This document shows, piece by piece, positions 1 through 64,000 of a stretch of 64,000 nucleotides of DNA (positions are counted from its first letter, which is position 1; the number at the start of each line of letters is the position of its first letter). Made by a program: the position numbers and the translations under genes. Source of the DNA: Ruegeria sp. SCSIO 43209 (lineage in GTDB: Bacteria > Pseudomonadota > Alphaproteobacteria > Rhodobacterales > Rhodobacteraceae); the NCBI RefSeq assembly GCF_019904295.1, contig NZ_CP065359.1, positions 1,637,001-1,701,000 of the forward strand, written 5' to 3'. The notes beneath the pieces are model-generated. The model worked only from the letters and a program-made list of their open reading frames with translations. It was not told the origin of the DNA and did no database searches.

Positions 1-467
1 ATATCCAGCGCGCCACCTAGCATTGGCCCAAGCATCGGTGCCAGTGCCATGGCCATTGCGACATAGCCCAGCTTGCTGGCGGCCTCGTTTGGTGGATATC
101 GGTCGCGGATCGAAGCACTCGACAGCACCGGCCCGGCCACCACCGCCGCCTGAATCATCCGAAACGAAAGGAAAACCCAGATTGACTCGGCTAAGACGCA
201 TCCAATTGAAGCGGCGACAAATATGACCATCGCGATCAACAAGACAGGTCTTCGCCCGTAGCGATCCGACAGCGGCCCGACGATCAACTGCAAGACCGCC
301 GAGACAAATAGGTACCCTGCGACGGCCACGTTCATCAGGCCATAATCCACGCCGAAATCTTCGCTCATATGCGCCAGCGACGGCAGGAACATGTTCAGTG
401 TCAGAACCGAGAGCGCCGTTGCAAAGATCAGCGTTATCAGGGTCGGAGGAGATTGAGCCGCACGCAT
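1..467 (-). CDS. Bcr/CflA-type MFS drug exporter, N-terminal part (cut by window edge)
   Basis: The reverse strand from the ATG at 467 reads an open frame of 155 codons that runs off the window. It starts MRAAQSPPTLITLIFA and shows the first five or so membrane helices of a major facilitator. The loop after helix 2 carries the family motif DRYGRRPVLL, followed by RMIQAAVVAGPVLSSA, which resembles motif C regions of the 12- or 14-helix drug:proton antiporters of the Bcr/CflA group. It should sit in the inner membrane and export small molecules by proton antiport. It is divergent from the ABC-F gene, with a 105-base gap. Substrate unknown. Confidence 0.8.
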   Translation of the reverse strand, partial: MRAAQSPPTLITLIFATALSVLTLNMFLPSLAHMSEDFGVDYGLMNVAVAGYLFVSAVLQLIVGPLSDRYGRRPVLLIAMVIFVAASIGCVLAESIWVFLSFRMIQAAVVAGPVLSSASIRDRYPPNEAASKLGYVAMAMALAPMLGPMLGGALD

Positions 468-572
468 AGCGAAACCAATTGGAGGACGAACCGGAACAGC
501 GCTAACACATCGCTTCTGAATTGAACATGGCGACCTCTGGCGGCGGTTTGGATGCTCTGGTAAGAGCGGCTC

Positions 573-2426
573 ATGCTACGGATCGAGAACATCACCTACG
601 CCGTTGAAGGGCGTCCTCTGTTCGACGGGGCCAGTGCGACCATTCCCGATGGCCACAAGGTCGGCCTTGTCGGGCGCAATGGTACCGGAAAGACGACGCT
701 CTTTCGGTTGATCCGGGGAGAGCTGTCGCTTGAATCAGGCAATGTATCCCTGCCAAAACGCGCGCGGATCGGGGGCGTGGCGCAGGAAGTGCCATCCTCG
801 GATGTCTCGCTAATCAACACGGTTCTGGCCGCGGATGTGGAACGCAGCACATTGATGGCCGAAGCAGACAGCGCAATAGATCCGGACCGGATTGCTGAAA
901 TCCAGACACGGCTGGCTGATATTGATGCTTGGTCGGCTGAGGCTCGGGCAGCCTCGATCCTCAAAGGACTGGGCTTTGACGATGAGGATCAGCTGAAACC
1001 CTGTTCGGATTTCTCGGGCGGATGGCGCATGAGGGTGGCGCTGGCGGCCGTACTGTTTTCGCAGCCTGACTTGTTGCTGTTGGACGAACCGACCAACTAT
1101 CTGGACCTTGAAGGTGCGTTGTGGCTTGAAAGCTATCTGGCCAAATACCCTCACACCGTCATCATCATCAGCCACGACCGGGGGTTGTTGAACCGCGCCG
1201 TGGGATCAATTCTGCATCTCGAAGACCGCAAGTTGACCTATTACGCGGTTCCCTACGACAAGTTTGCCGAACGTCGCGCTGAACGTCTGGCACAAGCGGA
1301 GTCGGAAAACGCCAAGGCCAAGGCCCGCATCGCACATCTGCAAAGTTTCGTGGATCGTTTCCGCTATAAGGCGTCAAAGGCCGTACAGGCCCAGTCTCGT
1401 TTGAAGATGATCGAGCGCATCCAACTGGTTTCAACTCCGCAAGAGGCGGCTTTGCGCGCCTTTTCATTCCCCGAGCCAGAAGAGCTGTCGCCACCGATCA
1501 TTCAGCTTGAAGGAGGCGCGACCGGTTATGGTGAGACCGAGGTTCTGCGACGACTGAACCTGCGTATTGATCAGGATGATCGCATCGCTCTGCTGGGCAA
1601 GAATGGTCAGGGCAAGTCAACCCTTTCAAAACTGCTATCTGACCGCCTACCCCTGATGGCTGGTAAAATAACCCGAAGCTCCAAGCTGCGCATCGGCTAT
1701 TTCGCGCAGCATCAGGTGGATGAGCTGCATGTTGACGAAACACCATTGGATCACCTGCGCCGCCTACGCCCCAATGAGGCGCCCGGCAAGTGGCGCTCGC
1801 GTCTGGCGGGGTTCGGATTGAACGCGGATCAAGCAGAAACGCTGGTCGGTCGCCTGTCGGGCGGACAAAAGGCGCGCTTGTCGCTGCTGATCGCTACCAT
1901 CGACGCGCCGCATATGCTGATCCTTGACGAACCGACGAACCATCTGGACATCGAAAGCCGCGAAGCGTTGGTCGAAGCGCTGACTGCCTATTCCGGCGCG
2001 GTCATCTTGGTCAGCCACGACATGCATCTACTGTCGCTTGTCGCTGATCGGCTATGGCTGGTCTCGGATGGCACCGTGAAGCCATTCGATGGCGATCTTG
2101 AGGCCTATCGCGCTCTTTTGCTGGCCCGCGAGAAACCGGTCAAAGATAAACTACAGGCGCCCAAACCCAAACGTGCGTCACGCGAGACCGTATTGGCCCT
2201 GCGTGCGGATCTGCGCAAATGCGAAGACCGGGTCGAGAAACTGACCAATATGCACAACAAGCTTTCTGCCAAGCTGGCCGATCCGGCGCTTTATGAAGAT
2301 GACCGGATCAACGATCTGGAAACCTGGAACCGCAAATTCGCCGAGGTGGTCGAAGCCATGCAAAAGGCTGAAGCCCTATGGGTCGCCGCCGCAGAACGGT
2401 TGGAACAGGCAGAGAGCGCAGCATGA
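573..2426 (+). CDS. ABC-F family ATPase (Uup/YheS-like)
   Basis: A soluble protein of 617 residues with two ABC ATPase domains and no membrane segment. The first domain has Walker A GRNGTGKTT near residue 35, a signature around FSGGWRMRVALA near 148 and Walker B LLLLDEPTNYLDL near 170. The second has GKNGQGKST near 345, LSGGQKARLSLL near 430 and MLILDEPTNHLDIE near 450. A charged linker between them (about 230-310) fits the P-site tRNA interaction motif of ABC-F proteins, and the C-terminus (about 540-617) is a predicted coiled coil. Such proteins act on ribosomes in translation or antibiotic protection. The stop overlaps the start of the marC-type gene, so the two are probably co-translated. 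Confidence 0.93.
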   Translation: MLRIENITYAVEGRPLFDGASATIPDGHKVGLVGRNGTGKTTLFRLIRGELSLESGNVSLPKRARIGGVAQEVPSSDVSLINTVLAADVERSTLMAEADSAIDPDRIAEIQTRLADIDAWSAEARAASILKGLGFDDEDQLKPCSDFSGGWRMRVALAAVLFSQPDLLLLDEPTNYLDLEGALWLESYLAKYPHTVIIISHDRGLLNRAVGSILHLEDRKLTYYAVPYDKFAERRAERLAQAESENAKAKARIAHLQSFVDRFRYKASKAVQAQSRLKMIERIQLVSTPQEAALRAFSFPEPEELSPPIIQLEGGATGYGETEVLRRLNLRIDQDDRIALLGKNGQGKSTLSKLLSDRLPLMAGKITRSSKLRIGYFAQHQVDELHVDETPLDHLRRLRPNEAPGKWRSRLAGFGLNADQAETLVGRLSGGQKARLSLLIATIDAPHMLILDEPTNHLDIESREALVEALTAYSGAVILVSHDMHLLSLVADRLWLVSDGTVKPFDGDLEAYRALLLAREKPVKDKLQAPKPKRASRETVLALRADLRKCEDRVEKLTNMHNKLSAKLADPALYEDDRINDLETWNRKFAEVVEAMQKAEALWVAAAERLEQAESAA

Positions 2427-3043
2427 TCGACATGGCCTTTTTCATAACGGCTTTCACCACGATGTTTGTGGTGATCGACCCTTTCGGAACCACGCCAATT
2501 TTCGTTGCCTTGACGCAGGACATGGATGCGGCCACACGCCGTAAGATTGCCATTCGCAGCTGCCTGACCGCGGTTTTCATCCTGATCGCCTTTGCCGCTT
2601 TTGGTGAAGCGGTTCTTGGATTCGTCGGCATCTCGATGGAAGCCTTCCGCGTTGCAGGTGGCGCGCTTTTGTTTCTGACTGCGCTGGACATGCTGTTCGA
2701 CCGCCGTACCAAACGCCGCGAGGACCGCGCCGAGGAAGAAGATCATTCTGACCCTTCGGTGTTCCCCCTGGCCATACCCCTGATCGCGGGCCCTGGATCG
2801 ATCGCAACAATCATTCTTTTGGCCGGACAAAACCCGGGCGTCCCTGGGATCGCAGCGGCCTGCGCTGTTATGCTTGCCGTCATGTTGGTTGTATTTGTGT
2901 TCTTTCTGGCCGGAGGCATGATCGCCCGTATTCTAGGTAAGACCGGGCTGAACGTGCTGACACGGCTGCTGGGTATGCTGCTGGCTGCACTGTCGGTTCA
3001 GTTCATTCTTGATGGCCTCAAAGCCTTTGGTTTCGCCGCATGA
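2423..3043 (+). CDS. MarC/UPF0056 family integral membrane protein
   Basis: The start is placed at the ATG at 2423, inside an ATGA overlap with the end of the ABC-F gene. An in-frame upstream ATG at 2378 would add a basic, non-membrane stretch. The product of 206 residues begins MIDMAFFITAFTTMFVVIDP and has six predicted membrane helices with the family's typical IDPFGTTPIFVALT near residues 18-31 and PLAIPLIAGPGSIAT in the middle. A charged cytoplasmic loop (DRRTKRREDRAEEED) separates helices 3 and 4. MarC proteins were once linked to multiple antibiotic resistance; their real function is unknown. Confidence 0.9.
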   Translation: MIDMAFFITAFTTMFVVIDPFGTTPIFVALTQDMDAATRRKIAIRSCLTAVFILIAFAAFGEAVLGFVGISMEAFRVAGGALLFLTALDMLFDRRTKRREDRAEEEDHSDPSVFPLAIPLIAGPGSIATIILLAGQNPGVPGIAAACAVMLAVMLVVFVFFLAGGMIARILGKTGLNVLTRLLGMLLAALSVQFILDGLKAFGFAA

Positions 3044-3084
3044 AACACCATATTGGTATGAGACAACTGATTTCGGGTGATTGA

Positions 3085-3666
3085 ATGGACGGCTACGATA
3101 TTGGGCGATTGACCTATCTGGTTTTGCTGGGTGCTGCCCTGTTGATGTGGTTTATCACTCAGAACCGTCAGTCGTTGGGAAAAACCATGCAGCAGGTCGC
3201 GGCATGGGTGTTTATCTTTATCGGTGTCATTGCCGTTGTCGGATTGTGGGATGACATCCGTTCAACCGTCAGCCCGACCCCGCAACTGACCGTAACTGAT
3301 CAGCGGATTGAAGTGCCCCGCTCTTATGATGGACACTACTATTTACCAATGCTGGTGAATGGCACAGCGGTGACCTTTCTGGTCGATACCGGGGCCAGCA
3401 ATATCGTCATCAGCCCGAAAGATGCCGAACGAATTGGAATCGATACGGATCAATTGAACTATCTCGGCCGCGCCTCGACGGCCAATGGCATTGTGCGTAC
3501 AGCGCCGGTTCGGCTGGACAGCCTGTCTTTGGGCCCCATCACCGATCGCGATATCCCGGCCTCGGTCAATGAAGGCGATCTGGGTCAATCCTTGCTAGGG
3601 ATGGCGTATCTGCACCGCTTTTCGAACATCCAGTTCGCAGATGGGCGTCTAATCCTGTCGCGTTGA
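3085..3666 (+). CDS. Membrane-anchored retropepsin-like aspartic protease (TIGR02281 type)
   Basis: The product of 193 residues has two N-terminal membrane helices (about 10-25 and 35-55) followed by a periplasmic domain with one aspartic protease motif, FLVDTGASNIVIS, near residue 97. A second conserved stretch, LGQSLLGMAYLHRFS, lies near the C-terminus. One DTG per chain means it would act as a dimer, as in retroviral proteases. The family is common in alphaproteobacteria; its natural substrates are poorly known. It stands alone, 41 bases after the MarC-type gene and before an SOS box. Confidence 0.85.
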   Translation: MDGYDIGRLTYLVLLGAALLMWFITQNRQSLGKTMQQVAAWVFIFIGVIAVVGLWDDIRSTVSPTPQLTVTDQRIEVPRSYDGHYYLPMLVNGTAVTFLVDTGASNIVISPKDAERIGIDTDQLNYLGRASTANGIVRTAPVRLDSLSLGPITDRDIPASVNEGDLGQSLLGMAYLHRFSNIQFADGRLILSR

Positions 3667-3683
3667 CCGCATTCCCCAATTGA

Positions 3684-3698
3684 GAACAAAATGAGAAC
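3684..3698 (+). promoter_or_regulatory. Candidate LexA (SOS) box, GAAC-N7-GAAC
   Basis: GAAC at 3684-3687 and GAAC at 3695-3698 are separated by exactly seven bases. This is the reverse complement of GTTC-N7-GTTC, the known LexA recognition direct repeat of alphaproteobacteria. It lies 17 bases upstream of the ATG at 3716 of the ImuA-like gene, a position where bound LexA would block transcription or early elongation. Confidence 0.75.
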
Positions 3699-3715
3699 AT
3701 GCTAATTTGATCAGC

Positions 3716-4342
3716 ATGTCCACCAATCTTCTTGGCCGCAAGCCCGCGCGCACCCCACCCGGGGTGGCCCTGCACCCACAGATCAGTCTGCAACTGGCCC
3801 GTGTACACGAAGCCTGCGGCCCTGCCCGGCGTAGCTTTGCTCTGTGGGTGGCGGGGCAGACTCAAGGGCCAGTGATGTGGATTGCCCCGGCTTGGGAGGT
3901 GGCGCAGCTGCATCCCGAGGGCATGCTGCCTTTTGCCGATCCGTCCCGGTTTCTGCTGATCCACCCTGACAAACCTGAAGACCTGTTGTGGTGCATGGAA
4001 GAAGCCTTGCGCAGCGGTGCCGCCCCGTTGGTCATTGGCGATTTGCCCGGCCCGCCGGGTCTGACCCCGGTCCGGCGAATGCATCTGGCTGCCGAACAGG
4101 GCGGCATATCGGGACAGGCTCCGCTGGGGCTATTGCTGACGCCTGACGATGGTGGCGCACAGGGGATTGAGACGCGCTGGCATATGGTGCCCACCTATCG
4201 GCACGAGGCCTGCAGTTGGTGTCTGACCCGCCGCCGCGCCCGCGCCCTGCCCCCGGCCAGTTGGCACGTGACGCGGGCTGCTCCTCATTCCGGACTGCAG
4301 TTAAAGCAGATCAAATCCGAAGACGCCCCGATGATCACATAA
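3716..4342 (+). CDS. imuA: ImuA-like SOS mutagenesis protein (orphan, no imuB)
   Basis: A product of about 208 residues. The start is taken as the ATG at 3716; a TTG at 3707 is in frame but weaker. The segment [19 protein letters not shown] near residue 31 occupies the place of a RecA-type P-loop, but without the GKT/S lysine. Further on come [19 protein letters not shown] and a late [14 protein letters not shown] recognise this layout as that of Rhodobacteraceae ImuA proteins, which work with the Y-family-like ImuB and the polymerase DnaE2 in error-prone translesion synthesis. The LexA box just upstream supports an SOS role. Neither imuB nor dnaE2 follows; an MFS gene does. The identification rests on remembered family character, not on an alignment. 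Confidence 0.6.
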
Positions 4343-4385
4343 CTTGTGACTGGCCAAAACCGGACTTGCCCCCTAGCGTGCCGGC

Positions 4386-5600
4386 ATGACACACCCGATC
4401 CATGACAGCCGATATTCGTGGCTTCGCCTGCTGATCACCCTGGCCATCGCAACCGTGGTCAATGTGGGCATGTGGGCTGTGATCGTCGTCATGCCCGCCA
4501 TCGAGGCCGAGTTTGGCGCGGACCGAGCCGCAGCGTCGATGCCCTATACGCTCGCCATGATCGGCTTTGCCTTCGGCAACATGTGGCTGGGCAAGCTGGT
4601 GGACCGACTGGGCGTGACAATGGCGTTGATCGGCGCCGCTGTGCTGAGCGCGGTAAGCTATCTGCTGGCAACCCTTGCGCCGAATATCGCGCTGCTGTCG
4701 GTTGCGCATCTTCTGCTGGGGCTCGGTACGTCAATCGGATTTGGACCACTGATCGCCGATATCTCGCATTGGTTCATGCGCAGGCGAGGGATTGCTGTGG
4801 CACTGGTGGCCAGTGGCAACTACCTGTCTGGCGCGATATGGCCCACGCTGCTGTCGGGCATTCTGCAGCGCGACGGGTGGCAGCAGGTTTATCTGAGTCT
4901 CGCCGTCATCACCCTGGTCGCCGTCATTCCTCTGTCCCTGCTTTTGCGCAGACAGGTCCCCGTCGAGGCGCACGGCACGGCAGCAGCGGCAGCACAGGTC
5001 AAAGCACAAAGCGTCGGCTTTTCACCCCGCGCCCTGCAGTACATCCTTGGGCTGGCTGGCATCGGCTGCTGCGTGGCCATGTCGATGCCCCAGGTCCATA
5101 TTGTCTCCTATTGTGTGGGCTTGGGCTATGGCCCAGCCGTTGGGGCCGAGATGCTGTCTCTGATGCTGTTGGGCGGCGTGGTTAGCCGCATCATCTCGGG
5201 GCTTGTCGCGGACCGGTTGGGAGGGCTTTCAACACTGCTGATTGGCTCGGTCCTGCAATGTATCGCTCTGTTCCTGTTTCTCCCTTATGATGGGATGGTT
5301 TCGCTTTATGTCGTCAGCATGCTATTCGGGCTGGCCCAGGGTGGTATCGTCCCCAGCTACGCGCTGATTGTACGTGAATATATGCCCCCGCAAGAGGCCG
5401 GTGCGCGCGTGGGTTTTGTTATGATGATGACTATCCTCGGCATGGCTCTGGGTGGTTGGATGTCGGGCTGGATCTATGACGTTACTGGCAGTTATCAGCT
5501 TGCTTTCATCAATGGCATCCTTTGGAACGGGCTGAACATCGCAATCGTGCTGATGCTCATGAAACGCTCGCGCCCGCGCGGTCGCACGGCGATGGCATGA
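4386..5600 (+). CDS. MFS transporter (OFA/monocarboxylate-like)
   Basis: A 404-residue protein with 12 predicted membrane helices, a central cytoplasmic loop near residue 195 (LLRRQVPVEAHG) and MFS loop motifs GKLVDRLGVTMAL (near 72) and GLVADRLGG (near 275). The phrase GIAVALVASGNYLSGAIWP is typical of oxalate/formate and monocarboxylate antiporter relatives. The substrate cannot be told. The stop overlaps the start of the YceI-type gene (ATGA at 5597-5600), so the two form a unit. Confidence 0.85.
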   Translation: MTHPIHDSRYSWLRLLITLAIATVVNVGMWAVIVVMPAIEAEFGADRAAASMPYTLAMIGFAFGNMWLGKLVDRLGVTMALIGAAVLSAVSYLLATLAPNIALLSVAHLLLGLGTSIGFGPLIADISHWFMRRRGIAVALVASGNYLSGAIWPTLLSGILQRDGWQQVYLSLAVITLVAVIPLSLLLRRQVPVEAHGTAAAAAQVKAQSVGFSPRALQYILGLAGIGCCVAMSMPQVHIVSYCVGLGYGPAVGAEMLSLMLLGGVVSRIISGLVADRLGGLSTLLIGSVLQCIALFLFLPYDGMVSLYVVSMLFGLAQGGIVPSYALIVREYMPPQEAGARVGFVMMMTILGMALGGWMSGWIYDVTGSYQLAFINGILWNGLNIAIVLMLMKRSRPRGRTAMA

Positions 5601-6193
5601 GGAACCTTACCCGACGCAGCCTGATTGCAAGCCTTTGCGCGTTACCAATGGCACGGGCAGCGATGGCCGCCCTCACCCCATATGCGCTGGCAGCATCGCG
5701 CAGTTCCGTTGGCTTCACCTATGATTTGTCCGGCGCGCTTCAGACGGGCACGATGCCAGTACAGTCGGCCCAAATTCTTATTGATACCAATCGCTTGCAA
5801 AACAGCCGGGTCGATGTCGTGCTGGACGTGGCCCGGGCACGGACGAACCTACCATTTGCCCGAGGTCCGATGTTGGGAAAGAGTGTGTTGAACGCTGCCC
5901 AATACCCCACCATCCGTTTCATCACGACCAAGATTCAGTTGGGACCCACTGGCCGTATCTCGGAAGGTGCAACCGTGACCGGCGATCTGACAGTGCGCGG
6001 TATCACGCGTCCGGTGACTTTGAGCGCCAACCTGTATCGGAGACCGGGAAGCGCGGTGGATGATTTGGACACCCTGTCCATCCGGCTAGAGGGGGCGATC
6101 AATCGAAATGAGTTTGGCGCGTCTGGATATCCTGATCTTGTACAACCCACGATCGGCCTGGACATCCACGCCGAAATCATCCGGCAGGATTAA
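5597..6193 (+). CDS. YceI-family periplasmic lipid-binding protein
   Basis: The start is the ATG at 5597, overlapping the previous stop; an upstream in-frame ATG at 5522 would destroy the signal peptide. The product of 198 residues begins MRNLTRRSLIASLCALPMAR, a possible Tat or Sec signal with twin arginines at 6-7, followed by a single beta-barrel lipocalin-like domain. Family features include SRSSVGFTYDLSG after the signal, a middle AQYPTIRF, and VTGDLTVRGITRPVTL near residue 130. YceI proteins bind polyisoprenoid-like lipids in the periplasm. The role with the MFS neighbour is unknown. Confidence 0.88.
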   Translation: MRNLTRRSLIASLCALPMARAAMAALTPYALAASRSSVGFTYDLSGALQTGTMPVQSAQILIDTNRLQNSRVDVVLDVARARTNLPFARGPMLGKSVLNAAQYPTIRFITTKIQLGPTGRISEGATVTGDLTVRGITRPVTLSANLYRRPGSAVDDLDTLSIRLEGAINRNEFGASGYPDLVQPTIGLDIHAEIIRQD

Positions 6194-6273
6194 CCACAAA
6201 AAGGCAAAAAACGACGTCAGGGCGTCGATTAGGCGCGCGCATTTCGTGGCGACAAGGTCAAGTTGCACCTATC

Positions 6274-7497
6274 ATGCGTACGATCATTTCATTTGCCGCC
6301 CTCTTTCTTTCGGTCATTCTGCTGCAGCTCTCAACGGGTGGTGTTGGTCCGTTGGATGCAATCTCGGGGCTGACGCTTGATTTTTCGACCGAACAGATCG
6401 GACTGCTGGGGTCATCGCACTTTATTGGGTTCTTTGTTGGTTGCTGGTGGGCTCCGCGGCTTATGGGCAGCGTCGGGCACTCGCGCGCATTTGCGGTCTG
6501 CACCGCTTTGGGCGCGATGGGGTTGCTGGGGCATACGCTGACTGAAAACCCTTATGTCTGGGCCGCGCTGCGTATCGCGTCGGGCACCTGTGTCGCCGGT
6601 TGTTACACCGTGATCGAGGCTTGGCTGAACGCCAAGGTCACCAACGAAACCCGTGGCCGCGCGATGGGCACCTACCGTATCGCCGATATGGGGGCCTCGC
6701 TTTGTGCACAGCTTATCATTGCTGTTCTGCCACCCGCCTCTTACGTTTCATACAACCTGCTTGCGATCCTATGCTGTGCATCGATCTTGCCGCTGGCCCT
6801 AACTCGCGCCAGCCAACCCAAGACACCGGACACCCCGCGCCTGCGCCCCAAGCTGGCCTGGCACAGCTCACCACTGGCTGTGGCGGGCGTTATCGTGGCT
6901 GCGCTCAGTTCGGCATCATTGCGCATGGTCGGCCCGGTATACGGTCAGGAGGTCGGATTGGGCGTAGATCAGATTGCCTTCTTTCTGGCCTCTTTCGTTC
7001 TGGGCGGCGCACTGGCCCAGTACCCCTTGGGTTGGCTCGCAGACAAGTATGATCGACGCTGGGTGCTGATCTGGCTATCCGTGGCAGCGGTGCTAAGCTG
7101 CGGTGTCACGATGTTGGCTAGCGGAACTGGAACGGTCGGCGTTATGCTGGCCGCCGGGTTCTTTGGCCTGACCACGTTTCCGATTTTCTCGGTTTCCTCG
7201 GCCCATGCGAATGATTTTGCCACGACCGAACAACGCGTTGAATTGGCAGCGGCCTTGATGTTCTGGTACGCGCTGGGGGCGATTGCATCGCCCTACATCT
7301 CATCCACGTTGATCCAGCAATTCGGCCCTGGAGCCCTGTTTGCTTTTGTTGCATTGGGTCATGTGTTTCTTATTGTCTTTGGCCTCGCCCGTATGCGTTC
7401 GCGCCCGACGCCCGAGAAACGGACGAATTATGTCTATGCACCGCGCACATCCTTTACCATCGGCAGGCTGCTCAAGGGTTCTCGCGAAAAGCAATGA
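6274..7497 (+). CDS. MFS transporter (YcaD-like)
   Basis: A 407-residue, 12-helix major facilitator. It contains GSSHFIGFFVGCWWAPRLM near residue 45, CYTVIEAWLNAKVTNETRGRA split over helices 4-5, and LGWLADKYDRRWVL near residue 250. This pattern fits the YcaD-like subgroup, exporters of unknown substrate. The 80-base gap upstream after the YceI gene contains a small weak inverted repeat (CGACG/CGTCG) and no clear terminator. It ends on a strong terminator shared with the convergent flotillin gene. Confidence 0.85.
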   Translation: MRTIISFAALFLSVILLQLSTGGVGPLDAISGLTLDFSTEQIGLLGSSHFIGFFVGCWWAPRLMGSVGHSRAFAVCTALGAMGLLGHTLTENPYVWAALRIASGTCVAGCYTVIEAWLNAKVTNETRGRAMGTYRIADMGASLCAQLIIAVLPPASYVSYNLLAILCCASILPLALTRASQPKTPDTPRLRPKLAWHSSPLAVAGVIVAALSSASLRMVGPVYGQEVGLGVDQIAFFLASFVLGGALAQYPLGWLADKYDRRWVLIWLSVAAVLSCGVTMLASGTGTVGVMLAAGFFGLTTFPIFSVSSAHANDFATTEQRVELAAALMFWYALGAIASPYISSTLIQQFGPGALFAFVALGHVFLIVFGLARMRSRPTPEKRTNYVYAPRTSFTIGRLLKGSREKQ

Positions 7498-7499
7498 AA

Positions 7500-7527
7500 A
7501 AGGGCTGGGAAATCCCGGCCCTTCTGT
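7500..7527 (+). terminator. Bidirectional rho-independent terminator
   Basis: AAGGGCTGGG (7500-7509) pairs with CCCGGCCCTT (7514-7523), with one G-T wobble and an AAAT loop. It is followed by a short T run on the plus strand and preceded by an A run, so it can serve both the MFS gene and the convergent flotillin gene. The flotillin stop codon begins at its edge. Confidence 0.8.
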
Positions 7528-7528
7528 T

Positions 7529-9202
7529 TTACTGCTGGACCGCTGGCCCGTGGTCCTCGACCGCGTCGACCATCTCATCTGGGTCCCCGGTGCTCTCAAG
7601 GGCACCGTTCACGACACCACCGACACCGTTCTCCATGGACAAGCCAAGCTCTTCGCCCAGTTTCTTGAGCGCTGGCATCTGCACGGCCATTCCCATGATC
7701 GAATCCAACGCCTGATTGACAACCGGCTTTTCACCGCTTGAAACACCACCACCATTGGCAGCTCCGATCCCACCAACCTGATGGATTTTGATCGAGTCGA
7801 TTTTTTCGGCCGGTTTGACCATTTCCGAGATGATCGAGGGCATGGTTTCAATGCGGGTCAAGTCGACCTTCATCCGGATCTGCTCAGGTGACAGGGCATT
7901 GTCGGCCTCTACGATCGCACGCTTACCTTCCGCCTCGGCCAGCATGTCGTTCTTCTTGGCCTCGGCGCGAATGTTCAGCGCGTCTGCTTCGGCCTGCGCT
8001 TCCTCGCGGCGGGCTTCGGCGCGGTCTGCGGCGGCCTCTTTCTCGGCCTGCGCTGACAAACGGATCGCGGTGGCCTGGCGTTCGGCCTCACGGGTGGCTT
8101 CAATCAGAACAATCTGCTTCTGACGCTCGGCCTCGGCCACTTCGCGCGCCGTAGCCACGGCTTCGGTTGCTTTGGTCGCCTCGGCTCGAGCCAGATCGGC
8201 GGATGCGCGCGCGCGGCTTTCCTCTTCGGATTTCTGCGCGATGATGATCTGGCGTTCCTGTTCCGCGACTTCGATCTCACGCTCTTTGGCGATCTCGGCA
8301 TCGCGGATCTTGCGCTCGCGCTCAATCTCGGCGGAACGAATGGCCTCTTCACGGGCAATCCGGGCGCGTTCGGTTTCGCGTACCGAGTCTTCAGTTCGCG
8401 CAGCGATCTCCGCCTCTTGCGCCACACGAAGAGTTTCCACCTTCTGCGCCTGCTCGATGCGCGCCTGCTGTTCGTCCTGTTCGATCAGCAACTTCTGACG
8501 CTCCGCTTCCATCGCCGCACGACGCACCTCAACCTCGGCCTCGGCGTCGATCTGCGCGCGTTCTTTCTTGGATATGGCAATCACCTCGGCCAGCTTGCGC
8601 ATACCCACGGCGTTAAAGGCGTTGTTTTCGTCGAGCGCTTCAAACGGCGTCTGGTCGAGCGCAGTCAGTGAGACCGATTCTAGCGACAAACCGTTCTTCA
8701 GCAAGTCTTCGGACACCGCATTCTGCACTTCCTGCACAAAGTCGGCGCGGTTTTCATGAAGACCATCCATGGTCATCTGAGCGGCCACGGCACGCAGACC
8801 GTCGATCAGCTTGCCTTCGATCATCTCACGCAGTTGCTCGACGTCAAAGGTGCGATCACCCAGCGTTTGCGCGGCGCGTGCGATGCCCTCTTCAGTCGCC
8901 ATCACCGAGACGTAGAATTCGACACCCACGTCGACACGCATCCGGTCTTTGGTGATGAGCGCGGCCTCACCGCTGCGCTGCACCTCAAGGCGCAGAGTCT
9001 TCATGTTGACCGGGCTGACTTCGTGCAGCAACGGTACGATGATGACGCCGCCATCCATAATGACCTTTTTGCCACCCGCGCCGGTTTTCACCAGGCTGAT
9101 CTCGCGCGTGGCGCGTCGATAAAGGCGGCCAAGTACAAGGCCTATGAACAAGAGTACGGCTAAAATAGTCACAACTGTAACGGCCAGGAATGATAGTTCC
9201 AT
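7529..9202 (-). CDS. Flotillin-like SPFH protein (YqiK type)
   Basis: A 557-residue protein: an N-terminal membrane helix (about 5-25), an SPFH domain (about 45-195), a long Ala/Glu/Arg-rich coiled coil (about 200-430, with many AEAE/REAE repeats) and a Gly-rich C-terminal tail. The start at 9202 has GGAGG six bases upstream. Flotillins form membrane scaffolds in ordered lipid microdomains. The partner gene 35 bases upstream on the same strand encodes a YqiJ-like OB-fold membrane protein, the usual companion (compare the E. coli yqiJ-yqiK pair). The coiled coil's codon repetitiveness produces many long but meaningless frames on the other strand. Confidence 0.92.
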   Translation of the reverse strand: MELSFLAVTVVTILAVLLFIGLVLGRLYRRATREISLVKTGAGGKKVIMDGGVIIVPLLHEVSPVNMKTLRLEVQRSGEAALITKDRMRVDVGVEFYVSVMATEEGIARAAQTLGDRTFDVEQLREMIEGKLIDGLRAVAAQMTMDGLHENRADFVQEVQNAVSEDLLKNGLSLESVSLTALDQTPFEALDENNAFNAVGMRKLAEVIAISKKERAQIDAEAEVEVRRAAMEAERQKLLIEQDEQQARIEQAQKVETLRVAQEAEIAARTEDSVRETERARIAREEAIRSAEIERERKIRDAEIAKEREIEVAEQERQIIIAQKSEEESRARASADLARAEATKATEAVATAREVAEAERQKQIVLIEATREAERQATAIRLSAQAEKEAAADRAEARREEAQAEADALNIRAEAKKNDMLAEAEGKRAIVEADNALSPEQIRMKVDLTRIETMPSIISEMVKPAEKIDSIKIHQVGGIGAANGGGVSSGEKPVVNQALDSIMGMAVQMPALKKLGEELGLSMENGVGGVVNGALESTGDPDEMVDAVEDHGPAVQQ

Positions 9203-9237
9203 GCAATATCCTCCGGATTGGGGTTAAGATTTTTTGG

Positions 9238-9954
9238 TTAAACTGACATGCGAACCAGAACGAACCGGTCGCGCCGTCGATCACGCAGAACAAGGACTTC
9301 TGTTCCCTGCTCCAGCGCATCTTTGTCCTGCAACGGCTCTGCGCGAAGGTAGTGCGTGTTGCCAAAGCGATCCATAACGCGGACTTCGGCTGGACGGCCT
9401 CGCGATGCGACACCCTGAGTGATCACGCCACGGCGGCGGGCCAGCATCCGTTCCGACATCGCTTCGGTTTCGGTTTTGGGCAGGAGGCGAGCGATGACAC
9501 CACCAAAGCCACGTGCGAACCATAGGCCGAATACTCCGGCCGGAATCGCGGCCAACCATGCAGGTAAGTCAAAGCCCAGCAGATCACGCAGCGCCAGTTG
9601 CAGGCCTATGCCACTCAGGCCGAAACCAGCCAGCAGCACAACGAGCCAGATCATGAATGGCATCTTGCCAATGCCCAACCAGCCAAACGGGCCGACGGGC
9701 GTAGCCGCAGGCACATCGGTTTCAATTTCGGCCAGTTCCAAGTCACTCAGATCGATGTCGGCGTCGATATCCAGATCAAAGTCGACGACGTCCAGATCGG
9801 GCGCGTCGACCATGTCCAGATCAACCTCGCCCTCGCCTGCCAGAAGACTTCCCCCGAAAACCAATGCGATCAGTTCAAGGCCCAGAAGACCGAACAGAAG
9901 CGCAAGCGCCAAGGTAAAGGGCACAAATGCGCCCTCTAGTAAAAAGTCAAACAT
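9238..9954 (-). CDS. YqiJ/NfeD-like OB-fold membrane protein
   Basis: The start is placed at the ATG at 9954, with GAGGG about 9 bases upstream; an earlier in-frame ATG at 9993 would put a polar stretch before the first helix. The product of 238 residues begins MFDFLLEGAFVPFTLAL, a membrane helix. A strikingly acidic loop follows (about 35-75, rich in DLDV, DLDID and DADIDLSD repeats), then two or three more helices and a C-terminal OB-fold domain near residues 165-238 ending VLVLRDRRRDRFVLVRMSV. Such proteins pair with flotillins and are thought to help assemble membrane microdomains. Confidence 0.85.
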   Translation of the reverse strand: MFDFLLEGAFVPFTLALALLFGLLGLELIALVFGGSLLAGEGEVDLDMVDAPDLDVVDFDLDIDADIDLSDLELAEIETDVPAATPVGPFGWLGIGKMPFMIWLVVLLAGFGLSGIGLQLALRDLLGFDLPAWLAAIPAGVFGLWFARGFGGVIARLLPKTETEAMSERMLARRRGVITQGVASRGRPAEVRVMDRFGNTHYLRAEPLQDKDALEQGTEVLVLRDRRRDRFVLVRMSV

Positions 9955-9973
9955 CAGCAGATTGCCCTCGTTA

Positions 9974-9991
9974 TTGTATACTTTTGTATAC
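9974..9991 (-). promoter_or_regulatory. Tandem TTGTATAC repeat upstream of the yqiJ-like gene
   Basis: TTGTATAC occurs at 9974-9981 and again at 9984-9991, a spacing of exactly ten bases (one helical turn). It starts 20 bases upstream of the start at 9954. GTATAC is itself a palindrome, so two dimer half-faces on one side of the helix are possible. It could be an operator or overlap the -10 region. The rest of the gap up to 10160 is AT-rich; I see no gene in it. Confidence 0.35.
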
Positions 9992-10160
9992 ATTTTAAAT
10001 GGGAAGTCTTTGCTACAATTTCAAGAGGTTGTGATTCTGTGTTTCAACCTGAGGTTATTTACATCCAAATGTCAGGTACAATCTGCAACCATGACATTAA
10101 GCTCAATTTCTTTCGCCCGTGCGAAACGTATCACCTGTTCACACCTGCTGGAGTAATTCT

Positions 10161-11087
10161 CTAATCGGTGGGCTTTGGCGGTGGTGCCGGGATCATTTCA
10201 TCCAGGATTGATCCCGCCTCATATCCCAGCAGGTCAACCCGCATCCGTTCCGGGTCTCCGAACACCCATGCACCAACATGCCTCTGCATTCGAACGTATC
10301 CGGCGTATCCAGCCAACGCGTCGTTCCCATGAGCGTTCTCAGCGAACAGAACCTGCCCGGCAGCAACCTTTTCCGGCATCACGCGCTGTAGGTACAGTAG
10401 CACGACATTGACGTCTTTGACGCTGGAGCCGCCGTGATGCACGACATACATCTTGGTCCACTCCTCTTCGCTTATGGCTGCGCGTGCGTCGGACACGGCG
10501 GAATGAAGTGCGTTCAACTCCGCACGTGCAGATTTCTCCATATTCTCTGCCCAGATGGGCCGCATGTCGTTGATCACCTGCGAAACCGCTTCACGTGTGA
10601 TCTGATCCTTGTCGAGTGCACCTTGAGCAAATGCCCGGGCTGTTTCGAGCATTTTGCGCTGGCTCGCCAAGTCGCCCTCGGTCATGCCCAGTCCGCCCAA
10701 TGTCGCAAGAAATACATCTATCTCATTGATGATAATTGAAAACTCCGCCTTCCAGCGCTCATCATCGGTATTTTCATCAGGCCATGGAGTCACCGCCCCG
10801 ATCAATCCCAACACAACATGCGACGTGGACTTCAGATGCTGATAGGTTGGCGCATCCCTTGGATAGCTTGCCTCTCCGTCTTCGGTCATGACCGTGACAT
10901 CACGTGCGATAATCATGACGGGCCGGGTTTCAGCCGTCAGCGCATCCTGGCCACGGTGAAAGATCGAGAGCATAGCGTGATCAAAAGCATGCACCGGATC
11001 ATCTGTGGCGCTCTGATCGGCGATGGCGCTGGCGGTAAATACAATAGCTGCAACGGCGGCACAACAGCCCATCCATAAACTCTGCAT
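10161..11087 (-). CDS. Secreted protein of unknown function
   Basis: I do not recognise this gene. The start at 11087 has AGGGGG about 9 bases upstream and gives a clean signal peptide (MQSLWMGCCAAVAAIVFTASAIA, residues 1-23). In-frame starts further upstream would bury the signal. The mature part, about 285 residues, is mostly helical and hydrophilic, with a central block MYVVHHGGSSVKDVNVVLLY and a proline-rich C-terminus (PAPPPKPTD). There is no cysteine pair, haem motif or lipobox in the mature part. It stands alone between the flotillin pair and metG. Confidence 0.7.
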   Translation of the reverse strand: MQSLWMGCCAAVAAIVFTASAIADQSATDDPVHAFDHAMLSIFHRGQDALTAETRPVMIIARDVTVMTEDGEASYPRDAPTYQHLKSTSHVVLGLIGAVTPWPDENTDDERWKAEFSIIINEIDVFLATLGGLGMTEGDLASQRKMLETARAFAQGALDKDQITREAVSQVINDMRPIWAENMEKSARAELNALHSAVSDARAAISEEEWTKMYVVHHGGSSVKDVNVVLLYLQRVMPEKVAAGQVLFAENAHGNDALAGYAGYVRMQRHVGAWVFGDPERMRVDLLGYEAGSILDEMIPAPPPKPTD

Positions 11088-11203
11088 AATGAAATTCCCC
11101 CTAAGCTGGGTTCTCCTGATCATCATACACCATTGGTACGCACGGGGCGAAATCGCTGACGAACGCGACACAAACTCCCGGGAATGCACGAAGTCGCGTA
11201 GTA

Positions 11204-11228
11204 ATACCCGTTAAATTCAAGCGGGTAT
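11204..11228 (+). repeat. Inverted repeat upstream of metG
   Basis: ATACCCG (11204-11210) and CGGGTAT (11222-11228) form a perfect 7-base inverted repeat around an 11-base AT-rich spacer, 70 bases before the metG start in the gap 11088-11297. It could be an operator or a weak hairpin in the leader. There is no T run, and it does not look like a T-box. Confidence 0.35.
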
Positions 11229-11297
11229 GAATGCGGGCTTTTGCTTACTGGCCACATAAGGTAGACGGGCGCGCAGACAGATACGTGGAAGCGCATT

Positions 11298-13016
11298 ATG
11301 GCCCGAATTCTCATCACCTCGGCGATCCCTTACATCAACGGGATCAAACATCTCGGCAACCTGATCGGCTCGCAATTGCCTGCCGATCTGTACGCTCGCT
11401 ATCAGCGCGGCCGGGGCAATGAGGTCATGTTCCTGTGTGCAACCGACGAGCACGGCACCCCGGCCGAGCTGGCCGCCGCCAAAGCGGGCAAACCTGTGGC
11501 TGAATATTGCGCTGACATGTACGCAGTACAGGCCGATATCGCCAAGCGCTTTGGCCTGAGCTTTGATCACTTTGGCCGCTCGTCCAGCGATCAGAACCGT
11601 AAACTGACCCAGCATTTCGCTGGCAAACTGGATGAGGCCGGGTTGATCCGGGAAGTCAGCGAAAAGCAGGTTTATTCCAACGCCGATGGCCGTTTTCTGC
11701 CCGACCGCTATATTGAAGGCACCTGCCCCAATTGCGGCTATGATCGCGCACGTGGCGACCAGTGCGAGAACTGCACCAAACAACTGGACCCGACCGACCT
11801 GATTGAGCCTCGCAGCGCGATCAGCGGCTCGACCGATCTTGAGGTGCGTGAGACCAAGCATCTGTATTTGCGTCAATCCGCAATGAAAGATCAGTTGGAC
11901 GCGTGGATCGACAGCAAGACAGACTGGCCGATCCTGACAACCTCGATCGCCAAGAAATGGTTGCATGATGGCGACGGCCTGCAGGATCGCGGCATTACCC
12001 GCGATCTGGATTGGGGTGTACCAGTCAAGAAAGGTGATCAAGATTGGCCCGGCATGGAAGGCAAAGTCTTCTATGTCTGGTTCGATGCCCCCATTGAGTA
12101 CATCGCCTGCGCCAAGGAATGGGCCGACGCCAATGGTGAGTCTGATGCCGATTGGGAACGTTGGTGGCGCACCGACAAAGGCGCAGAAGATGTGCGTTAC
12201 GTTCAGTTCATGGGCAAGGACAATGTGCCCTTCCACACCCTGTCTTTCCCGGCCACCATTCTGGGATCGGGCGAGCCCTGGAAGATGGTCGACCATCTGA
12301 AATCATTCAACTACCTGAACTATGACGGTGGCCAATTCTCGACCTCGCAGGGCCGTGGAGTGTTCATGGATCAGGCGCTGGACATTCTGCCCGCCGACTA
12401 CTGGCGCTGGTGGCTGTTGAGCCATGCGCCAGAAAGCAGCGACAGCGAGTTCACATGGGAGAACTTCCAGCAGTCGGTGAACAAAGATCTTGCGGATGTT
12501 CTGGGTAACTTTGTCAGCCGGATCACTAAGTTCTGTCGCTCGAAATTCGGTGAAGCAGCGCCCGAAGGTGGTGCGTATGGCGAACGTGAACAGACCCTGA
12601 TTGCTGAGCTTACTAGACGAGTACGTGCCTACGAAGGCCACATGGAAGCGATGGAAGTGCGCAAATCCGCGCAAGAGCTGCGAGCGATCTGGGTCGCGGG
12701 CAACGAGTATCTGCAGGCTGCCGCACCATGGTCTACCATTAAGGAAGATCCTACGCAGGCTGCGGCGCAGGTGCGGCTGGGGCTGAACCTGATCCGCCTC
12801 TATGCAGTTCTGAGCGCGCCGTTCATTCCCGATGCGTCTGCAAAAATGCTTAGTGCGATGAACACACTCGATACCAGCTGGCCCGAAGATATCGATGCCG
12901 CGCTGCGCGCCCTGCCCGCTGGCCATGAATTTTCGGTTCCCGACGTGCTGTTTGCCAAAATCACGGACGAACAGCGCGAAGACTGGCAGAATCGGTTTGC
13001 GGGAACGCGTGAATAA
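11298..13016 (+). CDS. metG: Methionyl-tRNA synthetase
   Basis: The 572-residue cytoplasmic enzyme charges tRNA-Met. It begins [21 protein letters not shown], where IKHLGN is the HIGH-type signature. A CPNC/CENC zinc knuckle lies near residues 140-158 ([17 protein letters not shown]). The second signature, KMSKS, appears as QFSTSQGRG near residue 348, so both lysines of KMSKS are replaced (Q and T). This form is consistent with the FSTS-type subfamily found in Rhodobacteraceae. The protein ends after the helical anticodon-binding domain and lacks the C-terminal dimerisation domain of long forms. A terminator follows at 13042. Confidence 0.96.
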
Positions 13017-13041
13017 CAACAAAATTCGATTTATGAATGCC

Positions 13042-13078
13042 GCAGCGGAGCCCTGAAGCCTCTCCGCTGCTGGTTTTT
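13042..13078 (+). terminator. Rho-independent terminator of metG
   Basis: GCAGCGGAG (13042-13050) pairs perfectly with CTCCGCTGC (13062-13070) around an 11-base loop and is followed by TGGTTTTT. It separates metG from the RND pump genes. The rest of the gap up to 13307 contains a TATAAA-like -10 candidate at 13234 but no clear -35. Confidence 0.8.
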
Positions 13079-13307
13079 GGCAGAGAAAATTCGCCCGCCC
13101 CAATTGTCATCGGGCAGATAAACGCCTGCGGATGCAGGCTAAGTCTGCAGATTGGAAAGAAATTTCGGGTCGATTCTTGCCAACGCACTACCTCAACACG
13201 CTTGAGAAACTGCGTCAAACCCGCCATCCTGCCTATAAAATCAATCGACTCATCCGGGGGTTTCTGTTGCCCGGTTGTGCAATCTTTACTTTGAACGAGG
13301 CGCCAAC

Positions 13308-14489
13308 ATGTCCCTTGCATTTAAGAAGCCAGCACTCCGCCCACGCGGCTATTTCAGGGCACTCGGCGTTTCTGCCGCTTTGTTTGCATGTTCCAGCCTG
13401 CCCCAGATAGCGGTCGCGCAGGATCAGGGCGATGCCCCTGCGCCCAAGGTGTCGATCGCCGCAGCTTATACCGAAGAGATCACCGATCAGGCCACCTTCA
13501 TTGGACGGGCCGAGGCAATCGACAAAGTCGATATTATCGCGCGCGTCAGTGGTTTCCTGGACAGCCAGAACGTCGACGATGGCTCTCCGGTGAATGAGGA
13601 TGACCTGCTGTTCACGATCGAACCGGATCTTTACGAAGCCACGCTTGAGGCACGTAAAGCCGATCTGGATCGGGCGCAGGCAAACCTTGAACTGGCCAAA
13701 GTCGATCTCGCCCGCAAGGAAGAGCTGTACAAGCGCGACGCTACACCGGAATCAGAACGTGACATTGCCCGAGCCAATGAACTGGTCGCCGAGGCCGAGG
13801 TCAAAGCCGCCAATGCAGCGATCCAACAGGCCGAGCTTGATCTGAGCTACACACAGATCCACGCCCCGTTTTCGGGCCGCATCGGCCGCGTGGAAACCAG
13901 TGTCGGTGATGTTGTGGGCCCCAACAATCCGCCGCTTGTCACCCTGGTCAGCGAAGCCCCCATCTATGTGAATTTTTCGTTGAATGAGAAGCAGTTCACG
14001 TCGGTTCTTGAACAATTTGGCGAAGACCCGGCCACGCTAGCTGAAAGCAGCCAAAGCCCGAATGTTCATGTGACTCTGCCGAACGGTACTGAGCTGGATG
14101 AAACCGGCGAAATCATTTTTGTCGACAACCGCATTGATCCGCTGACCGGCGCCATTACGATCACGGCTCAATTCGACAATGCCAAGCGTCTGCTCGTTGA
14201 TGGTGCCTTCGTGAACGTTCAGATCGAAGCGCTTGAGCCGACGCTGCAGGTATTGATCCCTCAAGCAGCGCTGCAGCGTGATCAGCGCGGCGAATTCGTT
14301 CTGGTCGTCAATGACAAGCAGATGGTTGAACAACGCTATATCACAACCGGAGATACCGTGGATTCGGCGATTATCGTCACAGATGGCCTGCGCGAAGGCG
14401 AAAGCGTCATCGTCGAAGGCCTGCAACGCGTGCGCCCCGGCGTCGCCGTTGATGCAGTCGTTGCGTCCGAGCAGCCGGAGAATAACTGA
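13308..14489 (+). CDS. RND efflux periplasmic adaptor (AcrA/MexA family)
   Basis: The start is the ATG at 13308, preceded by GAGG; an in-frame ATG at 13275 is less likely. The product of 393 residues has an N-terminal signal or anchor (about 10-40), a biotinyl-lipoyl-like half motif ([12 protein letters not shown]), a coiled-coil hairpin (about 90-160, [22 protein letters not shown] split over two strands), the second lipoyl half ([20 protein letters not shown]), a beta-barrel and a C-terminal membrane-proximal domain. It links the inner-membrane pump encoded next to an outer-membrane channel. Stop and pump start overlap by one base (TGATG). Confidence 0.93.
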
Positions 14490-17400
14490 TGTTCTCAGCC
14501 CTGTTTATCAGCCGGCCCAAGCTGGCGCTTGTCATTTCGCTGGTCCTGACCATTTTGGGCGGGATCGGTTATCTGGTTCTGCCGGTTGCGCAGTTTCCCG
14601 ATATCACGCCGCCGGTGGTCAGCGTAACGGCCACCTATACAGGTGCAAATGCCGAAACCGTGGAAAACACCGTGGCCGCCCCGATCGAGGCGCAGGTCAA
14701 CGGTGTGGACGACATGATCTACATGACGTCGACCTCATCGGATAACGGCTCGTATTCGTTGAACGTTACGTTCGAGGTGGGCACCGACCCCGATATCGCC
14801 TCGGTCAACGTACAGAACCGTGTGGCACAGGCGATGGCATCGCTGCCGTCCGAAGTGACTTCATCCGGTGTTGTCACGCAAAAAGCGTCAACCAACATGT
14901 TGTTGCTGGTCACGCTGACCTCGCCCAATGGCACATATGACAGTGTGTTCCTGTCGAACTATGCCTCAATCAACTTGAAAGACGCTCTGGCGCGGGTTCA
15001 GGGCGTGGGTAAAGCGGATGTTCTGACCAATCTGGAATACGCCATGCGGATCTGGATGGATCCGGACAAGATGGCCGCGCTGTCAATCACTCCGGGTGAT
15101 GTGATCAATGCCATCCGCGAACAGAATATCGAGGTCTCTGCGGGCTCAATCGGGTCGCCTCCTGTGCCTGAAGGACAAACCTTTCAGTACACGATCAAGA
15201 CCAAAGGCCGCCTGACCTCGGCCGATGAATTCGGAGATATTGTAATCCGTACAGGCGAAGCCGGTGCGATTGTGCGCGTCAAAGACATTGCGCGCGTCGA
15301 GTTAGGGGCGCAGTTCTATTCCGCCTCGGGCTATTTCGAAAGCGTTCCTGCGACCGTTATCGGCATCTATCAGGCCCCCGGCGCAAATGCCCTTGCGGTG
15401 TCCGAACGTGTTGAGGCCGAACTTGAGCGCCTGTCACGGTCCTTTCCCACAGATGTCGAATACGATGTTCCATTCAATACGACGGATTTCGTGGAACAGT
15501 CGCTCAATGACGTGGTCTCGACCCTCATCCTGACATTCATATTGGTGATCACAGTTGTGTTCATCTTCCTTGGCAGCTGGCGGGCGACGATCATTCCTGC
15601 AGTGGCAATTCCGGTCTCATTGATCGGGACATTTGCATTCTTGCTGGCCTTTGGCATGTCGCTGAACACAATCTCTCTGTTCGCGCTCGTGCTGGCCATC
15701 GGGATCGTTGTGGATGACGCCATCGTTGTGGTGGAAAACGTCGAGCGTATCATCGCCGACGAAGGCCTATCCCCCGCCGAAGCGACCCGCAAAGCCATGG
15801 GCCAGATCACCGGCCCCGTGATCGCAACCACGTTGGTACTGCTGGCCGTGTTCGTGCCGGTGACGTTCATGCCCGGCATATCCGGGCGATTGTATTCGCA
15901 GTTTGCCGTCACGATCTCGACCGCTGTTGTGATCTCGTCGATCAACGCTCTGACGCTTTCACCGGCCCTTTGCGGGTTGGTGCTGCGGGCGCGTTCAGGA
16001 CCGCCCAAGGGGCTGTTGGCCGTGTTCGAGGGATTTATCGGCGGCATGCGCAGCGGCTATGTCGCCATTGTGCGGAAGCTACTGATCCTGCCGGTCATTT
16101 CGCTTGGGATCATCGCGGCCTTCGCGGCAGGCACCGGGACCATTATGGGCAACACGTCCAAAGGGTTCATTCCGCTGGAAGACAACGGATATCTGTTCGT
16201 CGATATCCAGCTTCCCGATGCGGCGACGCTTGAACGGACCGAGGCGGTTTCTGCGCGGATCGATGAACAGATTCAACAGATCTCCGGCGTATCCAGTACC
16301 GTTCTGGTCAATGGGTTCTCGCTGTTGAACGGGACCACTACCAATGGCGCAGCCATCTTTGTCAACCTGACCAACTGGGAAGAGCGGCAGGAACCCGAGC
16401 TCAGCGCGGATGCGATCCTGAACCAGGTTCTGGCAATTGCATATGGTGAATCTGCGGCGTCAATTGTTGCGTTCAACCCGCCACCCATTCAGGGCCTTGG
16501 TATGTCTGCAGGGGTTGAAATGGAAGTGCAGCAGACCGGTGGCGGCTCGCCGCAGGATCTGGCCTCGGCCGTTGGGTCGTATGTCTATGCCGCAAACCAG
16601 CGTCCTGAGATCGCGCAGGCCTACACCACTTTCCGCGCGAACGTGCCGCAATTGTTTGTCGATCTGGATCGGGAAAAGGCCAAAACCCTGCAAGTCTCGG
16701 TGGCCGAGATTTTCCAGACCATGCAGGCGCAGCTTGGCTCGTATTACGTGAATGACTTCAACCTGTTTGGTCGTGTCTATCGCGTAATGATCCAGGCCGA
16801 AGGGTCATACCGGAATAAGGTCGATGATATCTCAGAGCTTTATGTACGTTCCACCAAAGGTGAGATGGTACCGCTTGGCACGCTGATCGATATCGAGAAC
16901 GTGCTGGGTCCTGTCCTGCTGAAGCGGCATAACCTGTTCCGCTCGGCCACTGTGACAGCGGTTCCGGCACCGGGGCTCTCCACCGGGGACGCCATCAATG
17001 TCATGACCGAGGAGTCGGCGACCGCCCTGCCCCCCGGCTATGCCTATGAATGGACCGGAACGGCGCAGCAGCAGCTGGCCTCGGGCGGCCTGGTCGTGGT
17101 GATCCTTGGGTTGGCGATCCTGTTTGGGTACCTGTTCCTTGTCGGCCAATATGAAAGTTGGACGATGCCCGTTTCGATCCTAATGTCGGTGACCGTGGCC
17201 TTGTTCGGTGCCGTCGCAGCGGTGGCAATCGTTGGCAGCGACATCAACCTCTACACGCAGATCGGGATGATCATGCTTGTCGGGCTTGCGTCAAAGAACG
17301 GGATTCTGATCGTCGAATTCGCGATGGAGCAAAGGGCCAAGGGGCTGTCAATCAAGGAGGCCGCGGCCGAAGCCGCATATCAGCGTTTCCGCGCTGTGAT

Positions 17401-17626
17401 GATGACCGCCCTGTCCTTCCTTTTGGGCGTGGTTCCCCTGCTGGCCGCGAACGGGGCCGGAGCTGCCAGCCAGAAGGCCATCGGCGTTGCCGTGTTCGGC
17501 GGTATGCTGGCAGCCACTCTGTTCGGGGTCATTCTGGTTCCCGTCCTCTACGCTGTGATGCAGAGCCTGCGCGAGTGGGTCAAAGGCAGCAAGAACGACC
17601 CGGAACCGTCAGAAGAAGCCGCGTAA
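14489..17626 (+). CDS. RND multidrug efflux pump, inner-membrane subunit (HAE1/AcrB family)
   Basis: The protein has 1045 residues, the usual length of the HAE1 family. It starts [20 protein letters not shown] (helix 1), followed by a large periplasmic porter domain, helices 2-6 with the proton-relay aspartates in [14 protein letters not shown] near residue 410, a second porter domain and helices 8-12 ([19 protein letters not shown] near 930). It drives proton-coupled export of lipophilic drugs as a trimer. No outer-membrane channel gene follows directly; the nearest is the NodT-type gene at 21852, which belongs to another set. A strong terminator lies 22 bases after the stop. Confidence 0.95.
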
Positions 17627-17648
17627 GACCCGCATTGAAATCGAAATA

Positions 17649-17681
17649 CGCCCCGCACATCTGCGGGGCGTTTCTTTTTTT
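17649..17681 (+). terminator. Rho-independent terminator after the RND pump gene
   Basis: CGCCCCGCA (17649-17657) pairs with TGCGGGGCG (17662-17670) around a CATC loop and is followed by TTTCTTTTTTT. It is one of the strongest terminators in the window and lies between the pump gene and convergent glpD. Confidence 0.92.
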
Positions 17682-17704
17682 GCACGGATCAACCGATCCG
17701 CGCG

Positions 17705-19282
17705 CTAGTCAGTTAACAGTTTGGCCATCCAGTCGTCTATCCGGCCGATCTGCTCGAGGCTGAGCCTTAGACCCAGCTTATTGCGCCGCCACACGACATC
17801 CTGAGCGGTGCGCGCGTATTCCTTGTCCATCAGCCAAACCAGTTCGGCCTCGGTCAACGTCGCGCCGAAATCGTCACCCAGATCGCTCTGATCTTTTGCC
17901 GGACCCAGAAGGTCCCAGGTCTCGGTGCCATAGGCCCGGATCAATCGACGGGCCCAAAAATCGGTCAGGAACGGGTACTCCGCCATCAGTTTCCCGATCA
18001 AATCCTGCACGCCGTCGACCGGAAAATCCCCGCCGGGCAATGGGACGCCTGCGGTCCATGGTCCGCCAAGATCCGGGAAATGCTCTCCAATCTTCTCCAG
18101 CGCGCTTTCCGCGAGGCGTCTGTAGGTGGTGATTTTACCACCAAAGACATTCAACACCGGAGCCCCGCTCTCGGCGTCAACTTTCAGCGTGTAATCGCGG
18201 GTAGCCGCCGTGGCACTGCTTGCGCCGTCATCATATAGCGGACGGACGCCTGAATAGGTCCAGACAATATCTTCACGGGTAACGGGCTTCGCGAAGTAAT
18301 TCGATGCGAAAGCGCACAGATACTCCTGCTCGGCCTCGGTACAAACCGGAGGCTCGGAGGGGTCAGAATGATCCTGATCCGTGGTTCCGATCAAGGTAAA
18401 ATCCTGCTCGTACGGGATCGCAAAGATGATGCGCCCGTCTTCGCCCTGAAAGAAATAGCACTTGTCATGGTCAAACAGCTTGGGTGTCACGATATGGCTG
18501 CCACGCACCAGACGGACGCCTTCTCGGGAATTGACCCGGATCTTGGTCTGGATGATGTCACCTACCCAAGGTCCGCCCGCATTGATCAACATCTTCGCAA
18601 GGACGGTTTCGGTCTTGCCGCTATCCCGATCCCGGATCGTGACTTGCCACACTTGATCGATCCGCTCAGCCGAAAGAACCTCGGTCCTGACCATGATCTT
18701 GGCCCCGCGTGCCTCGGCATCGCGGGCGTTCAGGACCACCAGCCGCGAATCCTCGACCCAGCAGTCCGAGTATTCATAGGCGGTTTCAAATTTGTCTTGC
18801 AGCGGAGCCCCCTCGGGTGCCGCGCGCAGGTTCAGCGAACGTGTGCCCGGCAGGATTTTACGACCGCCCAGATTGTCGTACAGAAACAGGCCAAGCCGGA
18901 TCAGCCAGGCCGGACGCCGCCCGCGCATCCAAGGCATCACAGTACTAAGCAACCGTGAGGTCGGTGTTTCAGAGTCAAAACGCATATCAGCGTGATAAGG
19001 CAGAACGAAACGCATGGGCCAGCTGATATGGGGCATCGCGCGCAGTAAGGTCTCGCGTTCGACCAGCGCTTCACGCACCAAACGAAATTCAAAAAATTCC
19101 AGGTACCGTAGCCCGCCATGAAACAGTTTGGTCGAGGCTGACGACGTCGCCGAGGCCAGATCGTTCATTTCAGCCAAGGTGACCGATAGGCCCCGACCTG
19201 CCGCATCACGTGCGATACCGCACCCATTTATACCCCCGCCGATCACAAAAAGATCGGTAACTTGGCTGCTGTCCGATGACAT
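17705..19282 (-). CDS. glpD: Aerobic glycerol-3-phosphate dehydrogenase
   Basis: This FAD enzyme oxidises sn-glycerol 3-phosphate to dihydroxyacetone phosphate at the inner membrane and feeds electrons to quinone. The start is placed at 19282 (MSSDSSQVTDLFVIGGG), giving 525 residues. Further in-frame codons reach 19384 but run through the operator-like region. The N-terminus has the dinucleotide-binding motif VIGGGINGCGIARDAAGRG (residues 11-29) and the family motif ASATSSASTKLFHGGLRYLE; VFGGKITTYRRLAE lies near residue 385. It is divergent from glpR and has a candidate GlpR operator in the gap. Confidence 0.94.
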   Translation of the reverse strand: MSSDSSQVTDLFVIGGGINGCGIARDAAGRGLSVTLAEMNDLASATSSASTKLFHGGLRYLEFFEFRLVREALVERETLLRAMPHISWPMRFVLPYHADMRFDSETPTSRLLSTVMPWMRGRRPAWLIRLGLFLYDNLGGRKILPGTRSLNLRAAPEGAPLQDKFETAYEYSDCWVEDSRLVVLNARDAEARGAKIMVRTEVLSAERIDQVWQVTIRDRDSGKTETVLAKMLINAGGPWVGDIIQTKIRVNSREGVRLVRGSHIVTPKLFDHDKCYFFQGEDGRIIFAIPYEQDFTLIGTTDQDHSDPSEPPVCTEAEQEYLCAFASNYFAKPVTREDIVWTYSGVRPLYDDGASSATAATRDYTLKVDAESGAPVLNVFGGKITTYRRLAESALEKIGEHFPDLGGPWTAGVPLPGGDFPVDGVQDLIGKLMAEYPFLTDFWARRLIRAYGTETWDLLGPAKDQSDLGDDFGATLTEAELVWLMDKEYARTAQDVVWRRNKLGLRLSLEQIGRIDDWMAKLLTD

Positions 19283-19361
19283 ATCCAATTGATTCCCCAA
19301 CGTGGCAGTTTCAAGCGCATTAGCAGCATGATGGTTCGTATCGTCAACTTTATTTTTCGAT

Positions 19362-19392
19362 AATGTTCGTTTTAGCTGAAACAACGAATATT
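19362..19392. promoter_or_regulatory. Candidate GlpR operator in the glpD-glpR gap
   Basis: AATGTTCGTT (19362-19371) and AACGAATATT (19383-19392) form an imperfect inverted repeat whose centres are 21 bases apart, about two helical turns. The half-site resembles the known GlpR half-site ATGTTCG. Further ACGAA or TTCG copies occur nearby at 19356 (TTTTCGATAA), 19406 (CTAACGAATT) and 19444 (ACGAAAA). The gap 19283-19471 thus carries clustered sites as expected for a repressor acting on both divergent genes. Confidence 0.5.
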
Positions 19393-19471
19393 AATAAATG
19401 CAACTAACGAATTCCCTTGCTTAACCGCAAAATTAGAACAAAAACGAAAACTCCGGAACTCAGGACCGCCC

Positions 19472-20230
19472 ATGTCACTATCATTTCGCCAATCGGACAT
19501 TCTTTTAGTCGCCGAGCAAGAGGGCCGCGTTACTGTCGAAGGGCTGGCCGAGCGTTTTCACGTGACGGTCCAGACCATTCGCCGTGACCTGACTGAACTG
19601 TCAGAAGCTGGTAAGTTGGATCGGGTTCACGGGGGTGCCGTTCTGCGTTCTGGCGTGTCTAATATTGGATACGAAGACCGGCGCGCCCTGAACCATGAAG
19701 CCAAGACACGCATCGCTGAACGCTGCGCGGCCGACATCCCCGAGGGCAGCTCGATCTTTATGAACATAGGCACCTCGACTGAGGCCGTTGCCCGCCAATT
19801 GCTGAAACACAAAAACCTAATGGTCGTGACCAACAATATGAACGTTGCCAATATACTGGCCGATAACCCCGATTGCCAGATCGTCGTTGCAGGCGGTGTG
19901 CTGCGCAGATCAGATAGTGGGTTGGTCGGGAATCTTGCGGTCTCGACCATCCGCCAGTTCAAATTCGATCACGCGATTATCGGCTGTTCCGCATTGGATG
20001 CGGATGGGGATCTAATGGATTTCGATCTCCAAGAAGTACTGGTCAGTCAAACTATCATTGAACAAGCCCGGCAGATCAGCCTAGTTGCGGATGCTTCAAA
20101 GTTTCAGCGCACCGCGCCCGCACGCATCGCCTCATTATCCGATGTTGATATGGTTTATACTGATCTACCGCTGCCCGGCGACCTCCATCAGAAGTGCATA
20201 GACTGGAACACCAAAATTATTGAATGCTGA
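19472..20230 (+). CDS. glpR: DeoR-family repressor, GlpR-like
   Basis: A 252-residue protein with an N-terminal DeoR helix-turn-helix (residues 5-57, including VEGLAERFHVTVQTIRRDL and the family's LDRVHGGAVL) and a C-terminal sugar-phosphate-sensing domain (about 75-235, with MNIGTSTEAVARQLL and VVAGGVLRRSDSGLVG). The divergent pairing with glpD points to glycerol 3-phosphate as the inducer. It probably represses both genes through the repeats in the gap. Confidence 0.88.
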   Translation: MSLSFRQSDILLVAEQEGRVTVEGLAERFHVTVQTIRRDLTELSEAGKLDRVHGGAVLRSGVSNIGYEDRRALNHEAKTRIAERCAADIPEGSSIFMNIGTSTEAVARQLLKHKNLMVVTNNMNVANILADNPDCQIVVAGGVLRRSDSGLVGNLAVSTIRQFKFDHAIIGCSALDADGDLMDFDLQEVLVSQTIIEQARQISLVADASKFQRTAPARIASLSDVDMVYTDLPLPGDLHQKCIDWNTKIIEC

Positions 20231-20319
20231 TGCATCCTTCCGATCAGCCAGAAAGTGATTGATTAGCTGGACAACAGCGCCCGAGGATGGAACAGTTTCC
20301 AACAACAGGAGGCGCGAGC

Positions 20320-20682
20320 ATGGGACTTTTGGGGCAGCCGCTGGGCTACTATGACTATCTGACATTTGTTGCACTTATCTTGCTGCTGGCAGCGGTGATG
20401 GCGTTGTTTCTATTCATAATGGGTCTGCCCGGACGTATCGCGATCAAACGCAATCACCCCCATGCCGAAGCGGTCAAGATCATGGGATGGATGGGATTTT
20501 TGGCGATTGTCCCTTGGGTGCATGCCTTTATCTGGGCGTTTCACGACGGCGTCACCGTCGACATGCGCCGCGGCCCTGATGAAGAACGCAAGGCCATAAG
20601 GGATGAAATCAAGCGTCTGGGAGGCACCGTCAAACCGGAATACCAGGACCCACTTGATACCGACGAAACAAAGCAAGCCTAA
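20320..20682 (+). CDS. DUF3302 (YiaW-like) small inner-membrane protein
   Basis: The start at 20320 follows AGGAGG; an earlier in-frame ATG at 20287 lacks a site. The product of 120 residues has two membrane helices (about 12-35 and 48-68), starting MGLLGQPLGYYDYLTFVAL, and a charged cytoplasmic tail (RRGPDEERKAIRDEIKRLGG). It precedes an HlyD-type adaptor gene by 21 bases, the same arrangement as E. coli yiaW-yiaV. The function is unknown; it is probably an assembly partner for the adaptor. Confidence 0.8.
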   Translation: MGLLGQPLGYYDYLTFVALILLLAAVMALFLFIMGLPGRIAIKRNHPHAEAVKIMGWMGFLAIVPWVHAFIWAFHDGVTVDMRRGPDEERKAIRDEIKRLGGTVKPEYQDPLDTDETKQA

Positions 20683-20703
20683 GGCCAAAGGAATTCAGCA
20701 CTC

Positions 20704-21849
20704 ATGTTCGTCGCCCTAGGCATCACGCTTTTCTACATTATTTTTGTCTGGTTCATCTTCTTCAAGGTGCAATGGCTGAAATTCAACATCATGTGGGGGA
20801 TCGTCTCATTCTGGGTCGGCGCTCATCTGCTGCTGATCTTTTTGGTCGCGCTGCGCTTCTTTCAGCCCTTTTCCGTCGACAGCCACGTCGTGCGCTCCAC
20901 CATCCAGATCGTCCCGCGTCTGACTCAGCCCACAATCCTGTCCGAGGTTTTGGTCGAGCCCAACACCTGGGTCACTAAGGGCGATCCGCTGTATAAGTTC
21001 GACGACACGGTGTTTTCGCTGGCCGTGGACAAGGCGAATGCACAGCTGGTGGCGGCGCAGCAAAACGCAAAGATCCTTGAACAGGACGTTATCGCGGCGG
21101 GAGAAGCAGTCGAACGCGCGAACGCGCAGCTGGCCTATGCGCTGACCGAACAAGCGCGATACGAGAACCTCGTTCCCGCCGGGGGCGCCCGCCAGGATGA
21201 ACTAGACCGCTGGAACGAACAGGTCGCGGAAGATCAGGCGAAGATTAAGGAAGCTCAGGCCAATCTTGAAAAGGCCAACCTTGCGCTGGATTCACAGATC
21301 GACGGGGTGAATACTGGCATTCTTGAGGCTGAGGCACAGTTGGCCGAAGCCGAGTATTTTCTGGACAACACAACGATCTATGCCCCCGAAAATGGCATGA
21401 TCGTTTCGCAACAAGCGCGCCCGGGTATGGTTGTGGGGGAAATTCGTCTGGGTGCCATTGCCAGCTTTGTAACCGAAGACAGCCCCTATATTCTGGCCAC
21501 GTTCCGCCAGCAGAACCTGAAGTTCGTCGAAGTCGGCCAACCGGTTGAAGTCGCTCTGGACCTCTATCCTGGTGAGATTCTGACCGGAAAAGTCGAAGCC
21601 ATCTGGTGGGCGACACGTCAGGGTCAATACCTGCCCTCAGGCCGCCTGCCCGGTTTTGAATTGCCGAAACTGCCCGGTCGGATCGCTGTTCAAATATCGG
21701 TCGAAGTGCCCGAGGGGCACACTTTTCCTGCCGGTGGTCATGCCGCCGTGGCAATTTACACCGGCATGGGCAAGAGCTTTGAGTTTCTGAGGCGCATCAA
21801 TATCCGCCTCTATTCCTTCGCCAACTTCATCCGGCCACTGGATATCTGA
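20704..21849 (+). CDS. HlyD/EmrA-type membrane fusion protein (YiaV-like)
   Basis: A 381-residue protein with two N-terminal membrane helices (about 3-20 and 28-52), unusual for simple adaptors but typical of the YiaV group. Then come a lipoyl half motif (ILSEVLVEPNTWVTKGDPLY), a long coiled-coil hairpin (about 95-215) and a second lipoyl half (DNTTIYAPENGMIVSQQARPG, with a beta-barrel after it). It should bridge the inner membrane to the NodT-type channel encoded 2 bases downstream. No ABC, MFS or RND pump gene is in this set, so the energy source is unclear. Confidence 0.88.
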   Translation: MFVALGITLFYIIFVWFIFFKVQWLKFNIMWGIVSFWVGAHLLLIFLVALRFFQPFSVDSHVVRSTIQIVPRLTQPTILSEVLVEPNTWVTKGDPLYKFDDTVFSLAVDKANAQLVAAQQNAKILEQDVIAAGEAVERANAQLAYALTEQARYENLVPAGGARQDELDRWNEQVAEDQAKIKEAQANLEKANLALDSQIDGVNTGILEAEAQLAEAEYFLDNTTIYAPENGMIVSQQARPGMVVGEIRLGAIASFVTEDSPYILATFRQQNLKFVEVGQPVEVALDLYPGEILTGKVEAIWWATRQGQYLPSGRLPGFELPKLPGRIAVQISVEVPEGHTFPAGGHAAVAIYTGMGKSFEFLRRINIRLYSFANFIRPLDI

Positions 21850-21851
21850 GG

Positions 21852-23411
21852 ATGCGTACGATGACACTCCGCCGGTTGTTGGGCACCGCCCTTTGCGCCG
21901 CCACCCTCACCGCCTGTACGCCGGTGGGGCCTGATTTCGTGCGTCCGAACTCTCCGGTCGTGAAGCAATGGATAGAGGTCAACAGCCCCAGCACGGGCCA
22001 GAGCGGCCTGACCTCACGCAGCGCTCCCGTTGTGCGCTGGTGGGAAACGTTCAATGATCCGACACTGAACAAACTGATCGCCGAAGCCTATGCGCAGAAC
22101 CTGACCTTACAGGTCGCAGGCGCACGCGTGCTACAGGCCCGCGCGCAGCTTGGTATCGCATTTGGAGAGCTTTACCCGCAATCGCAGGCCGTGGGCGGTT
22201 CGCTCCAACGCCGACAGATCAGCGACAATCTTGGGCCGATTTCGGACATCCGGCGGATTATTCCCTTGGACACCGAATTCTCGACTTCGCAAGTTGGGTT
22301 TGATGCGCAATGGGAACTGGACGTATGGGGCCAGCAACGTCGCGGCGTACAGGCCGCGCGATCGAACCTGGCACTGCAGGTTGCTAATTATGACGACGCA
22401 CTGGTCACGCTGACCGGGGACGTAGCGGCGCTTTATATCAACATCCGTTCGTTGCAAGAGGCTCTGCGCATCGCGCGGGAAAACATCACGATTCAGCAGG
22501 CATCGGCAGACCTCACTCAGCTGCGCTTTAACAACGGCGTTACAACCGAGTTGGATGTGCAGGAATCGACTGCCCTGCTCAACAACACCAAGGCACTCGT
22601 GCCCGAGTTGGAAAGCGATATCCAACAAGCCAAGAACGCACTGGCGGTTCTGTTAGGAAAAACGCCGTCTCAGATGGCGGGCTTGATCGGAAACTCGGGT
22701 CGCATTCCAACAGGGCGCAGCAACGTGGCCGTTGGTGTGCCCGCCGAATTGCTGCGGCGACGGCCTGACGTCCGCGCCGCCGAATTGGCGGCAGCCACCC
22801 AATCGGCGCAGGTGGGGATCGCGCTGGCTGATCTCTATCCACAATTCATCCTGTCCGGATCGATCGGATTGCAGGCCTCGGGTGGGCGCGATCTGTTCAG
22901 CACCAACAGCGCCACAGGATTGGCTAGCGCAGGCGTAGTCTGGAACGTCCTGAATTACGGCCGCATCAAGAACAATGTCCGCGCGCAGGATGCCGCCTAT
23001 CAAGCGTTGATCGCCAACTATCAGAATACCGTTCTGACCGCGTATTCCGAGGTCGAAAGCGCGATGGTTGCTTACGCGCAGGCGCGCAAACAGGTCACCT
23101 TTTATCAGCGCAGCGTCGAAGCTTCGCGCAAGGCGGCTGAAATCGCGGTCGATCAGTACCGAGACGGCATCGCCAGCTATTCGCGTATCCTGAACACGCA
23201 GACCGCGCTATTACGATCGCAGGCGAACCTGATCGAGGCCCGGCAAGAGGTCTCTTCGAATCTGGTCGCGATCTACAAAGGTCTGGGTGGTGGTTGGCAG
23301 ATTCGGCAGAATCAGGAATTCCTACCCGAGACGGTGCTGGCCGAGATGGCCTATCGCACCGATTGGGGTGATCTGTTGGAGAAAACGCCAACACGCGCCA
23401 GCTTGAACTAA
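21852..23411 (+). CDS. NodT-family outer-membrane efflux lipoprotein
   Basis: A 519-residue protein with a lipoprotein signal (LTAC, lipid-bearing Cys at residue 22) followed by CTPVGPDFVRP, the classical start of NodT/OprM-type channels. Two outer-membrane efflux repeats follow (about 65-260 and 280-465), with VPAELLRRRPDVRAAELA in the second. It forms the trimeric outer-membrane duct for the HlyD-type adaptor encoded upstream and may also serve the RND pump encoded earlier. The stop lies only three bases from the stop of convergent mprF, with no terminator between them. Confidence 0.92.
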   Translation: MRTMTLRRLLGTALCAATLTACTPVGPDFVRPNSPVVKQWIEVNSPSTGQSGLTSRSAPVVRWWETFNDPTLNKLIAEAYAQNLTLQVAGARVLQARAQLGIAFGELYPQSQAVGGSLQRRQISDNLGPISDIRRIIPLDTEFSTSQVGFDAQWELDVWGQQRRGVQAARSNLALQVANYDDALVTLTGDVAALYINIRSLQEALRIARENITIQQASADLTQLRFNNGVTTELDVQESTALLNNTKALVPELESDIQQAKNALAVLLGKTPSQMAGLIGNSGRIPTGRSNVAVGVPAELLRRRPDVRAAELAAATQSAQVGIALADLYPQFILSGSIGLQASGGRDLFSTNSATGLASAGVVWNVLNYGRIKNNVRAQDAAYQALIANYQNTVLTAYSEVESAMVAYAQARKQVTFYQRSVEASRKAAEIAVDQYRDGIASYSRILNTQTALLRSQANLIEARQEVSSNLVAIYKGLGGGWQIRQNQEFLPETVLAEMAYRTDWGDLLEKTPTRASLN

Positions 23412-23414
23412 GGC

Positions 23415-26021
23415 CTATTTCGTCAACCCGCGCAGGCCACCCGAGATCAGGATGTTAACTTCGTAGAGGATACGTGGCGCGGCCAACCCGCCGGGGCTGG
23501 CTAGATAGTTGGGGCTCCATTCCGGATCGAATTTCTGCTTGAAGGCGCGCAGGCCTTCGAAGTGGTAGAATTGTTCGCCATGTTCATAAACGAACCCACC
23601 GATCCGATTCCAAAGCGAGGCCAACTGCCGGTTTTCGATCCCTGAAAATGGCGCTGCGCCCAGTGAGAACCAGTGGAATCCCTGCTCGGACCCCCAGACC
23701 ATCATCTCAGCAAACAGCGCATCCATGACAAAGCTTGGGCTGTCCGGTTCATAACGCATCAAATCCAGAGACAGTTCGGATTTGTTTCCGCCTTGAAACA
23801 GGTTCGCAAAGGCCATGATCTTGCCCGTCTCATCCCGCAGAACCGCATGGTCGAAATAAGAAAGGTAGGCATCATCAAAGCCGCCCAAGGCAAAACCCTT
23901 TTCCTCACCTGCCTTTTGCGCCAACCAATCGTCCGAGATCTGACGAAGTTCGGGCAACACCGGTGCAAGCTGTTCTTTGGGGATAATTTCGAACTTGTAC
24001 CCCTCACGCTCAGCCCTGTTCTTCGCCTGCCGGAACCGTTTGCGCGATTTTCCGTCCAGCGAGAAATTCTGCAGCGGTACGCGGGCCACTTCTCCGATCT
24101 TCAGGATCGACAGGCCCAGGTCCAGGAATGTCGGCAGATATTTGGTCGATACACTGTAAAACGCACAAAGCTTGCCTTCGCGATCGGCCATTTCTCGCAA
24201 TTGCCAGATCAGTTGCTGCCCCGCTTGCTCATCACCCACAGGCTCTCCTTTGGTGATCAGCGCATTGCCAGTATCGGCATAGGCAAGGAATGCGGTTTCG
24301 TCAGGCGAGATCAGGAATTGCTTATCACCCGTCAGTGAAATCTGAGATTCGGTGTCTTCGCTCTCCATCACGAGACGTTCGACAACTTCGGGGATTTCAG
24401 TCCTAACCGGCGCGGGGATTTCACGGCCGAACAGCGAGTTCACCGCCACGATGCCAACGATCACGGCCACCACGAGGCTGGACCGCAGGAATCGCGAGGC
24501 ATCTCCACTCCAGGCAAAGTCCCACCACAGCGCGTTTTGATATTCGACATGGGAATAAGCGAACAATCCAATCCAGAAAATCACCGCCAGCAACGCGACG
24601 ACGCTGACCAGCCAAGGGATATTTAGCCGAAAGATAGATGCACCGCTTACCCGGTAAAACGCACCCCGAAACATCGCCAAAAGGCCAATCGTGAACAGCA
24701 ATGAAAGGGCTTCATGCGTATCAAGCCCTTTGGCGAGCGAGGCGAAGAAACCCGCCACCATCAAAAGCATGGCAACAACCCATGCCCGATAGAGCTTGCG
24801 GAATAGGCCACGTGAGACAAGTAGCAGTAGGACACCCACGGCGCTGCCTGCAAGATGAGATGCCTCGACAAATGACAAAGGCAAAACCTCTCGCAGTACG
24901 CCAAGGTTCTGCGTACTGGAAGGCAAAGCCCCTGAAACCAACAGGATAACTCCTGCCACAGCCGCGACGCCGGCAGCCACCATCGGGACAATGGGGCGAA
25001 TTGCGCGATAGACCCAAGTGACCGCGCCCCCGATGCGATGGCGCTGTGTCAGCACCGACGCGACCGCGATCGACAGGCTGGCGATGGCAAACGGAAGGAA
25101 CGTATAGACCAGTCGGTAGAGCAGAAGCGCAGCGATCACATCAGACCGGCCCGACGCCCCTAGACCAGCGATCAGAGTGGCTTCGAACACACCGATTCCA
25201 CCCGGTGCATGGCTAAGGATACCCACCGCTATAGCGCCTATATAGACCGCGAAGAAATACGGGTAGCCAACCCCCAGATCGTCCGGCATGAGCACATACA
25301 GCGCCATTGAAGCGCCGAACAGATCGCCTACCGCCGCGACTGTCAGCAAACTTGCCAGCTTGCCGCCCGGCAGGTTGAACCCAAACCCACCATAGGCCAA
25401 TCGCCGCCCTCCGCTTGAAAGCCAGACAAACAAGACCGCAAGCCCCGCCAACATGCTCAGACCGATCACAGTCTCCGTCGTTTCACTGATCGGCAGGACC
25501 TTGGAAATGCCATCCGGGTGTATTGTAAGCAACAGGCCCAAAAGCAGGATCAGTCCCATCCAGAACGCCACCCAAGAGGTCGCGATCACCCCGGCCACGC
25601 GGCCAAGATCAAGCCCCAGCGACGCATAGATACGGTATCGGATCGCGGTGCCGGTGATATAGGAGAATCCCAGGCAGTTCGATACCGCATAGCCGCTTGC
25701 ACCGGCCATCCCCGCAACGGGCAGAGGCACTTTTCCATCGGCGACGCTCTGCACGGCAAGCACATCGTAGAACGAAAGCGACAGAAAACTGAAAGCCGTC
25801 CAGCACATCGCAAAAAACATGAATTTCCATGGTTTCGCTGCGATATCGCTTTGGATATCTGACCATTTAACATGCGCAGAGAGGTCATGCAGAACCGCAA
25901 GCGCGATTCCTGTAATCAGCAACGGAACCGCAATCTTGACCAGCGGCTTTTCCAACAGCCCCGTCACATACTCGGCCAGACGTACGGCGCGTGTCTCTTC
26001 CGTTGTCGGCTGTGTCGTCAT
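23415..26021 (-). CDS. mprF: Bifunctional lysylphosphatidylglycerol flippase/synthetase
   Basis: An 868-residue protein with two parts. Residues about 15-545 hold some 14 membrane helices, with the flippase pattern in the first eight (for example GYAVSNCLGFSYITGTAIRYR). Residues about 560-865 form the cytoplasmic DUF2156/GNAT-like aminoacyl transferase, with SRKRFRQAKNRAEREGYKFE, FALGGFDDAYLSYFDHAV and NYLASPGGLAAPRIL. It transfers an amino acid, usually lysine or alanine, from tRNA to phosphatidylglycerol and flips the product, lowering surface charge and protecting against cationic peptides. Which amino acid is used cannot be told. Confidence 0.92.
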   Translation of the reverse strand: MTTQPTTEETRAVRLAEYVTGLLEKPLVKIAVPLLITGIALAVLHDLSAHVKWSDIQSDIAAKPWKFMFFAMCWTAFSFLSLSFYDVLAVQSVADGKVPLPVAGMAGASGYAVSNCLGFSYITGTAIRYRIYASLGLDLGRVAGVIATSWVAFWMGLILLLGLLLTIHPDGISKVLPISETTETVIGLSMLAGLAVLFVWLSSGGRRLAYGGFGFNLPGGKLASLLTVAAVGDLFGASMALYVLMPDDLGVGYPYFFAVYIGAIAVGILSHAPGGIGVFEATLIAGLGASGRSDVIAALLLYRLVYTFLPFAIASLSIAVASVLTQRHRIGGAVTWVYRAIRPIVPMVAAGVAAVAGVILLVSGALPSSTQNLGVLREVLPLSFVEASHLAGSAVGVLLLLVSRGLFRKLYRAWVVAMLLMVAGFFASLAKGLDTHEALSLLFTIGLLAMFRGAFYRVSGASIFRLNIPWLVSVVALLAVIFWIGLFAYSHVEYQNALWWDFAWSGDASRFLRSSLVVAVIVGIVAVNSLFGREIPAPVRTEIPEVVERLVMESEDTESQISLTGDKQFLISPDETAFLAYADTGNALITKGEPVGDEQAGQQLIWQLREMADREGKLCAFYSVSTKYLPTFLDLGLSILKIGEVARVPLQNFSLDGKSRKRFRQAKNRAEREGYKFEIIPKEQLAPVLPELRQISDDWLAQKAGEEKGFALGGFDDAYLSYFDHAVLRDETGKIMAFANLFQGGNKSELSLDLMRYEPDSPSFVMDALFAEMMVWGSEQGFHWFSLGAAPFSGIENRQLASLWNRIGGFVYEHGEQFYHFEGLRAFKQKFDPEWSPNYLASPGGLAAPRILYEVNILISGGLRGLTK

Positions 26022-26112
26022 TCCGTTCGCCCCTGCCCCGCGATCCTCAGATCAGTGTCAATTCAAAGCTTTGCACGAATTTTCCATCCGGCAAAGGGCC
26101 TAGGCCAACGCG

Positions 26113-26541
26113 TCACGAGCGTCCCTTGCGTGTCGAAAGCAACAGATTGGTCTCAGATCGTGTAACGCCCTCCATCCGACGGATCTGGAACAGGACTTCA
26201 TCAAGCTCATCCAGTGTATCAGTTCCGATCTCTGCGATCAGATCCCAACTTCCATTAGTTGAGTGCACCGCCCGAACCTGACGCATCGCAGCGATCCGCG
26301 ATCTGATCCGCTCGGTCCCGCGGCCTGCGATCTCAAGCATCATCAATCCACGAACAGGGCTTTCCGATACGCCCTGCCGTGTCACAACGGTAAAGCCGAC
26401 GATTTCGCCAGACTGCTGAAGCCGCTTTAGTCGGCTGCGCACGGTTGTTCGGGTCACCCCGAGCAGTTCAGCCAGTTCCGACAACGATGCCCGAGCGTCC
26501 CTGTGCAGTGCGTTCAATAAGCGATTGTCCAGTTCGTCCAT
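26113..26541 (-). CDS. Lrp/AsnC-family transcriptional regulator
   Basis: A 142-residue regulator: an N-terminal helix-turn-helix (residues 4-50, LNALHRDARASLSELAELLG, then VTRTTVRSRLKRLQQSG) and a C-terminal RAM ligand-binding domain (about 65-140). It is divergent from the arginase gene with 86 bases between starts, and the gap has three CCAAWT motifs. By position it probably senses arginine or ornithine and controls the rocF-ctlX-ocd operon and itself. Confidence 0.9.
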   Translation of the reverse strand: MDELDNRLLNALHRDARASLSELAELLGVTRTTVRSRLKRLQQSGEIVGFTVVTRQGVSESPVRGLMMLEIAGRGTERIRSRIAAMRQVRAVHSTNGSWDLIAEIGTDTLDELDEVLFQIRRMEGVTRSETNLLLSTRKGRS

Positions 26542-26550
26542 GCGTGATTA

Positions 26551-26585
26551 CCAAATCGGAATTAGCCAATTCACTTTGACCAATT
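26551..26585. promoter_or_regulatory. Three CCAAWT motifs in the Lrp-arginase gap
   Basis: CCAAAT at 26551, CCAATT at 26566 and CCAATT at 26580 are spaced 15 and 14 bases apart. Regular, degenerate AT-rich repeats in the gap of a divergent Lrp-type regulator are what one expects for binding of an Lrp multimer. The arginase promoter probably lies just downstream, near 26600-26620. Confidence 0.4.
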
Positions 26586-26627
26586 TGATCTCTTTTCTCA
26601 ACTCATATCGTATCGATAGATAGACTT

Positions 26628-27548
26628 ATGAGCAAAATGAACATCATTCTCGCCGGAGCGCCGATGGATGCCGGCAAACACCGCCAAGGCTGTCGGATGG
26701 GTCCAGATGCCTATCGGGTCGCGGGTCTCGCCCAAGCGCTGTCAGATCTCGGGCATTCTGTGTCGGACATCGGTGACACGCGACCAGATGCCGTCGACAT
26801 TTCGGAAGACACCCATCTGTTCTCTTTACCGGAATGCGTGGGCTGGACACAGGCGCTAAGCCGCACGGCACAAGAGGCCGCGCTTGAAGGCCTTCCTATT
26901 TTCATGGGCGGTGATCACGCCCTGTCGATGGGCACGGTGGCAGGAATGGCGGCACATGCAGACCGTATCGGGCGCCCTCTTTTCGTGCTCTGGCTGGATG
27001 CACATAGCGATTTTCATACGCCCAGCAGCACGGCCAGCGGCAATTTGCATGGAACGCCGGTCGCTTATTTCACTGGCCAGTCAGGCTTTGACGCCTTTCC
27101 ACCGCTGATATCGCCGATCCCAACGGATCGCGTCGGTATGATCGGTCTGCGCTCGGTCGATCCCGCCGAACGTGCGGCATTGGAAAAAGATCACGCGATG
27201 CTCGCCGATATGCGCAGCATCGACGAGCACGGTATCAAGACACCCCTACTGGCCTTCCTTGACAAAGTACGCGCAGCAAACGGCATCCTGCATGTCTCGC
27301 TGGATGTGGACTTCCTTGATCCCTCGATTGCGCCTGCGGTTGGAACCACTGTCCCAGGTGGCGCAACCGAGCGCGAGGCGCATCTGGTCATGGAATTGTT
27401 GCATGAAAGCGGTCTCGTTTGTTCGCTGGACCTCGTCGAGCTGAACCCGTTCCTGGATGAGCGCGGCCGAACCGCAAAACTGATGGTCGATCTTGCAGCC
27501 TCGCTGATGGGTCGTCGCATCTTCGATCGCCCAACCCGGAGCTTCTGA
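26628..27548 (+). CDS. rocF: Arginase
   Basis: A 306-residue enzyme hydrolysing L-arginine to ornithine and urea. All manganese-binding motifs are present: FMGGDHALSMG near residue 100, LWLDAHSDFHTP near 123 with the DxHxD pattern, and HVSLDVDFLDPSIAPAVGT near 223 followed by PGG. Its last base is the first base of the ATG of ctlX (TGATG), so the genes are translationally coupled. The length fits the bacterial arginase family. An agmatinase is less likely given the ornithine cyclodeaminase in the operon. Confidence 0.93.
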   Translation: MSKMNIILAGAPMDAGKHRQGCRMGPDAYRVAGLAQALSDLGHSVSDIGDTRPDAVDISEDTHLFSLPECVGWTQALSRTAQEAALEGLPIFMGGDHALSMGTVAGMAAHADRIGRPLFVLWLDAHSDFHTPSSTASGNLHGTPVAYFTGQSGFDAFPPLISPIPTDRVGMIGLRSVDPAERAALEKDHAMLADMRSIDEHGIKTPLLAFLDKVRAANGILHVSLDVDFLDPSIAPAVGTTVPGGATEREAHLVMELLHESGLVCSLDLVELNPFLDERGRTAKLMVDLAASLMGRRIFDRPTRSF

Positions 27549-28468
27549 TGATTTCTCTTCAATCTCCTTCAGCTGTCGTGATGGTGCGCCCGCACGCATT
27601 TGCGTCGAATCCTGAAACCCGCGACGACAATGCATTTCAAACACTGGCAAATCGATCTGCTGCAGCGACGTCTGCTGCCGCGCGGGATGAGCATGACAAA
27701 GCAGTAGAACAGCTTCGCGCTGCTGGTGTGACCGTTCATGTGTTTGACGACGAAGGCGAACGTGACACACCCGACAGCGTGTTCCCAAACAACTGGTTTT
27801 CGACCCATCCAGGCGGTCATGTCGCTGTTTATCCGATGTTCGTTCCATCGCGCAGACGCGAAAGACGCTCAGATGTAATTGAGTTACTGAAGCGGGAATA
27901 TCGAGTGCAAGACGTCATCGACTATTCCGGCCTCGAACAGGACGACCTCGCGCTTGAGGGCACTGGCGCAATGGTTCTGGATCACGTGGGCCGTATTGCC
28001 TACACTGTTCGATCCAACCGCGCCGATCCGGTGTTGTTGGAGCGTTTCTGTACGCATTTCAACTATGAGCCGATTGCCTTTGATGCAAAGGACGCTGAAG
28101 GCCGTGATGTCTATCACACCAATGTCCTGATGGGGATCGGGACGCACTACGCGCTGATTTGTTTGGACATGATTTCCGACCCGGAACGCCGCGCAACAGT
28201 TCGGGCACGGCTGGAAGAATCTGGGCGGACTGTCATCGATCTGTCCCATGAGCAGATTGCAGATTTTGCAGGAAACGCGATTGAGCTTTGTGGCAATGAT
28301 GGTCTTGTCCTGGCGTTGTCCAGCCGAGCGCTACAGGCTCTTACACCTGCTCAAGTCGCGATCATCCAAGCCAGTGCAACTCCACTGCCGCTCTCGGTTC
28401 CCACAATTGAAACAGCCGGTGGATCCGTACGTTGTATGATCGCTGGTATCCATCTTTCCCGCCGATAG
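27548..28468 (+). CDS. ctlX: Citrulline-utilisation hydrolase CtlX-type (amidinotransferase/deiminase fold)
   Basis: A 306-residue member of the guanidino-group modifying superfamily. Visible features are VMVRPHAFASNPETRDDNAFQ near the N-terminus (split around residues 11-31), PNNWFSTHPGG near residue 77, LEGTGAMVLD near 138 (a catalytic acid region), the catalytic His in DVYHTNVLMG near 195 and the nucleophile Cys in GGSVRCMIAGIHL near the C-terminus. CtlX proteins convert citrulline to ornithine. With arginase before and ornithine cyclodeaminase after, both arginine and citrulline would converge on ornithine. Confidence 0.87.
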   Translation: MISLQSPSAVVMVRPHAFASNPETRDDNAFQTLANRSAAATSAAARDEHDKAVEQLRAAGVTVHVFDDEGERDTPDSVFPNNWFSTHPGGHVAVYPMFVPSRRRERRSDVIELLKREYRVQDVIDYSGLEQDDLALEGTGAMVLDHVGRIAYTVRSNRADPVLLERFCTHFNYEPIAFDAKDAEGRDVYHTNVLMGIGTHYALICLDMISDPERRATVRARLEESGRTVIDLSHEQIADFAGNAIELCGNDGLVLALSSRALQALTPAQVAIIQASATPLPLSVPTIETAGGSVRCMIAGIHLSRR

Positions 28469-28477
28469 GAGTCTTTG

Positions 28478-29518
28478 ATGCAACCTTCTGATAAGGCCCT
28501 CGTGCCATTTGTATCCGTCGACAACATGATGCGTCTGGTCCATCACATCGGGGTCGAACAGATGATCACGCAGATTGCCGCGCAGATCGAATCCGATTTT
28601 AAACGCTGGGAGAGCTTTGACAAAACGCCCCGCATCCCGGCCCATTCACCACATGGGGTGATCGAACTGATGCCAACCTCGGATGGTGAGGCATACGGGT
28701 TCAAATACGTCAATGGGCATCCCAAGAACACGTCTGAGGGCCTGCAGACCGTGACCGCGTTTGGCCTGCTGGCTGATGTCTATACCGGTTACCCGACATT
28801 GTTGACCGAAATGACGATGTTGACTGCTTTGCGGACAGCGGCAACCTCTGCGCTGGTCGGCAAATACCTCGCGCCCAAATCCGCGACGACGATGGCGATG
28901 ATTGGAAACGGCGCGCAATCCGAGTTCCAGTGCCTCGCCTTCAAAGCCATGTGCGGCATCGATACGGTCCGGCTCTACGACACAGACCCGAACGCGACGG
29001 CGAAATGTGCAGCCAATCTGCAGGGCAAAGGGCTGACGGTCGTGCCCTGCAAAACGCCGGAGGACGCAATCGAAGGCGCTCAGATCATAACGACCTGCAC
29101 CGCTGACAAGAAATACGCCACCATCCTGACCGACAACATGGTCGGCCCCGGTGTGCACATCAACGCCATTGGCGGTGATTGCCCCGGCAAAACCGAACTG
29201 CACCGCGATATCCTTCTGCGCTCGAATATCTTTGTAGAATACCCCGAGCAAACGCGGATCGAAGGTGAAATTCAAGCTCTGGAGAATGATCACCCTGTCA
29301 CCGAGATGTGGGAAGTTATGACCGGACAAGCCACAGGGCGCACCGATGATCGACAGATCACGTTGTTCGACAGTGTCGGCTTCGCGATCGAGGACTTCTC
29401 GGCACTACGTTACATCAAAAGCGCGATTGAAGGCACTGATTTCTATGAGGCATTGGATATGCTGGCAGACCCTGACGACCCGCGGGATCTGTTCGGGATG
29501 TTGATGCGGGCAGGATAA
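28478..29518 (+). CDS. ocd: Ornithine cyclodeaminase
   Basis: The start at 28478 has AGGAG six bases upstream. The product of 346 residues belongs to the ornithine cyclodeaminase/mu-crystallin family. LLTEMTMLTALRTAATSALV near residue 105, the NAD-binding motif AMIGNGAQSEFQCLAF near 140, and HINAIGGDCPGKTEL near 226 with the catalytic Asp are all in place. It turns ornithine into proline plus ammonia with bound NAD. It completes the catabolic operon and ends on a strong terminator. Confidence 0.93.
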   Translation: MQPSDKALVPFVSVDNMMRLVHHIGVEQMITQIAAQIESDFKRWESFDKTPRIPAHSPHGVIELMPTSDGEAYGFKYVNGHPKNTSEGLQTVTAFGLLADVYTGYPTLLTEMTMLTALRTAATSALVGKYLAPKSATTMAMIGNGAQSEFQCLAFKAMCGIDTVRLYDTDPNATAKCAANLQGKGLTVVPCKTPEDAIEGAQIITTCTADKKYATILTDNMVGPGVHINAIGGDCPGKTELHRDILLRSNIFVEYPEQTRIEGEIQALENDHPVTEMWEVMTGQATGRTDDRQITLFDSVGFAIEDFSALRYIKSAIEGTDFYEALDMLADPDDPRDLFGMLMRAG

Positions 29519-29541
29519 AGAACCCGCACTTCTAAAACTGT

Positions 29542-29567
29542 GCCCCGGCCTTTGGCCGGGGCTTTTT
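29542..29567 (+). terminator. Rho-independent terminator of the arginine catabolism operon
   Basis: GCCCCGGCC (29542-29550) pairs with GGCCGGGGC (29554-29562) around a TTT loop, followed by TTTTT. It lies directly beside the stop codon of the convergent TRAP permease gene at 29569. Confidence 0.93.
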
Positions 29568-29568
29568 C

Positions 29569-30972
29569 TTATCCCGCAAGCGATGGCAGGTAGAGAACAA
29601 TCCCTGGAAAGGCCACCAGCAGTGCGATGGTCAGAGCATCGGCAATGAAGAACGGCGTTACACCTTTGAAGACATCCTGAACACTAAGATCGGGCCTCAC
29701 GCCTGCGACAACAAAACAGTTTAGACCAATAGGAGGTGTGATCAGGCAGAACTCGGCCATTTTGACCACCAAGATACCAAACCAGATCGCACACATCGGC
29801 CCGGACATACCAAAGGCGCTGTCTGCTGCGCTGACGGCCTCGCCTCCATTCAGGGCCATAACGGCGGGATACACAACCGGAAGTGTCAAAAGCAACATAC
29901 CGATCGCATCCATGAACATGCCCAGCACTGCGTAGGCCAGCAGGATGCAAATGAGGATCAACATAGGCGACATTTCGAGCGAAGTGATCCAGTCGGAAAA
30001 CGCCCCCGGCAGATCTGCGAAACCAAGAAAGCGCACGTAGATCAAAACACCCCAAATAATCGCGAAAATCATGGCGGTCAGTTTGGCGGTTTCAAGCAAG
30101 GCCGATTTGAATTCAGGCCAGCGCATGCCGTGGATCAGGGCAAAGCAGAACACGATGAAGGCCCCGATGGCCCCGCCCTCGGTCGGGGTGCCCCAAGCCT
30201 TGTCGCCGAAGGGGTTATAGACAAAGCAGATTATGATGAGGATCACCGCCACAATGGGCAGTGCGCCCGGAAGTGCAGCAAATCGTTGTTTCCAGGTAAA
30301 CCCGGTGACCGGCGGTCCGACGGACTTGAAGATCACGGCGATACCGACGATCAGCAAGCCATAGATCACCGCCGAAAACGCACCGGGGATGAAGCCTGCG
30401 AGCAGCAGTTTTCCCACATCCTGCTCGACAATGATGGCGTAAATCACAAGGATCGCAGATGGGGGGATTAGCGAGGCCAAGGTCCCGCCAGCGGCAACCA
30501 CACCGGCGGCGAAACGTTTATTATACCCGACGGCCAGCATTTCAGGGATGGCGATGCGCGCAAAGACGGCTGATGTGGCGACCGATGCACCTGATACGGC
30601 GGCGAAACCGGCGGTCGCAAAAATCGTTGAAACGGCCAACCCGCCAGGCACCCATGCCACCCAGCGTTTTGCCGCCTCAAACAAGGCGCGGGTCAGGCCA
30701 GCGTAGTAGGCTAGATAGCCGATCAGGATGAATGTTGGGATCAGGCTCAGCGTATGAGACGCCACCTTGGAATGTGGCACCTGGCCAGCCGTTTTGACGG
30801 CCACCGTCAGTGCCTTACCAAACCGCTCGGGATCATACCCAAACTTCGCCCAGAATATCCAAACAAGGCCAACCAACCCTGCCAGACCTGCAGCAAATGC
30901 CACCCGCATGCCAGTGACGACAAGAACCAACAGTCCGGCAGTGACCCAAAGGCCGATATCAATCGTGTCCAT
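29569..30972 (-). CDS. TRAP transporter large permease subunit (DctM)
   Basis: A 467-residue protein with 12-13 predicted membrane helices, typical of DctM. It begins MDTIDIGLWVTAGLLVLVV and includes TSAVFARIAIPEMLAVGYNKR and GTLASLIPPSAILVIYAI near residue 165, the family's central conserved region, and EFCLITPPIGLNCFVVAGV near 415. It uses the sodium gradient to take up an organic acid delivered by the binding protein encoded at 31665. The start lies three bases after the stop of the small subunit gene. Confidence 0.93.
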   Translation of the reverse strand: MDTIDIGLWVTAGLLVLVVTGMRVAFAAGLAGLVGLVWIFWAKFGYDPERFGKALTVAVKTAGQVPHSKVASHTLSLIPTFILIGYLAYYAGLTRALFEAAKRWVAWVPGGLAVSTIFATAGFAAVSGASVATSAVFARIAIPEMLAVGYNKRFAAGVVAAGGTLASLIPPSAILVIYAIIVEQDVGKLLLAGFIPGAFSAVIYGLLIVGIAVIFKSVGPPVTGFTWKQRFAALPGALPIVAVILIIICFVYNPFGDKAWGTPTEGGAIGAFIVFCFALIHGMRWPEFKSALLETAKLTAMIFAIIWGVLIYVRFLGFADLPGAFSDWITSLEMSPMLILICILLAYAVLGMFMDAIGMLLLTLPVVYPAVMALNGGEAVSAADSAFGMSGPMCAIWFGILVVKMAEFCLITPPIGLNCFVVAGVRPDLSVQDVFKGVTPFFIADALTIALLVAFPGIVLYLPSLAG

Positions 30973-30975
30973 GGG

Positions 30976-31605
30976 TCAGTTACGTCCTTCGAATTGTTCG
31001 GCCTCGGCTGCAGCCTGTGCGGCGGCATCCTGTATCAGCGGTACGGCCACCGGTGCCTCGAGCCCCAGCATGAAGGCGCGTCCATAGCCCCAGACCTGCA
31101 AGATTAGCCGGGCGCACAGCACCGAAAAAGCAACGGGCGCCAGCAGCTTGGCTGGCCAAATAGGAATCCCGATATCAATCGAGCTGTCGCGACTCCACAT
31201 CGGAGCGCCGAAGTCAAAGGACCGGTCAAAGTGTGACCAACTTCCCCAAACCAGCGCCAGCATCAGCAGCAGAATCAACAGAACCGAGATCAGCTCGAAC
31301 AACCACAGCGCCCGCCCTTTCAAGCGCGAGATAACGATATCCATTCGGATATGCCCGCCATCGCGCTGCACAAACGAAATACCCAGAAACGCGATCAGGG
31401 GCATCGCCTGTTCAATCCAGTCAACATATCCGGGCAAAGGCGCGTTTAATGCGTTTCGGCCGCTGACTGACACAACAGCCAGCACCATCAGCCCGAAAAC
31501 CGCGAATCCGCTGATCAGCGCCATAAAACGCTCTAGACGTAACAAACGGTGATCCAACCGGCTTAGAAGACTGCCATCCTCAAGCACCGTGGCATGTCCT
31601 GCCAT
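30976..31605 (-). CDS. TRAP transporter small permease subunit (DctQ)
   Basis: A 209-residue protein with four predicted helices (first about 28-50) and the family stretch VDWIEQAMPLIAFLGISFVQ, then RDGGHIRMDIVISRLKGRA, near residues 60-100. The C-terminal tail (about 180-209) is Ala/Glu-rich and hydrophilic. It forms the membrane complex with DctM. Confidence 0.9.
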   Translation of the reverse strand: MAGHATVLEDGSLLSRLDHRLLRLERFMALISGFAVFGLMVLAVVSVSGRNALNAPLPGYVDWIEQAMPLIAFLGISFVQRDGGHIRMDIVISRLKGRALWLFELISVLLILLLMLALVWGSWSHFDRSFDFGAPMWSRDSSIDIGIPIWPAKLLAPVAFSVLCARLILQVWGYGRAFMLGLEAPVAVPLIQDAAAQAAAEAEQFEGRN

Positions 31606-31632
31606 CTCAGCATTCCTTTGATTGAAGGAGAT

Positions 31633-31656
31633 GCCGGGTGCCTAATGACACCCGGC
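31633..31656 (-). terminator. Intercistronic hairpin between TRAP binding-protein and permease genes
   Basis: GCCGGGTG (31633-31640) pairs with CACCCGGC (31649-31656) around an 8-base loop. There is no T run on either strand, so it is more likely an mRNA-stabilising or attenuating hairpin that keeps binding-protein transcript in excess of permease transcript. Confidence 0.55.
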
Positions 31657-31664
31657 TGTGGCGA

Positions 31665-32681
31665 TCAGTTACCGCCGCGCTGCTGTTGCAGTGTCGATTG
31701 CACAAGATCATAAAGATCCTGCGCAGGCAGACCCTGGGCGGTCATGTCTTCGATCCACTTCGCGCGAATCGGATCAGCGGCTTTGGCGCGAAACTCCTCA
31801 AGCACGGCATCGTCAATCTCGACCTTTTCAACGCCTTTCTCTGCCAGCACGCCATCCCACTTTTCAAGCAGTCCACCGTAGTTGGCCAGATAGTGATCGA
31901 TAGCCTCATTAATCGAGCCGTCCAGCGCTTCGCGATGTTCGGCTGGCAGCGCTTCATAGGCGTCGATATTCACCACCACCGGACAGTTTACCGTTCCGGG
32001 ATTCAGATTGGCCGTCCACCAGTCAGCTTCGTTGATTGTCCCGAACGACAGATGCGCATGCTGAGCGAAGGCCACGGTATCGACCACGCCAGATTCCATC
32101 GCATTGTAGGCTTCGGTCGCAGGCACGGACGTAGGTACGCCACCAACTGCTTCAAATGCTTGCCCCAAACCGCCAGTTGCGCGTACGCGCATACCGTCGA
32201 ACTCGGCAAGCTCATCACGAGGGTTACCGGTACCAACAAGATTATATTGAGGCATCGGTGAAGTCATGATGATGCGCGCGTTCCACTGCGCCATCTCGTC
32301 CTTGACTGCTGGATGATCGTAGACTGCGTGGCTGACGGCCACCTCTTCATCCAATGTGTTTACGCCAAGGAAGGGCAGTTCCAAAACGGTGATCGCGCGG
32401 TTCTTATCGCGGTGATAGCCCGCACAGAACTGCGCCATCTCGAACGCGCCAATCTCGATTCCATCCAGGTTTTCCTTGGGCTTCGACAATCCGCCATAGC
32501 TAACATTGATGGTGAAATCGCCGCCGGTTTTTTCGTTCACCAGTTCAGCCAGTTTCTCAACATGCTCGGTAAATGCGCGGCGCTTACCCCAGACCGAGGC
32601 ATTCCATTCGGTCGCGGCTGCTTCGGTGACAAACGCCACACTCAGGGCGGCAAAAGCCGCACCGCTCAACATCTTTTTCAT
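31665..32681 (-). CDS. TRAP transporter substrate-binding protein (DctP)
   Basis: The start is set at 32681 (MKKMLSGAAFAALSVAFVTE, a signal peptide) with GGGAG upstream. A longer frame to 32834 lacks a signal. The product of 338 residues has the DctP fold: PKENLDGIEIGAFEMAQF near residue 72, then DELAEFDGMRVRATGGLGQ near 155 with the arginine that usually binds the substrate carboxylate, VPTSVPATEAYNAMESGVVD, and a helical C-terminus. The substrate is unknown; nearby amino-acid catabolism is on the opposite strand and need not be linked. Confidence 0.9.
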   Translation of the reverse strand: MKKMLSGAAFAALSVAFVTEAAATEWNASVWGKRRAFTEHVEKLAELVNEKTGGDFTINVSYGGLSKPKENLDGIEIGAFEMAQFCAGYHRDKNRAITVLELPFLGVNTLDEEVAVSHAVYDHPAVKDEMAQWNARIIMTSPMPQYNLVGTGNPRDELAEFDGMRVRATGGLGQAFEAVGGVPTSVPATEAYNAMESGVVDTVAFAQHAHLSFGTINEADWWTANLNPGTVNCPVVVNIDAYEALPAEHREALDGSINEAIDHYLANYGGLLEKWDGVLAEKGVEKVEIDDAVLEEFRAKAADPIRAKWIEDMTAQGLPAQDLYDLVQSTLQQQRGGN

Positions 32682-33089
32682 AGTGGTATCTCCCTTAGTT
32701 GCGCCCCCTATCGGGATGCTTGTTTGTGAAGCTAGCGCCAAGTCTAGAAGCTGCCAACCCCTGCGAGGAGAAGTGGTGTTATCGCCACCAGACTTCGAGA
32801 TTAAAGTGAAGCTATCGGCCAAAGCCCCAGACACATGCCAATGAGCACTTAGGTCATTACAGCTATCTTACTGATTTAACGTGTATATTACGCACAATTT
32901 CAAAATTATTTACAATGTTAGTGCCGAAAATGAAATTTCTTTACAAAGAAATCCAAGGATTATGGCAATTTATTTATTTCTTTTCTGATCCCCGTATTAT
33001 TCAACTTGGGGAGGAACCGGATCGACATTGCCTAATCGGCTGGCAAAATCGGTCCCATGTAATCCAGTCCAGAGGGAGGAGCCTCAAAG
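32682..33089. promoter_or_regulatory. acs: 408-base divergent regulatory gap (TRAP binding protein / acs)
   Basis: No gene is visible here. The half next to acs (32870-33000) is very AT-rich. It holds a perfect inverted repeat ATTTCTTT-AC-AAAGAAAT at 32935-32952 whose centre reads TTTACAAA (32940-32947), with a second TTTACAA copy 31 bases upstream at 32909. TTTACAAA resembles the TTTGCAAA-type sites of short-chain fatty-acid regulators (RamB/ScfR family), so acetate-responsive control of acs is possible. The acs ribosome site is the purine run GAGGGAGGAG near 33070. Confidence 0.4.
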
Positions 33090-35054
<1,965 letters not shown>

Positions 35055-35061
35055 GGATGTG

Positions 35062-35745
35062 ATGGACGCTGCCACGACCATATCCCCCGCTGTTCTGATC
35101 CTTCTCGGCCCTCCGGGCGCCGGGAAGGGTACGCAGGCTCGTATGCTTGAAGAGAAGTTCGGGCTTGTACAACTCAGCACCGGTGATCTGCTGCGCGACG
35201 CGGTCGCCGCAGGTACCGAGGCTGGTAATGCTGCCAAAGCGGTCATGGAGGCGGGCGATCTTGTTAGCGACGGCATCGTCATCGCGATCCTTCGCGACCG
35301 CATGGCGGAACCGGACTGCGCCAAGGGCGTCATACTGGATGGTTTCCCCCGGACCACAGTCCAGGCCGAGGCGCTTGATGGTCTGCTCGCGTCTTCAGAT
35401 CAGAAGATCAACGCGGCCATCAGCCTTGAAGTTGAAGACGCCGAGATGGTGACGCGGATTTCGGGTCGCTACACCTGCGCTGGATGCGGTGAGGGCTATC
35501 ACGACACGTACAAGCAGCCCGTCGAAGACGGCAAATGCGACAAGTGCGGTCACACAGAATTCAAACGCCGCGCCGACGACAATGCCGAGACGGTCGCGTC
35601 GCGTCTGGCGGCCTATCACGCGCAGACCGCACCGCTGATTGACTACTATCAAGCCCAGGGCGTGCTGAAAGGCATCGATGCCATGGGCCAGATCGACGAC
35701 ATCGCGCAAGACCTTCAAGGGATTGTCGGCGAGGTCATGAAATAA
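35062..35745 (+). CDS. adk: Adenylate kinase (zinc-type), linked to acs
   Basis: The start is the ATG at 35062, seven bases after the acs stop region, with GTGAGG upstream; the product has 227 residues. The P-loop is LLGPPGAGKGTQARML near residue 15, the AMP-binding LSTGDLLRDAV follows, and the catalytic DGFPRTTVQAEAL is near 94. The LID domain carries a Cys4 zinc site (CAGCGEGYH and CDKCGHTEF, near 141-170). It interconverts AMP plus ATP and two ADP. Placed behind acs it can recycle the AMP made by acetate activation. Rhodobacteraceae normally carry another adk in the ribosomal protein region, which is not in this window. Confidence 0.94.
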   Translation: MDAATTISPAVLILLGPPGAGKGTQARMLEEKFGLVQLSTGDLLRDAVAAGTEAGNAAKAVMEAGDLVSDGIVIAILRDRMAEPDCAKGVILDGFPRTTVQAEALDGLLASSDQKINAAISLEVEDAEMVTRISGRYTCAGCGEGYHDTYKQPVEDGKCDKCGHTEFKRRADDNAETVASRLAAYHAQTAPLIDYYQAQGVLKGIDAMGQIDDIAQDLQGIVGEVMK

Positions 35746-35927
35746 GGGGAGGAGATAAGCCCTAGGGCTTTGATCCTAAATCAGAATACTTCAATGGACC
35801 CGCCTTGGCGGACCAGAGAAGTTATGCCTGACGTCACGGGGCGTTTGGCACAACCGAGAAGCGGCCCACCGCACTGGAGGAGTTGGGCAATGGGCCGCCA
35901 ATGAGGGAAGCGAAGGAGGAACCCGCG
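35746..35927 (+). promoter_or_regulatory. Structured leader before the DUF4212/symporter genes, with a possible 26-codon ORF
   Basis: This 182-base gap is rich in inverted repeats. The palindrome AGCCCTAGGGCT lies at 35758-35769, CCGCC-TT-GGCGG near 35801-35812, and GCGGCCCA (35861-35868) pairs with TGGGCCGC (35891-35898) across 22 bases. That last loop contains a strong ribosome site GGAGGAG. An ORF of 26 codons (ATG 35824, stop 35902-35904) crosses the hairpin, and an internal ATG at 35890 behind GGAGGAG would give only MGRQ. The layout suggests translational or attenuation control, but no known riboswitch class is recognised. Confidence 0.35.
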
Positions 35928-36212
35928 ATGGCGGATCATTCAACAAACTCCGCGCAGACTGCCGAAGCCGACAAGGGCTATTGGCAGGCCAACCTGCGCC
36001 TCATCTACATCAGCCTCGCGATTTGGGCGCTGGTGTCGTTTGGATTCGGCATTCTGCTGCGTCCGCTGCTGTCCGGCATCGCCGTTGGCGGTACAGATCT
36101 GGGCTTTTGGTTCGCTCAGCAAGGATCGATCCTGGTCTTTCTGGTGCTGATCTTCAACTACGCCTGGCGCATGAACAAGCTCGACGCTGAGCACGGCGTG
36201 GACGAGGAGTAA
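35928..36212 (+). CDS. DUF4212 small subunit of a sodium:solute symporter
   Basis: The start at 35928 has AAGGAGGA eight bases upstream. The product of 94 residues has a polar N-terminus (MADHSTNSAQTAEADKGYW), then two membrane helices (about 24-46 and 58-80) and a charged end. DUF4212 proteins always stand just before a large solute:sodium symporter of the ActP-like (VC_2705) group and are taken as its small subunit. The symporter gene follows after five bases. Confidence 0.9.
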   Translation: MADHSTNSAQTAEADKGYWQANLRLIYISLAIWALVSFGFGILLRPLLSGIAVGGTDLGFWFAQQGSILVFLVLIFNYAWRMNKLDAEHGVDEE

Positions 36213-36217
36213 TCGGC

Positions 36218-38002
36218 ATGGATCAGTTTACCATCAACCTGCTGTTTGTGGGCGCGTCTTTTGCGCTTTACATCGGCATCGCGATCTGGGCCCGTGCGGG
36301 TTCCACATCGGAATTCTATGCCGCCGGTCGCGGCGTTCACCCGGTCACCAACGGTATGGCGACAGCGGCGGACTGGATGTCTGCGGCCTCGTTCATCTCG
36401 ATGGCGGGCCTGATTGCCTTTACCGGCTACGACAACTCGACCTTCCTGATGGGTTGGACCGGTGGCTACGTGCTGCTGGCCCTGCTGCTTGCGCCCTACC
36501 TGCGTAAGTTCGGCAAGTTCACCGTGTCGGAATTCATCGGCGACCGTTTCTACAGCCAGACCGCACGTATCGTTGCGGTGATCTGTCTGATCGTTGCGTC
36601 GGTGACCTACGTGATCGGTCAGATGACCGGTGTTGGCGTGGCCTTTGGCCGCTTCCTCGAAGTGTCCAACACCACTGGTCTGCTGATCGGTGCGGGCGTT
36701 GTGTTTGCCTACGCAGTGTTTGGTGGGATGAAGGGCGTGACCTACACTCAGGTCGCTCAGTACTGCGTGCTGATCACCGCTTATACCATCCCGGCCATCT
36801 TTATCTCGCTGCAGCTGACCGGCACACCTGTTCCGGCGCTGGGTCTGTTTGGTGACACCGCCAGCGGTGAACCCCTGCTGACCAAGCTGGACGCCATCGT
36901 GACCGAGTTGGGCTTCAACGACTACACGGCCCACCACTCGAATACGCTTAACATGGTGCTGTTCACCCTGTCGCTGATGATCGGTACTGCGGGTCTGCCG
37001 CACGTCATCATGCGCTTCTTCACCGTTCCCAAAGTGTCTGACGCACGTTGGTCGGCGGGCTGGGCGCTGGTCTTCATCGCTCTGCTGTACCTGACGGCTC
37101 CTGCTGTTGGTGCAATGGCGCGCCTGAACATCACCGACATGATGTGGCCCAATGGTGGCATCGAAGGTGGTGCTGTTTCGGTCGAGGAAATCGACAATGA
37201 TCCGCGTTACGACTGGATGGCCACTTGGCAGAAAACCGGTCTGCTGGATTGGGAAGACAAGAACGGCGACGGCAAGATCCAGTACTACAACGACAAATCC
37301 GAGGCGATGACTGCAATCGCCGAAGAAAAAGGCTGGGTCGGTAACGAGCTGACCAAGTTCAACCGCGACATCCTGGTTCTGGCCAATCCTGAGATTGCCA
37401 ACTTGCCAGGTTGGGTGATTGGTCTGGTCGCTGCTGGTGGTCTTGCGGCTGCTCTGTCAACCGCTGCGGGCCTTTTGCTGGCGATCTCGTCGGCTGTGTC
37501 CCATGACCTTGTCAAAGGTGCAATCAACCCGTCGATCTCTGAAAAGGGTGAACTTCTGGCGGCACGGATTGCCATGGCTGTAGCCATCGTGGTTGCAACC
37601 TACCTGGGTCTCAACCCTCCGGGCTTTGCGGCACAAACCGTGGCCTTGGCCTTTGGTCTGGCAGCAGCCTCGATCTTCCCGGCGCTGATGATGGGGATCT
37701 TCTCGACCCGCATCAACAACACCGGCGCGGTTGCAGGTATGCTGGCTGGTCTGACCGTAACCCTGGTCTACATCTTCCTGCATAAGGGCTGGCTGTTCAT
37801 TCCGGGCACCAACTCGTTCACCGATGCTGATCCGCTTCTGGGTCCGATCAAGTCGACCTCGTTCGGCGCCATCGGTGCGATGATCAACTTCGGCGTCGCC
37901 TACGTCGTTGCCGGTATGACCAAAGAGACTCCGCAGGAGATCAAAGATATGGTCGAAAGCATTCGCATTCCCCGTGGTGCGGGCGCAGCTCAGGATCACT
38001 GA
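36218..38002 (+). CDS. Sodium:solute symporter, ActP-like (VC_2705 family)
   Basis: A 594-residue transporter with about 13 membrane helices. STSEFYAAGRGVHPVTNGMA near residue 28, TAADWMSAASFISMAGLIAF near 48 and GTAGLPHVIMRFFTVPKVSDAR near 263 are the conserved regions of the acetate/pyruvate branch of the family. It has a large hydrophilic insert near residues 315-385 (YDWMATWQKTGLLDWEDKNG, then DGKIQYYND, an EF-hand-like acidic stretch). The position behind acs and adk supports acetate or related short-chain acid uptake. A terminator follows at 38056. Confidence 0.93.
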   Translation: MDQFTINLLFVGASFALYIGIAIWARAGSTSEFYAAGRGVHPVTNGMATAADWMSAASFISMAGLIAFTGYDNSTFLMGWTGGYVLLALLLAPYLRKFGKFTVSEFIGDRFYSQTARIVAVICLIVASVTYVIGQMTGVGVAFGRFLEVSNTTGLLIGAGVVFAYAVFGGMKGVTYTQVAQYCVLITAYTIPAIFISLQLTGTPVPALGLFGDTASGEPLLTKLDAIVTELGFNDYTAHHSNTLNMVLFTLSLMIGTAGLPHVIMRFFTVPKVSDARWSAGWALVFIALLYLTAPAVGAMARLNITDMMWPNGGIEGGAVSVEEIDNDPRYDWMATWQKTGLLDWEDKNGDGKIQYYNDKSEAMTAIAEEKGWVGNELTKFNRDILVLANPEIANLPGWVIGLVAAGGLAAALSTAAGLLLAISSAVSHDLVKGAINPSISEKGELLAARIAMAVAIVVATYLGLNPPGFAAQTVALAFGLAAASIFPALMMGIFSTRINNTGAVAGMLAGLTVTLVYIFLHKGWLFIPGTNSFTDADPLLGPIKSTSFGAIGAMINFGVAYVVAGMTKETPQEIKDMVESIRIPRGAGAAQDH

Positions 38003-38055
38003 GTGTGATGCGGTCGGCGGCTCTTGTCTTCGATCGCATCTTTCGACTTACTGTT

Positions 38056-38088
38056 CCCGCCCGGCACACCACCGGGCGGGATTTTTTA
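38056..38088 (+). terminator. Rho-independent terminator after the symporter gene
   Basis: CCCGCCCGG (38056-38064) pairs perfectly with CCGGGCGGG (38072-38080) around a 7-base loop, followed by ATTTTTTATT. It separates the uptake genes from the signalling genes starting at 38111, so the latter may have read-through or separate expression. Confidence 0.9.
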
Positions 38089-38110
38089 TTCGGAACTCCG
38101 GAGAGCGTAA

Positions 38111-39934
38111 ATGCCCCTGTCCCATGACGAAATCACCCGGTTTCTGAAGTCTGTACACCCCTATGACTCGTTGCCCCATGATGCTTTGGACGATCTGGCC
38201 AAGCAGATCGAAGTGCGCGAAGTCGATGCCGATGGCAGCATTTACCAGCTGGGCAACGCTCTGCCCGGCGTCTTTGTGATCTATGAAGGACAGGTAGAAA
38301 TTACCGATGAAAACGGCGCTGTCGTTTCGCATCTGGGATTGCGCAATTCTTTTGGTGAGCGCGGATTGCTGAAGGACGGCAAAGCCGCCACACATGCGCG
38401 CGCGCACACGCCGTCAGTGTTGATCGTGTTGCCGCCAGACCTTGTGAAAAACCTGATCGAAGGTCACGATGTGGTGTCCAAGTTCTTTAACCGTTCACGC
38501 GGTGGGCGGAGCGGACCGCAAAGCCTGGCTACCAGTGCAATTGACGTGCTGATGGCTCGTGACCCTGCCACCTGCCCGCCCGATACTCCGGTTCAAAACG
38601 CCGCGCAGATCATGCGCGACCGCCATATCTCATCGCTTTGCGTGACCGAAGGGGACAGATTGTTGGGTATCGCAACCCTCCGCGATATTTCCGGCAAATA
38701 CGTCGCCGAGGCGATGCCCGCTGACACCGCGGTTTCGGCGATCATGACCGCCGATCCAATCATTCTTGCCCCGACAGATATCGGCTCGGACGTATTACAC
38801 GTGATGATGGAACGTGGCATCGGTCATATTCCAATTTCCGAGGCCGGTAAGCTGGTCGGAATCGTAACCCAAACCGATCTCACCCGCTATCAGGCGGTCA
38901 ATTCTGCCGAGTTGGTAGGACGAATTGCCCGCGCCGACAGCCCGCAAGAGATGGCTCAAGTCACCGCTGAGATACCACAACTTCTGGTCCAACTCGTCGC
39001 GGGTGGCAACCGGCACGAGATCGTTACACGGCTGATCACCGACATCGCAGACACTGCGACGCGGCGGTTGCTGGCACTGGCTGAGGCTGAACTGGGTGCG
39101 CCGCCAGTGCCCTACTTGTGGCTTGCTTGCGGCTCGCAAGGACGGCAGGAACAGACCGGAGTTTCTGATCAGGACAATTGCCTGATGCTTGATGACAGTG
39201 TGGCAGACGGTGATATGGCCTACTTCGCTGCGCTGGCCAAATTCGTCTCAGACGGGCTGGATACCTGCGGTTATTTCTATTGCCCCGGTGACATGATGGC
39301 GACCAACCCTCGCTGGTGCCAGCCCGTGCGTGTCTGGCGCGAGTATTTCAATGGCTGGATTGCCAAACCCAACCCCGAGGCGCAAATGCTGGCCTCGGTG
39401 ATGTTTGACCTGCGGCCCATCGGAGGGTCCTTCGATCTGTTCACCGACCTGCAGGCCGATACGCTGGCGGCAGCCAATGCGAATTCGATCTTTGTCGCGC
39501 ATATGATTTCGAACTCACTGAAACACACCCCTCCTCTGGGCCTGCTGCGTGGGTTCGCCACCATACGTTCGGGTGAGCATCGCAATACGCTCGACCTCAA
39601 GCATAATGGCGTGGTGCCTGTCGTGGATCTGGCACGCATCTACAGCCTGCAGGGACAATTAACCGAAGCGAACACCCGCGCCCGTCTTAGCGCCGCCGAG
39701 GCTGCGGGTGTGCTCAGCGCGTCTGGCGCACGCGATTTACTGGACGCATATGACCTGATCGCTGAGACCCGATTGGAACATCAAGTGCGTCTGGTCAAAT
39801 CCGGGGATGCACCAGACAATTACCTGCCACCCGCTGAATTGTCGGACTTTGAGCGAAGTCATCTCCGCGATGCCTTTGTCGTGGTAAAAACCATGCAATC
39901 AGCGGTTGGCCATGGCAAAGGAATGCTGGGTTAA
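38111..39934 (+). CDS. cNMP-binding / CBS / DUF294 nucleotidyltransferase-like signalling protein
   Basis: A 607-residue soluble protein with four parts. A cyclic-nucleotide-binding-like domain lies at about 15-120 (GVFVIYEGQVEITDENG), a CBS pair at about 145-270 (MRDRHISSLCVTEGDRLLG, then GIGHIPISEAGKLVGIVTQT), a DUF294 nucleotidyltransferase-like core near 341 (GSQGRQEQTGVSDQDNCLML, the GS-x9-D-x-D pattern also seen in GlnD), and a helical DUF294 C-terminal domain to residue 600. This family regularly accompanies DUF4212-symporter and exonuclease genes. It probably links energy charge or a nucleotide signal to acetate uptake; the substrate is unknown. Confidence 0.9.
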   Translation: MPLSHDEITRFLKSVHPYDSLPHDALDDLAKQIEVREVDADGSIYQLGNALPGVFVIYEGQVEITDENGAVVSHLGLRNSFGERGLLKDGKAATHARAHTPSVLIVLPPDLVKNLIEGHDVVSKFFNRSRGGRSGPQSLATSAIDVLMARDPATCPPDTPVQNAAQIMRDRHISSLCVTEGDRLLGIATLRDISGKYVAEAMPADTAVSAIMTADPIILAPTDIGSDVLHVMMERGIGHIPISEAGKLVGIVTQTDLTRYQAVNSAELVGRIARADSPQEMAQVTAEIPQLLVQLVAGGNRHEIVTRLITDIADTATRRLLALAEAELGAPPVPYLWLACGSQGRQEQTGVSDQDNCLMLDDSVADGDMAYFAALAKFVSDGLDTCGYFYCPGDMMATNPRWCQPVRVWREYFNGWIAKPNPEAQMLASVMFDLRPIGGSFDLFTDLQADTLAAANANSIFVAHMISNSLKHTPPLGLLRGFATIRSGEHRNTLDLKHNGVVPVVDLARIYSLQGQLTEANTRARLSAAEAAGVLSASGARDLLDAYDLIAETRLEHQVRLVKSGDAPDNYLPPAELSDFERSHLRDAFVVVKTMQSAVGHGKGMLG

Positions 39935-39961
39935 GAAACTGGAAATGAACGGAGAAATCAC

Positions 39962-40480
39962 ATGTTTCTGGAACTGATCGGCACGATTTTTGCAGGCTTC
40001 GCCTTTGCGGGTGTCGTGATGGTGGTGAACAAGCTGACCGGGGGCCGCTTGCCCAAATGGGCCGCGCCGGTCGCGGCAGGTGCGGGGATGATCGGTATGA
40101 CGATTACCAGCGAGTATTCTTGGTATGACCGTACGCGCGACCAACTGCCCGACAGCCTCACCATCGTGCAGGAGGTGGAAAGCCGCGCCTTTTATCGCCC
40201 TTGGACGTACGCCGTGCCCTTTGTCGACCGCTTTGCTGCGATCGACGCCACATCGGTACGCACCAATGCCAATTTGCCGGACGAGCGTCTGGTCGATCTT
40301 TACTTTTTTGGTCGCTGGGCACCGGTCTCGAAGATGCCGGTCGCTGTAAACTGCGCCGAAAACAGCCGCGCCAACCTGGCAGACGGGGCCGAATTCGCCG
40401 ATGACGGACGTTTGCTGAACGCCAGCTGGATCAAGATCGACGCTGAAGATCCGGTGATCGAGGCAACCTGCGGGGTCTGA
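39962..40480 (+). CDS. Conserved membrane-anchored protein of unknown function
   Basis: A product of 172 residues with two N-terminal membrane helices (about 3-23 and 35-52, MFLELIGTIFAGFAFAGVVM) and a periplasmic domain of about 120 residues. That domain contains YSWYDRTRDQLPDSLTIVQE and two cysteines (CAENSRANLADG; CGV at the end) that could form a disulphide. I do not recognise a domain. It sits 27 bases after the DUF294 gene and 2 bases before the exonuclease fusion gene, so it belongs to that signalling set. Confidence 0.75.
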   Translation: MFLELIGTIFAGFAFAGVVMVVNKLTGGRLPKWAAPVAAGAGMIGMTITSEYSWYDRTRDQLPDSLTIVQEVESRAFYRPWTYAVPFVDRFAAIDATSVRTNANLPDERLVDLYFFGRWAPVSKMPVAVNCAENSRANLADGAEFADDGRLLNASWIKIDAEDPVIEATCGV

Positions 40481-40482
40481 CT

Positions 40483-41895
40483 ATGTTGAACCATCTGAGC
40501 CTGCGCCTGAGGGTGTTCCTGTTCTTCCTATTACTTGCGGCAGGAGGGCTGATCATCAGCACCCTGGCTTTGTGGGTCGGTTATCAGAGGGCAAGTGATC
40601 CCGCTCTTATGGATGCGTTCATCTTCGCAGAGATACTGATCGCGTTTGGAATGTTGGCGCTAGTTGCCGGAGTCTGGCTTCTTTTTGATGATAACGTTGC
40701 AAAACCAATCGAGCGGCTCTCGGCCCAACTCCGGGCGCGCGCACACGCCGGGGTCAGCACGGATTTGGACCTTCAGGCGGCGCGTTATTTGGGCGATCTG
40801 GCCCCAGCCGCCGCTGGACTGGCCGAACAACTGGCTGCCAACGCCATGACCACGGCTGAGGCCGTGGCCGCGGAAACGGCCCATCTGGCCTCGGAAAAAC
40901 AACGTCTAACGGCGCTGCTGACCGAGATTCCGGTTGCAATGCTTTTAGCCGGACCGAAGCATCAGATCGTTCTATATGACGCGCAGGCGGCTGAGGTTCT
41001 GGCACAGATCGCACATCCCCGGTTGAACGCGTCGCTGTTTGACTATCTCGAAGCGACGGGCCTGACGGATTCTTATGCGAAGCTGGTCAAGACCGGGAAA
41101 GACGTCCATTGCACGCTGACCAGTGTTGATGGGCGGCAATCCTATTCGGCCCGTATGAAACCATTGGGCGATGCCCCTGGTTACATGCTGGTTTTCGATG
41201 ACAGTGCTGCGCAGATCGACCCCGACGCGGCCCGCCCGCTGGTTTACGATTTCGAACTTCTCGACACACCCGGCGATGACGCGTTTGAAGATAGACCTCT
41301 TTTGGACCTCTGCTTCGTGGTCTTTGACACCGAAACCACGGGCCTGCTCCCGCATAAGGATGAGATCGTACAGATCGGTGCGGTGCGCGTCGTAAAGGGT
41401 AAGATCGTCGAAGGCGAACGGCTGGATACCCTGGTCGATCCCGGCATCCCGATCCCCCCAGCTTCAACCAAAGTGCATAAGGTTAGCGACCGGATGGTTC
41501 AGGGTGCGCCTGATATTGCCGAGGCCGGTCGCAGCTTTCACCAATTTGCCCGGGATGCCGTCATTGTTGCCCATAACGCACCATTCGACATGGCTTTCCT
41601 GCGCCGCCATGCCGAGCGTATGGGGGTGGAATGGAGCCACCCCATTCTGGATACGGTCCTGCTGTCGGCGGTGCTGTTCGGGGCAAGCGAAACGCATACG
41701 CTGGACGCGGTCTGCGAACGGCTTGGCATAACAATTCCCGAAGCCCTGCGTCACACGGCTTTGGGTGATGCCGTCGCGACCGCCGAAGTGCTGGTTCGGA
41801 TGCTACCGATGCTTACGGCCCGTAATTTGGTGACCTTTGGCGACGTCATCACCGAGACTCGCAAACACGGACGGTTGCTTGAAGACCTGAACTGA
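40483..41895 (+). CDS. Membrane sensor-like protein with a C-terminal DnaQ-type 3'-5' exonuclease
   Basis: A 470-residue protein. Two membrane helices (about 8-32 and 45-70) are followed by a HAMP-like linker (DNVAKPIERLSAQLRARAHA), a PAS-like domain (about 140-250, MLLAGPKHQIVLYDAQAAEV) and a DEDDh exonuclease domain (about 275-450). The exonuclease residues are complete: VVFDTETTGLLPHKDEIVQIG (Exo I), VIVAHNAPFDMAFL (Exo II) and HTALGDAVATAEVL (Exo III). A histidine-kinase-like sensor architecture has its kinase replaced by a nuclease. It is usually annotated as a DNA polymerase III epsilon homologue, but a replication role is unlikely for a membrane protein. Confidence 0.9.
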   Translation: MLNHLSLRLRVFLFFLLLAAGGLIISTLALWVGYQRASDPALMDAFIFAEILIAFGMLALVAGVWLLFDDNVAKPIERLSAQLRARAHAGVSTDLDLQAARYLGDLAPAAAGLAEQLAANAMTTAEAVAAETAHLASEKQRLTALLTEIPVAMLLAGPKHQIVLYDAQAAEVLAQIAHPRLNASLFDYLEATGLTDSYAKLVKTGKDVHCTLTSVDGRQSYSARMKPLGDAPGYMLVFDDSAAQIDPDAARPLVYDFELLDTPGDDAFEDRPLLDLCFVVFDTETTGLLPHKDEIVQIGAVRVVKGKIVEGERLDTLVDPGIPIPPASTKVHKVSDRMVQGAPDIAEAGRSFHQFARDAVIVAHNAPFDMAFLRRHAERMGVEWSHPILDTVLLSAVLFGASETHTLDAVCERLGITIPEALRHTALGDAVATAEVLVRMLPMLTARNLVTFGDVITETRKHGRLLEDLN

Positions 41896-41966
41896 CCAGA
41901 AATTCCTAAAATCACCGCAGCTTTCCGTGGACAATCCCGGCGTCGCGTGGCACCTGAGACAGGCCC

Positions 41967-42482
41967 ATGTACGAGCGCGCGATGACGGAAAAAACTTTCA
42001 TTCCCAGCCCCGAGCAAAGCCTTGCCTTTCGCGAGGCCCTGGGCTGTTTCGGCACCGGCGTCACCGTTGTGACCACAAATACCTCCGAGGGCCCCGCAGC
42101 AATAACGGTGAACTCATTTGCGTCTGTATCGCTGGACCCGCCGCTGGTCCTGTGGTGTCTCGATCGGGATTCGAACCGGTACGACGCGTTCCACAACTGC
42201 GAACATTACGCGATCCACGTTATGGCGCAGGACCAGCACGACCAAGCATTGCAATTCGCGCGAAACGGGTTCGATTTTTCCCATGCGGATTGGCAGGAGG
42301 ATGACGCCGGACGCCCCCGACTTGCGGAATGCCTCGCCCGCTTCGATTGCCGCCTGTCGGCCCGTCATGAGGCAGGTGACCACCTGATCCTTGTTGGTCA
42401 TGTTGAACAGGTCATGCATCGCCCAGGTCAGGGGCTGATCTTCAAGCGCGGACAATTCGGCGGCTTCGCCGATCTGATCTAA
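41967..42482 (+). CDS. Flavin reductase family protein
   Basis: A 171-residue FMN-binding split-barrel protein. The ATG at 41967 is chosen (GACAGG upstream), but the in-frame ATG at 41982 (MTEKTFIPSPEQ) is also possible. Family features are FREALGCFGTGVTVVTT near residue 22, AITVNSFASVSLDPPLVLWCL near 46 and GDHLILVGHVEQVMH near 138. It reduces flavins with NAD(P)H, often for a partner monooxygenase; none is nearby. Its stop codon overlaps that of the convergent DUF6505-type gene (TAA/TTA). Confidence 0.87.
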   Translation: MYERAMTEKTFIPSPEQSLAFREALGCFGTGVTVVTTNTSEGPAAITVNSFASVSLDPPLVLWCLDRDSNRYDAFHNCEHYAIHVMAQDQHDQALQFARNGFDFSHADWQEDDAGRPRLAECLARFDCRLSARHEAGDHLILVGHVEQVMHRPGQGLIFKRGQFGGFADLI

Positions 42483-42958
42483 TCGTCCAGCGAGCCGTGG
42501 ACGGCCAATGCTTCAAGTTGCGTCTCTTGCGGGGTGATCACTCGGAATGCCTCGTGCACCCCTGCCCCCGTCAGCTCTCGGGCGACGGTCAGCAATGTAT
42601 TCGGGGCATGATCTTCGCACAGCTCGGACATATGTGAGACTTCGGCCTGCGCCACTTCTAACGCGGCTTCAACCGAAGGCGCGCCGTAGAATTGCACGAA
42701 ATGCTCGGCCAGATATTGCGTGATCTGGTCAATCTCGGCCTGCTCGACTTGTGTGACGGCAACAAATGTAACGCGCCCGAAGGTTTCAAGCCCCAGCCAT
42801 CCATTGGCAAAGGCCTGACGCGCCTTACCTTCCAGATCAGCCTCACTCCAGTTCGAAAACTCGAATCCGCCCGAGATGCACCATTCACCGGTTCTTGCGG
42901 GTGAATGAAACACGTTCATATCGCTTTCATCAAAATGGATAGCACGGGCGAGTTTCAT
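42479..42958 (-). CDS. DUF6505-like protein, last gene of the mrp operon
   Basis: A 159-residue soluble protein without signal or membrane segment. It begins MKLARAIHFDESDMNVFHSP and continues TGEWCISGGFEFSNWSEADL. I recall small proteins of this kind (DUF6505) being found next to a lipoate/biotin ligase-like gene in Rhodobacteraceae; the name is tentative and the function unknown. Its ATG overlaps the stop of the ligase-like gene by four bases, so the two are co-translated. Confidence 0.7.
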   Translation of the reverse strand: MKLARAIHFDESDMNVFHSPARTGEWCISGGFEFSNWSEADLEGKARQAFANGWLGLETFGRVTFVAVTQVEQAEIDQITQYLAEHFVQFYGAPSVEAALEVAQAEVSHMSELCEDHAPNTLLTVARELTGAGVHEAFRVITPQETQLEALAVHGSLDD

Positions 42959-43653
42959 CTGGCGGTCTCCAATAATTCTGTCAGCGGGCGTATATGTGTG
43001 TCCGCGCCGTCGCGGATCAGCATACCGAAGCGCTCATCGGTGCCCAGAAAGACACCCCCTTCTCCAATAGGTTCTCCGACACCGCGCAGCAGCCCCATCC
43101 ACTCTGCGTGAAGCGGCGCGTTACCGTCCTCGTTCCAGCGGTTCAACCAGGTCAACATGTGACGCGACCAGCTCTCGACCAACTGCGTCGCAGAAACCTC
43201 GGCGCATCCTTCATCATAGAGCGAGGTAACATCCGGTGTTTCCCCCGGTGCATCGCTGGTTTGAAGCAAGGCCAGTTCCCAACCAACGATCAGCCAATCG
43301 GGAACCTCATCCACCTCGGCAGACGAGGCTGAGACTTTTATTGTCCCACATTTTGCACCGTTTACACAGATCAGCCCATCCCAACCCAAGTGCACCGCGA
43401 CCTCGGGCGGGGCCAGCGCGCCCAGCGCATTCTGGAACCCGACAGCACAAAGCGGCAGCATCGCCATAGCATCCCGCAACGGAACCTCGGGCGCGAATAC
43501 TATCGCAACGCGCAGACGATCCGCCTGAATATTGTGGACCACAGTTCCCGCGTCACAGCCCAGTGCTGCCATCGCCTGCGCCCGCTCGAACGGGTCTTCG
43601 CCAGCCTTGGCAGGTTGCCCTTTGAGCAATGGGGGAAAGACTGGCTGGGTCAC
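42955..43653 (-). CDS. Biotin/lipoate protein ligase-like protein (DUF4444 type)
   Basis: A 232-residue protein with a biotin/lipoate A/B ligase-like catalytic fold (about 25-170). It shows LRVAIVFAPEVPLRDAMAML, LGWDGLICVNGAKCGTIKVS (the place of the ligase lysine motif, here with K after CGT), and a C-terminal SH3-like domain (about 180-232, GVFLGTDERFGMLIRDG). Its true substrate is not known. It lies between mrp and the DUF6505-type gene with start/stop overlaps on both sides, and close to formate dehydrogenase genes. Confidence 0.8.
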   Translation of the reverse strand: MTQPVFPPLLKGQPAKAGEDPFERAQAMAALGCDAGTVVHNIQADRLRVAIVFAPEVPLRDAMAMLPLCAVGFQNALGALAPPEVAVHLGWDGLICVNGAKCGTIKVSASSAEVDEVPDWLIVGWELALLQTSDAPGETPDVTSLYDEGCAEVSATQLVESWSRHMLTWLNRWNEDGNAPLHAEWMGLLRGVGEPIGEGGVFLGTDERFGMLIRDGADTHIRPLTELLETAR

Positions 43654-44711
43654 GCGTTGCCCTTGGCAATCATGTCGCGGGCGATCTTGCGGAAGGCTTC
43701 GGCTTGCGGGCTATCAGGTTTGCTGACAACGATGGGGGCACCCCCGTCGGCGGCAACTCGGATATCCAGATGCAGCGGAATTTCCCCTAGCAATGGCACG
43801 CCCAGCGCCTCGGCTTCTGAGGCAACACCGCCATGGCCAAAGACATGTTCTTCGTGTCCGCAATTCGAGCAAATATGCGTCGACATGTTTTCGATCATCC
43901 CAACAATGGGCGTCTTGAGCTGGTTGAACATATCGATCCCCTTGCGGGCGTCGATCAAAGCAACATCCTGTGGGGTTGAGACGACAATGGCTCCATCCAC
44001 CTGAAACTTCTGGCTCAGCGTCAGTTGCACATCGCCGGTTCCGGGGGGCAGATCAACGATCAACACATCCAATGCGCCCCATTGCACCTGACTCATCATC
44101 TGCTGCAAGGCGCCCATCAGCATAGGGCCGCGCCAGACAACCGCCTGCCCTTCGTTGGTCATTAACCCCATCGACATCATGGTGACACCGTGATTGCGCA
44201 GCGGCAGGATCGTCTTGCCATCTGGGCTGGCCGGTCGCCCCGACACACCCAGCATCCGGGGTTGTGAAGGGCCATATACGTCTGCGTCCAACAGGCCTAC
44301 GCGACGGCCTTCAGCAGCCAGCGCGCAGGCGAGGTTAGCCGACACGGTGGACTTGCCCACGCCACCCTTGCCCGACGCAACCGCGATGATCCGGTCCACA
44401 CCGGGAACGGCCTGCGGTCCGGTTTGTGAGGGCTTGGGCTTGGGCTTCAAATCAGGCGGCGCCTTGTCCGAATGCGCGGTCAACATTGCCGAGACCTTGG
44501 AAACACCATCGACCATCTGCGCCGCCTGTTCGGCTGTGGCGCGTACGGGCTCCATCTTCTCGGCCTGTTTGGGATCGATCTCCAGCACAAACCGAACGGT
44601 ATCACCTTCAACATTCAATGCACGCACGATACCCGCGCTCACAATATCCTGACCAGAAACCGGATCGGTAATCTTCTTTAAGTTCGCTAGAACTGCATCA
44701 CGGATGCTCAT
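43650..44711 (-). CDS. mrp: Mrp/NBP35-type iron-sulfur carrier ATPase
   Basis: A 353-residue protein with an N-terminal DUF59/MIP18-like domain (about 1-80, LANLKKITDPVSGQDIVSAG) and a ParA/MinD-like ATPase. The deviant Walker A is VASGKGGVGKSTVSANLA near residue 112. LIVDLPPGTGDVQLTLSQ follows near 212, and the FeS-binding CxxC is in HICSNCGHEEHVFGHGG near 278. It carries [4Fe-4S] clusters to apo-enzymes. Its position beside an FeS-rich formate dehydrogenase locus suggests cluster delivery to it. A 23-codon ORF ends in an ATGA overlap with its start. Confidence 0.94.
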   Translation of the reverse strand: MSIRDAVLANLKKITDPVSGQDIVSAGIVRALNVEGDTVRFVLEIDPKQAEKMEPVRATAEQAAQMVDGVSKVSAMLTAHSDKAPPDLKPKPKPSQTGPQAVPGVDRIIAVASGKGGVGKSTVSANLACALAAEGRRVGLLDADVYGPSQPRMLGVSGRPASPDGKTILPLRNHGVTMMSMGLMTNEGQAVVWRGPMLMGALQQMMSQVQWGALDVLIVDLPPGTGDVQLTLSQKFQVDGAIVVSTPQDVALIDARKGIDMFNQLKTPIVGMIENMSTHICSNCGHEEHVFGHGGVASEAEALGVPLLGEIPLHLDIRVAADGGAPIVVSKPDSPQAEAFRKIARDMIAKGNA

Positions 44712-44779
44712 GCCGTCTTCCCCTTGATCCGCCCCGCGCTGGGCGCCTTGCGTATCGACAGAATATAGTCGCCGCTCAT
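44708..44779 (-). CDS. Candidate 23-residue leader ORF upstream of mrp
   Basis: From the ATG at 44779 a 24-codon frame reads MSGDYILSIRKAPSAGRIKG and ends KTA, with its stop in an ATGA overlap with the mrp ATG at 44711. GGAG lies about ten bases upstream of the start. The peptide is basic (net positive), with no membrane segment. It could be a real small protein or only a device that couples mrp translation. Below normal gene-caller length; evidence is the overlap and start site. Confidence 0.45.
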   Translation of the reverse strand: MSGDYILSIRKAPSAGRIKGKTA

Positions 44780-44843
44780 TGCATGTGTCTCCGTCTCATT
44801 TTGTACATTTGACGCATCGGGTCAGCCGCCGTTAGGCTTAACC

Positions 44844-45572
44844 ATGCGCTTTGTCCTGTTGTGCCTGAGCCTGACGCTCACCGCCACCCCCTCTTGGTCG
44901 CAAGAGGCATTGGGCCTTGCCGCCCCGGATGAGGTGACAAACTCAGGTCTTTTGCAACATATTCTTCCGCGCTTTTCTCTCAAGACCGGAATACGTGTTG
45001 TTGCGGATGAAAGCGGCGTCATGTCACTGGCCCCGAGTTCGCCCGGCGATCCGGTCTTTGCCCGTGACGGGGTGGTCTATCATCTACGAATCGACGACAG
45101 CGCCAAGCAGGTAAGGTTTCGTGAATGGCTACTTTCCGACATTGGCAGACGGACGGTTGAAAACTTCATCCCCGACGAGGGCACGCCCTTTAGCGCAAGT
45201 TTCGAAACTGCCACTGTTACCAAAGAGGTCGTGGTCGACGGAAACGCGCTGCTTGGCGAAGATCTGTCGATGACCCATTGTGGCCGGTGCCACGTAATTG
45301 GCCCAAAGAATCGGATGAACGGGCTGGGTTCGACCCCGTCTTTCGCAGTGCTGCGCGCAATGCCCGACTGGTCGGAACGGTTTCAGGCGTTCTTTGCCCT
45401 GAACCCACACCCAGCTTTCACGCAGATCGAGGGCATCACCGAACCTTTCCCGCCCGAGCGCCCCTCGCCGATCCATCCGGTCGAGATGAGCCTGGATGAC
45501 CTCGAAGCAATTCTGGCTTTCGTGACCGCCATGCGCGCCGCCGATCTGGGCGCGCCACTGCAACTTCAGTGA
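44844..45572 (+). CDS. Cytochrome c with a shortened TupA-like N-terminal domain
   Basis: A 242-residue exported protein: signal peptide (about 1-19, ending SWSQ), a domain of about 100 residues, then a cytochrome c domain with the haem site CGRCH at 146-150. The first domain matches the tungstate-binding protein encoded at 56967 at both its ends. NSGLLQHILPRFSLKTGIRV here corresponds to NSGLLDYILPGFEAETGIDV there. VRFREWLLSDIGRRTVENF here corresponds to QRFIDWLTGPDGQAAIASY there. The roughly 130 residues between are missing, including the ligand pocket region. It is divergent from the mrp operon and converges with a 7-base overlap on the polyferredoxin gene. Probably a periplasmic electron carrier or sensor for the formate dehydrogenase. 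Confidence 0.8.
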   Translation: MRFVLLCLSLTLTATPSWSQEALGLAAPDEVTNSGLLQHILPRFSLKTGIRVVADESGVMSLAPSSPGDPVFARDGVVYHLRIDDSAKQVRFREWLLSDIGRRTVENFIPDEGTPFSASFETATVTKEVVVDGNALLGEDLSMTHCGRCHVIGPKNRMNGLGSTPSFAVLRAMPDWSERFQAFFALNPHPAFTQIEGITEPFPPERPSPIHPVEMSLDDLEAILAFVTAMRAADLGAPLQLQ

Positions 45573-47521
45573 TCCTTGCGCTTTGAAAGGTAATCATCCG
45601 TTGTGACAACCCGTGGTCTGGGGGCGGATTGAAACGGATTGTCAGCGCTATGGAACTGGGCGTTCACCCGGCAATTGTCGCACATCTGGATCATCCGCGC
45701 CTGATCCGAGGTCGCGAACATCGGATGTGTGCCCGACAACTTTTCCATGATCCGCTCAACCGTTGATTTAACGCCAAACGCTGCGCCGCATTCGACGCAT
45801 TCAAAGGGTTCCTCTTCATTCAGCACCTGTTGTGACAGCGCTTGGTCGCTCAGATCAAGCTGGGGCACTAGTGTGATCGCCTGTTCTGGGCAGATCGTTC
45901 GGCAAATCCCGCATTGCAGGCAGGCGTCCTGCTGGAAATTCAACTGCGGCTTCTCCGGGTTATCGATCAGCGCCCCCGATGGGCAAAGGGACACGCAACT
46001 CAGGCACAATGTACAGGTGTCGGTATTCACTGCAATCGCGCCATAAGGCGCGCCCTCGGGCAGGGCCAGCGGCACCTCGACCTCCGGGTTCAAAGCTTGC
46101 GCCGCCAGACGCGCTATTTGACGACGATTACCCAGTGGAAGCACCGGATCGGCCAATGGCTGCGGAACATTCTGCGCATAAAGCAGATCTGCCAGCGCAT
46201 CCGGGTCGGTTTCATCGATCAGACTCAGCGCGTCGTACTCTGCGATTGCCCGAGCCAGCTCTAATTCACGATCAAGCGCGTCCCGTTCGGTCTTGGGGCT
46301 AATCAGGATATCGGCGCGCGCAAAGCCATGCGCCAGCGCTGCGAGCATCTCGGCATGTCCAAAGCCCGAAACCACATTCAGCTCCAGCGGAATGACATCC
46401 GCTGGCAGTCCCCGTCCAAACCGGGCCGCCATCCGGATCATCTGCGCCCCATGGGCGTCGTGCACCAGTAGTCGCGGTGCAACGCCGCCCGCGCGCCGGA
46501 AGGTCCGGGCCAGTATGTGCATCCGCGACAATACCGCCGAGACCGGAGGATCTTCATATGTGATGGCAGTCGACGGGCACAACGCCGAACACTCACCGCA
46601 CCCAGCGCAAATCATCGGATCAATGGCTACATGATCGCTAGCTGGTGTGATCGCACCGGTCGGGCAGACGTCCAGACAGTTTGAACACCCCGTTTGTTCC
46701 GCTCGCGAATGGGCGCAAAGCGTCTCATCCAATCGGACATAGAGCGGTTTTTCAAAGGTCCCGACCAGTTGCACCGCTTCAAAAGCAAGACGCGCGACGG
46801 CCACCGCATCGCGGGGATCAGCGCGCAAGTACCCCTCGCGCTTTTCGGGGGCATTTACCAAAGGTGTTGCTCCGGTCAGATCAACGACAATGTCGCAACG
46901 CGACGTTGCACCGTCACGGGGTGTGCTCCAACCAAATTCTCCGCGTCCACCGGGTTCTAGTTGCTGCACCTGATCCAGATGCCAAACAAATCCGCCCAGC
47001 GCGCCGGTCAGTCTGCGTATTCGTGCGCGCGCTACGTCATAGTTGCGGCTTAGCGGTTCTGCATCGTCAACCACAATTACAGTCACTGCCAACACAGCGG
47101 ACAGCTGTTCGGCCAACGGAAAGACAACCTCTCCGGGCCCCACAATACAGCAGGTACCTTCACTGATGACATCGAAACTTGGGGTCACTGGCTGCGGCAG
47201 TAATGCCTCAGCCGCGAGCGCAGCCATTTTGGGGGTTGCATCGGTCCCCTGTTCGGACCAGCCAGCTCGGTCGCGCAGATCGACAAATCCGGGGGCTTCA
47301 ACACCCAGTTCCTCGGCAAGCTCGCTAAAAACTGCACTTTCCTGAGCGCAAGCAAACACCACCTGCTCATCGCCCGTCATCAACTCGGCGGCAGTTTGAA
47401 TCTGGCGCGTACAAAGGGCGGTATGCACCTTCGAGCACTCCGTATCGCAGGCTGCAGAAATACCATCTGCGTTCAGGGACTGCGTCCCCTCGCAATCACA
47501 CAATATGAGCTTGCTGGCCAT
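45566..47521 (-). CDS. Polyferredoxin, 4Fe-4S protein of the formate dehydrogenase locus
   Basis: The start is placed at 47521 (MASKLILCDCEGTQ) with GGGAGGGG directly upstream, giving 651 residues; frames further upstream lack a site. There are at least three ferredoxin-like clusters: CSNCLDVCP and CAGCGECSALCP near residues 275-320, then CTLCLSCVSLCP near 515 and CLQCGICRTICP near 547. A zinc-ribbon-like pair lies near the end (FECVECG, MCDNCRVN). The N-terminus has a CDC/CDTEC cysteine group. It is soluble and divergent from the DUF3305-fdh operon. Its job is probably electron supply for enzyme maturation or oxidation; this is inference. Confidence 0.88.
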   Translation of the reverse strand: MASKLILCDCEGTQSLNADGISAACDTECSKVHTALCTRQIQTAAELMTGDEQVVFACAQESAVFSELAEELGVEAPGFVDLRDRAGWSEQGTDATPKMAALAAEALLPQPVTPSFDVISEGTCCIVGPGEVVFPLAEQLSAVLAVTVIVVDDAEPLSRNYDVARARIRRLTGALGGFVWHLDQVQQLEPGGRGEFGWSTPRDGATSRCDIVVDLTGATPLVNAPEKREGYLRADPRDAVAVARLAFEAVQLVGTFEKPLYVRLDETLCAHSRAEQTGCSNCLDVCPTGAITPASDHVAIDPMICAGCGECSALCPSTAITYEDPPVSAVLSRMHILARTFRRAGGVAPRLLVHDAHGAQMIRMAARFGRGLPADVIPLELNVVSGFGHAEMLAALAHGFARADILISPKTERDALDRELELARAIAEYDALSLIDETDPDALADLLYAQNVPQPLADPVLPLGNRRQIARLAAQALNPEVEVPLALPEGAPYGAIAVNTDTCTLCLSCVSLCPSGALIDNPEKPQLNFQQDACLQCGICRTICPEQAITLVPQLDLSDQALSQQVLNEEEPFECVECGAAFGVKSTVERIMEKLSGTHPMFATSDQARMIQMCDNCRVNAQFHSADNPFQSAPRPRVVTTDDYLSKRKDH

Positions 47522-47716
47522 TTCCCCTCCCGACGCTGCGTTCTGCCCCATCAGCAGCTTAGACCCAATCCGCGCCGAGGCAATGCGAAGCATCAGAGAA
47601 AATCCCGATATGTGCATTATTTTTCATCACAATTCGCCATCAAAACCTGAAGTTGGGAATAAACTCTAAGTGAATGTCTCATATTAGGCGAAACTAGACT
47701 TGGCAGGTCGCCAATT

Positions 47717-47727
47717 TATGTAACATA
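47717..47727. promoter_or_regulatory. Palindrome in the divergent polyferredoxin / fdh-operon promoter region
   Basis: TATGT-A-ACATA at 47717-47727 is a perfect palindrome in the 250-base gap (47522-47771) between the polyferredoxin gene and the DUF3305 gene. The gap is AT-rich at 47620-47735, so both promoters probably lie there. It is a candidate operator for the HTH-PBP protein encoded at 56055 or another regulator. Confidence 0.35.
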
Positions 47728-47771
47728 GTACATCAATGGAAGGCAGGGGAGAGCCTTCCGGGGAGGAGCCA

Positions 47772-48326
47772 GTGGCCAAGGCCGCAAGCCGGACTGAAAT
47801 GACAATTGGCGTCGTCGTGCGCAGAACACCCGGGGTGACACGCTGGGCGCGTTGGAACTGGCGCGCGGTCGCTGTTTTGCCAGGTGCAGGGCCTGCCGAC
47901 TGGCAAGAGTTGCGACGTGAAGGTGAGGCCATCGAATACCATGCAGCCACCCTGCCCCTCACGCTCTGGGCCGATGAAACCGAAGCCTACATGGTCAACC
48001 TGTCGGACGGTCAACCTTCGCTGTACCTGGTTTTGCGGGATGAGCTGAAAGGCGAAACACCCCTGAATGCCGTATTGATCACCGCCTCACCGTTCGAGGG
48101 GCAGGATTATGCGGATACCGGCGAAGAGATCGTTGAGAAGATTCCGATGACCGAAGGGTTGATTGCATGGCTCCGCGATTTCACCCTGCAGCATCATCAG
48201 GACGAGGTGTTCATAAAACGTAAACGGGACAAGAAACGCACCGATCTGGTGGAAGACGGCAAGGGCGATGCACGAATCCGGCAGGATTCAGATGTCTACC
48301 GGGCTCCGCGTCGGGTGCTGCAATGA
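47772..48326 (+). CDS. DUF3305 protein, formate dehydrogenase accessory
   Basis: A GTG start at 47772 with GGGAGGAG just upstream is preferred; an ATG at 47736 in frame has no site. The product of 184 residues is soluble, with TPGVTRWARWNWRAVAVLPG near residue 19 and a middle ETEAYMVNLSDGQPSLYLVL. DUF3305 proteins are found with DUF3306 and TorD-type genes before formate dehydrogenase genes; the function is unknown. The stop overlaps the next start by four bases. Confidence 0.85.
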   Translation: MAKAASRTEMTIGVVVRRTPGVTRWARWNWRAVAVLPGAGPADWQELRREGEAIEYHAATLPLTLWADETEAYMVNLSDGQPSLYLVLRDELKGETPLNAVLITASPFEGQDYADTGEEIVEKIPMTEGLIAWLRDFTLQHHQDEVFIKRKRDKKRTDLVEDGKGDARIRQDSDVYRAPRRVLQ

Positions 48327-48904
48327 CCCAGGCCCGCGATTTCTGGTCCCGCCGCAAGGCCGCCGTTCAGGCCGAGACCGAAGCAGAAGCTCTGGCCGCA
48401 GAGGAACAGATCATCACAACGCGGCAAGCTGAGCTGGAGGAAAAAAGCGACGCTGAAATTCTGGCCGAGTTTGATCTGCCCGATCCCGATACACTGGAAG
48501 CCGGCGATGATGTCTCGGGCTTCATGGCCAAAGCTGTACCTGACCGTCTGCGCCGCCGCGCCTTGCGGCGCCTATGGCGGTTGAATCCTGTTCTGGCCAA
48601 TGTCGACGGGCTGGTCGATTACGGCGAGGATTATACCGATGCGGCTTGCGTGATTGAGAACATCCAGACCGCGTATCAGGTTGGCAAAGGTATGTTGGCG
48701 CATGTCGAAGCGCTCGCTGCCGAGGCAGAAATGTCCGAAGCAGAAACGGAAGCTGACATGCCCGAGGCGATCGAGTCAGATGCAGAACCGATCAACGCCG
48801 TCGAACCTGAACCGGAAGCCCCACAGATGGCTGAAATGGAAGAGCCAGAGGAGATCGAACTCCCCCCTGCTCCACGCCGTATGAAATTCGAATTCGAAGG
48901 ATAA
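48323..48904 (+). CDS. DUF3306 protein, formate dehydrogenase accessory
   Basis: A 193-residue protein. The N-terminal half is charged (MTQARDFWSRRKAAVQAETE) with a conserved core LPDPDTLEAGDDVSGFMAKA, then VPDRLRRRALRRLWRLNPVLA near residues 70-95, followed by GLVDYGEDYTDA. The C-terminal quarter is a low-complexity Glu/Pro/Met-rich tail (about 130-193). It is probably an assembly or anchoring factor for the dehydrogenase; the function is not known. Overlaps the DUF3305 gene. Confidence 0.85.
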   Translation: MTQARDFWSRRKAAVQAETEAEALAAEEQIITTRQAELEEKSDAEILAEFDLPDPDTLEAGDDVSGFMAKAVPDRLRRRALRRLWRLNPVLANVDGLVDYGEDYTDAACVIENIQTAYQVGKGMLAHVEALAAEAEMSEAETEADMPEAIESDAEPINAVEPEPEAPQMAEMEEPEEIELPPAPRRMKFEFEG

Positions 48905-48908
48905 CTCT

Positions 48909-49520
48909 ATGACCGCAGACAACGCGCAAACATTGGATATCTCGACTGAGGATCGTCTGCGTGCGGATTTCTATAATTTTCTTGGCCTGCTATTGGCCGG
49001 TCCACCCGATCAGTTGCTTCTGGATCAGATGGCCGGGCTAAGCGGTGATGACTCGGATCTAGGTCAGGCCATTCGGGCAATGGCACGGGTGGCCAAGGTG
49101 ACCAAGCCTGCCGCCGCAGAGCGCGAATTCAACGCACTTTTCATCGGATTGGGCCGAGGCGAACTGCTGCCTTATGCCTCTTTCTACCTGACGGGCTTTC
49201 TGAACGAAAAACCCCTGGCGCAGCTGCGCAATGACATGGCCGCGCGAGGCATCACCCGGGCGCAGAATGTTTATGAACCCGAAGACAACATCGCCTCGCT
49301 AATGGAAATGATGGCGGGCATGATCGTCGGTCGGTTCGGCGCGCCCGCCACGCTGGAAGATCAAAAGGCGTTCTGGAGCAAACATATCGGGCCCTGGGCC
49401 GCGCATTTCTATTCGGATTTGGAAGGTGCCGAGAACTCGGTTCTCTACGCCTCGGTCGGCACGGCTGGTCGGGTGTTCATGGAGATCGAACGTGAAGCCT
49501 TTCGAATGACGGCGGCCTAG
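48909..49520 (+). CDS. TorD/DmsD-type molybdoenzyme chaperone
   Basis: A 203-residue, all-helical cytoplasmic protein starting MTADNAQTLDISTEDRLRAD. Family features are FYNFLGLLLAGPPDQLLL near residue 22, EFNALFIGLGRGELLPYASF near 75 (the E-x-x-x-L-F pattern of the TorD family), and YEPEDNIASLMEMMAGMI near 118 with the conserved EPEDHI-like signature. It should bind the Tat leader of the FdhA subunit or of the small Tat-target protein until the cofactor is loaded. Confidence 0.87.
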   Translation: MTADNAQTLDISTEDRLRADFYNFLGLLLAGPPDQLLLDQMAGLSGDDSDLGQAIRAMARVAKVTKPAAAEREFNALFIGLGRGELLPYASFYLTGFLNEKPLAQLRNDMAARGITRAQNVYEPEDNIASLMEMMAGMIVGRFGAPATLEDQKAFWSKHIGPWAAHFYSDLEGAENSVLYASVGTAGRVFMEIEREAFRMTAA

Positions 49521-49533
49521 CCCGCCATTCGCC

Positions 49534-49549
49534 GGTGCCTTTAGGCACC
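49534..49549 (+). repeat. Intercistronic hairpin before the Tat-target gene
   Basis: GGTGCCT (49534-49540) pairs with AGGCACC (49543-49549) around a two-base centre. There is no T run. It probably tunes mRNA stability between the chaperone gene and the following short gene. Confidence 0.45.
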
Positions 49550-49576
49550 AAACCGCAATTGGGACAGGAGGAGCCC

Positions 49577-49765
49577 ATGAGCAAGACCAAGGAAGAAGGC
49601 GCAACCCGCCGCGACTTCCTGAAACTGGCCGGAACCGCAGCGCCCGCTGCTGTAGCCGCCGCCAGCCTGTCTGGGAAAGCCGAAGCAGCCGAACTGCCGA
49701 CGGACGAAACCCGGATGCAGGACACCGCGCATACGCGCGCATACCTCGACAGCGCCCGGTTCTGA
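49577..49765 (+). CDS. Small Tat-target protein of the formate dehydrogenase region (TIGR02811 type)
   Basis: A 62-residue protein with an AGGAGGAG site before its ATG at 49577. It carries a twin-arginine signal ATRRDFLKLAGTAAPAAVAA (residues 9-28), then a short tail ending RAYLDSARF. Small proteins of this type precede periplasmic formate dehydrogenase genes in many proteobacteria. The function is uncertain; it may be exported alongside FdhA. The following 105-base gap holds GCCATG-GGTTA-CATGGC, an inverted repeat around 49837. Confidence 0.88.
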   Translation: MSKTKEEGATRRDFLKLAGTAAPAAVAAASLSGKAEAAELPTDETRMQDTAHTRAYLDSARF

Positions 49766-49870
49766 CCCGGACGTAGTCATACCCGACAGACGGTTGCGAT
49801 TGGCCCTGACGTCGGTTTCGCGAAGTACCAAGCCAGCCATGGGTTACATGGCCAGCAAGGGAGGAAAGAA

Positions 49871-52765
49871 ATGCTTAGGAAAAAGACCAACGGGGTTGCG
49901 AGACGCCCCCAGCGGACAAGTATCCTGTCCCAGGTCGGCGAGAAAACCGTCGATCGCCGCGCATTCTTGCGTGGCTCGGGCCTGACGATCGGCGGCCTTG
50001 CCGCGATCAGCGCCACGGGTGGAACCGTGACGCCCGCCAGTGCCCAGACAGCGGCAAACACCGCCGTTGAGAATATCAAATCCGTATGCACTCACTGCTC
50101 GGTCGGCTGCACGGTCGTTGCCGAGGTACAGAACGGAGTCTGGATCGGGCAGGAACCCGGCTGGGATAGCCCATTCAATCTGGGTGCACACTGCGCCAAG
50201 GGGGCCTCGGTGCGCGAGCACGCCCATGGCGAGCGCCGCCTGAAATATCCGATGAAAAAGGAAGGTGGCGAGTGGAAGCGCATCAGCTGGGAAGAGGCGA
50301 TCAACGAGATCGGCGATGGCATGATGAGCATCCGCGAAGAATCCGGGCCGGACAGCGTGTACTGGCTGGGGTCTGCGAAGCACAATAACGAACAGGCCTA
50401 TCTGTTCCGCAAGTTCGCCGCCTATTGGGGCACGAACAACGTGGACCATCAGGCCCGTATCTGCCACTCGACCACTGTCGCGGGTGTTGCGAATACATGG
50501 GGCTACGGCGCCATGACCAATTCGTACAACGACATGCACAACAGCCGGGCCATCTTCATCATCGGTGGTAACCCGGCCGAGGCGCACCCCGTCTCGCTGC
50601 TGCATATCCTGCGTGCGAAAGAGCAGAACAATGCGCCTTTAATCGTCTGTGACCCGCGCTTTACGCGCACCGCGGCCCATGCGGATGAATATGTCCGCTT
50701 CCGCCCCGGTACCGACGTCGCTCTGATCTGGGGTATCCTGTGGCATATCTTCGACAACGGCTGGGAGGACAAAGAGTTCATCCGCACCCGTGTCTGGGGG
50801 ATGGACCAAATCCGGGAAGAGGTTGCCAAGTGGAACCCGGATGAGGTTGAGCGCGTCACCGGTACGCCCGGCTCGCAGCTGCGCCGCGTCGCACGGACCA
50901 TGGTGAACAACCGCCCCGGTACCGTTGTATGGTGCATGGGTGGTACGCAGCACACCAACGGCAACAACAACACTCGCGCCTACTGCGTGCTTCAGCTTGC
51001 GCTTGGCAACATGGGCACCTCAGGTGGTGGCACCAACATCTTCCGCGGCCATGACAACGTGCAAGGCGCGACAGACCTTGGTGTTCTGTCCCATACCCTG
51101 CCCGGCTACTATGGCTTGTCAAAAGGCGCATGGGGTCACTGGGCCCGTGTCTGGGGTGAAGAGCCCGAGTGGCTTGCAGGCCAGTTCGCCACGATCAAGG
51201 ATAAGGAAGGCAAGGATAAACCGCTGCAGAATGAGCGCGGCATCCCGGTTTCCCGCTGGATCGACGGTGTTCTCGAAGACCCAGCTAACATGGATCAGGA
51301 TAACAACGTCCGCGCCATGGTTCTGTGGGGCCACGCGCCCAACTCGCAGACCCGGATGACGGAAATGAAGACGGCGATGGAGAAGCTGGACATGCTGGTC
51401 GTGATCGACCCGTATCCCACCGTCTCGGCCGTGCTGCATGACCGCACCGATGGCGTCTATCTGCTGCCCGCCTGTACGCAGTTCGAAACCCGTGGCTCGG
51501 TCACGGCCTCGAACCGATCGCTGCAGTGGCGGGACCGCGTGGTCGAACCTCTGTTCGAAAGCCTGCCGGACGAGGTCATCATGGCCAAGTTCGCCAACAA
51601 GTTCGGCTGGGCGGATCGGTTCTTCCGCAATATCGAGATGGAAGATCCCGAAACCCCGAATGTTGAAAGCATCACGCGTGAGTTCAACAGCGGCCTTTGG
51701 ACAATTGGCTATACCGGTCAGTCGCCGGAACGTCTGAAAAGCCATATGGCCAACCAGCACACGTTCGACAGAACCACGCTGCAAGCCATTGGTGGCCCCA
51801 ACGACGGCGAGTATTACGGTCTGCCCTGGCCTTGCTGGGGAACGGCTGAGATGGGTCATACGGGGACACCAAACCTGTATGATATGTCCAAACCGGTGGC
51901 CGAAGGCGGCCTGACCTTCCGCGCCCGTTTCGGCGTGGAACGGGATGGTGACAACCTGCTGGCCGAAGGGGTCTATAGTGTTGGGTCGGAAATTCAGGAT
52001 GGTTATCCGGAATTCACGATGCAGATGCTGATGGACCTTGGCTGGGACGGTGACCTGACGGCTGAGGAACGTGCGGCCATCGACGCCGTTGCGGGACCAG
52101 AGACCAACTGGAAAACCGACCTTAGCGGCGGTATCCAGCGGGTCGCGATTGCCCATGGCTGTGCGCCCTTCGGGAACGCAAAGGCACGCGCGGTCGTATG
52201 GACCTTCCCGGATCCGATCCCACTGCACCGCGAGCCACTCTATACAAACCGGCGCGATCTGGTGGAGGACTATCCAACCTACGATGACCGTCAGGCCTAT
52301 CGTCTACCTACCCTTTATGCGTCGATCCAAAAGAACGACTTTTCAAAGGATTACCCGATAATCCTCACGTCTGGTCGTCTGGTCGAGTATGAGGGTGGCG
52401 GCGATGAGACGCGGTCGAACCCGTGGCTGGCTGAGCTCCAGCAAGACATGTTCGTCGAGATCAATCCGCGCGATGCCAACAACCTTGGTATTCGGGACGG
52501 ATCACAGGTCTGGGTCGAAGGTCCTGAGGGCGGCAAGGTCAAGGTGATGGCGATGCTGACTAACAGAGTCGGCGCCGGTGTCGCCTTCATGCCCTTCCAC
52601 TTTGGCGGCCATTTCCAGGGCGAAGACCAGCGGCACAAGTATCCTGCCGGTGCAGACCCCTATGTGCTGGGTGAAAGTACCAACACCGCCCAGACCTATG
52701 GCTATGATTCAGTGACCCAGATGCAAGAGACCAAAGCGACTCTCTGCAAAATCTGGTCAGCGTAA
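49871..52765 (+). CDS. fdhA: Formate dehydrogenase alpha (catalytic) subunit, Tat-exported
   Basis: A 964-residue molybdopterin (or tungstopterin) enzyme oxidising formate to CO2. The N-terminus has a twin-arginine motif [20 protein letters not shown] at 28-47. The [4Fe-4S] cluster is bound by C73, C76, C80 and C108 (VCTHCSVGC ... AHCAKG). The active-site residue is Cys198 in [19 protein letters not shown], the place of selenocysteine in E. coli FdnG, so no selenium is needed. The C-terminal dinucleotide-binding part includes [20 protein letters not shown]. The start has GGGAGGAAAG upstream. The adjacent tupABC genes suggest tungsten as the metal. It works in the periplasm with FdhB and FdhC. 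Confidence 0.96.
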
Positions 52766-52776
52766 GGAGGACGATA

Positions 52777-53370
52777 ATGGCTAGAGCAAAGTTTCTCTGC
52801 GACGCTGAACGCTGCATCGAGTGTAACGCCTGCGTAACCGCGTGTAAGAACGAGCACGAGGTGCCGTGGGGCATCAACCGCCGCAGGGTGGTGACGATCA
52901 ATGACGGCAATCCGGGTGAACGCTCGATCTCGGTGGCCTGTATGCATTGTTCGGATGCGCCCTGCATGGCGGTGTGCCCGGTCGACTGCTTCTATCAGAA
53001 CGAAGAAGGGGTCGTCCTGCACTCCAAGGACCTGTGCATTGGCTGCGGCTATTGCTTCTATGCGTGCCCCTTCGGCGCGCCGCAATACCCGCAGGCGGGC
53101 AACTTCGGATCGCGAGGCAAGATGGACAAATGTACCTTCTGTGCTGGCGGCCCCGAGGAAACGCACTCGACCGCAGAGTTCGCCAAATACGGTCGCAACC
53201 GGATCGCAGAGGGCAAATTGCCCATCTGCGCCGAGATGTGTTCTACCAAGGCCCTGCTCGCCGGCGATGGCGACGTAGTCTCGGCTATTTACCGCGAGCG
53301 TGTCGTCGCGCGCGGATTTGGTTCGGGCGCTTGGGGTTGGGGCACGGCCTACGATCAGAAAGACGGCTGA
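52777..53370 (+). CDS. fdhB: Formate dehydrogenase beta (FeS) subunit
   Basis: A 197-residue ferredoxin-like subunit with four [4Fe-4S] clusters: [12 protein letters not shown] (near 13), [14 protein letters not shown] (near 55), [12 protein letters not shown] (near 88) and a split fourth set (CTFCAGG; CAEMC). It carries electrons from FdhA to the cytochrome b subunit. It has no signal peptide of its own and is presumably carried out with FdhA through Tat. It follows fdhA after 11 bases. Confidence 0.95.
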
Positions 53371-53391
53371 ACCCGTCTACTAAAGCAAAAC

Positions 53392-53417
53392 GGATGACCC
53401 GCAGATGTGGGTCATCC
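53392..53417 (+). repeat. Hairpin between fdhB and fdhC
   Basis: GGATGACCC (53392-53400) pairs perfectly with GGGTCATCC (53409-53417) around an 8-base loop. Some AT-rich sequence with TTTTTATT follows about ten bases later. It may be a partial terminator or processing site that lowers fdhC expression relative to fdhAB; the T run is too far for a classical terminator. Confidence 0.55.
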
Positions 53418-53443
53418 TGCATTGGATTTTTATTGAGGTTCCG

Positions 53444-54652
53444 ATGTTGCGCTTATTCATCGCTTTCCTGCTTTCGCTAACGCTGACCCAAGTTGCGGGC
53501 GCTCAAACCAGTGAGGGGGCCGCCCCTGCGGATTCGACCGACCGGTCTACAACCGGCGGCGCGACCACGCTTGAGGACATTCTGGCCCGCCAGCGTGGCG
53601 AGAAGGTCGACAACAGCTACAGGTCTGAAAACACCGGTCAGGGCAATGTTGAAGGCCTGCTGGGACAGTTCGGCACCCATGGTGTTGCCTCTGACAGTGA
53701 CGTCTACCGCGCGCTGCGTTACGGATCTGCGGACGTCACCGTTTCATCCCAGGGACCTGCGGACAGCGTGCTGATTCAAGACGGCGGCATGTGGTGGTTG
53801 AACTTCCGAACTGGCCCGTTGCGTGAATATGGAACCTACATTCTGGGCGGAATGCTTGCGATCATTGTGCTTTTCTTTCTGATCCGAGGAAAAATCCGCA
53901 TCGACGGAGAAAAAACCGGCCGCACGGTCCTTCGTTTCAATAGTTTCGAACGTTTCGGTCACTGGCTCTTTGCCGGGTCGTTCCTTGTGCTCGGCATCAC
54001 AGGCCTGCTGACCCTTTATGGCCGCGATTTCTTGATCCCGGTCTTTGGCAAAGAAGGGTTCGCCACTATCGCGCAAGGGTGCAAGTGGCTTCACAACAAC
54101 CTCGCATGGGCCTTCATGTTGGGTCTGATAATCATCACCATAAACTGGATTGCCCATAACATCCCCAACAAGACCGACCTGAAATGGTTGGCCGCCGGAG
54201 GGGGCTTGTTCACCAAAGACAGCCATCCACCAGCCAAGAAATTCAATGCGGGTCAAAAGATAATCTTCTGGGCTTGCATTCTACTGGGTGTCTCTATCAG
54301 CCTGTCAGGCCTGTCGCTGCTATTCCCGTTCGAGCTGCCGATGTTCGCCAAAACCTTCTCAATCGCCAATTCGACAGGTATTCCGCAGGCGTTGGGTCTG
54401 AACCTGCCAGTGCAGATGTCACCGCAGGAAGAGATGCAATATGCCCAAGTTTGGCATGTCATGGTCGCCTACGTGTTCATCGCCATCATCATCGCCCATA
54501 TCTACCTTGGCTCGGTGGGCATGGAGGGTGCGTTTGACGCCATGGGCACCGGTGAAGTCGAAGAACAATGGGCACGCGAGCACCACTCGCTGTGGCTGGA
54601 AGAGCTGCAAGAAAAAGAGGCCGGCAAGGCATCGGCCTCACCTGCAGAATAG
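53444..54652 (+). CDS. fdhC: Formate dehydrogenase gamma subunit (cytochrome b556)
   Basis: The start is set at 53444 (MLRLFIAFLLSLTLTQVAGA, a signal peptide) with GAGG upstream; an in-frame ATG at 53405 lies in the hairpin. The product of 402 residues has a periplasmic N-terminal extension of about 120 residues, one helix near 140-160, and a four-helix cytochrome b core (about 180-380). Haem ligand histidines are in FNSFERFGHWLFAGSFLVLG and KWLHNNLAWAF, then VWHVMVAYVFIAIIIAHIYL. It passes electrons from FdhB to the quinone pool. Its stop touches the next ATG. Confidence 0.93.
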   Translation: MLRLFIAFLLSLTLTQVAGAQTSEGAAPADSTDRSTTGGATTLEDILARQRGEKVDNSYRSENTGQGNVEGLLGQFGTHGVASDSDVYRALRYGSADVTVSSQGPADSVLIQDGGMWWLNFRTGPLREYGTYILGGMLAIIVLFFLIRGKIRIDGEKTGRTVLRFNSFERFGHWLFAGSFLVLGITGLLTLYGRDFLIPVFGKEGFATIAQGCKWLHNNLAWAFMLGLIIITINWIAHNIPNKTDLKWLAAGGGLFTKDSHPPAKKFNAGQKIIFWACILLGVSISLSGLSLLFPFELPMFAKTFSIANSTGIPQALGLNLPVQMSPQEEMQYAQVWHVMVAYVFIAIIIAHIYLGSVGMEGAFDAMGTGEVEEQWAREHHSLWLEELQEKEAGKASASPAE

Positions 54653-55915
54653 ATGCGCTGGCTCGCTCTTGCGCTTGTTTTGACCCCCCTGCCCGCCTGG
54701 TCCGAGTTTTTCACGCTCAAAGGCCATGGCGGGCCGATCATGGGGATCGCTTCGGCACCGGATGGGCGCATCGCAACGGCCAGTTTCGACAATTCGGTCG
54801 GTCTCTGGACCGGACAGACACCGGAATGGCTGGAGGGGCACGAAGCGGCAGTGAACTCGGTCGTTTTCAATGGCACTGCAATCTATTCTGCCGGGGATGA
54901 CTTCACCCTCCGCCGCTGGCCCGGCGGGGATGTAGTCGGGCAGCACAAAGGCAAGATTATCGGCATTGCAGCGTCGAAAACTCATATCGCGACGGCCAGC
55001 TGGGATGGTACCATCGGCCTGTGGCCGGTGGACGGGTCCGAGCCGACCCTGCTTGGGCCAATCGGCAGCGGGGTGAATGCAGTTGTTTTTACGCCGGACG
55101 GAAAGCAGCTTTATTCGGCAGGTGTCGACGGAGCGTTGCGTATCTGGGATGTCGCCAGCGGTCAGGAAACAAATCGCCTGATCGAGCATGGTTTTGGCAT
55201 CAATGAATTGGTCCTGAACGCACAAGACAACTGGATCGCCTACGGTACCGTCGATGGAGTGACACGCATCCTGAGCCTCACCACCGAAGAAGAACATGAC
55301 TTTACGTTGGATCGGCGCCCGATCCTCGCCATGGCACTGAGCCCCGATCGCAAGCTGTTGGCTGTCGGCGATGGTGAAGGCTTTATAATGGTCATCGACA
55401 CTTTCGAATGGCGCATTGCACAAGATTTCCGTGCCACCCTGCGCGGTCCGGTTTGGGCGCTCGCTTTTTCTGCAGATGGTCAAAATCTTCACGCAGGCGG
55501 CATTGATGAGGCAATGTACAGCTGGCCCGTTTCAGCGCTGGGCGATAGCGAACAGATGGCCGCTGCCGAACCCAGCTTTCTGAAAGACCCAAGCGAGATG
55601 GGCAACGGAGAACGGCAATTTGCACGCAAGTGTTCGATCTGTCACAGCCTGACGCCGGATGGAGGTCGACGTGCGGGCCCTACCTTGCACGACATCTTTG
55701 GGCGGAAGGCGGGCACATTGCCCGATTATTTGTACTCGGATACGCTGCAAGACTCTGATATTATTTGGAATGAAGAGACAATAAATGCTCTTTTCGACGA
55801 AGGCCCGGACCACTACATTCCGGGGTCAAAGATGCCAATGCAGCGGATCACGCAAGCACAGGACCGGTTAGATCTGGTCGCGTTTCTGCGCAGCGCCACC
55901 GCACCGCAGGATTGA
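54653..55915 (+). CDS. WD40 propeller fused to cytochrome c
   Basis: A 420-residue exported protein. After a signal peptide (residues 1-17, ending PAWS) I count seven WD40-like repeats, a full propeller. The blades end SFDNSVGLW, GDDFTLRRW, SWDGTIGLW, GVDGALRIW, TVDGVTRIL, GEGFIMVID and GIDEAMYSW (residues about 20-300). Then a class I cytochrome c domain follows with haem site CSICH at 327-331 and a likely Met ligand in GSKMPM near 390. The start directly abuts the fdhC stop, so it belongs to the dehydrogenase operon. It may be a periplasmic electron acceptor docked to the complex; its function is not known to me. Confidence 0.88.
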   Translation: MRWLALALVLTPLPAWSEFFTLKGHGGPIMGIASAPDGRIATASFDNSVGLWTGQTPEWLEGHEAAVNSVVFNGTAIYSAGDDFTLRRWPGGDVVGQHKGKIIGIAASKTHIATASWDGTIGLWPVDGSEPTLLGPIGSGVNAVVFTPDGKQLYSAGVDGALRIWDVASGQETNRLIEHGFGINELVLNAQDNWIAYGTVDGVTRILSLTTEEEHDFTLDRRPILAMALSPDRKLLAVGDGEGFIMVIDTFEWRIAQDFRATLRGPVWALAFSADGQNLHAGGIDEAMYSWPVSALGDSEQMAAAEPSFLKDPSEMGNGERQFARKCSICHSLTPDGGRRAGPTLHDIFGRKAGTLPDYLYSDTLQDSDIIWNEETINALFDEGPDHYIPGSKMPMQRITQAQDRLDLVAFLRSATAPQD

Positions 55916-55928
55916 GCCGGAGGAGAAC

Positions 55929-56054
55929 ATGAAAGCCTTTCTGACCGCCGTCGCCGCGATGGTCGTGATCACTGTCGCCGCTCCTTACACGCTGGATCAA
56001 TTCGGTTTCAGCGCCGCCGACAAGACGTCCGGTTCGGCTGTACGCCTCGACTGA
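55929..56054 (+). CDS. 41-residue small secreted or membrane protein
   Basis: A strong site GGAGGAG lies just before the ATG at 55929, and the stop at 56052-56054 abuts the next ATG. The peptide MKAFLTAVAAMVVITVAAPY is one hydrophobic helix (residues 3-20), followed by a short polar tail of about 20 residues ending SAVRLD. It is positioned like a genuine gene of the fdh operon. I know no function for it. Confidence 0.75.
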   Translation: MKAFLTAVAAMVVITVAAPYTLDQFGFSAADKTSGSAVRLD

Positions 56055-56927
56055 ATGCCGCAATACCTGACCACCCGCGAATTGGCGGATCTGCTGCGCA
56101 TTGGTGAGCGGAAGGCCTATGATCTGGCATCCTCGGGCGAAATCCCGTGTGTACGCGCCATGGGCAAGCTGTTGTTCCCAAAAGCCGAGATCATAGCGTG
56201 GCTCAACGCCTCACGCTCTGGCCCCGATGTCGTCGAACCACCCCTGCCGCCGATCGTGGCAGGTAGCCACGATCCCCTGTTGGACTGGGCTTTGCGGGAA
56301 AGCGGCTCTGGGCTTGCGACTTACTATGATGGGTCTTTCGACGGGCTGAATCGTCTTGCGGAGCGCAGCGCACAGGCGGCGGCCTTGCATATCCACGAAC
56401 CAGAAGGCTTCAACACTCAGACCCTGCGCGACACGATGGGCGAAGCACCTGTGATCCTCTACCAGATTGCCAACCGGCAGCGCGGCCTGTTGCTGGCACC
56501 CGGCACTTCGGACATCTCGGGGTTTCAGGATCTGAAAGGCAGACGGATCATTCTGCGGCAAGACAGCGCCGCCAGCCAGCGTCTGTTCGATGCACTGCTC
56601 GACGCCCACGGACTGGGTCGTGATGATCTGAACACCCTGCCCGTTTGCGCCCGCACAGAAGAAGAGCTGGCCATCGCCCTGCGTGACGGCAAGGCAGAGG
56701 TTGGTTTTGGCCTCGGTGCACTGGCGCGCCCGTATGGGCTGAGTTTCATGCCCACCCATTCCGAGCGTCTGGACCTTGCAATCTGGCGCCGCGCCTTCTT
56801 CGAGGCCCCCATGCAGACGCTGACCCAGTTTTTGAAATCCGAGCGTTTTATCGAACGCGCTGATGAACTAGGCGGCTATGATCTCGCAAATCTGGGTCGG
56901 ATCCACCACAACGGCGCCAGTGGCTGA
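56055..56927 (+). CDS. Helix-turn-helix protein with periplasmic-binding-protein-like domain
   Basis: A 290-residue cytoplasmic protein. An excisionase/MerR-like helix-turn-helix covers about 1-52 (YLTTRELADLLRIGERKAYD, then GKLLFPKAEIIAWL). A PBP-like domain covers about 70-285 (PF12727 type, also found with molybdenum-cofactor genes): LLDWALRESGSGLATYYDGS, LLLAPGTSDISGFQDLKGR, and GKAEVGFGLGALARPYGLSF near 215. It is last in the fdh operon and convergent with tupA, so it is probably the local regulator, sensing tungstate or molybdate. No signal peptide, so it is not a transporter part. Confidence 0.87.
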   Translation: MPQYLTTRELADLLRIGERKAYDLASSGEIPCVRAMGKLLFPKAEIIAWLNASRSGPDVVEPPLPPIVAGSHDPLLDWALRESGSGLATYYDGSFDGLNRLAERSAQAAALHIHEPEGFNTQTLRDTMGEAPVILYQIANRQRGLLLAPGTSDISGFQDLKGRRIILRQDSAASQRLFDALLDAHGLGRDDLNTLPVCARTEEELAIALRDGKAEVGFGLGALARPYGLSFMPTHSERLDLAIWRRAFFEAPMQTLTQFLKSERFIERADELGGYDLANLGRIHHNGASG

Positions 56928-56966
56928 TCCGTCGTCCATTCCTTGTTGCGCCAACCCGAGGCGAAC

Positions 56967-57782
56967 TTACTGTGCGTTTGGAAAAAACAACTGCTCACCA
57001 TCCAGCGTGTAAGACGCAATCGCCGCCTGTCCATCAGGACCGGTCAGCCAGTCGATGAACCTCTGCCCGGCAGCGGCGCGGACGCCTGTGTGCTTTTCAG
57101 GGTTCACAAGGATTACACCATATTGGTTAAACAGGCGCGGATCGCCCTCGACCAAGACCTCCAGATTGCCCCGGTTTCTGAAGGATAACCAGGTTGCCCG
57201 GTCGGTCAGAGCATACGCGTCCATGCCGCTGGCCACGTTCAGCGTTGCCCCCATCCCCGATCCGGTCTCGCGATACCAAGTCCCCGACGCCGCCGTCGGG
57301 TCAACGCCTGTCGCCTCCCAATTGCGCATTTCGGCTTTGTGGGTCCCGCTGTCATCCCCGCGCGAGGCAAAGGGTACCTTCGTTTCGGCCACAGCTGTCA
57401 AAGCGGTTGTAATGTCGTTGCCCCCGGCAATTCCGGCCGGATCAGATTTTGGGCCAACCAATACAAAATCATTGTACATGACATCGAACCGTTCGACGCC
57501 CCAACCGTCTGCCACAAACTGCTCTTCGGCGGGCTTGGAATGAACCAGAAGAACATCGCCATCGCCGTTGATTGCGTTCCGGATCGCCTGACCGGTCCCG
57601 ACGGCCACAACCCGTACATCGATACCTGTTTCAGCCTCAAACCCTGGCAGGATATAGTCCAGCAGACCCGAGTTCTGCGTCGAGGTCGTGGATTGCACGA
57701 CGATAAAGGGTTCTTCCGCCAAACCTGCGCCTGTGGTCAGTCCAAGCGCGACAATTGATGCCCGAACGAAATCAGGGATCAT
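56967..57782 (-). CDS. tupA: Tungstate-binding periplasmic protein
   Basis: A 271-residue protein with a signal peptide (about 1-22) and the TupA signature VQSTTSTQNSGLLDYILPGF at residues 29-48. The oxyanion-binding regions are around AVGTGQAIRNAINGDGDVLL (60-79), SRGDDSGTHKAEM near 143 and ETGSGMGATLNVAS near 170. It captures tungstate with high selectivity over molybdate. The genes tupB, tupC and tupA follow one another on the minus strand, with tupA last. Confidence 0.92.
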   Translation of the reverse strand: MIPDFVRASIVALGLTTGAGLAEEPFIVVQSTTSTQNSGLLDYILPGFEAETGIDVRVVAVGTGQAIRNAINGDGDVLLVHSKPAEEQFVADGWGVERFDVMYNDFVLVGPKSDPAGIAGGNDITTALTAVAETKVPFASRGDDSGTHKAEMRNWEATGVDPTAASGTWYRETGSGMGATLNVASGMDAYALTDRATWLSFRNRGNLEVLVEGDPRLFNQYGVILVNPEKHTGVRAAAGQRFIDWLTGPDGQAAIASYTLDGEQLFFPNAQ

Positions 57783-57804
57783 TCGAAGTCTCCATCTCTG
57801 TTAA

Positions 57805-58539
57805 TCAGGTTACCAGACCGCCAGCCAGATACCGGCGCGACTCGTTGCTTTTGGGGGCTTCCAGAACCTGCTGCGCCCTTCCGTGTTCCACCACACGCCC
57901 TGCCTGCATCATCACGATGTCAGATGCCAGGCGCCGCGCCTGCCCGATGTCATGCGTCACCATCACGATGCGCACACCCCGGGCCGAGGCACGCAGGACC
58001 ATCCGCTCGATCATCTGCATGGCGCTTGGATCCAATGCACTGGTGGGTTCGTCCAGAAACAAGGTCCTGGGGTCTAAGGCCAACGCGCGCAGGATCGCCA
58101 ACCTTTGCGCCTCGCCACCAGACAGCGAACGCGCGGATTGACGTGCCTTGCCATCCAGTCCACCTTCGGCCAGCAAAGCTTCGATACGATGCCTGCGCAA
58201 GGCACGGGGCATCGATTTCCGCTTTAGCACAAAGTCCAGATTGGCCGCGACCGAGCGGCGCAGCAGCACGGGGCTTTGAAACACCATCGCCTGCCGCGCT
58301 TTGTGGGCTGCATTCAACACAACACCGTCCTGACAGACACGCCCGCTGTCGGGTTGAATCAGACCATGCAGACAACGCAGCAACAGACTTTTGCCAGCGC
58401 CGTTTGGACCCAAGATCATGGTCGGACCCGGGCCCTCCAGACACAAATGCGGGACATCGAGCAGCACCTTGCCTTCGCGTGCAATGTGCAACCCGTGGAC
58501 CTCCAACATGCCCGGCACCTCGGTTACGACATCACGCAT
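57805..58539 (-). CDS. tupC: Tungstate ABC transporter ATP-binding protein
   Basis: A 244-residue ABC ATPase with Walker A ILGPNGAGKSLLLRCL near residue 43, the signature LSGGEAQRLAILRALAL near 140 and Walker B RTLFLDEPTSALDPSA near 163. It powers tungstate import with TupA and TupB. Its start overlaps the tupB stop by eight bases. Confidence 0.92.
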   Translation of the reverse strand: MRDVVTEVPGMLEVHGLHIAREGKVLLDVPHLCLEGPGPTMILGPNGAGKSLLLRCLHGLIQPDSGRVCQDGVVLNAAHKARQAMVFQSPVLLRRSVAANLDFVLKRKSMPRALRRHRIEALLAEGGLDGKARQSARSLSGGEAQRLAILRALALDPRTLFLDEPTSALDPSAMQMIERMVLRASARGVRIVMVTHDIGQARRLASDIVMMQAGRVVEHGRAQQVLEAPKSNESRRYLAGGLVT

Positions 58540-59245
58540 GGCGCAGCCCTTCCCGCTCGGCCCGCAGGGTCAATGCGCTGACTATCGCGTTTACCGCCAC
58601 GGCCAAACCGATCAGGATCACACCCAAGGCCAGCGCCAGCGCCAAGTTCCCCTTCGAAGTCTCAAGCGCAATCGTGGTCGTCATCACGCGCGTCACGTGA
58701 TTGATATTGCCGCCGACGATGATCACTGCGCCTACCTCGGCGATTGCCCGGCCAAACCCGGCCAGTAATGCGGTGACCAGAGCCAGACGCGCGTCCCACA
58801 ACAGCACCGGGATCGAAGCCAACCGCGATACGCCGAGCGAGCGGAGTTGTTCAGAATACTCCTCGGCCAGCATCTCGACCACCTGCCGGGTAAGTGCGGC
58901 CATGATCGGCGTCACCAGCACCACCTGCGCTATGATCATTGCGGTGGGGGTGTAGAGAAGTTCCAGCACCCCCAAAGGACCGGATCGGGACAACATCAGG
59001 TAGACCAGCAAACCGACGACGACTGGTGGGAACCCCATCAGAGCGTTCACAAGGATAATCAGCGCCCGCCGTCCCGGAAACCGCGCGACGGCCAAAGCTG
59101 CCCCAATAGGCATCCCGATGACCGCCGAAATCAGAACAGCAAAGATCGAAACACGCAGCGACAACAACACAATTGCCCACAGCTCTGCATCCCCTTCGAG
59201 GATCAGCGAGAGCGCCTGAGTGAATTCTGATGCAAATCCCTGCAT
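58532..59245 (-). CDS. tupB: Tungstate ABC transporter permease
   Basis: A 237-residue inner-membrane protein with about five helices. It has the EAA-type loop region EYSEQLRSLGVSRLASIPVL near residue 130 and helix 1 near 20-42 (VSIFAVLISAVIGMPIGAAL). It is the first gene of the tup operon. The gap upstream to 59353 contains no gene; a promoter is expected there but I see no convincing operator. Confidence 0.9.
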   Translation of the reverse strand: MQGFASEFTQALSLILEGDAELWAIVLLSLRVSIFAVLISAVIGMPIGAALAVARFPGRRALIILVNALMGFPPVVVGLLVYLMLSRSGPLGVLELLYTPTAMIIAQVVLVTPIMAALTRQVVEMLAEEYSEQLRSLGVSRLASIPVLLWDARLALVTALLAGFGRAIAEVGAVIIVGGNINHVTRVMTTTIALETSKGNLALALALGVILIGLAVAVNAIVSALTLRAEREGLRHA

Positions 59246-59353
59246 ATTCTACCAGTCATGCCGTATGCTGTGACAAAATGCTATGAATTACAGGGAAATA
59301 CTAAAGGTTCTGGCCAGCAAGTACAGGCACAAATTCGACATTCAAAACTAAGA

Positions 59354-59376
59354 ACGCGGCCCTGACGGGGCCGCGT
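59354..59376 (-). terminator. Rho-independent terminator after the NMT1/THI5-type binding-protein gene
   Basis: ACGCGGCCC (59354-59362) pairs with GGGCCGCGT (59368-59376) around a 5-base loop. On the minus strand it is followed by TCTTAGTTTTG. It ends the pyrimidine-locus ABC operon before the tup operon starts. Confidence 0.8.
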
Positions 59377-59406
59377 TTGATTGGCACGTCTTTTGCTGTA
59401 GCTGGT

Positions 59407-60396
59407 TCAGTTCAGCGCAGCGTCGGTGATCTGATGTGTCCATGCCCCTTCAGGCTTTTTGGTGATAACCGGATCAGATCCGCCCGCCAGCAGGGTATCA
59501 ACCGTGCGGTCGAAATCGGCTGGATCCAGCGCCCCGTTCGACCCTGCGGTCAGCTTGGCAATCTCGCCCATCATGCGCTTTTGATGCTCTTCTGTCTGGG
59601 CACCGGTTGCATCGTTTTCGAGAACGATCTCGGCGGCTTCATCCGGGTTCTCTTCGGCGTATTTCCAACCCTTCATCGAGGCGCGGACAAACCGTTCCAT
59701 CTTGTCGGTGAAGGCCGCATCGCTCAAATTTTCTTCAAGCACATATAGACCATCCTCAAGCGTGGCGACGCCCTGATCTTCGTATTTGAAGGTTACCAGT
59801 TCTTCAGGCGTGACACCGGCATCAATGACCTGCCAATACTCATTGTAGGTCATGGTGCTGATGCAATCGGCCTGACGCTGCAGCAGCGGGTCGACGTTAA
59901 AGCCTTGTTTCAGCACTTCGACACCGCTGTCGCTTTTGCCATCGGTACCGATTCCCAGCTGACTCATCCAGCTCATGAACGGGAATTCGTTGCCGAAGAA
60001 CCAGACTCCCAGCGTGCGATTTTTGAGATCTTCAGGCGAGGCAATCCCCGCATCTTTCCAGCAGGTCAGCATCATGCCCGAGCTCTTGAAAGGCTGCGCG
60101 ATGTTCACCAGAGGCAGACCCTTTTCGCGCGCAGCAAGTGCAGCCGGCATCCATTCCACCGTAACGTCTGCTCCGCCACCTGCGATCACCTGTGTAGGCG
60201 CAATATCAGGACCGCCGGGCAGAATGGTGACGTCCAGCCCCTCTTCTTCGTAGAACCCTTTATCTTTTGCCACATAATAGCCCGCAAACTGCGCTTGCGT
60301 GACCCACTTCAATTGCAGTGTCACCTCATCCGCAGCAAGTGTCGCACTGGCTGCCAGGCTAAAGGCCGCAACCGCCCCACTGAGTAGCTTCTTCAT
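59407..60396 (-). CDS. ABC substrate-binding protein, NMT1/THI5-like
   Basis: The ATG at 60396 is preferred because AGGAG lies eight bases upstream; the in-frame ATG at 60402 is only two bases from it. The product of 329 residues has a signal peptide (MKKLLSGAVAAFSLAASATL). Then come VTLQLKWVTQAQFAGYYVAK (residues 24-43), GFYEEEGLDVTILPGGPDIA and LKNRTLGVWFFGNEFPFMSW. This is the NMT1/THI5-like family, binding pyrimidine-like or thiamine-precursor compounds. The neighbouring dihydropyrimidinase suggests a pyrimidine or hydantoin. Confidence 0.88.
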   Translation of the reverse strand: MKKLLSGAVAAFSLAASATLAADEVTLQLKWVTQAQFAGYYVAKDKGFYEEEGLDVTILPGGPDIAPTQVIAGGGADVTVEWMPAALAAREKGLPLVNIAQPFKSSGMMLTCWKDAGIASPEDLKNRTLGVWFFGNEFPFMSWMSQLGIGTDGKSDSGVEVLKQGFNVDPLLQRQADCISTMTYNEYWQVIDAGVTPEELVTFKYEDQGVATLEDGLYVLEENLSDAAFTDKMERFVRASMKGWKYAEENPDEAAEIVLENDATGAQTEEHQKRMMGEIAKLTAGSNGALDPADFDRTVDTLLAGGSDPVITKKPEGAWTHQITDAALN

Positions 60397-60455
60397 CTTC
60401 ATATCTCCTAGTTGCTTATGTTTGCCCCGTTTATGGGGTCTGTTTAATTATTCCT

Positions 60456-61301
60456 TTATCCTCGCTGCGACGGATGCCAGAAGGTCACCGCCTTTTCGAT
60501 CATCGCCACTACGCCGTAGAAGGCCGTCCCCGCCAGCGCGGCCACTACAATCTCGGCCCACACCATATCCAGCGACAATTGCCCGACGCTGGTCGATATT
60601 CGAAAGCCCATGCCCAATGTGGGGGAGCCAAAGAACTCAGCCACGATAGCGCCGATCAGCGCCAGAGTGGTAGAAATCTTTAGCCCGTTGAAAATAAACG
60701 GCATCGCGGCGGGGAGGCGAAGTTTCAGGAAGCTCTGCCAATAGGTGGCGGCATAGGTCTCCATCAGATCGCGCTGCATCGTTGTGGCTTCGCGCAGCCC
60801 TGCCACCGTGTTCACCAGCATCGGGAAGAACACCATCACTACGACGACCGCCGCCTTGGAATGCCAGTCGAACCCGAACCACATCACTAGAATGGGTGCG
60901 GTGCCCACGATCGGCAGCGCTGCAACAAAGTTGCCGACGGGAAGAAGCCCGAGGCGCAGGAAATCCCATCTATCCACGGCAATTGCCATGAGAAAGGCCG
61001 AACCGCAGCCGATGATGTAGCCGCTGAGTGCTCCCTTGATGATCGTTTGAACAAAGTCAGCCCAAAGTGTCGGCAAACTGTCCCAGAAACGGTCCCAGAT
61101 GACTGATGGTGCGGGCAGGATGACCAAGGGCACTTCTAGTCCACGCACCACCAGTTCCCAGATGCCAATCACGGTCAGACCGAAGATCAGGGGCGCAAGA
61201 AACCGCACCATCCGTGTGTCAGAATAGGGTCCGCTGGCCAGACGGCTGTTCAACCACCAGCCCAATAACCAGACAGCGATTGCACTAAGAATAGGTATCA
61301 T
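60456..61301 (-). CDS. ABC transporter permease (SsuC/TauC-like)
   Basis: A 281-residue inner-membrane permease with about six helices. It contains VDRWDFLRLGLLPVGNFVAA, PIVGTAPILVMWFGFDWHSK near residue 140 and the EAA-type loop ETYAATYWQSFLKLRLPAAM near 182. The start overlaps the preceding permease stop (ATGA). It forms the membrane channel with the permease encoded at 61298. Confidence 0.9.
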   Translation of the reverse strand: MIPILSAIAVWLLGWWLNSRLASGPYSDTRMVRFLAPLIFGLTVIGIWELVVRGLEVPLVILPAPSVIWDRFWDSLPTLWADFVQTIIKGALSGYIIGCGSAFLMAIAVDRWDFLRLGLLPVGNFVAALPIVGTAPILVMWFGFDWHSKAAVVVVMVFFPMLVNTVAGLREATTMQRDLMETYAATYWQSFLKLRLPAAMPFIFNGLKISTTLALIGAIVAEFFGSPTLGMGFRISTSVGQLSLDMVWAEIVVAALAGTAFYGVVAMIEKAVTFWHPSQRG

Positions 61302-62215
61302 TGTGCCATCCCCATTCGTTTCAGGACGGTCCGCTCGATCAGCCCCAGCAACCCGACGAGACAGGCGGCGAGAATGGCTGCAGCAAACAGCGCCGACCAG
61401 ATCTGTACCGTCTGGCCATAGTAGCTACCGGCCAGCAGCCGTGCACCCAACCCGGCAACAGCCCCGGTCGGCAGTTCTCCAACAATGGCCCCGACCAGCG
61501 ACGCAGCGACGCCAATTTTCAGCGATGTAAACAGATAGGGCATCGAGGCCGGCAGGCGCAGTTTCCAAAACCCCTGCGAACGGCTGGCATTGTAGGTTCG
61601 CAGCAAATCCAACTGCATAGCATCCGGGCTGCGCAGCCCTTTTACCATGCCTACGACGACGGGGAAGAAACTCAGATACGCCGAAATGATCGCCTTCGGA
61701 ATGATCCCCTGAACCCCAACAGAATACAGAACAACGATGATCATCGGAGCCAGCGCAATGATAGGAATGGTCTGGCTAACGATCGCCCAGGGCATCACCG
61801 ACAGATCCATCACCCGACTGTGCACGATCCCGACCGCCAGTAGGATGCCCAACCCGGTTCCGATAGCAAAACCCAGCATCGTGGCGCTCAGCGTGACCCA
61901 GCCATGATAAATCAGAGAGCGTTTCGAGGTGATTTTTTTCTCAATCGTGGTTTCCCACAACTCAATCCCAACTTGATGCGGTGCAGGCAGCCGCGGGCGG
62001 TCCTGCTCCCATGTGGCTGGGATTGCAAACGCGTTGTTCAAGGCCAGACCGATCTCACCCATGTCACGGCGATCCTTGGCTGAAGGTGGTTGGACTTCAG
62101 CACCCGCGCGCTCCTGTTCGGTCAGAACCCCTTTGATATTCATAGGAATACAGGCCGCGTACCAGACAACGACAATGGCGGCGATCACGGTGAGGACTGC
62201 AATGATCTGCTTCAT
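61298..62215 (-). CDS. ABC transporter permease with an N-terminal periplasmic insert
   Basis: The start is the ATG at 62215, within an overlap with the acetyltransferase stop. The product of 305 residues has a first helix (MKQIIAVLTVIAAIVVVWYA), then a loop of about 80 polar residues (LTEQERAGAEVQPPSAKDRR and on) before the usual permease core. The EAA-type loop is LRTYNASRSQGFWKLRLPAS near residue 200. The long loop is unusual for TauC-type permeases and may face the binding protein. Confidence 0.88.
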   Translation of the reverse strand: MKQIIAVLTVIAAIVVVWYAACIPMNIKGVLTEQERAGAEVQPPSAKDRRDMGEIGLALNNAFAIPATWEQDRPRLPAPHQVGIELWETTIEKKITSKRSLIYHGWVTLSATMLGFAIGTGLGILLAVGIVHSRVMDLSVMPWAIVSQTIPIIALAPMIIVVLYSVGVQGIIPKAIISAYLSFFPVVVGMVKGLRSPDAMQLDLLRTYNASRSQGFWKLRLPASMPYLFTSLKIGVAASLVGAIVGELPTGAVAGLGARLLAGSYYGQTVQIWSALFAAAILAACLVGLLGLIERTVLKRMGMAQ

Positions 62216-62643
62216 GCGTGCCACTCCATCCGAATGACAGGCACCGTGTCAGGTGGCACCGGAGGCTCTCTTCCCGTCTCAACAAAGCCCTCGCGCCGAT
62301 AAAACCGTTGCGCGTCGACATTTGGCACATGTGTGGTCAGCCAAAGATGGTCGCGCCCCTCCTTCGCCTTATCCAGCAATTGCTTGCCGATGCCCTGTCC
62401 AGTGCGCAAACAATACAGCGCACCAACCTTATGTTCGACCGGATCGACAGACATATAGCAATCAATCGGATCACCTGCGATCCAGATGTCCCTGTTCGGA
62501 AACGCCTCAAGGATCAGATCCGCCAGCTTTTCTTCTGGCAATTCCTCGGGTATCCAATCGGTCTGCGCGGCCCAGGTCGCGATGATGCGCGCGCAATCCC
62601 CCACATCTTCGCGGGATGCCCGTCTGATGCCTTTATCCGCCAT
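62212..62643 (-). CDS. GNAT-family N-acetyltransferase within the ABC operon
   Basis: A 143-residue protein, start at the ATG at 62643 in a TGATG overlap with the ATPase gene. It has the acetyl-CoA binding region LYCLRTGQGIGKQLLDKAKE (with the R/QxxGxG/A pattern, near residue 80-97) and a late RFYRREGFVETGREP. It has overlaps with both neighbours, so it is a true part of the transporter operon. Its substrate is unknown; perhaps an amine formed in pyrimidine breakdown such as beta-alanine. Confidence 0.87.
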   Translation of the reverse strand: MADKGIRRASREDVGDCARIIATWAAQTDWIPEELPEEKLADLILEAFPNRDIWIAGDPIDCYMSVDPVEHKVGALYCLRTGQGIGKQLLDKAKEGRDHLWLTTHVPNVDAQRFYRREGFVETGREPPVPPDTVPVIRMEWHA

Positions 62644-63440
62644 CACACATCATCCCCATGACCCGCTCGCAATCCTTCTCGCACGCGGTGGGCGACTTCG
62701 ATAAACTCGGGCGTGTCACGGATATCCAGAGGCCGCTCTTTCGGCAGAGGGCTATCGATCACATCCGTGATCCGGCCAGGCCGAGGGCTCATTACCACGA
62801 TCTTGGTGCTGAGATACACCGCTTCGGGGATCGAATGTGTTACGAAACCGATGGTCTTCTCGGTGCGCGCCCATAATGCCAGAAGCTGTTCGTTCAGATG
62901 GTCGCGCACAATCTCATCCAGCGCACCGAACGGTTCGTCCATCAGCAGAATATCCGCATCAAATGCCAAGGCCCGCGCAATACTGGCCCGCTGTTGCATC
63001 CCGCCCGAGAGCTGCCAGGGGAACTTACCGCCAAATCCATCAAGATCAACAAGTTCCAGAACCTTTCTAACGCGTTCCTCCTGCTCGGCGGAGGAATAGC
63101 CCATGATCTCAAGCGGCAGCTTGATGTTCTTTGCAATGGTCCGCCACGGGTAGAGCCCGGCCGCCTGAAACACATACCCATAAGCGCGCTTTCGCCGTGC
63201 TTCGTCAGGCGTCATGCCATTCACGGTCAGGGTCCCGCCGGTCGGTGTTTCCAGCGCTGCGATACAGCGCAGGAACGTCGTCTTGCCGCAGCCCGAGGGG
63301 CCGATAAAACTAACGAACTCCCCCTTGCCAATCGACAAGTTCACATCTTTCAGCGCATGAATAGGCCCATCATTCGTCTGAAATGTAAGATCCAGCTGCC
63401 TTGCCTCAATAACGGGCTGAGTAGTATTTTCTGTATTCAT
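62643..63440 (-). CDS. ABC transporter ATP-binding protein (SsuB/TauB-like)
   Basis: The start is placed at 63440 (MNTENTTQPVIEARQLDLTF) with AAGG upstream, giving 265 residues; a longer frame to 63530 overlaps the dihydropyrimidinase end. Walker A is FIGPSGCGKTTFLRCI near residue 47, the Q-loop follows, the signature LSGGMQQRASIARALAF is near 140 and Walker B DILLMDEPFGALDEIV near 160. It drives the two permeases of this operon. Confidence 0.92.
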   Translation of the reverse strand: MNTENTTQPVIEARQLDLTFQTNDGPIHALKDVNLSIGKGEFVSFIGPSGCGKTTFLRCIAALETPTGGTLTVNGMTPDEARRKRAYGYVFQAAGLYPWRTIAKNIKLPLEIMGYSSAEQEERVRKVLELVDLDGFGGKFPWQLSGGMQQRASIARALAFDADILLMDEPFGALDEIVRDHLNEQLLALWARTEKTIGFVTHSIPEAVYLSTKIVVMSPRPGRITDVIDSPLPKERPLDIRDTPEFIEVAHRVREGLRAGHGDDV

Positions 63441-63495
63441 TCCATTGCCTTGAAGAAGCTCAGACCCGAGTCGCCAGAAAGGCGACCCAAGGGGT

Positions 63496-64000
63496 TTATA
63501 CTCCCGTTGCCGGTATACCTGTCCGCTCAACAGGCCGGGGCGCTGTCAACTCTTTCCAGGTGCTCAGCGCCTTGTTCACATGGGTATTGGCCTCACGTGC
63601 CACGAACTTACCGTGCCCTTCCTGAGTCTGAATCTCGCCATCATGTACAGCCACCGCACCGCGGGTCAGCGTGAACCGAGGCAGCCCTCGCACCTCTTTG
63701 CCCTCGAAGACGTTGTAGTCGATCGACGACTGCTGCGTATCAGCCGAGATCACCTTGGCCTTATCCGGATCCCAAACCACCAGATCAGCATCCGCTCCCA
63801 CGAGAACCGCACCTTTTTTCGGATAACAATTCAATATCTTGGCGATGTTAGTTGAAGTAACAGCCACGAACTCATTCGGCGTCAATCGCCCGGTATTCAC
63901 CCCATGCGTCCAAAGCATCGGCATCCGATCCTCCAGCCCTCCGGTCCCGTTCGGGATTTTGGTGAAATCACCCACGCCATATCGTTTCTGCTCGGTCGTA
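63496..64000 (-). CDS. hydA: Dihydropyrimidinase (D-hydantoinase), C-terminal part (cut by window edge)
   Basis: The last 167 codons of an open frame that continues past the window. The visible part begins TTEQKRYGVGDFTKIPNGTG, a hallmark of dihydropyrimidinases, and continues MLWTHGVNTGRLTPNEFVAV and GADADLVVWDPDKAKVISAD, then IDYNVFEGKEVRGLPRFTL. The enzyme opens the ring of dihydrouracil or dihydrothymine in reductive pyrimidine breakdown, using two zinc ions; its metal ligands lie outside the window. The stop is 55 bases before the ABC ATPase gene. Confidence 0.94.
   Translation of the reverse strand, partial: TTEQKRYGVGDFTKIPNGTGGLEDRMPMLWTHGVNTGRLTPNEFVAVTSTNIAKILNCYPKKGAVLVGADADLVVWDPDKAKVISADTQQSSIDYNVFEGKEVRGLPRFTLTRGAVAVHDGEIQTQEGHGKFVAREANTHVNKALSTWKELTAPRPVERTGIPATGV

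Follow-up and report, generated by a model that had tools for sequence, protein, structure and literature searches.

The tungstate-binding protein TupA is the closest described relative of the front part of the protein considered here. According to PMC5517513, lobe B of the D. alaskensis TupA comprises residues 91-200, the ligand candidates (DaG20 numbering) are Thr9-11, Ser12, His59, Arg118, Thr124 and Asp170, and the structures 3muq and 3kn3 are classed with TupA. A working precedent for the role proposed below is provided by MxaJ/XoxJ, which occur together with a cytochrome and methanol dehydrogenase (PMC9728263 and PMC7391723). The DUF3305 and DUF3306 proteins are reported to occur with fdh operons (PMC4464133). 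The window, i.e. the whole stretch of 64,000 nucleotides from Ruegeria sp. SCSIO 43209 that was analysed (contig NZ_CP065359.1, positions 1,637,001 to 1,701,000), contains a gene, here termed cytX (44844..45572, + strand), whose 242-residue product joins a TupA-like lobe to a cytochrome c. The initial annotation knew of no described family with this layout, and we likewise found no description of a TupA-lobe/cytochrome c fusion in the open-access literature.

The CytX protein begins with a signal-like segment (residues 1-20; 44844..44903, + strand, as for all features of the gene), for which a helix is predicted over residues 2-13 and whose signal nature is suggested by its sequence. It is followed by the TupA-derived single-lobe domain (residues 21-120; 44904..45203), supported by profile matches and AlphaFold confidence, a variable linker (residues 121-131; 45204..45236) with a dN/dS of 0.63 and a pLDDT of 74 over residues 121-130, and a monohaem cytochrome c domain (residues 132-242; 45237..45569), identified by the Pfam Cytochrom_C matches of family members. 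The last includes the haem-binding motif CGRCH (residues 146-150; 45279..45293), in which C146, R148, C149 and H150 are invariant in the cytX alignment, and His189 (45408..45410), the predicted distal haem ligand. The fusion of a TupA-derived domain to a haem module, as originally proposed, is supported. CytX represents a real family, as the genome and neighbourhood counts given below show. All 37 same-genus genomes, the source genome included, carry the gene, and the homologues are full-length and free of stops in all 36 of the others searched. With the window protein alone as query, the closest named matches come from Ruegeria. Plasmid-borne copies are seen in Tateyamaria omphalii, three Sagittula records and Sulfitobacter sp. 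S190 (with L252 and L253 among the loci studied here), and the surrounding formate dehydrogenase (FDH)-type neighbourhood was examined in T. omphalii and Sulfitobacter sp. S190; these plasmid records annotate the product as "hypothetical protein" (four of five) or "c-type cytochrome" (one of five). A promoter scan of cytX returned three promoter-like matches against 0.5 expected, two of them intragenic and one on the opposite strand. The terminator scan at cytX found none, and no relatives were found in viral contigs.

In the window, cytX is divergently oriented to a gene for an Mrp/ApbC ATPase (43650..44711, - strand; Pfam) and convergent with one for a 683-residue 4Fe-4S protein (45566..47617, - strand; Pfam), the ends of cytX and the latter overlapping by 7 bases. 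Between the Mrp gene and cytX lies a 23-codon ORF (44712-44783, - strand) that looks like a remnant; among five further Ruegeria records compared, three (L160-L162) have it too, and a 63-residue DUF6494 gene occupies its place in Tateyamaria and Sulfitobacter. Downstream are genes for DUF3305, DUF3306 and a TorD-type chaperone (47736..49520, + strand; Pfam), and for a cysteine-type FdhA, FdhB and FdhC (49871..54652, + strand), called from the ORFs, with FdhC matching the NCBIfam model formate-DH-gamm; the corresponding neighbours in a public plasmid are annotated as formate dehydrogenase alpha and fdh3B. A WD40-cytochrome c fusion (54653..55915, + strand; Pfam) follows fdhC. Further on is TupA, a full-length relative (56967..57782, - strand; tung_bind_TupA E 9.7e-64, 215 bits; PF12849 2.1e-46), and then ORFs for TupC and TupB (57805..59245, - strand), named by position and the context given in the initial annotation. 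Beside tupA is a regulator combining HTH_17 with PBP_like (PF12727; 56055..56927, + strand; Pfam), so that this locus has put a binding-protein domain to new use twice.

The relationship of the N-terminal domain to TupA had been noticed by matching two segments of CytX to the window TupA, and both matches hold. The first, NSGLLQHILPRFSLKTGIRV (CytX 33-52), aligns to TupA 37-56 with a single-pair BLASTP E-value of 7e-6 (in the BLASTP pair the TupA numbering runs one lower, its first codon having been omitted), and a second segment in this comparison, with E = 4.3, is alone not significant. Profile comparisons give two distinct blocks of similarity to TupA, which follow the TupA order and are each above chance by themselves; the second is a 39-column ungapped block that includes VRFREWLLSDIGRRTVENF (CytX 90-108) and matches the last part of TupA. 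For the first and second blocks, hhalign gives P-values of 2.4e-7 and 6.4e-11 with all 47 TupA rows; with the 13 rows of the subgroup to which the window TupA belongs they are 1.7e-8 and 5.8e-12, and with the 34 rows of the other subgroup 1.3e-4 and 2.4e-8. Control profiles of NMT1-type solute-binding proteins (6 rows) and of the HTH-PBP regulator (16 rows) gave no match (P 0.15 to 0.51). These comparisons used 96 members of the cytX family and a TupA set from which six odd-length rows were excluded, L097 being further left out of alignment A2. When PDB sequences were searched with the N-domain profile, the top matches were 3muq (1.7e-6), 5my5, i.e. TupA (1.1e-5), and 3cvg, a putative metal-binding protein (2.7e-5), with both halves in order in 3muq and 5my5 and one half weak in each; a maltose-binding chain was also matched (E 0.011). 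Among 385 genomes of the class, matches to the N-terminal part alone proved in all 11 loci checked to be full TupA proteins from other families, with 54-66% identity to the window TupA.

Of the two family profiles originally suggested for checking this picture, only that of TupA responds, and for part of the members. At E <= 0.1 the NCBIfam TupA model NF041772 matches 35/96 sequences, with a best value of 1.7e-6 and no match to the window CytX; no CytX member was seen to reach its 400-bit cut-off, which the window TupA (215 bits) misses too. PF12849 matched no member at E <= 0.1 across all 96. Other solute-binding Pfam matches are confined to SBP_bac_11 and SBP_bac_1 (two members each) and SBP_bac_6 (one), and no family in the Pfam and NCBIfam scans outscores TupA on this domain. 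Judged by these sequence profiles, the front domain of CytX is derived from TupA, with two portions of lobe A retained.

The firmly aligned blocks pair CytX 20-61 with TupA 24-65 and CytX 91-116 with TupA 241-266. They are separated by 29 residues in CytX versus 175 in TupA, which means that about 146 residues are missing; the loss of the middle thus stands, at a size larger than the 130 or so first estimated. These block limits come from a simple profile alignment in which the middle part (62-90) is unreliable; a global hhalign run gave a forced, poor N-terminal placement and was not used for them. Arg118, Thr124 and Asp170 of TupA belong to lobe B, which is absent from CytX, and together with His59 they correspond to missing positions or to the unalignable middle. 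The TTTS motif is replaced, its TTS portion being invariant in 46/46 TupA rows and present in 0/96 CytX rows. CytX has hence lost the whole of lobe B as well as the motif in lobe A that provides tungstate ligands, in agreement with the earlier claim that the oxyanion pocket was lost. The lobe has no conserved histidine, the most frequent being found in at most 42 of 96 rows. By eye, L132, L151 and L155 show a segment like DADILI or GADVVI, which resembles GDVLLV of TupA.

An AlphaFold2 model built from 96 sequences has a mean pLDDT of 91.3 and a pTM of 0.64, with residues 21-120 at 96-98 in all ten blocks; the lobe predicted alone reaches a mean pLDDT of 91.6 and a pTM of 0.81. It comprises predicted strands at 23-26, 52-54, 60-63, 69-74 and 77-82 and helices at 29-34, 36-48, 87-97 and 99-107. 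The top ten Foldseek matches of the lobe include the TupA-type chains 3muq, 5my5, 3lr1 and 3kn3, with 5my5 superposing at 1.5 A over 57 columns. The Foldseek E-values are weak (best 4.7e-3), and the TupA alignments span about 57 columns, none across both halves; ModA, LysR effector domains and maltose-binding protein are also listed, and an unrelated-looking chain, 8g8w_C, ranks second. The predicted fold is binding-protein-like, as opposed to the unrelated fold that would have spoken against the original proposal, and the hairpin 69-82 may close the hinge where lobe B stood.

In the haem domain, the cysteines and histidine of the CxxCH motif (C146, C149 and H150) are invariant in 96 rows. Pfam Cytochrom_C matches 78/96 members at E <= 0.1, the window CytX reaching only 0.071, below the Pfam cut-off. 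His189 is, like His150, invariant in 96/96 rows, and no methionine, the distal ligand of class I cytochrome c, is invariant among them, which suggests that the haem is probably ligated by two histidines (His150/His189). The commonest methionine, M158, is present in 65/96 rows, so that the predicted histidine ligation follows from invariance alone. The PH motif is also seen by eye in ten cytochrome-only sequences included in our tree.

To place the gene in its wider context we used a sample of 295 genomes from the family, 106 of which have cytX matches. The two-domain form was counted in 103, leaving out G271 (TupA only) and G064 and G114 (cytochrome only); six of the 103 (G068, G162, G193, G218, G258 and G304) were counted on their matches alone. 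In G064 and G114 (L153 and L154) the cytochrome-only form and the DUF3305 genes are on different contigs. The neighbourhood counts refer to 95 loci, i.e. 100 minus L148 and L149 (TupA) and L153, L154 and L156 (cytochrome-only), in stretches that extend from cytX by about 4 kb on the upstream side and 15 kb on the downstream side, and they hold for loci that were selected because they carry cytX. A convergent gene for the 4Fe-4S protein, DUF3305 and DUF3306 are each present in 95/95, FdhA in 94/95 (92 of these have the active-site cysteine and two are truncated), a divergent Mrp gene in 89/95 and the WD40-cytochrome in at least 61/95, the last a lower bound. The cytX gene therefore lies in a conserved FDH neighbourhood. 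At the level of genomes, DUF3305 is found in 102/103 of those with the two-domain form versus 36/192 of the others (Fisher p 8e-47). Nine FDH-accessory loci from genomes without the two-domain form showed no cytX. The initial annotation had placed the gene in an FDH-linked locus, which these counts corroborate. It had also asked whether homologues always stand beside a cysteine-type fdhA with tupABC; a constant link to tupABC is not supported, TupA being found within the locus stretch in at least 50/95 cases, a lower bound given that only some 4 kb on the upstream side was covered. The idea that cytX tracks the tup genes was rejected on this count, on the distant TupA genes of some genomes and on the lack of an association beyond that of FDH itself. 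L225 has two TupA genes in tandem, about 1 kb apart, which both share about 60% identity with the window TupA.

Cytochrome-only relatives are found in other families. One of these (L234) has the gene order of the window, and four others (L235, L236, L239 and L241) lie near FDH genes. L156 and L238 have the 4Fe-4S protein in their stretch, L156 also DUF3305, with no other FDH-type genes; L237, L240 and L242 have no FDH-type neighbours within the stretch. The presence of such relatives in other families, several of them in FDH loci, suggests that the lobe was probably added later. In a tree of 63 rows, which comprises 53 fused sequences (about half) and 10 cytochrome-only ones and is midpoint-rooted, with many weak forks and an unsettled bootstrap, seven cytochrome-only rows stand apart and three are nested among the fused rows. 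This requires four changes, e.g. one gain and three losses of the lobe, and the nested rows indicate that the lobe can be lost. Among 30 Ruegeria sequences the median dN/dS is 0.149 for the lobe (427 of 435 pairs used), 0.626 for the linker (256) and 0.052 for the haem domain (384); L009 (243 codons) and pairs beyond the dS limits were left out, and the values are rough because dS is near saturation and out-of-limit pairs were dropped. These ratios indicate that the lobe and the haem domain are both under purifying selection in Ruegeria. Across 96 rows from 96 genera R43 and W95 are invariant, and G35, P42, F44, K47 and G101 nearly so.

Retention of the lobe in the absence of the parts forming the oxyanion cleft makes a role in protein contacts the simplest reading, and the TupA lobe has probably been reused as a docking handle. 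The best explanation of the whole, which we advance tentatively and regard as a little short of probable, is that CytX serves the FDH3-type FDH locus as an accessory cytochrome in the periplasm, its lobe docking a low-potential haem. The lobe would no longer bind an oxyanion and would serve as a rigid docking module, with the conserved PRFSLKT helix and Trp95, by which the haem, of low potential and probably ligated by His150 and His189, is held on a partner in the periplasm. This partner would most likely be FdhABC or its WD40-cytochrome, and electrons from formate would gain a periplasmic route additional to the quinone route through FdhC. The position of cytX outside the fdh operon, as judged by orientation, counts against this explanation, as do the DUF3305-positive genomes without the two-domain form, the cytochrome-only rows nested among the fused ones, the weak Foldseek values of the lobe and the frequent M158. 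Its most specific version, in which a tungstate-uptake protein related to the TupA of the same locus has been cut to one lobe and become an arm placing the haem on a tungsten/molybdenum FDH, such that formate electrons bypass the quinone pool into periplasmic cytochromes, appears rather doubtful.

CytX might instead help to activate or assemble the exported FDH, as proposed for XoxJ with XoxF, with the lobe binding immature FdhA or FdhB and the haem serving activation or redox sensing. Its location among maturation-type genes (Mrp, the 4Fe-4S protein, DUF3305/3306 and TorD) would suit such a function; however, what stays constant across the family is the cytochrome domain, which favours electron transfer, and the two-domain form is missing from 36 of 138 DUF3305-positive genomes, which also implies that cytX is not required for FDH. 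On balance we consider an assembly function unlikely. Less credible still is that the lobe mimics a binding protein and docks on the TupBC permease, the redox state of the haem gating tungstate import. Of the two TupA subgroups, CytX is indeed closer to the one that contains the window TupA, and TupA is present somewhere in 101/103 two-domain genomes, but once the comparison is restricted to DUF3305-positive genomes no association remains beyond that of FDH (100/2 versus 35/1, Fisher p 1), and in G315, G248 and G201 the sole TupA match and cytX, though on one contig, are more than 0.5 Mb apart. Both lobes of binding proteins normally engage the permease, which further counts against this possibility and leaves it improbable. 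The N-terminal domain could also be a decaying, functionless passenger, as the three cytochrome-only forms nested in the fused clade and its lower mean identity to the window CytX (38% versus 57% for the haem domain) might imply; yet the difference in dN/dS between lobe and linker, and the invariant and nearly invariant residues noted above, make this very improbable. Convergence or a general trait of class II binding proteins in place of descent from TupA, for which the ModA, LysR and maltose-binding matches could be cited, deserves hardly any credence given the lead of 3muq and 5my5, the full TupA proteins at all 11 N-part loci and the failure of two other binding-protein-type families to match.

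In CytX, then, a binding-protein lobe survives alone, stripped of partner lobe and ligand motif, selected in Ruegeria and conserved across 96 genera. It draws attention to a cytochrome, so far unstudied, that belongs to the FDH3 system in many marine bacteria. Were formate oxidation in these organisms coupled to periplasmic cytochromes as our preferred docking explanation would have it, the energy yield of formate would change. When compared with TupA (NF041772; PDB 5MY5, 3LR1), CytX shares the N- and C-terminal portions of lobe A, their order unchanged; TupA consists of two lobes with a central cleft, whereas CytX has one predicted compact domain fused to a cytochrome c. As in class I cytochrome c (PF00034), to which 78/96 members show the weak Pfam match, its CxxCH is near the domain start, but it has an invariant histidine and no invariant methionine. 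The cytochrome-only relatives at alphaproteobacterial FDH loci (L234, L235, L236, L239 and L241) have a CytX-like haem domain with the PH motif but, unlike CytX, no TupA lobe. Finally, the pairs of MxaJ/XoxJ with cytochrome cL (MxaG/XoxG) may offer a parallel, in that a binding-protein-like periplasmic partner and a cytochrome c are there encoded beside a dehydrogenase, and CytX may be viewed as their fused analogue. The MxaJ/XoxJ families are absent from the Pfam and NCBIfam matches of CytX members, and the likeness is one of analogy only: those systems consist of two separate proteins, with two lobes and a PQQ enzyme, whereas CytX combines a single lobe and a cytochrome in one polypeptide at an FDH locus.
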